This document shows positions 1 to 24,281 of a stretch of DNA of 24,281 nt, piece by piece. The stretch is from positions 1 to 24,281 of IMG/VR virus record IMGVR_UViG_3300027608_000148. The stretch is one strand, 5' to 3'. The notes beneath the pieces were generated by a model, which saw only the letters and a list, made by a program, of their open reading frames with translations, made no database searches and had not been told where the DNA came from. Numbering within the stretch: the first letter of the stretch is position 1; every line of letters starts with the position of its first letter. A program made the translations under genes and the position numbers. Source of the DNA: a virus.

Positions 1-68
1 GGTTAACATACTCTCTTCACTCCCTTGTGAATAGTCTAAAAAATCTGAGTTATAAAAAAACCAAATGA
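1..68 (+). CDS. Possible 3' end of an upstream gene (partial)
   Basis: One frame is open from the window edge to a TGA at 66-68, which overlaps the ATG of the next gene as ATGA, the junction style used repeatedly in this window. It would encode the last 21 or so residues of a protein, rich in Leu, Ser and Lys and ending in YKKTK. A stretch this short is open by chance about one time in three, and it is A/T-richer than most genes here, so it could instead be an untranslated leader. No family can be named from it. Confidence 0.3.
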   Translation, partial: LTYSLHSLVNSLKNLSYKKTK

Positions 69-691
69 AGATCGAAAAAATACCAACCGAGAAGCTCATT
101 CCCTACGCTCGAAATGCAAAAAAGCATGACGCCGCGCAGGTTTCAAAACTCGCCGGATCCATCCGCGAGTTTGGCTTCAACAACCCGGTGCTGATCGACA
201 AAGACAACGGCATCATCGCCGGTCACGGTCGCGTGATGGCTGCGCAAAAGTTGGATCTAAAGGAGGTTCCTTGCATCCGGCTCGATCATCTTACGGACAC
301 CCAGCGCCGAGCCTACATCTTAGCCGACAACCGACTTTCAGAAATTGGCGGTGGATGGGATGAGGAAATGTTAAAGAATGAACTAACGTCGTTGCTGGGT
401 GATGGCGTTGATATTGCTGGGCTTGGATGGGATGACGGATGGAGTGAAGAGGAGGAAAAGGAGAATGAAATTTCGGAAAAGATTTTCGAGCAGTCTGTGC
501 AACTTGATCCAGCAAAGGAGTTCATTGTAATTATTTGCGAACCGAGTGAATACGAGGAAGCAAAAAGCATTCTTGATTTGAAGCAGGTTCGTCGTGGTGG
601 TTACAAAGAAGGAAGCGCATTTGATGCCGTGTCATTTGAACGCGCTATAACATTCAACAGATTAAAACATGCAATTCGCAATACCAAGTAA
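65..691 (+). CDS. ParB/Srx-fold nuclease-like protein
   Basis: This 208-residue protein has a ParB N-terminal-like domain in about residues 1-110. The signature is visible: an opening KIPTEKLIPYARNAKKH strand and turn, a conserved NNPVLID segment, then GIIAGHGRVMAAQKL (the GxxxGHGR motif that binds nucleotide in ParB-like enzymes) and a following VPCIRL strand. Residues about 130-145 are acidic, and the C-terminal 60 residues are not recognised. Phage members lack the centromere-binding domain of chromosomal ParB and usually sit with DNA methylases, DNA-modifying enzymes or terminases. Here it directly precedes a DNA-glycosyltransferase-like gene (23-base overlap) and then the small terminase. 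A role in DNA modification or processing before packaging is inferred, not shown. The second half is visibly A/T-richer than the first. Confidence 0.8.
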   Translation: MKIEKIPTEKLIPYARNAKKHDAAQVSKLAGSIREFGFNNPVLIDKDNGIIAGHGRVMAAQKLDLKEVPCIRLDHLTDTQRRAYILADNRLSEIGGGWDEEMLKNELTSLLGDGVDIAGLGWDDGWSEEEEKENEISEKIFEQSVQLDPAKEFIVIICEPSEYEEAKSILDLKQVRRGGYKEGSAFDAVSFERAITFNRLKHAIRNTK

Positions 692-1388
692 AGGCCGCGC
701 TGGAAGAACGAAGACGCAGGGAGTCTTAAGCAATGCCGTTTTTTATGTGCCAGAGAATGAGTCGGAGGCATATAAAAAAGCAATGCCGAGATCGCAGGTT
801 GTTGCTGTCCCGTTGGAAGTTAAAGGCATCACGCAAACAAGGAATTTCATTTTGAGAGAGGCGAAGGATCGCTGGATCGTAATGGTGGACGATGATATAA
901 AAACGCAGGGATGGGTGCAAATGCTAGAGAATAGGACAAAGCACAGAAAATTAAAACAGGAAGATTGGGAGAAAATTTGCATAAGATTGTTTGAAGCAAC
1001 GGAGGATTTAGGGTGGAAGATTTGGGGGGTAGCAACACAGAATGCGGCAAGAAGCGTTTACCCATACAAGCCGATATTGTCTAGGAGTTACATCACGGCT
1101 TCATTTATGGGGATCGTGAACGATGGGACTTATCCGTTTGATGAATCTTTTCCCGTAAAAGAAGATTACGAAATTGGACTGAGACATATAAAAAATTTTG
1201 GCGGAGTAATGGCCGCGAGATTTTGTTACTGGGAAAACAGCCATTGGACTGATGACGGAGGGTGCAAGGATTATCGAAGTGGTAAAATGGAATTGGATTG
1301 CATAAATAAGTTGGTCAAAAAATATCCCGGAATGATTAGGAAAATCACTAGGGGCGGATCGAGTTACTCAATCAGCTTGGAGTTTTAA
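669..1388 (+). CDS. TET-associated-type glycosyltransferase (TAGT-like)
   Basis: The 239-residue product looks like the TET-associated glycosyltransferase family (TAGT) of phages, GT-A-like enzymes that attach sugars to hydroxymethylated pyrimidines in phage DNA. Features seen are an opening IPSKGRAGRTKT motif (residues 5-16), VFYVPENE (24-31), the GITQTRNF segment (53-60), a metal-binding-type WIVMVDDDI strand (69-77, DDD at 74-76) and a late VKEDYEIGLRH motif. The start is fixed by the N-terminal motif, although it lies 23 bases inside the ParB-like gene and has no Shine-Dalgarno. No TET/JBP oxygenase is in the window; one could lie upstream. Arginine codons are AGA/AGG in 13 of 16 cases, against 2 of 15 in the next gene, suggesting separate origin. 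The substrate could also be protein or another nucleotide. The GT assignment is firm; the DNA target is inferred from the family. Confidence 0.72.
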   Translation: MQFAIPSKGRAGRTKTQGVLSNAVFYVPENESEAYKKAMPRSQVVAVPLEVKGITQTRNFILREAKDRWIVMVDDDIKTQGWVQMLENRTKHRKLKQEDWEKICIRLFEATEDLGWKIWGVATQNAARSVYPYKPILSRSYITASFMGIVNDGTYPFDESFPVKEDYEIGLRHIKNFGGVMAARFCYWENSHWTDDGGCKDYRSGKMELDCINKLVKKYPGMIRKITRGGSSYSISLEF

Positions 1389-1990
1389 TGTCGCGTCAAA
1401 CTAAAGAACACCCAAAACCAGAGCACGACCTCCAAGGCAAGATCCGCGAAGCCGAGTTTAAGAACATCCTTCAAAAACTGAAGGATGGGAAGACGCTAAC
1501 GGCGCGAGAGTCTAAGATCGCTTCCGAGTTTGCCGCGCAGCGGGACGGGAAGAACAAGCCGCTGACGCAACAGGAAGTTGCGCGGGCTTGGGGGATGACC
1601 CAGCCTAACGTGCATAAGATGGTGAAGGCGGGGATGCCGCTGACCAGCATCGAGGCCGCAGAGGAATGGAGGAAAGAATGGCTGAAAACCCACGGGCGGG
1701 GAGACACCGCACCGGAGAGCATACAGGAAGCGAAGCTCAGGAAGACTTTGCTAGAATGCGAGAAGATCGAATTTTCGCTTTCGGTTGATCGTGACGAATA
1801 TGTAAAGCGAACCGAGATCCGCGAAGCCGGTATCCGTATCGGCGCTATCTTTTCGGCCAAGCTCGCGGCATTGGTCAACGATGCGTCGGGCGCATTGGCA
1901 GGACTCGACGAAGCGAGCTTGCGGAAGAAACTGCATGAGCGCACGCAGGCTATCCTAGCCGAGATCCGCAACGAACTTGAGAAGGTATAA
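1388..1990 (+). CDS. Terminase small subunit-like DNA-binding protein
   Basis: The 200-residue protein has a helix-turn-helix at about residues 59-83 (LTQQEVARAWGMTQPNVHKM), followed by charged helices and a helical C-terminus. This matches small terminase subunits of the Nu1 type, which bind the packaging site and load the large subunit. It starts on a TAATG junction with the glycosyltransferase gene and lies two small genes upstream of the large terminase, the expected place. Codon use returns to the CGN arginine codons typical of the window. It could in principle be another HTH regulator, but position and architecture favour terminase. The DNA site it recognises (cos or pac) is not identifiable by eye. 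Confidence 0.72.
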   Translation: MSRQTKEHPKPEHDLQGKIREAEFKNILQKLKDGKTLTARESKIASEFAAQRDGKNKPLTQQEVARAWGMTQPNVHKMVKAGMPLTSIEAAEEWRKEWLKTHGRGDTAPESIQEAKLRKTLLECEKIEFSLSVDRDEYVKRTEIREAGIRIGAIFSAKLAALVNDASGALAGLDEASLRKKLHERTQAILAEIRNELEKV

Positions 1991-1993
1991 ATT

Positions 1994-2212
1994 ATGACAT
2001 ACGAAACACGCACAACAAAAATGATAGTCGGAGTAAAGGGAGAACAGATATTTGATGAAAGCATAACCGAGATCGAGATCGTCGACGAGGCCGGTGGTGA
2101 ATTTTTGGAGATCAGCCAAGACGAACAAAAGCTACGCTTCGACGCAGAAGAATGGCCGCACGTCCGCGACGCCATCGAGAAGATGTTTAAGTTGTGCCGG
2201 AATTACGACTAG
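1994..2212 (+). CDS. Small hypothetical protein, 72 aa
   Basis: This acidic 72-residue protein begins 3 bases after the small terminase gene. The first half reads as alternating beta strands (TKMIVGVKG, ITEIEIVDEAG), followed by a helix (EEWPHVRDAIEKMFKL). I see no motif or membrane segment, and I do not recognise the family. Its place between terminase subunit genes, spacing and codon use support it as a real gene. Function is unknown. Confidence 0.6.
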   Translation: MTYETRTTKMIVGVKGEQIFDESITEIEIVDEAGGEFLEISQDEQKLRFDAEEWPHVRDAIEKMFKLCRNYD

Positions 2213-2231
2213 TTCAAAGTAGACTTGACCT

Positions 2232-2441
2232 ATGACGAAAAAAGAACTCTGGAAAATTTACTCAAAACGCAATCCTTCATTTGACGGTGAAGGAATGATA
2301 ACGTTGTCCGCCGCTGGGCTTCGCAAGATGTTTGAAACTACATGGGAAGTCGCCATGTATGACGGAGAAGAGGAGCCTATTTCTAAACAGCCGCCGTCTG
2401 GGAATCTCGACGCGCTCAAGCAAATTTTTGGAATGCGATGA
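2232..2441 (+). CDS. Small hypothetical protein, 69 aa
   Basis: The 69-residue product opens with MTKKELWKIYSKRNPSF, a Lys/Trp-rich helix, and continues with LSAAGLRKMFETTWEVAMYDGEE. It resembles small uncharacterised phage proteins often found beside terminase genes; I know no function for them. It starts after a 19-base gap containing TTGACC just before the ATG, and its TGA overlaps the ATG of the next tiny gene as ATGA, so the two are probably translationally coupled. Confidence 0.6.
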   Translation: MTKKELWKIYSKRNPSFDGEGMITLSAAGLRKMFETTWEVAMYDGEEEPISKQPPSGNLDALKQIFGMR

Positions 2442-2512
2442 TAATCTCAATCATTGTCGCAATTTTATTGGTCGTCCTTTTTATTTGGGACGCTAGGAAA
2501 GATATCGAATGA
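2438..2512 (+). CDS. Tiny single-pass membrane peptide, 24 aa
   Basis: A 24-codon frame starts with the ATG at 2438 and ends in TGA at 2510-2512. About 16 N-terminal residues are purely hydrophobic (Ile, Leu, Val, Ala, Phe), followed by Trp and a charged tail ending DARKDIE, as in a single membrane helix with a short polar end. ATGA overlaps occur at both ends: its ATG overlaps the stop of the upstream gene, and its stop overlaps the ATG of the large terminase. It neatly fills the gap between the two, which is strong positional support. It may be a bona fide peptide or mainly a coupling device that carries ribosomes to the terminase start. No homolog is recognised. Confidence 0.6.
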   Translation: MIISIIVAILLVVLFIWDARKDIE

Positions 2513-4239
2513 ACCCACTAGCCCACGGCATCCGCGACGGCATCAAGCTGGCATTCGACGGAACGATACTGGACTGGGCATCCGACCACGTCAGCTTTCC
2601 AAACTCCGACCGTGCTTCACGCTTCGACCCTTCGGTGGCGCCGTGGCTCAATGCGCCGCTGTTGGCCGCAAGCGACGACGAAACGACGCAGGTCTTTCTT
2701 CGCGCTCCGACTGGGGGCGGGAAGACTACGATGATGGAAACGCTCGCTTGTTTCATCGTTGCACAGAAGCCTGGGCCTACTTTGTTCGTCGGTCAGACTG
2801 ACGACATGGTGAAGGACTGGACAGAGTCGCGCTTGTTGCCGATCTTCAACGAATGCCAGCCGGTCAAAGACCTGTTCCCAGAAGACCGGCACGCCTTGCG
2901 CAAGACAACGATCCTATTTCCGCATATGGTATTGTTCGCAGGCGGAGCGAACATGACCAACTTGCAAGAAAAATCCATGCGTTACTGCATTGGGGATGAG
3001 GTATGGAGGTGGAAAAGCGGGATGATAAAAGAGTTGAAAGCTCGTCACCATGACAGATGGAACCGCAAGACGCTTCTCGTCTCGCAAGGATGGGACGCAG
3101 GACACGAAGCGGACGCCGAATGGGACAGCGGAACGCGGGAAGTCTGGGGTTGGACGTGTTCCCATTGTGGGAACTGGCAGAGATATCTGTTCGACCAGAT
3201 CGAATATGCTTCCGAACGTGACGAGAAGGGCGGCATTCTGTGGGATAAAGTGCAGGATTCCGTTCGGATGAAGTGTGAGCATTGCGAAACGCGATACAAA
3301 GACGACGCATCGACTCGACGAAACCTTGCAAATTCTGCAACGTATCGTGCACTCAACCCGCATCCAGTTCGCGGTCACAGGAGCTTCGAGTATCCGGCTT
3401 ACGCAGTCTGGTGGATACCGTGGTTTTCTATCGTCAAGGAATGGATCGAAGCCAACGAGGCCAAGTCATCCGGCAACCTGGAGCCGCTAAAACAATTTAT
3501 TCAAAAGCGCAAGGCACAGACTTGGCAGGACGAAGTAACGAGCGATCTGCCGGAGATCACTACCGGCGACTACGCCAAGGCTGAATATCTCGAAGGCCAG
3601 AAGATCGACGGAGAGCATCGGCGATTTATGTGCGTGGACAAGCAACGCGATCACTTTTGGGCCGTCGTCCGCGCCTTCCGAGTGGACGGCTCGTCCATGT
3701 TGTTGCACGAGTCAAGGCCGCTGACTTGGGAGACGCTCGACGCTATTCAACATCAGTTCGATATCATGCCTAGGTGTGTTGTTGTGGATGCTGGCTACGA
3801 CACTCCGCTCGTTTACGAACAATGTGCTAGGCGTGGGTGGACGGCATCGCACGGTTCGGGACAGGATGGCTTTTATCATATCGACAACGGCAGGCGCACT
3901 CGGCGCTTCGTTTCCAAGATCGAAGGAGCGCAGGCGGGAAGCGATGGACTCAAATGCGCGTATTTCTTTTTCTCCAACGAAGGCATCAAGGATAAGTTGG
4001 CTTCGCTTCGCCAGGCTGACGCCACGCCAAAGTGGGAAGTTGCGCGGGACGTTTCCGAGGACTATCGCAAGCAGATGTTGAGCGAGATGAAGAAAGATGT
4101 AACGAACTCCAAGACCAAACAGGTCGAGCAAAGATGGGTGCGCATCGGCGGACGCCCGAACCATCTTTGGGATTGCGAGTGTATCGCGCTCGCGTCCGCT
4201 ATGCTCGCGGGGGTTTTGCCGATAGGCGCGGAGAGTTAG
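2509..4239 (+). CDS. Terminase large subunit, GpA family
   Basis: This 576-residue protein is the packaging motor and headful or cos nuclease of the lambda gpA-like (Terminase_GpA) family. The ATPase domain carries a Walker A-like APTGGGKTT at 66-74 and a Walker B with acidic pair in YCIGDEVW (DE at 163-164); LLVSQGWD (189-196) fits the following coupling motif. A zinc-ribbon-like pair CSHC (217-220) and CEHC (256-259) follows, as is common in GpA proteins. The C-terminal RNase H-like nuclease domain shows acidic strand ends in MCVDKQ and CVVVDAGYD and a final LWDCECIALASAM helix. Length is near the family's usual 580-650. The start is an ATGA overlap with the membrane peptide. It should dock on the portal encoded at 4511. 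Confidence 0.93.
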   Translation: MNPLAHGIRDGIKLAFDGTILDWASDHVSFPNSDRASRFDPSVAPWLNAPLLAASDDETTQVFLRAPTGGGKTTMMETLACFIVAQKPGPTLFVGQTDDMVKDWTESRLLPIFNECQPVKDLFPEDRHALRKTTILFPHMVLFAGGANMTNLQEKSMRYCIGDEVWRWKSGMIKELKARHHDRWNRKTLLVSQGWDAGHEADAEWDSGTREVWGWTCSHCGNWQRYLFDQIEYASERDEKGGILWDKVQDSVRMKCEHCETRYKDDASTRRNLANSATYRALNPHPVRGHRSFEYPAYAVWWIPWFSIVKEWIEANEAKSSGNLEPLKQFIQKRKAQTWQDEVTSDLPEITTGDYAKAEYLEGQKIDGEHRRFMCVDKQRDHFWAVVRAFRVDGSSMLLHESRPLTWETLDAIQHQFDIMPRCVVVDAGYDTPLVYEQCARRGWTASHGSGQDGFYHIDNGRRTRRFVSKIEGAQAGSDGLKCAYFFFSNEGIKDKLASLRQADATPKWEVARDVSEDYRKQMLSEMKKDVTNSKTKQVEQRWVRIGGRPNHLWDCECIALASAMLAGVLPIGAES

Positions 4240-4261
4240 TTTTGACACAAGGAACATTTAA

Positions 4262-4510
4262 ATGGCGATGAACAAATCATTCTTCGGTCTGCCGCTTGCA
4301 ACTCTGCAAGAATTGCAGGGCGACTTTACGGCTTGCTTGAAGGCAATAGCCGTTGCCGGCGCGTCGTATAGCATCGCGGGGCGCTCGTTTACTCGCGCTA
4401 ATCTTGCCGAGGTCGCGCAAACGATCAAGGAACTGCAAGCCGCTATTGACAACGCTAGCGGATCGCGTATAAGGAAGTTCACGCCGACGTTCCCAACCCA
4501 GCGCCCATAA
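4262..4510 (+). CDS. gpW-like head-tail joining protein
   Basis: The 82-residue product has the size, helical make-up and position (between large terminase and portal) of lambda gpW-type head completion proteins, which plug the portal and form the tail-docking surface. LATLQELQGDFTACLKAIAVAGASYSI is a first helix and turn; SFTRANLAEVAQTIKELQAAID is the second long helix. A second Met at residue 3 is an alternative start. The 22-base gap upstream carries TTGACA ending 14 bases before the ATG and an AAGGA stretch that could act as a weak ribosome site. It abuts the portal gene directly. Confidence 0.7.
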   Translation: MAMNKSFFGLPLATLQELQGDFTACLKAIAVAGASYSIAGRSFTRANLAEVAQTIKELQAAIDNASGSRIRKFTPTFPTQRP

Positions 4511-6700
4511 ATGCAAGACCTAATTACAAAAGCACTCTCGTTCGTTGCACCAAGGGCCGCATTGGATCGCATGGTCAACCAAGCGAAGCTCCGCAACTTC
4601 GGGCGCTTCGACTCAGCATTGACGAGCGAAAAGCGCGGGATCTCGCGCGGGGTGTCCGGCGGTGAAGACACGGCAGGAACACGGGAAAGACTTTCGCTCA
4701 TCCGAGCCGCTCGCGATCTCGCCGACAACTTTCCGCCCGTCCGCTCTCTCCTTCTCAAATTTGCGACCTACGTTTCGGGACGCATCGCATACCAAGCCCG
4801 AACCGGCGATCATGATGTTGATACGAAGATTGAAAAGTATTGGCAGAAATGGTGCAACGAGTGCGACTTTCTAGGCCGCCACAATTTCACAACGCTTTTG
4901 CAGCTTGCCGTAACGGCTATTCTGCGCGATGGTGACTGTGGATTTATTATCGTCCGCGACGGCGAAGACCTAAAGCTGCAAAGCGTCGAAGCCGACCGCA
5001 TCGGATCTCCTTATGACAGAACGGATACCGACAAATACATTGGCGGCATTAACGTAGACGACTATGGAAGACCCGTTTCATACACTATTTTCACGCGCAC
5101 TATCAACAACCAGTATATTTCTCCTGTTGATATTGTTGCAAAAGAGTTTATCCACCTTTTCGACGCAGCGCGACTTGACGAATATCGTGGGCGGAGTGCT
5201 TTCGCTACTGCGCTAAACGCAACTCGCGACCTGCAAGAAGCGATCAAGGCCGAAGTGCAGGCGATCAAATACGCTTCGTATCAAAGCGGCGTTATCACCA
5301 CCGAGAGCGGAGCCGCCGACGCTGGCGACTACTTCGCCAGGGGAAACTCAAACGATCAAGGCCAAGTTGCACGCTTGCAGTCTCTCGACCCTGGCACGGT
5401 CAACTATCTCGGATCGGGAGAAAAGATGGAGATGTTCAAGAGCGACCGTCCGACGGGCGCGTTCGGAGAATTTATCCGACTCATTCAAGCCCATATCTGC
5501 ATGGCAGTTGGCCTGCCCTACGGATTCGCCTTCGACGCCGATAAGAGCGGGCCTATGGCACGCATGGAAGCGGCAATGGCAGAGCGCACATTCTTGCGGT
5601 GGCGTGGGTTGCTGGAAGGGAAATTCCTAGACAGGATAAAAAATATTATCTTGCTCGACGCCGCCGCACGCGGACTCATTCCAGATTCCGAATACTTGCT
5701 CGATGGCCGCTGGTGCTGGCCCGCCAAGGTTAGCATTGACTACGGACGCGAAGCCAATGCCGACATCAATTTGTGGAAGGCAGGACTGAAGACAGCCGGA
5801 CAAATTTACTCCGACATGGGCGAAGACTACGAAGAAGCACTTCGCGCACGGGCCAAAGAAGCGAACATGATCAAAGAACTCGGTCAAGAGTTCGATATCC
5901 AACCTTCACGCATTTCTGATTCTGTTCCGGCCAGCGCGAACGATTCAGAGCAAAAGCCTGTTCCGCTAATTGAAAGCATTGGAGCAAACGGAACCTTTGC
6001 AGTTTCAACGATTCTTACTCAACTCGCTTCGGGCGGATTGTCCGCTGAGCAAGTATCCGTAATTCTTCGCGTTGTCTTCGGAATGGATGAAGTGAGCGCC
6101 GCCGAATTAGTTAAATCTCAATCTCCGCAAAGTGAAGTTCAAGCTACAGAGCAACTTTCCGAACTCGCAGACGAGAACAAGCCAAGCAAAGGCATGGTTG
6201 AAGAGGCGCTCAAGGGCTTGAAGTGGCGCGAAGAATACAACCGAGGCGGAACCGCCGTAGGCGTTGCACGCGCTCGCGACATTTCTAACGGCAAGAACTT
6301 GTCGGACGACACCGTTAAAAGAATGCACTCGTTTTTTTCACGTCACGAGGTTGATAAAAAGGGACAGGGTTTTCAACAAGGCGAAGACGGCTTCCCATCC
6401 GCTGGCCGCATTGCATGGGCATTGTGGGGCGGAGACGCTGGCCAGACTTGGGCCGCAGCGAAAACTAAATCAATGGCCGCAAAGGAAGCCGCATCAAAGC
6501 AAAAGGAAATGAAATTTTCGCGGGATCAACACGGCAGATTCAACGGCGTTAATTTGATTTCCGAAATGGTTATGCCAACGCCATCTATCGGCGAGTCGCA
6601 ACCTGACTTTGTTTCCCGCTGTATGGGAGATGACCTAATGATTTCAGAATACCCCGAAACCGCACAACGCGCAGCCGTCTGCCAAGCACAAGCAAAATGA
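4511..6700 (+). CDS. Portal protein, lambda family, with C-terminal extension
   Basis: The 729-residue protein is a lambda gpB-type portal (Phage_portal_2), the dodecameric ring at the capsid vertex through which DNA is pumped. Roughly the first 470 residues match: PPVRSLLLKFATYVSG near the N-terminus, an ILRDGDCGFIIVR strand pair, an EFIHLFDAARLDEYRG segment, the long GDYFARGN... and LPYGFAFDADKSGPMARMEA motifs, and a WCWPAKVSID segment near the end of the core. Beyond the core the protein is unusually long. It adds a domain with a GGTAVGVARARDI to FPSAGRIAWALWGGDAG block, then a terminal SQPDFVSRCM plus AQRAAVCQAQ motif that recurs at the ends of several phage head proteins. Its TGA overlaps the next ATG. 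Confidence 0.92.
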   Translation: MQDLITKALSFVAPRAALDRMVNQAKLRNFGRFDSALTSEKRGISRGVSGGEDTAGTRERLSLIRAARDLADNFPPVRSLLLKFATYVSGRIAYQARTGDHDVDTKIEKYWQKWCNECDFLGRHNFTTLLQLAVTAILRDGDCGFIIVRDGEDLKLQSVEADRIGSPYDRTDTDKYIGGINVDDYGRPVSYTIFTRTINNQYISPVDIVAKEFIHLFDAARLDEYRGRSAFATALNATRDLQEAIKAEVQAIKYASYQSGVITTESGAADAGDYFARGNSNDQGQVARLQSLDPGTVNYLGSGEKMEMFKSDRPTGAFGEFIRLIQAHICMAVGLPYGFAFDADKSGPMARMEAAMAERTFLRWRGLLEGKFLDRIKNIILLDAAARGLIPDSEYLLDGRWCWPAKVSIDYGREANADINLWKAGLKTAGQIYSDMGEDYEEALRARAKEANMIKELGQEFDIQPSRISDSVPASANDSEQKPVPLIESIGANGTFAVSTILTQLASGGLSAEQVSVILRVVFGMDEVSAAELVKSQSPQSEVQATEQLSELADENKPSKGMVEEALKGLKWREEYNRGGTAVGVARARDISNGKNLSDDTVKRMHSFFSRHEVDKKGQGFQQGEDGFPSAGRIAWALWGGDAGQTWAAAKTKSMAAKEAASKQKEMKFSRDQHGRFNGVNLISEMVMPTPSIGESQPDFVSRCMGDDLMISEYPETAQRAAVCQAQAK

Positions 6701-7110
6701 TAACACAAGGAATCGCACTCTCAGCCAAGCAAGCCTTTTTGATAGGGCTGCACCAACCGAACGATCAATACAAAATCGCGCTATACAGAACGGATGCGAA
6801 GATCGGGCCGGAGCTTCAGAAGTACACGCCAAACGGCGAGATCAGCGGAAACGGATATGAAGCCGGTGGCATAAAGCTATCGGGATTCAAGACAGGCGTC
6901 GCAGGGAAATCCGCGTGGGTATCGTTCGATGATATTAAACTGAGCCGCGCATCATTCCAGGCTGCCGGAGCTGTTGTTTACAATGCGTCAAAAGATAATG
7001 CTGTTATGTGTGTGCTAGCCTTTGGAGGAGAGCGTGGCGTATTTGACGGCACGTTTGAACTCAAGTTTCCAAAACCAACCGAAACAAGCGCGTTGATATT
7101 GCTCGCATGA
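6697..7110 (+). CDS. Putative virion structural protein, 137 aa
   Basis: This 137-residue protein reads as mostly beta (YKIALYRTDAKIG, GGIKLSGFKTGV, KSAWVSFDDIKLSRASF, GTFELKFP). That pattern is common in small phage structural proteins that follow head genes. No enzymatic motif, signal peptide or membrane helix is visible. It is joined to the portal by an ATGA overlap and to the next gene by another, so all three are probably translated together. I do not recognise a named family. A decoration, fibre-like or connector role is a guess from position only. Confidence 0.6.
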   Translation: MITQGIALSAKQAFLIGLHQPNDQYKIALYRTDAKIGPELQKYTPNGEISGNGYEAGGIKLSGFKTGVAGKSAWVSFDDIKLSRASFQAAGAVVYNASKDNAVMCVLAFGGERGVFDGTFELKFPKPTETSALILLA

Positions 7111-7610
7111 TCGCGTCAAACATTCTGCAAAATGGCGTCGGCACTTTTTGCACGTTTACGCCACGCGAAAACCAACCGCCTGCTACAGCGTTTGCAACAC
7201 TCGACACGCGAAACTCCATCGCTGTTTTAGATTTCGACGATACGACAATCGAGAACTCTGTTTTTCTAGATGTCATTCCTCAGTTCGCGATCCTTTCAAG
7301 CGGACTAAAGATACGCTTGATCTGGGCCGCGACAACTGCCACGACAGGAAATTGTGTTTGGCAAGTCGCATTGGAGCGAATGACTACCGATATAGACGCC
7401 GACTCGTTCGATACGGCGGCAAGCGCAACGGCAGCAACAAGCGGGACAAGCGGCATTCCGAATTATACCGAGATCACGCTTACGACAATCGATTCCGTTA
7501 CCGCTGGCGATGCATTCCGTTTGAAAGTCACGCGCAACGCAACAAGTGCATCGGACACCATGACAGGAGATGCCGAACTCATCGCCGTCGAAATCAGGAG
7601 CGCGGCGTAA
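7107..7610 (+). CDS. Putative beta-rich structural protein, 167 aa
   Basis: The 167-residue product begins on an ATGA overlap and ends on a TAATG junction. It is rich in Thr, Ala and Ser and in short beta segments: SIAVLDFDDTTIENSVFLDV, LKIRLIWAATTATTGNCVW, TEITLTTIDSVTAGDAFRLKV. It suggests a jelly-roll or similar beta-sandwich, as in fibre or surface decoration proteins. No catalytic motif is seen. The following LamG-like gene and two further beta-rich genes suggest a set of surface proteins. The exact family is not recognised. Confidence 0.6.
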   Translation: MIASNILQNGVGTFCTFTPRENQPPATAFATLDTRNSIAVLDFDDTTIENSVFLDVIPQFAILSSGLKIRLIWAATTATTGNCVWQVALERMTTDIDADSFDTAASATAATSGTSGIPNYTEITLTTIDSVTAGDAFRLKVTRNATSASDTMTGDAELIAVEIRSAA

Positions 7611-8257
7611 TGGCTTACGATTTTAATGGGACGAGTCAGTCTCTGCAAACAGCAAGCGCACCAGCATCGGTGCTGCCAATAACTATGGCGTGTTGGTTTA
7701 ATTTAACGTCTGCCACGGCAAGCCAAACGCTTTTGTCCATAGCTCACTCAAGCGGTGGCTTTGTTGGGCCGCGATTATTAGCAGAGGGGGCAGTGGTCGG
7801 TGACCCAATACGGGCAGATTACACCGTCAGCGGTTCTTCTGGTTTTGCCAGAACTACAAGCGGATATAGTGCGAACACTTGGCATCACGCTTGCGGAGTC
7901 TATACATCGGAAGTATCGCGCTCGGCATATTTGGACGGAGGAAGCAGCGCAACTGATATAACGAATGTTGTTGGAACATTGACGGTAAACGCATTGACGA
8001 TTGCGGGGCGATTTAACAACGGCTCGATTGGCTTGCTTGCTTTCGGAAGAATCGCAGAAGTCGGCATCTGGAACGCCGCCCTCACCGCCGCCGAAATCTC
8101 CAGCCTCGCCAAAGGCATGACCTGCGACAAAATCCGCCCGCAGTCGCTCGTATTCTACGCTCCGCTCGTCCGAGACCTTAACGACCAAAAAGGCGGCATC
8201 GCCATCACAAACAACAACGGCGCAACCGTCGCCAACCATACAAGAGTCTATGCCTAA
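7610..8257 (+). CDS. LamG/concanavalin A-like lectin-fold protein
   Basis: This 215-residue protein carries a LamG-type (concanavalin A-like) domain over nearly its whole length. Visible family features are FNGTSQSL at the first strand, ITMACWFNL, SANTWHHACGVY, RSAYLDGGSS and the closing GRIAEVGIWNAALTAAEIS. A short tail (residues about 175-215) follows, with SLVFYAPLVRDLNDQKGG. Such domains bind glycans on virion surfaces or host cells. The frame extends further upstream, but that part only shadows the previous gene; the TAATG start at 7610 begins exactly at the domain. Position between portal and prohead protease genes, not among tail genes, suggests a head-associated adhesin or decoration protein, an inference. 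Confidence 0.85.
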   Translation: MAYDFNGTSQSLQTASAPASVLPITMACWFNLTSATASQTLLSIAHSSGGFVGPRLLAEGAVVGDPIRADYTVSGSSGFARTTSGYSANTWHHACGVYTSEVSRSAYLDGGSSATDITNVVGTLTVNALTIAGRFNNGSIGLLAFGRIAEVGIWNAALTAAEISSLAKGMTCDKIRPQSLVFYAPLVRDLNDQKGGIAITNNNGATVANHTRVYA

Positions 8258-8675
8258 TTATTACAATCGAACAAATCCTTCAGATCTTCGTGATTTGGCA
8301 CAATCCTTGATCGACACTTGGGAAGAGACAAACAACCCAAAACTTCAAGAGTGGATTGCAGCCCCACCGAAGCCAGCGCCAAATGCAATTTGGGATAATG
8401 GTCAATGGGTAATTCCTCCACCGCCTTCGTGGACAGCAGAAGAATGGTTGAACAAGGAAGGATACAATTCGACCGGGCTTGTGACGCTTCTTGATTTGAG
8501 CGGGCAACTCATTTCAGCAGGCAAATCATCGCCAAAACTGACGGCAGTTAAAGGTTGGACGGATGGGATGATTGCAGCATATGCGGCAGATCAAGCGCCT
8601 CGAAGCGATTGGACAAATGCTCCATTTGGTTTTACAGAAACAACGCAAGAAGCAATCGCAATATTGAACTCTTAA
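8250..8675 (+). CDS. Hypothetical protein, Pro/Trp-rich, 141 aa
   Basis: The 141-residue product overlaps the LamG-like gene by 8 bases. A short helical N-terminus (DLRDLAQSLIDTWEETNNP) leads to a proline-rich stretch, APPKPAPNAIWDNGQWVIPPPP. The rest is mixed helix with LVTLLDLSGQLISAGKSS near the middle. The WDNGQWVIPPPP element resembles short segments in small phage proteins encoded beside fibres; compare WDGSLETWQPPEG in the gene at 17611. I do not recognise a defined family. It may assist or form part of the neighbouring surface proteins. Confidence 0.6.
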   Translation: MPNYYNRTNPSDLRDLAQSLIDTWEETNNPKLQEWIAAPPKPAPNAIWDNGQWVIPPPPSWTAEEWLNKEGYNSTGLVTLLDLSGQLISAGKSSPKLTAVKGWTDGMIAAYAADQAPRSDWTNAPFGFTETTQEAIAILNS

Positions 8676-8678
8676 AAT

Positions 8679-9242
8679 ATGGCAAACGAATTAAACACAG
8701 CGCAACCGGCAACAGGTCTAACGTTAACCGCTCAACTCTTTAAATCTGGGATCACGGTAGGCTCGGCGATAACTTGCGCGGAGATTGGGACAACTCGTTT
8801 CTATACTGGTAATATGCCAGCGATCACAGCGGGGACATATCAAGTCGCTTTTTATAATTCCACAACTCCTATTGCCAGCGGCTCGATTGCGTGGAACGGA
8901 TCGACTGAGATTCTTGTGAATGATCTTTCAACCGCCACAACGGCAGGGACGGCAATAGCCGTAAGATCAGAGATTGGCGTGGAACTCGCACGCATTGATG
9001 TTGCAACTTCTAGTAGGCTTGCCAGCGCGTCATACACAACGCCACCAACTGCGGCAGCAAATGCAAGCGCCGTCAGAACCGAACTCACGCCAGAACTGAC
9101 TGAGATCGGCGAGATACACGGGATACACGGCCTCGATATTGCAAACGCTCTAACCGTCACGCCAACTCAGCGATCATCCGGCGCAATTACGCAAGCGATC
9201 ACCGGAGACGGCACTACGAATACGGTTGTAACTCGGATTTAA
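8679..9242 (+). CDS. Putative fibre/baseplate-like structural protein, 187 aa
   Basis: This 187-residue, Thr/Ala-rich protein starts with a beta domain (about residues 1-85: LTLTAQLFKSGITVGSAI, GTYQVAFYNSTTPIASG). A repetitive helical linker follows with two related units, AVRSEIGVELARIDVATSSRL and AVRTELTPELTEIGEI. The end reads VTPTQRSSGAITQAITGDG. Both the Ala-rich SSRL...Y..PPTAAANA linker and the last motif are common in phage structural proteins of unknown role. No enzyme motif is present. It follows the previous gene after 3 bases without a Shine-Dalgarno sequence. Confidence 0.6.
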   Translation: MANELNTAQPATGLTLTAQLFKSGITVGSAITCAEIGTTRFYTGNMPAITAGTYQVAFYNSTTPIASGSIAWNGSTEILVNDLSTATTAGTAIAVRSEIGVELARIDVATSSRLASASYTTPPTAAANASAVRTELTPELTEIGEIHGIHGLDIANALTVTPTQRSSGAITQAITGDGTTNTVVTRI

Positions 9243-9245
9243 AAA

Positions 9246-9716
9246 ATGATCGCATCCTTGCTCATTGCAACGCAAGGCTTGCTGGCAAGCCCGACGCCGC
9301 TATCAATCGGCGTGCAGGGGCTATTGGTGGTGCAGATCGCGCCTCCAATCTCGCCGACCGATCTACCTGGAGGCGGTGGCGGGGAGAGATTACGCAAGGA
9401 CACCATTGTTAATGTTCGTGGGAACAAAACCCGAATCACTTGCCATGCTCCAAGTGTAGAAGTTTCCTCGTCATTTAAAATTGAAGGATGCCGAACAGGA
9501 ATAAATCTCAGCGGAGTCGGTATTGATTGCTTTGCGATGGTGGAAGCAACAGGAACGCGCACGCATTTGTGCTCATCGAGGGTGAGGCAACGGATATCAA
9601 CATCATTCGAGATCGTGGGATGCGCTCCAGATGACGAGGCGCAGATCATGGCCGTCGTTCAGTCCGCGCTTGAGCAACAGATTCTCGACGACATAGTGCA
9701 TAGGTATTCCGACTAA
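9246..9716 (+). CDS. Hypothetical protein with Gly-rich linker, 156 aa
   Basis: The 156-residue product has a hydrophobic N-terminal 30 residues with a repeated idea (IATQGLLAS, IGVQGLLVV), a PGGGGGERLRKD linker, then a beta-rich domain with four cysteines (TCHAP, EGCRTG, GIDCFAM, VGCAP among them) and a helical end (DDEAQIMAVVQSALEQQILDDIV). The N-terminus is not a clear signal peptide; the repeated GLL motif resembles small phage structural proteins. Function is unknown. It is the last gene before the protease/scaffold and closes the 6697-9716 block. Confidence 0.55.
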   Translation: MIASLLIATQGLLASPTPLSIGVQGLLVVQIAPPISPTDLPGGGGGERLRKDTIVNVRGNKTRITCHAPSVEVSSSFKIEGCRTGINLSGVGIDCFAMVEATGTRTHLCSSRVRQRISTSFEIVGCAPDDEAQIMAVVQSALEQQILDDIVHRYSD

Positions 9717-9735
9717 TTGACATCCGCGCCTTCGC

Positions 9736-10593
9736 ATGGATGTCATCGAAGGCGTATCAATAATTTCAATAGGCGAAGCGAAAGGCCACGGGCTTTATGT
9801 TGACGAGCAGACTTTGATGGAGGTCAAAGAATGCGCGGAGTCATACAAGGGCGGCGTAAAGGTCAACCTCGACCACGGCGCAGGCATTAAAGACATCGTC
9901 GGCTTCGTAAACAATTTCCGCATCGTCGGATCGCAACTTCTCGGCGATCTCAACCTCCTGCAAACATCGCCCATGCACGATTACGTCTTGGAGATTTCAA
10001 GCAAACTCCCCGACACGTTCGGGATCAGCATCGCATTCAGCGGGCCGATCCGCGAAGTGGATGGAATGAGCTTCGCGAGTTGCGCGGAACTTTACAGCGC
10101 CGATCTCGTGCAAACACCCGCTGCAAATGCGACCGGCTTGTTCTCATTCACGGCCAAGCAAGTTGACAAATTTTTCAAACAAATGGAAGACGCACAAATC
10201 GAAATCGAACCAAAAGAGGACGAGATCAGCATCGCTGACATCGTTTCTCGTCTCGCCGCTCTTGAAACCGCTTTTGGCGACTACAAGAACAAAATGGAAA
10301 TGCCAGCCGCAGAGCCAGCCGCAGAGCCAATGAAAGAAGAGATGGCCGCTGAACTCAGCGCAATTTCCAAGCTCGAAGCCAAGCTCGACACGATCATCAG
10401 CAACTTCGGAGCCGCCCCAGTTAAGGCTTCGGTAGTCGCAGAAGAAAAAGCCGAAGAGAAATTCGACTTGAAAGCGATCATCACCCAGAAGACCGAAGAA
10501 CTCGGCAGCCGCACCGAAGCAATTCGATTCGCAATGCGTAACCATCGCGAAGCCTACATTGAAGCCCGCGACAACAACCAACTCAACTTTTAA
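9736..10593 (+). CDS. Prohead serine protease with scaffold-like C-terminus
   Basis: The 285-residue protein combines a prohead protease of the GPO/S78-like group (about residues 1-140) with a scaffold-like C-terminal half. A candidate catalytic set is His47 in VNLDHGAG, Ser98 in TFGISIAFSG and Asp123 in YSADLVQTPAAN, the classic order for this clan. The rest is acidic and helical, with an Ala/Glu/Pro repeat (PAAEPAAEP) near residues 190-197 and a predicted coiled coil (AISKLEAKLDTII), as in P2 gpO-type scaffold proteases. It should build the procapsid core, cleave itself and other head proteins and then leave. It precedes decoration and capsid genes. A 19-base gap upstream contains TTGACA. 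Confidence 0.8.
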   Translation: MDVIEGVSIISIGEAKGHGLYVDEQTLMEVKECAESYKGGVKVNLDHGAGIKDIVGFVNNFRIVGSQLLGDLNLLQTSPMHDYVLEISSKLPDTFGISIAFSGPIREVDGMSFASCAELYSADLVQTPAANATGLFSFTAKQVDKFFKQMEDAQIEIEPKEDEISIADIVSRLAALETAFGDYKNKMEMPAAEPAAEPMKEEMAAELSAISKLEAKLDTIISNFGAAPVKASVVAEEKAEEKFDLKAIITQKTEELGSRTEAIRFAMRNHREAYIEARDNNQLNF

Positions 10594-10606
10594 TCCCAAC
10601 TAATTT

Positions 10607-10966
10607 ATGGCAACACAAAACGACAACGGCATTCGGAGCTTTAGCTTCGCATCCGCGATCACCGCGAACACGCTCGTCAACATATCGGGCGCAAACGCTG
10701 CGCAAGCAGCATCAACCGGCGCAAATGCTATCGGAGTCGTCCAGAATGACGTCGCCGCTGGTGCTCAAGGCGCTGTCAAACTTTTCTTCCCATCCCAGTT
10801 CGGCATCGTGTCCGCGATTGTGACAGCCGGTAATACCGTTTTTGCGGTGACCAGCGGTCTGATCCTCGGCACATACGCCAACGCTTCGACCGTCACTCTT
10901 GGAGTTGCGATCAACAGCGGCGTTGCTGGCGACGTCGTCGAATACGTTCCTAAGTTCAACCAATAA
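10607..10966 (+). CDS. Head decoration protein, DUF2190-like
   Basis: This 119-residue, Ala/Gly/Val-rich protein is nearly all short beta strands: RSFSFASAITANTLVNIS, AIGVVQNDVAAGAQGAVKLF, GNTVFAVTSGLILG, ASTVTLGVAINSGVAGDVVEYV. It matches the DUF2190 pattern, in which the conserved G.V...aaGe...V.l reads as IGVVQNDVAAGAQGAVKL. These proteins sit directly before the major capsid gene and decorate or stabilise the expanded capsid. The size is right for the family. The upstream leader is A/T-rich and has no Shine-Dalgarno sequence. Confidence 0.72.
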   Translation: MATQNDNGIRSFSFASAITANTLVNISGANAAQAASTGANAIGVVQNDVAAGAQGAVKLFFPSQFGIVSAIVTAGNTVFAVTSGLILGTYANASTVTLGVAINSGVAGDVVEYVPKFNQ

Positions 10967-10978
10967 TTTAACACTACT

Positions 10979-11932
10979 ATGGCACTCTCATACACAACCA
11001 TCCGCGCTGATATTGCGCAGGCCGTTTTTGAAGGTCTTTCCAACAAAAACAATTTGTTCATCGGCACAGAAGTAATGCCCGTGTTCTCCTCAGACGTTCG
11101 CTCCGGCGCATATCTGAAGCTGAACCTCGGCGACTCCGAAGCCCTCAACGACGACGTTCTCAAGATCGCCGCTGGTGCTGGATATCCCCGCACAAGCCGC
11201 CGTTTCACGAGCGACTCGTTCGACGCTATCGAATACGGTCTTGAAGAGGTTCTTCCTGACTCCAACCGCCGCGATCTCGACAGATTTTTCGACACCGAAG
11301 TGAACATCGCCGCGATGCTCCTCCGCCAGATCCAAGTCTCCCACGAGGCCCGCGTTGCTTCCGCAGCATTCGCCGCCAACGGACTGACAGCGATCAGCGC
11401 CAGCGCAGCCTACAGCGACGCGAACATCACATCGTTCGACGTTCCCGGTGACGTGGCTCAAGCAAAGCTCGAACTCGCCAAATATGGCGTTCTTGCAAAC
11501 ACCTTGATCATGTCTATGCCTTTGTTTGAGCGCATCCGCCGCTCCGCTAAGGTTCAAAACCAGTTCTTCGGCATCGTTCCTTCGGATCAAAGCCGTCTCC
11601 TTAGCGAAGGCGAAGTTGCCGCCGCTGTCGGAGTCGACCGCGTTCTCGTAGGCCGCGCACCAAAGAACACCGCCGCAAAAGGTCAGACCTATGCCGGTGG
11701 GTTCATCTGGAGCAACACCTATATGGCCCTCGCCAACACGGTTGGTGGAGAGTTCTCCGGTGGTGGATTCGGTCGCACGATCGTATGGGCTGCTGATAGT
11801 CCCGTGCCTTTCGTTTCCGAAACCTATCGCGACGAAGCTCGCCGCGCCGACGTTCTCCGCGTTCGTCAGAACAGCGCCGAGAAAGTCATCGACGGTTCCA
11901 GCATCATCCGTATCACAACCGGATACGTGTAA
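10979..11932 (+). CDS. Major capsid protein
   Basis: The 317-residue product follows the protease and decoration genes and is itself followed by a terminator, the usual place and setting for the most abundant virion protein. Sequence features fit an HK97-fold capsid protein: an early YLKLNLGDSEALND, RRFTSDSFDAIEYGLEEVLPDSNRRD spanning the likely E-loop and spine region, VSHEARVASAAF helix, a domain start AKLELAKYGVLANTLIMSMPLFERIRRS, then VLVGRAP and YMALANTVGG. The fold is inferred from position and these features; no diagnostic catalytic motif exists. Codons are strongly biased to C-ending forms, consistent with high expression. Confidence 0.85.
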   Translation: MALSYTTIRADIAQAVFEGLSNKNNLFIGTEVMPVFSSDVRSGAYLKLNLGDSEALNDDVLKIAAGAGYPRTSRRFTSDSFDAIEYGLEEVLPDSNRRDLDRFFDTEVNIAAMLLRQIQVSHEARVASAAFAANGLTAISASAAYSDANITSFDVPGDVAQAKLELAKYGVLANTLIMSMPLFERIRRSAKVQNQFFGIVPSDQSRLLSEGEVAAAVGVDRVLVGRAPKNTAAKGQTYAGGFIWSNTYMALANTVGGEFSGGGFGRTIVWAADSPVPFVSETYRDEARRADVLRVRQNSAEKVIDGSSIIRITTGYV

Positions 11933-11955
11933 GATTCCCCGCAAGTAAGCATCGG

Positions 11956-11990
11956 AAAAGCCACCTCGAAAGGGGTGGCTTTTTTGTTTT
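11956..11990 (+). terminator. Intrinsic terminator after the capsid gene
   Basis: A perfect 10-bp stem, AAAAGCCACC at 11956-11965 paired with GGTGGCTTTT at 11974-11983, encloses an 8-base loop and runs into TTTTTTGTTTT. It lies 23 bases after the capsid stop. It probably trims or attenuates transcription so that capsid mRNA exceeds that of the glycosyltransferase genes downstream. The A-rich 5' arm makes it potentially active on the opposite strand too. Confidence 0.88.
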
Positions 11991-12016
11991 TGTTGACATA
12001 TACTTCAAGAGTAAAC

Positions 12017-13690
12017 ATGAAACAAAAACAGAAGCTAGTCGCAGGCTTAATTTGCGGCAACGAAGAGCCGCGCATCGCTCGATGCGTTAAGTCACTCCAA
12101 CAGATATGCGACGAGATCGTTATCGTTCGCGCGATCGGAGCACTCAAGCCAGATCGCACGCTAGAAATAGCAAAGGAACTAGGTTGCCATGTTGACGAAT
12201 ATCTCAACTCTCCGCTAGTCGCCGACTGGGAACATCTCGACAATTTCGGCGAAGCCAGGAACAAAGCATTTGCGAAAGCATACGAGCTAGCCGGAAAAGA
12301 AGGCTGGGTAATGTGGGCAGACTGCGACGACATCATTGAACCGGCAATGGTCGCGCCTACGCTCGCCGCGCTTGAAGAATGTCCGCCGGAGCAGGACTGG
12401 ATCTTGACCGACTACGTTATTCCGGAACAAGGGAAACGCGCACCACGCGAGCGTTTCTTTCGTTACAAAACAGCGTGGTGGCATCGCCCCGTTCATGAAA
12501 ACGCGCAGCCAACGAAGGACGTTCAAGTGTATATGCGGCGCGACTTGGAGATCACGCACAAGCCGCCGCTATGTCATCGCAACAGCAGCGAGCGCAACCG
12601 CCGCATATTGATGCACCAAGACCGGATGACGTCGCACTTCAAGTTTTACCTACACTATGAGAACTTCATCGCAGGCAACAAGGAACTCGCCGCGAAATAC
12701 GGCTCCGAAGCCTTAGCCTTGAGCGATCTGGATGGCGTTAATCGCTACGAGATTCTTTTAAACTGCGCCAACATTACGAGCGGGGAAACATCGCTCAACC
12801 TAGCACGCAAGGCCAAGGAGCTTGAGCCGAAGCGCCGCGAAGCCTACGGACTGGAGGCAAGCATTCTGCTTGATGATAAAAAATACCAAGAAGCGCTGAA
12901 AGTGGTAGAAGAAATGCTCGAAGTGCCGACACCGAAGTTCCCACAATGGACGCATCGAAAGGAATGGTATGGGTGGAAAGGCGATCAACTCTACGCTTGG
13001 GTGCTTCGCTTACTCGGACGCAACGAAGACGCCGAAGAGATCGAGCGCGAGACGTTGGCGGGATCGAACAAGCCTAAGATATCACTAGTCCACGCAACGC
13101 GAGGGAGGCCGGTAGAAGCCGTTCAATGCATGACGCTGTGGCTTTCCCGCGCAACGCACCCAGAACGTGTAGAGCATATCTTCGCGGTCGATCACGACGA
13201 CGAGACAGCAGACATTCTAAAACGCTTCCGATCTGTGACGCAAAAAGACCAAGGGTATTCAGTCGGAGCTTGGAACTTAGGAGCGGCCAAGGCGTCGGGG
13301 GATATTATTATACAACTTTCGGACGACTGGGAATGTCCTCCAGGGTGGGACGAAATGATAGAAAAGCGACTCGACATTTCAAAACCTCAAATTCTGCGGA
13401 TTTCGGACGGATATAGAAAAGACGAATTACTATGCATGGCGATCTTAACGTGTAAATATTATGAGCAAAATGGACTATTTAACCCAAGATTTCGAAACGT
13501 CTATTCGGACACCGACTTCACCTTTCGTGCCGCGAAAAATGGGGCGATTGTGGACGCTCGTGATATTAGCATCGTTCATCACCACCCGTTTTTTGAAGAG
13601 CGTCCGCTCGATGCGACATATCAGCGCGGCAACGATCCGGCGGAATATGAAAGAGCGAAGGCAATTTTTGAAGAACTCCACCCGAAATGA
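12017..13690 (+). CDS. Two-domain glycosyltransferase (GT2-like, TPR-like middle)
   Basis: This 557-residue protein holds two GT-A-like domains. The first (about 1-180) has LVAGLICGNEEPRIARCVKSL, DEIVIV, the conserved HLDNFGEARNKAF and a metal-site WVMWADCDD (Asp at 102, 104, 105), as in SPO-type family 2 transferases. Residues about 220-345 are paired helices like TPR units (NRYEILLNCANITSG, REAYGLEASILLDDKKYQEALKV). The second domain (about 353-557) shows ISLVHATRGRP, AWNLGAAKASGDII and LSDDWECPPGW. The frame opens at 11975, but that lies in the terminator, so the Met at 12017 is preferred. A TTGACA ends 18 bases before it. It opens a glycosyltransferase cassette; the acceptor (virion protein, DNA or host glycan) is unknown. 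Confidence 0.85.
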   Translation: MKQKQKLVAGLICGNEEPRIARCVKSLQQICDEIVIVRAIGALKPDRTLEIAKELGCHVDEYLNSPLVADWEHLDNFGEARNKAFAKAYELAGKEGWVMWADCDDIIEPAMVAPTLAALEECPPEQDWILTDYVIPEQGKRAPRERFFRYKTAWWHRPVHENAQPTKDVQVYMRRDLEITHKPPLCHRNSSERNRRILMHQDRMTSHFKFYLHYENFIAGNKELAAKYGSEALALSDLDGVNRYEILLNCANITSGETSLNLARKAKELEPKRREAYGLEASILLDDKKYQEALKVVEEMLEVPTPKFPQWTHRKEWYGWKGDQLYAWVLRLLGRNEDAEEIERETLAGSNKPKISLVHATRGRPVEAVQCMTLWLSRATHPERVEHIFAVDHDDETADILKRFRSVTQKDQGYSVGAWNLGAAKASGDIIIQLSDDWECPPGWDEMIEKRLDISKPQILRISDGYRKDELLCMAILTCKYYEQNGLFNPRFRNVYSDTDFTFRAAKNGAIVDARDISIVHHHPFFEERPLDATYQRGNDPAEYERAKAIFEELHPK

Positions 13691-13944
13691 GTGATACACC
13701 AGAGACGAATAGCATTATCCGTAATGCTCAAGCATCCGATCACCCGCCGACTCGCTTAGCAGCAACGCTAACCGTGAAATGTGAGAAACTGGAGCGCGAG
13801 CGCGACGAGGCACGAGGGGTTTTAAAACGCATCGCTCACGCAAGCATGAATGCACGACACAAAGAAGAAGACTATGCAGAATGGGAAAAGGCAGTAGAAT
13901 CACTTCAAGGCATCTGCGAAGAAAAGAATTTTATAAATGAATAA
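13687..13944 (+). CDS. Small coiled-coil hypothetical protein, 85 aa
   Basis: The 85-residue product starts on an ATGA overlap with the two-domain glycosyltransferase gene and overlaps the next gene by 8 bases. It begins MSDTPETNS, a start typical of a widespread class of small phage proteins, and continues with a charged heptad-like helix (CEKLERERDEARGVLKRI) and a second helix (YAEWEKAVESLQGI). No enzymatic motif is seen. It could be a helper or simply a passenger in the glycosyltransferase cassette. Confidence 0.65.
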   Translation: MSDTPETNSIIRNAQASDHPPTRLAATLTVKCEKLERERDEARGVLKRIAHASMNARHKEEDYAEWEKAVESLQGICEEKNFINE

Positions 13945-14521
13945 AGACGTCACTCTCATCGTATTTGAAGGCTTAAGGTCTAGGCACGAACAAAGCGGGA
14001 AATTATTTAAACACCTTTGTGGCTTGGGTGGATTTGGCGACGCTGTTTACATCGCTGAAGACTGCACGTATCAGCAAGCGATGCACTGGGAACTGGGTCG
14101 CTTTGCCGACTATATCGACACTTCCCATGCGCTCATTTGCACGCACGACGGGTTCATTGCAAACCCTCACTTGTGGGATGATTCATGGCTTGAATACGAC
14201 CTGATAGGAGCGCCTTGGCCTGCGTGTTGGAACGTCGGGCATCGCGTCGGCAATACCGGATTCACGCTCCAGAGCATGAAATTCCTACAAATGGCAGCGA
14301 AGGCCGAGTCACTTTGGAAGGGCGAGGCAGGGGATGTTTTCTTGTGTCGCACAATGGAGCAAGGCTTTCGAGATAACGGCATAAAATATGCGCCGGTAAG
14401 TGTAGCAGCGGCGTTCTCTTGGGAGCATTACATTCACGAAAACACGGCAGGGCCGGATCGCTCATTCGGATTTCACGGCTGGGTCGCAGGGAAAACGCGA
14501 GAACAATACTATACGTTTTGA
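13937..14521 (+). CDS. DUF5672-type putative glycosyltransferase
   Basis: The 194-residue protein matches DUF5672, a group linked to nucleotide-sugar transferases. Seen in order: VTLIVFEGL at the first strand, AMHWELGRFADYIDTSHALICTHDGF (51-73 region, ending HDGF), WLEYDLIGAPW (84-94), RVGNTGFTLQS (103-113), DVFLCR (133-138), FSWEH (160-164) and SFGFHGW (176-182). Nearly the whole family core is present and the length is normal. Context strengthens a glycosyl-transfer role: GT2-like and GT-B-like genes flank it. Its stop TGA overlaps the TTG start of the next gene. Confidence 0.78.
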   Translation: MNKDVTLIVFEGLRSRHEQSGKLFKHLCGLGGFGDAVYIAEDCTYQQAMHWELGRFADYIDTSHALICTHDGFIANPHLWDDSWLEYDLIGAPWPACWNVGHRVGNTGFTLQSMKFLQMAAKAESLWKGEAGDVFLCRTMEQGFRDNGIKYAPVSVAAAFSWEHYIHENTAGPDRSFGFHGWVAGKTREQYYTF

Positions 14522-15180
14522 ACATCCTAATTGTTTATCATTTGCGACTCGGAGATATCGCTCGGTGCTTGCCGATAGCGAAACACTTCGCGGATCAAGG
14601 CCACGATGTAATGTTTGAATGCCTGCCGGAGTATCACGGTCTTTTTGAAATGGTGGACTACTGCAAACCGCTTTACCCACAGAACGATCACAGCGGCTTT
14701 CACCGCGTCATCAACCTGCAAATTTGGCCGGACTTACACGAAGACTTTTGTGCGAGCGAGCTAGGCTGGAGTGATTACGTTTACGGACTTTTCCCAGAAG
14801 GCAAGGACATAGACCGGCAGATCGTGCTCAACTCTCCGGCAATAGTCACGCCACCCGAACTCAAGTCATGGGTTCTTTGTTTTCCGACCGGATACAGTCA
14901 GGATAAAAAGATCGACGTGCGGGACGTCATTACCGTCGCGCACCAAGTCGCCAACGGCAGGCCCGTTCTTTGCGCTGGAAAGGCCGCCCACGGCATGGCT
15001 GAGTTTGAGAGCATAGAATATATGTGCGCTTACATTCGGGACGCGCAAGAGGTTGTCACGATCAACACTTCGACCAGCATCCTTGCATCGGCACTCCGCA
15101 AAAGCTGGGTTCATATTTCGGACAGCCCCAAGCACGACTTCACGCATGCGAACCAGCGCCGTGTTGAGCGCAAGTTTTGA
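14518..15180 (+). CDS. Short GT-B-type glycosyltransferase (GT9-like)
   Basis: The frame extends up to 14419, but its early part shadows the DUF5672 gene. The natural start is TTG at 14518, in a TTGA overlap with the preceding stop, giving 220 residues that begin at the first strand (NILIVYHLRLGD). This strand and following helix (ARCLPIAKHFADQGHDVMFE) look like the N-terminal Rossmann half of heptosyltransferase-type GT-B enzymes, and EVVTINTSTSILASAL near residue 180 resembles their acceptor-side NTST/D-x-x motif region. The protein is shorter than usual GT9 enzymes (about 320-350 residues), so the domain set is reduced. The family is moderately certain; donor and acceptor are unknown. Confidence 0.65.
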   Translation: MNILIVYHLRLGDIARCLPIAKHFADQGHDVMFECLPEYHGLFEMVDYCKPLYPQNDHSGFHRVINLQIWPDLHEDFCASELGWSDYVYGLFPEGKDIDRQIVLNSPAIVTPPELKSWVLCFPTGYSQDKKIDVRDVITVAHQVANGRPVLCAGKAAHGMAEFESIEYMCAYIRDAQEVVTINTSTSILASALRKSWVHISDSPKHDFTHANQRRVERKF

Positions 15181-15195
15181 CGCATCGTCCCCTTT

Positions 15196-15504
15196 GTGGG
15201 ACTGCTTGATATATTTACAAACGACCTAAGCGCGATCATGAACGAGTTGCCGCTTGCGGTCACGTTCGGAGAGCGCAATTTTCTTGCGAACCGGACGACA
15301 TACCGGCGCGACAACAGCCTGACAGATGGCGGATTCATGGACTCCGCATCTATGACCATAACAGCGATCTACGACGCTTTCGTTCAGACCATTTCACTAG
15401 GTGACGTGCTCGTCATCGGCGGCAGGCGCTTTCGCGTAACGTCCGCCGAGCTTTCCCAAGACGCTGTCAGCGTCGATTTCACGCTAGAGGACATTAACAA
15501 ATGA
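15196..15504 (+). CDS. Head-tail joining protein (gpFII-like)
   Basis: The 102-residue product starts at GTG 15196. Its N-terminus (GLLDIFTNDLSAIMNELPLAVTFGER) and end (LGDVLVIGGRRFRVTSAELSQDAVSVDFTLED) fit the compact beta barrel of lambda gpFII-like attachment proteins, in which GD.l.i.g..y.V...........f.Le is typical. An internal ATG at 15238 is an alternative but would remove the typical first helix. It should link the portal/gpW complex to the tail. A TTGACG lies 13 bases before the GTG, and the first base run follows the preceding TGA. It is separated from its usual partners by the glycosyltransferase cassette. Confidence 0.65.
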   Translation: MGLLDIFTNDLSAIMNELPLAVTFGERNFLANRTTYRRDNSLTDGGFMDSASMTITAIYDAFVQTISLGDVLVIGGRRFRVTSAELSQDAVSVDFTLEDINK

Positions 15505-17609
15505 GCATCTTTTTCCCAGAAGACGAGGGGCGCGAAGTCCCTGAGGTAGACTATCAACCAATACTCCGCACCGAATTAGTGACAGGCGCAGCGGGGCCGA
15601 CCGGAAGCCAAGGGGCTAAAGGCGACACGGGCGCGACAGGCGCGGGAGTGGTAACAGGCGGATTTACAGGGCAAGTTCTCGCAAAGAAAACAAATACCGA
15701 CTACGACACCGAATGGGTGACGGGTGGTGGAGGTGGAGCGGCGATCTGGGGCGGCATTGCTGGAACGCTCTCGAACCAGACCGATCTGCAAACGGCTCTT
15801 GATTCAAAGCTTTCTTCGGTAACGTGGGGGAGCATTACCGGCACGCTCGCAAACCAGACCGACCTACAAAGTGCACTTGACGCCAAGGCGCTCAAGATAA
15901 CAGCGATAACGGCAGGCACAGGACTAACAGGCGGCGGTGATCTTTCCGCTTCGCGCACGATCTCGATGTTGGCGGACGTTCCTGCGGACTCGCTAAATTT
16001 CAATACGGCAGCGACCGAGGCGAATGCCGTTGGAAAGATGTTCTGGAATGCAACCGAAGGCGCTCCGCAGGTCGGGCTTGCAGGCGGCAACGTGCAGTTG
16101 CAAATGGGGTCAATGCTTGTCGCCTACGTTCGCAATGCAGAGGCGACAACGCTCAACAAGGGCGAGGTAGTCTATCTTTTCGGCGCAACAGGCAACCGCG
16201 CAACTGTAAAAAGAGCATCTAATGCCGCTGATTCAAGCTCGTCCAAAACCATCGGACTTGTTGCCGAAAGCATCGGCGCAAACCAAAACGGATTCATAAT
16301 CACGCAAGGCGTTCTCGACAAACTCTCGTTAGGTTCGCCATTCGCGGATGGCGATTCCGTATATCTTGGAAACGCCGCAGGAACATTTACCCGAGTTAAG
16401 CCAACTCAACCGAATCACATCGTTTTTATCGGCGTTGTAGAACGTGCAAATGTTGGCAACGGCCAGCTATACATCCGCCCGCAAAACGGATTTGAGCTTG
16501 AGGAACTGCACGACGTTCTCGTCACTTCGCCAGCGAACAACCAGACGATTCTCTGGAACTCGGCGGTCACGCTTTGGACTAACTCAACGCTAACCGTCGG
16601 CACGATAAGCGGACTCTCAGCCGATCTCAGCGGAAAGGTCGCATCGGTCGGAGCCACATCGCCAGTTGTTTCGAGCGGCGGAACAACTCCGACGATCTCG
16701 ATGCCGGTAGCGACCGCGACAACAAATGGATATCTCGCATCGACGGACTGGACTACGTTTAACGAAAAAGCGAAAACGACCGACGTTCAGATTTTTACAA
16801 CGAGCGGAACGTGGACAAAACCAGCAGGCGCAAAAAGCGTCGATGTTAACATCATTGCTGGTGGCGGCGGCGGAAGCTCGGGGCGCGTAAACGCAGGGCA
16901 AGCAGGCGGGGGCGGTGGTGCTGGCGGCAATGTAACAAATCGCGCTGGCATTCCAGCCAGCATACTTGGCGCAACAGAGACCGTTACCGTTGGAGCAGGG
17001 GGAACTGGAGGAGCGGCAACGAACATTGCAAACGCGCAAAATACATTTGGGACAAACGGAGGAAATTCTAGTTTCGGAGCAACCCCGTGGGTTTTTGCGA
17101 GTGCGGGTAATGGTGCCGCAACCTCAAATGGGGGGGCAGGAGGCGCAGGCGGACGGGGATTTTTCATTGGAGGTGCTGGCGGAAATGGCGGGGGGCAAGC
17201 GACTCCATCGGCGGGGGTATCTCCAACTGCACCGCAAATCGCTGCGGGTGGCGGCGGCGGGGGTGGCTCATGCTCAACGGCGGGTCAATTTTACGCAGGG
17301 GGAAATGGACTTCCAAGCTTAGGCTATCTAGCGTCTGGCGGACAAGCCGTTGGCGGAGCTACCGCTGGAGCAGCGGGAGCTAATGGAGGCGGCATCAATG
17401 CCGTCATTGGTGCGGGCGGGGGTGGTGGCGGTGGGGCTGGCAACGCAACAGGAAACGCTGGTGCAGGCGGGAACGGATCAGTCTATGGCGGCGGCGGTGG
17501 TGGCGGTGGATGCTGTGGATGGATACCAGGGACAAGCGGACAGACCTACTCATCAGGCGCGGGCGGAAACGGAGAACAAGGCGTTGTCATTGTGACTACA
17601 TATTTTTAA
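15501..17609 (+). CDS. Tail fibre/adhesin with collagen-like and glycine-rich domains
   Basis: The 702-residue protein has a short anchor, a collagen-like stretch GPTGSQGAKGDTGATG (about residues 32-47) and two 26-residue repeats beginning WGGIAGTLSNQTDLQTAL and WGSITGTLANQTDLQSAL (about 83-134). A beta-rich shaft follows (about 200-420), with a further repeat-like KVASVGATSPVVSSGGTTP. From about residue 432 (TTSGTWTKPAGAKSVDVNIIAGGGGG) to the end lies a glycine-rich domain with many GGGGG runs, as in polyglycine adhesin tips. It ends GEQGVVIVTTYF, a strand closing such domains. The role is receptor contact at the virion surface. It starts on an ATGA overlap and may fold with help from the next small gene. 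Confidence 0.88.
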   Translation: MSIFFPEDEGREVPEVDYQPILRTELVTGAAGPTGSQGAKGDTGATGAGVVTGGFTGQVLAKKTNTDYDTEWVTGGGGGAAIWGGIAGTLSNQTDLQTALDSKLSSVTWGSITGTLANQTDLQSALDAKALKITAITAGTGLTGGGDLSASRTISMLADVPADSLNFNTAATEANAVGKMFWNATEGAPQVGLAGGNVQLQMGSMLVAYVRNAEATTLNKGEVVYLFGATGNRATVKRASNAADSSSSKTIGLVAESIGANQNGFIITQGVLDKLSLGSPFADGDSVYLGNAAGTFTRVKPTQPNHIVFIGVVERANVGNGQLYIRPQNGFELEELHDVLVTSPANNQTILWNSAVTLWTNSTLTVGTISGLSADLSGKVASVGATSPVVSSGGTTPTISMPVATATTNGYLASTDWTTFNEKAKTTDVQIFTTSGTWTKPAGAKSVDVNIIAGGGGGSSGRVNAGQAGGGGGAGGNVTNRAGIPASILGATETVTVGAGGTGGAATNIANAQNTFGTNGGNSSFGATPWVFASAGNGAATSNGGAGGAGGRGFFIGGAGGNGGGQATPSAGVSPTAPQIAAGGGGGGGSCSTAGQFYAGGNGLPSLGYLASGGQAVGGATAGAAGANGGGINAVIGAGGGGGGGAGNATGNAGAGGNGSVYGGGGGGGGCCGWIPGTSGQTYSSGAGGNGEQGVVIVTTYF
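15747..15899 (+). repeat. Two 78-base repeat units in the fibre gene
   Basis: Two in-frame units, starting at the tgg codons at 15747 and 15825, encode W-GG/S-I-x-GTL-x-NQTDLQ-x-ALD-x-K. They are diverged at the DNA level but keep identical spacing, so they are coding repeats of a shaft module and not a recombination hotspot. Confidence 0.75.
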
Positions 17610-17610
17610 A

Positions 17611-17766
17611 ATGAAATACGCGATCATCAACGAAAAAGGCGGATGGCTTGAAAACTTGGTTATCTGGGATGGGAGTCTTGAAACATGGCAACCGCCTGAG
17701 GGAACAATAGCGAAGCGCATCGAGGAGGTTGACGTCACGGCCTTGCCAGAAAGACCGCAAGAATGA
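17611..17766 (+). CDS. Small fibre-companion protein, 51 aa
   Basis: The frame from ATG 17611 to TGA 17764-17766 is just below common length cut-offs. It encodes 51 residues opening MKYAIINEKGGWLENLVIWDG and including WQPPEG, a pattern I recognise from small proteins encoded immediately downstream of phage tail fibres. It begins one base after the fibre stop and its stop overlaps the next ATG as ATGA. Fibre assembly or tip association is inferred from position only. Confidence 0.68.
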   Translation: MKYAIINEKGGWLENLVIWDGSLETWQPPEGTIAKRIEEVDVTALPERPQE

Positions 17767-18209
17767 TAACCGACGCCACATACACTTTAACGCTGGAGAA
17801 GGCGCTGACAGACACTTTTGTTCTTGCATTGCAGCAAGAGATGCAGAGCGCCTTGGTGGTAACGGCAGCGGAGAACTTCGGGACAATGACGCTACCGGCG
17901 TGCTTCGTGAAATGCACAAGGCAGCGCGAGAGTATTATTGACTCAGCCATTTTCCAGTTCTCGGTCGATATCGCGTTGATCGTGCAGGCTGACGACATGG
18001 ATCAAATGACAATGGAGAACTTGTGGTCGCAAGTGCTCTGTGTATCGCACGACATTACAGGCCTCAAGACAAAGTTGAATGCAGTCCGTCCGCAATACGC
18101 TTTCGTTTTCGGCATCCTTCGGGACGGGCCGGTATCGCTCTCGTCAAACGAGCGGCATTTTGAACGGTCCGTCACGATCACGGTTCACGCCGCGCTTTTC
18201 GCAAGTTGA
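17763..18209 (+). CDS. Tail completion/terminator-like protein
   Basis: The 148-residue product sits directly before the tail tube gene, the usual place of the tail terminator or tail completion protein that caps the tube and joins it to the head. It is alpha/beta: two N-terminal helices (LEKALTDTFVLALQQEMQSAL), strands CFVKCTRQ and QFSVDIALIVQA, a helix, and closing strands QYAFVFGILRDGPVS and SVTITVHAALFA, matching the general gpU/terminator fold pattern. Its sequence family is not recognised. It begins on ATGA and ends in a TGA that is part of a TTGACA. Confidence 0.6.
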   Translation: MITDATYTLTLEKALTDTFVLALQQEMQSALVVTAAENFGTMTLPACFVKCTRQRESIIDSAIFQFSVDIALIVQADDMDQMTMENLWSQVLCVSHDITGLKTKLNAVRPQYAFVFGILRDGPVSLSSNERHFERSVTITVHAALFAS

Positions 18210-18227
18210 CAATTTTCACGAAATATC

Positions 18228-18593
18228 ATGCCAGCAACCGTCATCACATCATCCGTAGCGTCCGGCGTTGAGTTCGGACTCCTTCAAGAAACTGGGCTTT
18301 TGCTCAATTCTTTCTCCCGTTCCGTTCAGTCGGACAAAGCAACCGTCATGGACGCCCTCGGCGATACCGTTGCCGTAGCGTACTTCAACAAGAGCGCCAC
18401 GATCTCGCTTGATGGCGTCATCAACGGCGGCGTCGCCTACGAACTCGCCAACGTCCTAACTCTCGCCAACGATACGTCCTCCTATGGCGTTTCTGGCGGT
18501 GCAGTCATCGTTGATTCCGTTTCCGAAAAGACAGGCGCTGGCACATTCAAAACGATCACCGTTTCCGCGACTCAATACCCCGAGATCGTCTAA
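18228..18593 (+). CDS. Tail tube protein
   Basis: This 121-residue protein is beta-rich with conserved-looking turns: VEFGLLQETGLLLNSFSRSVQSDKATVMDALGDTVAVAYFN, SATISLDGVINGG, a helix AYELANVLTL, and TFKTITVSATQYPEIV. The pattern, size and place (after tail completion, before the chaperones) fit a siphovirus major tail tube protein. The gene is followed by a terminator, as for the capsid gene, which supports high expression. Identification is by context more than by motif. A TTGACA ends 16 bases before the ATG. Confidence 0.68.
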   Translation: MPATVITSSVASGVEFGLLQETGLLLNSFSRSVQSDKATVMDALGDTVAVAYFNKSATISLDGVINGGVAYELANVLTLANDTSSYGVSGGAVIVDSVSEKTGAGTFKTITVSATQYPEIV

Positions 18594-18612
18594 GCAACTG
18601 GCTCATGCCGAT

Positions 18613-18642
18613 GGCTCCCCGGCTAAAGGGAGCCGCCTTTTT
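18613..18642 (+). terminator. Intrinsic terminator after the tail tube gene
   Basis: A 7-bp GC-rich stem, GGCTCCC at 18613-18619 with GGGAGCC at 18628-18634, encloses an 8-base loop and is followed by GCC and TTTTT at 18638-18642. It lies 19 bases after the tail tube stop and 4 bases before the next gene's ATG. It is probably leaky, letting some transcripts reach the chaperone and tape-measure genes. Confidence 0.82.
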
Positions 18643-18646
18643 ATAT

Positions 18647-19045
18647 ATGGACTGCAATAAGAAATTCTTTCACACGATCAACCTCAAAGCCGCTGTGGCA
18701 CTCGCTACGATGGGCTTCAAAATGAACTTCCCACCGGTCACTCGACTGGTTCGCACCGACGGCAAGGAATCAACCGAGTTCTGGTTTGAAGGCGAAAACG
18801 ACAAGGGTCAAGACGCATCGCAAGTCTATCGCCAGATGACAAAGGAAGGCGACGAACTCGAAGCAAAAGAACCAGAAAACCCGCTCTGCTACATCCGTGC
18901 CGCATTGGCGAACCGCGACGTATTAGTGGACATCATCCGCAATACCCCGCGTTTGATCGAGATCGAGCACAACGGAAAACGCATCGCCATTTCGGAGCAC
19001 GCTTCGGACAAGACCAAGCAAGAGATGACAAGATTTTTAAAATAA
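18647..19045 (+). CDS. Tail assembly protein upstream of the frameshift gene
   Basis: The frame could start at 18605, but that would place the N-terminus inside the terminator hairpin; the ATG at 18647, just after its T run, is preferred (132 residues, starting MDCNKKFF). The product is alpha/beta with FHTINLKAAVALATMGFKMNF, a charged middle (EFWFEGENDKGQDASQVYRQM) and a helical RDVLVDIIRN. Lying between tail tube and the frameshifted chaperone, it is probably a tail chaperone or minor assembly protein. Family not recognised. It joins the next gene by TAATG. Confidence 0.62.
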   Translation: MDCNKKFFHTINLKAAVALATMGFKMNFPPVTRLVRTDGKESTEFWFEGENDKGQDASQVYRQMTKEGDELEAKEPENPLCYIRAALANRDVLVDIIRNTPRLIEIEHNGKRIAISEHASDKTKQEMTRFLK

Positions 19046-19440
19046 TGAAAAAGACACAAAACACAGACCTAGTAAAAGACGACGAAATCCTCCGCATTCA
19101 AGCAATGGAAGACGGGCCGAAGAAAGTAAACGGGCGCACCTTGCGACCGATTACGGCACTTACTATCTCATGGATGCAACGCAACGAGATTTTCAGCGGC
19201 AATATGGATCTCGTATGGAAAGCGGCAGCCTTTGCGTTTCTCCACAGCGAGCCAACAAGCTCGATCCGATCTGTCGTCAATGACCGCGATACGTTCGTTA
19301 ACGCCGTGGATTCGTGGATTGAAAAGAACATGGCGCATCATCTTGAAGTCGGTTCTATGTCGGACGCAATGAACTCCGCTTTTGAGCTTTACAACGCATC
19401 GGCAACCGAATCTAAAGCAGGATCAGGAAGCCCAAACTAA
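19045..19440 (+). CDS. Tail assembly chaperone, short (gpG-like) form
   Basis: The zero-frame product has 131 residues: a charged start, LRPITALTISWMQRNEIF, an alpha-helical core (DLVWKAAAFAFLHS) and a polar Ser/Gly tail (ATESKAGSGSPN). It starts on TAATG and stops at TAA 19438-19440, directly after a slippery CCCAAAC. Size, position before tail tube-distal genes and tape measure, and the frameshift signal match lambda gpG-type chaperones, which wrap the tape measure during tail assembly. Sequence similarity to gpG itself is not apparent. Confidence 0.78.
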   Translation: MKKTQNTDLVKDDEILRIQAMEDGPKKVNGRTLRPITALTISWMQRNEIFSGNMDLVWKAAAFAFLHSEPTSSIRSVVNDRDTFVNAVDSWIEKNMAHHLEVGSMSDAMNSAFELYNASATESKAGSGSPN

Positions 19441-19688
19441 ATAGCCCCAACTGGCTCGCAGCTTACGTCTTTCGACTCGTTAAGCTGACCGGCTGGGGCT
19501 TCGTTCACATCCTAGAAGAGCTTCCGTTCGCGGCAGGGTTGCAGTTACTCCAAGCCGACGACTACACGAACGGCATCCACCGTCCTTGGTCGCGCAATAA
19601 CGCTTCCGTTGATGTTGACGCTCTCGCCACCATAGAAGATACCCTCGCAAAATATGGCAAAATTCAAGTTCGAGAGTGTGAAGTTTGA
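19045..19688 (+). CDS. Tail assembly chaperone, -1 frameshifted (gpGT-like) form
   Basis: Ribosomes slipping back one base on CCCAAAC (19431-19437) resume at 19437 and read to TGA at 19686-19688, adding 83 residues (starting LNSPNWLAAYVFRLVKLTGWGF) for a product of about 214. The extension contains HILEELPFAAGLQLLQADDYTNG and HRPWSRNNA, with hydrophobic helices like T domains. It has no internal ATG or GTG start in this frame; only an internal TTG occurs. Without the shift, 213 bases would be empty in a packed genome. The extension overlaps the start of the next gene by 35 bases. In lambda the shifted form recruits tail tube protein to the tape measure. Confidence 0.85.
19431..19500 (+). promoter_or_regulatory. 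Programmed -1 ribosomal frameshift signal
   Basis: The slippery heptamer CCCAAAC (X XXY YYZ with zero-frame CCA AAC) is at 19431-19437, then the zero-frame TAA. After a 5-base spacer a long hairpin starts: AGCCCCA at 19443-19449 pairs perfectly with TGGGGCT at 19494-19500; four more pairs (CTGG with CCGG, one G-T) follow across one mismatch; inside, AGCTTA at 19460-19465 pairs with TAAGCT at 19481-19486. In the -1 frame a TAA at 19413-19415 forces the shift to occur between there and the zero-frame stop, exactly where the heptamer sits. Confidence 0.88.
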
Positions 19689-20457
19689 ACAGATCATGAA
19701 GGACTACGCAGAGATCCGCGAAGTCACGATCCCTGACGCCGTTATGCTCAACGCTCGCCTTCTTTGCGTGGAACTAGGAAGACGCACACAACCTTTCGGA
19801 AATGATGAAACCGCCGGAACAATTCGCGTAAAAAACGATATCGGCAAAATCATCAAGCCTCCGGTTCAGCTATTGGCAATGGCAAACAAGGTTGAAAATA
19901 AGAAGATCGGGCAACGATTGAAGTCGCTGATAATGAATCAGCGTTATGATGTCGTTGAAACTATTTTCCGTAACCTTGGGTTTTTGAATAAGTGGACGGG
20001 GCTTGAATTTCTGGACAGCAAGAGCGGAATAAAGACACATCACCAAGATGCTCGCATTAAGCCAACCGGAAGAACAAAGACAAAGGGAAGCAAGTTGTTT
20101 ATTTCAAGCGGAAGCGAACTCAATACATACATCACAGAAATACAAAAGCGCGTCGGCATTTCAAAAGGCGGATGGGCTGATTGTGCAAGCCAGCTCAAGA
20201 AAGTGAATAAGGGGGGACTTCTCACAGGATTTCCATCATGGGTTAAAAAAGCCGTAAGAAGCGGATCGGGATCAGTTCAAGACTCAACGTCCAACATTAA
20301 AAGCCCGAAGGTGACGCTTACAAACAACGTGCCTTGGGTATCTCAGATTCTTCCAGCAAGCGAACAGCTCAACGCGCTTTCAGTCGTCTCAACTAAGATG
20401 CGAAATCAGATGAACATGATCCTAAAAAAGAGACAAAAAACCCTTACAGAAACTTAG
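19654..20457 (+). CDS. Tail-module protein of unknown function, 267 aa
   Basis: The 267-residue basic protein lies between the chaperones and the tape measure, a slot that may hold minor tail or tail-completion proteins. It has an N-terminal helical region (VKFEQIMKDYAEIREVTIPDAVMLNARLL), a lysine-rich middle, KRVGISKGGWADCASQL (about residues 168-184) and a C-terminal VTLTNNVPWVSQILPAS segment that resembles the end of HK97 gp10-like tail proteins (NNVPYA). That similarity is weak. It starts at ATG 19654 inside the frameshift extension, with no Shine-Dalgarno, and ends 3 bases before the tape measure. Confidence 0.68.
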   Translation: MAKFKFESVKFEQIMKDYAEIREVTIPDAVMLNARLLCVELGRRTQPFGNDETAGTIRVKNDIGKIIKPPVQLLAMANKVENKKIGQRLKSLIMNQRYDVVETIFRNLGFLNKWTGLEFLDSKSGIKTHHQDARIKPTGRTKTKGSKLFISSGSELNTYITEIQKRVGISKGGWADCASQLKKVNKGGLLTGFPSWVKKAVRSGSGSVQDSTSNIKSPKVTLTNNVPWVSQILPASEQLNALSVVSTKMRNQMNMILKKRQKTLTET

Positions 20458-20460
20458 AAT

Positions 20461-23019
20461 ATGGCAGACGTAACCGTAGAATTTGGCGCAACCGACACAG
20501 GACTTGAGAAGACACTCAAGGCCGTTCAAGACGAGCTTACCCAGCTGAAGGGCAAGGTATCGAGCGGCGAGCTTTCCATGACCGAACTTGAAAGCACGAT
20601 GAAACGCATCGGCCAGGTTACAACGATGGAGAAAAACATCAAGGCCATCGGGGATTCGTCCACCGCGACATCGCCAAAGGTGGATGAGCTAGGCAAAGAC
20701 ATGAAGACGGCAGGCGATAAAGCCGAAGACGCTGGGAAAAAGGGTAAAACGGGATTTGGCGAAATAGCTATAGGCGCAGGCATTGCGGGAGCAGCAGTTA
20801 AACTTGGAACAGCGGCGATTGACGCCGCATTTGCGGTTGCACAGAAGACCGTGCAGAGCTTCGGAGATGCTTTGAATATGGGTGGCAGGCTTGCAGAGCT
20901 TTCAGACCGCACGGGCGTTGCTGTTGATCAACTTTTAATCCTGGAGCGAGCATTTCAAAACACAGGAATCGGGGCTGATTCGCTTGGCCCGATTATCAAC
21001 AAGATGCAAAAAGCAATCGTTGATGCTGGCGATGGGAGCAGCAAGGCCGCTGACGCATTCACGAAACTCGGCATCCCACTTTCAGAACTTCAGAATCTCT
21101 CGCCAGATCAACAACTGCAAGCCATCGGAAAGGCTATTTCAACAATTCCAGATCCAGCGGAGCGTGCCGCCGTCTCAATGGAGATATTTGGTAAATCTGG
21201 CGGTGCGTTGAATCAAATGTTTGCCGACATGGATGGCGAGATTGAAACGGCTAAGTCTCAACTAGGAACGCTTCCGCAAATAATGAAAGAAGGTGCAAAG
21301 CAATTTGATCGGATATCTGACGCGGTTGTTATTATAAGTGGAAAATTCGTTGAATTTGCGGCTGGAATTATCGACAAAGTGAAGCCGGCATTGGATGCGC
21401 TAACAACGGGATTAACTCGCATTGATGCGGCAAAGCTAGGCCAACAACTTGCTGGCTTTTTTACGGGGGCAGGAGAAGGAATGAAGGGATTCCAAGCCGC
21501 CGTGGATGCCATTGATGCCGGCGATATGGGGACGGCATTTAAAATCGTTGCACAGGCGATACAGATTCAATTCAAGGAAACAGGTAATAGTGTTTATGCG
21601 AGCATGGTTGCTGCATTTCAGACGGCTGGAGAATTTGCGGCTAAAATATTTAATTCATCTGGGGCACTTGCTCAAACCCTATTAATGTCTTTTGATCTTT
21701 TAGCCAATAAAGCTGGCGCAAGCATTATGAGCGGGCTTGCAAAGGCATTTGACGGGAGCTATTTGACGCGAGGGATCGCTGCTTCTTTAAGAGAAATGGC
21801 GGGACAAGCGACAGAAACAGCGAAAATTGCTGAAGAAGGGTTAAAGGGAGCTGGCAGTAGAATTGCTAAACAATTTACGGAGACAGGAAAAGCACTCCCT
21901 GAAAGTTTCAAGGAAAATATGGCTGGCGTCCCGCCTCTATTTACAGGAATAGAGGAGCATCAAAAGGAAATTGACCGCTTGCAACAAGGCATTACCAGAT
22001 CGACGAAGGAAACAACTGCCGCGATTTCTGATCAAGCAAAGGAAGACGCAAAGGCCGAACAAGAGGCGAGAAAGTATTTTCAAGATCACAAGAAATTTCA
22101 AGAAGACCAAGAGAAGGCTAACGCAAAGAAAACCGCAGACCAAGAAGCGGCAAATAAATTAAAGCAGGGCGAACTGAAATTTCAGCTTGAAATCGCCGAG
22201 GCGCAAGCCGCTGGCGATACAGAGCGTGTCACAGCTTTGCAGGCTAGTAAAAAGTATGCTGAAGACGTGCAGAAAGCCTTGGCGGCGGGGTTCGATAACG
22301 AACAGGCCGCATTGTTTGCGACCAACATGGCAATCGCCGCAAACAACTCGGCAAACATTAAGCAATACGACAAAGACGGGAATCAGTTGTTTTTCAAGGC
22401 GGCAGAGAATGCAGAAAAATTGCATCGGAGTCTTAAATCCGCAACAGGTTTTGCGGATACGCTAGCAAACATGAAGGAGATCAAAGTGATGGATAAGGCG
22501 GCGAATAGTGCAAAGGCGGTGCATACAGAATTGCTTGCGGCAGATAAATTGCTAGGCACTAATTTTGCTCAAATGAGTATGCCTGATCTTGTTAAAAAAC
22601 TAAACATAGATAAAATCGGGCAGACCGGCGAGGAGCAATTAAGGGCAGTTGCGACATATTTTAACGGTATCAAAACTGATCTATCTCAAACGCCAATCAA
22701 CACTGAAAAGGGTCAAGCGGACATCTTGAATTTAGTCAAATTCTTTGGGGGAAACCCAATGAAAGCAGATCTTGTGATTAACCACGACGAGGCCAAAAAA
22801 TCAACTGATACTGCATTTTCAAAAGTCGAAGCAACATTGGACGCAGAAAAGTCCGTTACTGGTCTTCGAGATTCTATCAAAGACGGCATCGAGCTTGATG
22901 TGTCCGCGAAGTCGGGCGTGAGCGGATTGCTTGAGGCGATAAAAGGCCTCGTTACCACAATAAGCACGGCGACGACATCTATAAACGGAAAACTCCCAAT
23001 CGCAGTTGTAGGAGCATAA
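20461..23019 (+). CDS. Tail tape measure protein
   Basis: The 852-residue protein is long, helical and Ala/Lys/Gln-rich, in the position of a tape measure. The N-terminus is coiled coil (LEKTLKAVQDELTQLKGKV). A glycine/alanine hydrophobic stretch spans about 98-130 (FGEIAIGAGIAGAAVKLG), then the phage TMP-type GRLAELSDRTGVAVDQLLILERAF (142-165), and further hydrophobic helices around 380-440. A highly charged coiled coil lies near 530-600. By the usual 1.5 angstrom per residue, the tail would be about 130 nm, so a long-tailed siphovirus is inferred. No peptidase or lysozyme domain is visible. The chaperones upstream should coat it before tube assembly. Confidence 0.9.
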   Translation: MADVTVEFGATDTGLEKTLKAVQDELTQLKGKVSSGELSMTELESTMKRIGQVTTMEKNIKAIGDSSTATSPKVDELGKDMKTAGDKAEDAGKKGKTGFGEIAIGAGIAGAAVKLGTAAIDAAFAVAQKTVQSFGDALNMGGRLAELSDRTGVAVDQLLILERAFQNTGIGADSLGPIINKMQKAIVDAGDGSSKAADAFTKLGIPLSELQNLSPDQQLQAIGKAISTIPDPAERAAVSMEIFGKSGGALNQMFADMDGEIETAKSQLGTLPQIMKEGAKQFDRISDAVVIISGKFVEFAAGIIDKVKPALDALTTGLTRIDAAKLGQQLAGFFTGAGEGMKGFQAAVDAIDAGDMGTAFKIVAQAIQIQFKETGNSVYASMVAAFQTAGEFAAKIFNSSGALAQTLLMSFDLLANKAGASIMSGLAKAFDGSYLTRGIAASLREMAGQATETAKIAEEGLKGAGSRIAKQFTETGKALPESFKENMAGVPPLFTGIEEHQKEIDRLQQGITRSTKETTAAISDQAKEDAKAEQEARKYFQDHKKFQEDQEKANAKKTADQEAANKLKQGELKFQLEIAEAQAAGDTERVTALQASKKYAEDVQKALAAGFDNEQAALFATNMAIAANNSANIKQYDKDGNQLFFKAAENAEKLHRSLKSATGFADTLANMKEIKVMDKAANSAKAVHTELLAADKLLGTNFAQMSMPDLVKKLNIDKIGQTGEEQLRAVATYFNGIKTDLSQTPINTEKGQADILNLVKFFGGNPMKADLVINHDEAKKSTDTAFSKVEATLDAEKSVTGLRDSIKDGIELDVSAKSGVSGLLEAIKGLVTTISTATTSINGKLPIAVVGA

Positions 23020-23022
23020 AAA

Positions 23023-23319
23023 ATGATAACATACCACGGAACCACAGATTTAATACTCACATCGCAAAACGTCATTAATTTGGACAGCGGCGCATACCGT
23101 TGCAATGCGGAATATACCTGCCGAAATACCGAAATTGCAAAATGGCTTCCCTTATTAGTTCGCGGAGAGCGAATGATAGGCGCGGGTTTGGATCTATTTA
23201 TTATCGGGGACACGGTTGATATCAAAATTGGGAATAATGGATTTACAACATTTAGGGTCACCGGTTACGCAAATAACGTAAGAATTGAAGAAATCCAAGA
23301 GGCATTGACTATATTATGA
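23023..23319 (+). CDS. Hypothetical distal tail protein, 98 aa
   Basis: The 98-residue product is beta-rich (DLILTSQNVINLDSGAYRCNAEYTC, GAGLDLFIIGDTVDIKIGNNGFTTFRVTGYANNVRIEEI). Its C-terminal half reads like a small beta barrel. It follows the tape measure by 3 bases and joins the next gene by ATGA. Distal tail or tail-tip component is inferred from position. I do not recognise the family. Confidence 0.62.
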   Translation: MITYHGTTDLILTSQNVINLDSGAYRCNAEYTCRNTEIAKWLPLLVRGERMIGAGLDLFIIGDTVDIKIGNNGFTTFRVTGYANNVRIEEIQEALTIL

Positions 23320-23768
23320 GTGCATTGACAGAATACTACGGGGCCGAAATACAGGACGTGCAAGTTGAAATTCAACTGACATTAATTCAAGGCACGGGAG
23401 GCCAAACTGTAACCATGTTTGTTTTCAATCAAAAGATATTAGCGCAGACCTTTACGCGAAAAGGCACGCAGGCGGCTAATAAGCCTGTGCCACTTTCATT
23501 AAGTGACGTAACCCTCGACTACACGCCGATCCTACTACAGCGCGGCAGGGGCGGGCCAACAATAGGCGATCCGTACTCGCTGATTCGAGGATTTTACCCC
23601 GGCTATACGTTCTCGGATGCTACAGTTTATAATTCAAGCGGCTTAACAAAAGTGCAGTCAATAGGAAGCATCTCGACATCACCGGCAGGAGATTTGATCG
23701 AAGTCGCGACAACGTACAACATCATTGTATCTGCACCAATAGGTTTTATGACCGGCACAGAAAATTAA
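23316..23768 (+). CDS. Hypothetical distal tail protein, 150 aa
   Basis: The 150-residue protein is also beta-rich: VQVEIQLTLIQGTGGQTVTMFVFNQKIL, VPLSLSDVTLDYTPILLQ, then a glycine/proline-rich loop (RGRGGPTIGDPYSLIRGFYPG) and IEVATTYNIIVSAPIGFM. It starts on ATGA with the preceding gene and ends just before the next ATG. It is probably a tail-tip or baseplate piece. No enzyme motif is visible and no family is recognised. Confidence 0.62.
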   Translation: MSALTEYYGAEIQDVQVEIQLTLIQGTGGQTVTMFVFNQKILAQTFTRKGTQAANKPVPLSLSDVTLDYTPILLQRGRGGPTIGDPYSLIRGFYPGYTFSDATVYNSSGLTKVQSIGSISTSPAGDLIEVATTYNIIVSAPIGFMTGTEN

Positions 23769-23769
23769 A

Positions 23770-23970
23770 ATGCCATTACCCTATACCATCTCGCCGTCGC
23801 CTAAGACAACGCCGATCTCGGCGAAAGGGTTAAACGACAATTTCACATATCTTGAAAAATCAAGCGGAAGCGGAATGGACGTGCCACCCTCGCCGCCCGA
23901 TCCATCCAATGTTTATATTTTAGCATCGCGCGGCGGATTTTTGTTCTGGATCGCAACCGAGGAATGCTAA
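23770..23970 (+). CDS. Small hypothetical protein, 66 aa
   Basis: The 66-residue product is proline/serine-rich and mainly unstructured: TISPSPKTTPISAKGLNDNFTYLEKSS, then VPPSPPDPSNVYILASRGGFLFWI. ISAKGLNDNFTYLEK resembles the short helix by which small virion proteins and fibre N-termini begin. It follows the previous stop by one base and precedes a cysteine-rich gene by one base. Function unknown. Confidence 0.58.
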   Translation: MPLPYTISPSPKTTPISAKGLNDNFTYLEKSSGSGMDVPPSPPDPSNVYILASRGGFLFWIATEEC

Positions 23971-23971
23971 A

Positions 23972-24281
23972 ATGGTTTTAGGACGAACTGCCAACGCTAT
24001 CAAGATCAAAACCGACAACGGCACAACTCGCGCTGTGAATTGCGCGTGTTGTGGGCCAATCGACTTCCAACCGTGCCGTGATTGCCCTCCGGTTCTTGGG
24101 GATTGGACATTTTCTCTCACTGGGGATCAAGTCGGAAGCCTTACGACATATCAAAATCCTACCGCCACACAATACGATCCCCCGCGAAATTGCGAAGATT
24201 CTTGGTCGGCATTTTCTGGGACAAATTCGATGGACCAAAAATCTTTTGGCGTCAATCTGGTAAGAGCTTATGGTGGATGGT
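23972..24281 (+). CDS. Cys-rich putative tail protein (partial, runs off the window)
   Basis: An open frame from ATG 23972 continues to the window end (103 complete codons) without a stop. The N-terminus has RTANAIKIKTDNGTTRAVNCACCGP followed by CRDCPP, giving two CxxC-like pairs (CACC and CRDC) that could bind a metal or form disulfides, then a beta-looking GDWTFSLTGDQVGSL and NCEDSWSAFSG. Continuity with the tail operon makes it a likely tail-tip or adhesin protein. The rest of the gene is outside the window, so its function cannot be judged. Confidence 0.62.
   Translation, partial: MVLGRTANAIKIKTDNGTTRAVNCACCGPIDFQPCRDCPPVLGDWTFSLTGDQVGSLTTYQNPTATQYDPPRNCEDSWSAFSGTNSMDQKSFGVNLVRAYGGW

Follow-up and report, generated by a model that had tools for sequence, protein, structure and literature searches.

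Gene content and organization of the locus

Four overlapping genes occupy positions 12017-15180 of the window, the whole 24,281-nucleotide stretch of viral DNA that was analysed, between the terminator of the major capsid protein (MCP) gene and the next head gene (Table 1). In order, they encode GT_A, a coiled-coil protein (cc_B), a DUF5672 protein and GTB_D. The coordinates, the gene order and the coupling of the genes by an ATGA, an 8-base and a TTGA overlap were as given in a preliminary description of this DNA. That description also placed the block between a capsid terminator and a head-tail joining gene; a terminator is indeed present, but the joining gene, here a putative connector, has only weak family matches (Phage_attach, E=0.02; phrog_82 (Hc1), E=0.048). 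The 15 nt between the GTB_D and connector genes are constant in spacing among relatives.

Table 1 Features in and around the glycosyltransferase block (window numbering)
Feature	Position	Strand	Remarks
TAGT, GT-like gene	669-1388		outside the block, beside a ParB-like gene
119-aa head protein	10607		close to the block
MCP, major capsid protein	10979-11932	+	phrog_1005 major head protein, E=5.4e-27
Intrinsic terminator, MCP/GT_A gap	11953-11986	+	hairpin and T-run
TTGACA hexamer	11993-11998	+	directly 3' of the terminator T-run, 24 nt before GT_A
GT_A	12017-13690	+	GT2, TPR-like helices, second GT-A-type domain
cc_B, coiled-coil ORF	13687-13944	+	ATGA overlap with GT_A
DUF5672 protein	13937-14521	+	8-base overlap with cc_B; DUF5672, E=1.5e-16
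GTB_D, 220 aa	14518-15180	+	TTG start; TTGA overlap with DUF5672 gene
Putative head-tail connector/head closure protein	15196-15504	+	downstream border of cassette
Collagen-like Gly-rich protein	15501-17609		close to the block; starts with Gly-X-Y triplets

A hairpin and T-run of different sequence recur in the MCP/GT_A gap of relatives, and the score of the window's terminator in a pattern scan was not above the expectation from shuffling. The motif TTGAC was found in 108 of 115 distinct MCP-GT_A intergenic regions. Both the enzyme genes and their overlaps are kept across tens of IMG/VR relatives, with dN/dS of 0.02-0.05 in the cassette enzyme genes, indicating strong constraint; the block is therefore not a chance arrangement. 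TAGT is a fourth GT-like gene in the window and was missing from the earlier list. The phages carry further GT-like genes, whose target may differ.

GT_A resembles polypeptide glycosyltransferases

GT_A comprises a GT2 domain (residues ~1-185), TPR-like helices (190-350) and a second GT-A-type domain (352-545), in agreement with its earlier characterization as a two-domain GT2-like enzyme. The match to Pfam Glycos_transf_2 scored 61.7 bits against a cut-off of 23.3 (E=1.1e-16), residues 353-546 matched phrog_14945 (E=4.3e-11), and the other half matched phrog_13126. Two acidic motifs of the D-x-D type, WADCDD (100-105) and SDD (435-437), are invariant among near and distant GT_A relatives. A structure model built from 9 sequences had a pLDDT of 72.9 and was weak at the C-terminus, the second domain being of low confidence.

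In this model, residues 1-291 aligned with the SunS/ThuS peptide S-glycosyltransferases over 265-270 residues (VIA-align Z 20-22). A profile of the GT_A family matched GmaR (9.2e-11) and SunS (4.2e-06), and also TPR proteins. Against TIGR04195, the SunS equivalog family, GT_A reached 13.9 bits, far under the cut-off of 350, so that GT_A at most works like SunS and is not a SunS. The modelled fold and the profiles together point to a GT2 domain followed by a TPR-like domain, as in the polypeptide glycosyltransferases SunS, ThuS and GmaR, with enzyme function predicted. Flagellin is the protein that GmaR glycosylates, and a role in substrate binding has been proposed for the TPR domain of GmaR (PMC9638930). 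We propose that GT_A is a protein glycosyltransferase and also the first extender of the glycan.

The remaining genes of the block are less constant

The cc_B gene, although present and coupled in the window, does not belong to the core of the block as had been described: it is optional, occurring in 33 of 62 loci, and its segments have been shuffled between loci. In the other 29, GT_A and the DUF5672 gene overlap directly by ATGA. Because of its absence from these 29 loci and the shuffling, cc_B was rejected as a component of the system; it has no family match in Pfam or PHROG.

The DUF5672 assignment is firm at the level of family (61 bits, Pfam cut-off 24.4), and the protein's structure model was of too low a quality for use (pLDDT 47.7). 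In bacteria, DUF5672 genes have rmlC, GT17 and GT4 genes as neighbours or form fusions with TPR sequences. We propose that this protein is a glycosyltransferase in an exchangeable middle slot. GTB_D is the last gene in most cassettes, with 33-97% identity among its relatives, and carries a GDIxRxLPIA motif. It had been listed as a short GT-B enzyme, the third of three glycosyltransferase types; this label is a guess, since GTB_D has no match in Pfam, PHROG or PDB and matches PseG only weakly (E=0.054). A GT9-like motif is faint, and assignment to GT9 was rejected because GTB_D did not match two bacterial GT9 proteins significantly when profiles were compared. GTB_D is possibly a glycosyltransferase, a candidate whose fold is unproven.

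The slot after GT_A holds different genes in relatives, most of them for enzymes of glycan type, including those for DUF5672, Methyltransf_23, FkbM, GT2, a GT2-Methyltransf_24 fusion and Gly_transf_sug (DXD) proteins, in varied combinations; in one phage, transketolase- and dehydrogenase-like genes are also present. Two relatives (L142 and L190) are 92.9% identical up to the end of GT_A, unrelated over the following 1.3-1.9 kb, and 89% identical again from just before the connector gene, which is a clean replacement of the module at constant flanks. On the tree, 12 module changes were counted among 11 types, a figure that comes to 11 among 10 when corrected by hand for one label (L235) that was an ORF-picking artefact.

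GT_A is linked to the capsid gene across relatives

The preliminary description proposed a search of viral metagenomes for the same gene order, and the order was found: MCP lies upstream of GT_A in 109 of 110 testable GT_A loci and GT_A downstream of MCP in all 56 testable MCP relatives, although the loci were collected by homology and these counts are not independent. The linkage persists down to ~35% identity to the MCP of the window. Homologous cassettes lie in the head-gene module rather than in early-gene contexts. The proximity to MCP could reflect shared late timing instead of the identity of the acceptor.

We discounted as artefacts the long ORFs that run antisense to MCP in two loci (L060 and L076), as well as an inverted chimeric record (G010). 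A search of INPHARED found no named phage with a relative of MCP, GTB_D or cc_B. When genome contigs were scanned for a host, the first scan returned none and the second two betaproteobacterial MAG contigs with 62% and 31% identity to a distant GT_A; these may be phage sequences that entered the bins by chance.

Proposed function and alternative explanations

We consider, with a probability of roughly 0.64, that the block is a cassette with which a small tailed freshwater phage glycosylates virion proteins. The gene order, the siting in the head module and the likeness of GT_A to polypeptide glycosyltransferases bear out the basis on which virion glycosylation had been suggested earlier, whereas modification of the virion is itself something that we infer, as are the enzymatic activity, a protein (and MCP in particular) as the acceptor, the identity of the sugar and the biological role. 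The cassette genes are sited with the capsid genes, where the terminator after MCP probably keeps enzyme expression below that of the capsid. In the cytoplasm of the host, GT_A would use a nucleotide sugar to glycosylate a virion polypeptide bound at its TPR-like domain, with MCP as the likeliest acceptor, and the second GT domain of GT_A would add the next sugar. The DUF5672 protein and GTB_D may then extend or cap the glycan, in place of which relatives would use methyltransferases or other glycosyltransferases. The glycan may shield the particle or alter adsorption. As GT_A is constant and the other genes vary, these phages probably decorate their own particles with sugars, in a pattern that can be swapped between strains.

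Within this reading, an acceptor other than MCP is somewhat unlikely. The 119-aa head protein and the Gly-rich protein are both encoded close to the block, and the triplets at the start of the latter are of a type that is glycosylated in some other organisms. MCP, however, is constant, while blastp found no counterpart of the gene for the Gly-rich protein in several relatives with GT_A (e.g., L078, L189, L193).

Modification of the host surface late in infection, in which LPS, capsule or another glycan would be altered so as to block superinfection or to release progeny from receptors, is unlikely. GT2, methyltransferase and DXD glycosyltransferase genes are also typical of envelope glycan loci, in which bacterial DUF5672 genes are found as well. 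GT_A, though, is like enzymes acting on polypeptides and not those using lipid-linked sugars, and a constant linkage to the capsid gene would not be expected of a host-directed function. Of the features of serotype-conversion gtr loci, a membrane flippase or glycosyltransferase was not found among the cassette proteins and TAGT of the window, which contain no membrane segment (top 19-residue hydropathy 1.29), and a PF00589 integrase was absent from 14 long relative records, with 14 of 14 control genomes positive; PF00589 covers integrases of the tyrosine type. Serotype conversion during lysogeny is therefore unlikely.

Glycosylation of a modified base in the phage's own DNA as a means of evading nucleases, as known from T4-like phages, is improbable. 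TAGT belongs to a family named for its association with TET-type DNA modification and lies beside the ParB-like gene, and one relative has a gene for a DNA-modification protein of the Mom family. Against this, the cassette follows MCP rather than replication genes, GT_A resembles polypeptide glycosyltransferases, and no PF00303 thymidylate synthase/hydroxymethylase was found in the 14 long relative records (controls were positive in 9; the window is a fragment). A search of 16 records for PF12851 (Tet_JBP) gave 0 matches, but the controls also gave 0. Equally improbable is a cargo (moron) locus that has no fixed target and is held at an insertion-tolerant site after MCP, as the exchange of middle genes and the HNH endonuclease gene inserted nearby in some relatives might suggest, given that GT_A is missing in 0 of 56 testable MCP relatives, the coupling is precise and dN/dS is low.

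Very few viruses of bacteria are known to have glycosylated virions. If the cassette acts as proposed, a common freshwater lineage would have glycosylation, linked to the capsid, as one of its core traits, and a modular locus would switch the glycan type between otherwise near-identical phages. Mass shifts of the capsid protein would be predicted to track the module, and DUF5672 would gain a testable function. More tentatively, at somewhat less than even odds, we suggest that a widespread lineage of freshwater tailed phages has a dedicated capsid-glycan locus, in which the gene directly after MCP is always that of a SunS-like protein glycosyltransferase having two catalytic domains, and an exchangeable module of glycosyltransferases, methyltransferases and DUF5672 proteins diversifies the sugar coat. 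Surface sugars would then differ between phage particles in much the same way as O-antigen does between bacteria, the locus being a phage counterpart of O-antigen polymorphism.

Comparison with known systems

To call the cassette an undescribed system, as was first suggested, is too strong, because virion glycosylation is already known in mycobacteriophages, including Che8 and Rita (Freeman et al. 2023, as cited in PMC11256854 and PMC12619734). According to those papers, phage-encoded glycosyltransferases are likewise present there, and glycans are reported on the capsid, as we propose here, and on the tail tube. Mycobacteriophage Maravista, unlike the phages studied here, has its glycosyltransferase genes close to the 3' genome end and not adjoining MCP (PMC11256854). 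A tblastn search with GT_A gave no mycobacteriophage match, and no description of an exchangeable module with methyltransferases was found in the literature searched.

SunS and ThuS share with GT_A the GT2 domain followed by TPR-like helices, at ~17% identity, but GT_A has an extra C-terminal GT domain and is encoded among head genes, and no glycocin precursor gene was identified with it. Listeria GmaR, a flagellin O-GlcNAc transferase, also combines GT and TPR sequences, its profile match extending over the GT domain, but where GT_A has the second GT domain, GmaR carries a linker plus an anti-repressor domain (PMC9638930). PHROG 13126 (phage beta-1,4-glycosyltransferase) and 14945 (glycosyltransferase) each correspond to half of GT_A; neither family is annotated with a target, and the window encodes the two as a single protein.

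The podovirus ctKR88 (MW202524) encodes a GT2 and TPR enzyme with 27% identity to GT_A two genes after its MCP; next come a gene with no assignment and a further glycosyltransferase gene. In this case, the enzyme ends in a GT-B (Glycos_transf_1) domain instead of a second GT2, and the MCP is without detectable similarity to that of the window. In ctf1B273, a GT_A relative lies between terL and portal, so that two otherwise different phages both have relatives of GT_A among their head genes.

Gene content of the cassette

This IMG/VR virus record (24,281 bases) carries a ParB-like gene, terminase subunits, portal, head proteins, the major capsid protein gene (MCP) and tail genes, as well as TAGT, a glycosyltransferase-like gene that is the fourth of its kind and lies outside the cassette. 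Records of relatives reach 33-41 kb, and the complete gene order is present in two that measure about 36-38 kb. The overlaps that the preliminary description claimed among the four cassette genes matched exactly when the coordinates were checked. The first gene, GT_A, encodes a GT2 enzyme in which two catalytic-type domains flank a TPR-like linker, and the third encodes a DUF5672 protein. The fourth, GTB_D, had been labelled GT-B, but a search for family matches recognised none, leaving that label unsupported.

Coordinates of features in the window and in relatives (L-numbered loci)
Feature	Location	Strand	Remarks
ParB-like gene, then TAGT	65-1388		directly before terS
TAGT	669-1388		
MCP	10979-11932	+	
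GT_A	12017-13690	+	
Coiled-coil gene	13687-13944		
DUF5672 gene			
GTB_D	14518-15180	+	220 aa
Connector gene	15196		putative; borders cassette
Collagen-like gene	15501-17609		Gly-X-Y, Gly-rich virion protein; length differs among relatives
TTGAC motifs	11993, 4242, 9717, 15177, 18206		19-24 nt before gene starts
HNH endonuclease gene	L198:3446-4129		lies in enlarged MCP-GT_A gap
Module with Transket_pyr gene	L236:5329-7486		adjoins GT_A homologue
Mom-family DNA-modification protein	L087:10115-10789		PF25680, E=2.8e-39
PAPS-reductase-like gene fused to DUF3440	L146:290-1504		upstream of portal

Most window genes lack a clear Shine-Dalgarno sequence. TTGAC precedes 5/32 gene starts, against 0.33 expected in the 18-26 nt upstream of starts (P ~2.6e-5, with the range chosen after looking). 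It also follows the terminator before GT_A in 108/115 loci, despite differing hairpins; no -10 box was evident 17 nt from the motif. The slot before terS is variable, holding TAGT in G002 and G004, a different 317-aa gene in L142 and neither in G001; in the window, the ParB-like and TAGT genes before terS are possibly a second glycosylation locus.

GT_A is linked to the major capsid protein gene

The preliminary description had proposed looking for this gene order in viral metagenomes, and it does recur. A first IMG/VR scan found 135 relatives of GT_A, of which 80 were retrieved; close relatives had the order MCP, GT_A, (coiled coil), DUF5672, GTB_D and connector wherever the contig was long enough. 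Deeper scans extended to relatives that share about 35% identity with the window in MCP and about 40% in GT_A. After removal of duplicates, MCP was upstream in 109 of the 110 GT_A loci with at least 1.1 kb of upstream sequence, the sole exception being a bacterial MAG contig (L334) with a relative of 31% identity. The distance was at most 600 bp in 99 of the 109; about 10 relatives had a larger gap, of roughly 770-1,300 bp, and that of L198, the one examined, contains an HNH endonuclease gene. Starting from MCP, a reverse scan yielded 58 distinct loci, two of them too short to test. GT_A was found downstream by script in 51/58, and five more that the script scored as negative had GT_A matches in an open frame beginning upstream of the script cut-off, so GT_A follows MCP in 56/56 testable loci, a count that, like the one from GT_A, takes in related phages and not independent events.

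Among named phages, podovirus ctKR88 (MW202524) gave the best GT_A match, which lies two genes past an MCP with no similarity to that of the window. The next two genes carry the annotations gtA and YqgM-like, and the second of them matches Glycos_transf_1. In ctf1B273, a GT_A relative lies between terL and portal with another annotated glycosyltransferase nearby. Predicted GT2+TPR enzymes thus turn up repeatedly among the head genes of phages that otherwise differ.

GT_A resembles polypeptide glycosyltransferases

Residues 1-291 of the GT_A model align with SunS and ThuS, which are glycocin S-glycosyltransferases (Z 20-22 over 265-270 residues, rmsd ~4), clearly exceeding single-domain GT-A matches (~15), and the family profile matched GmaR (9.2e-11) and SunS (4.2e-06). 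GmaR modifies flagellin with GlcNAc, and substrate recognition is the proposed role of its TPR domain (PMC9638930). As all three are polypeptide glycosyltransferases, the resemblance favours a protein acceptor for GT_A. The second domain, which was low-confidence in the model, matches phrog_14945 and keeps an SDD motif. Bacterial DUF5672 genes neighbour rmlC and GT17 genes or a GT4-type gene, and DUF5672 is also fused to TPR beside a GT4-type gene, which supports, but does not prove, that it is a glycosyltransferase.

Modification of phage DNA by these enzymes is disfavoured, since the thymidylate-synthase/hydroxymethylase family was absent from 14 long records in which controls worked; a TET/JBP search was uninformative, as its controls were likewise silent. 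One relative (L087) encodes a Mom-family protein. Conversion of host serotype is also disfavoured: the window's cassette proteins and TAGT lack membrane segments, and no tyrosine integrase was found in the 14 long relative records. Within the virion, MCP is the favoured acceptor because it is the constant neighbour of the cassette. The collagen-like gene had no match in several relatives.

An exchangeable module follows GT_A

Genes 3' of GT_A vary among relatives. Besides the window's DUF5672+GTB_D, the module may be Methyltransf_23+GTB_D, Methyltransf_24+GT2+GTB_D, FkbM+GT2+GTB_D, a GT2-Methyltransf_24 fusion with Gly_transf_sug, a single GT2-like gene, a single small gene without a Pfam match, or a set including a Transket_pyr gene (L236). 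The L236 slot also holds, as judged by eye, E1-alpha-like and alcohol-dehydrogenase-like genes; these and the Transket_pyr gene possibly encode sugar-precursor enzymes. Mapped onto a tree of MCP from 82 phages, the 10 module types require 11 changes once one label is corrected (12 for 11 before), and the DUF5672 and Methyltransf_23 types both occurred in each deep MCP group. The exchange has sharp borders: identity between L142 and L190 is 92.9% over the stretch running from portal through the end of GT_A, the two then share no similarity over 1.3-1.9 kb, and 89% identity resumes some 20 bp ahead of the connector gene. L198 and L203 differ by a GT2 gene, gained or lost in the interval from the methyltransferase gene to GTB_D.

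The coiled-coil gene, present in 33/62 loci with its segments shuffled, is a second variable, separate from module exchange. In the window and in L027, L054 and L146 it is a mosaic (TPETD... LERERDEARE...) between GT_A and DUF5672, and L146 has similar genes upstream of o4262 as well.

Comparison with known virion glycosylation

We propose, with a probability of roughly two in three, that the cassette is a virion-protein glycosylation system with a swappable glycan module. The preliminary reading of virion glycosylation kept its direction, given the capsid linkage and the resemblance to polypeptide glycosyltransferases, and required corrections such as that to the GT-B label. An MCP-linked cassette with an exchangeable glycosyltransferase/methyltransferase module had no description in the literature searched, which covers a minority of subscription papers. 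PMC11256854 cites virion glycosylation as known in mycobacteriophages Che8 and Rita, and PMC12619734 reports mycobacteriophage glycans on capsid and tail-tube C-termini. The GT_A search returned no mycobacteriophage match. In mycobacteriophage Maravista the glycosyltransferase genes are placed close to the 3' genome end (PMC11256854), whereas in the window the cassette directly follows MCP.
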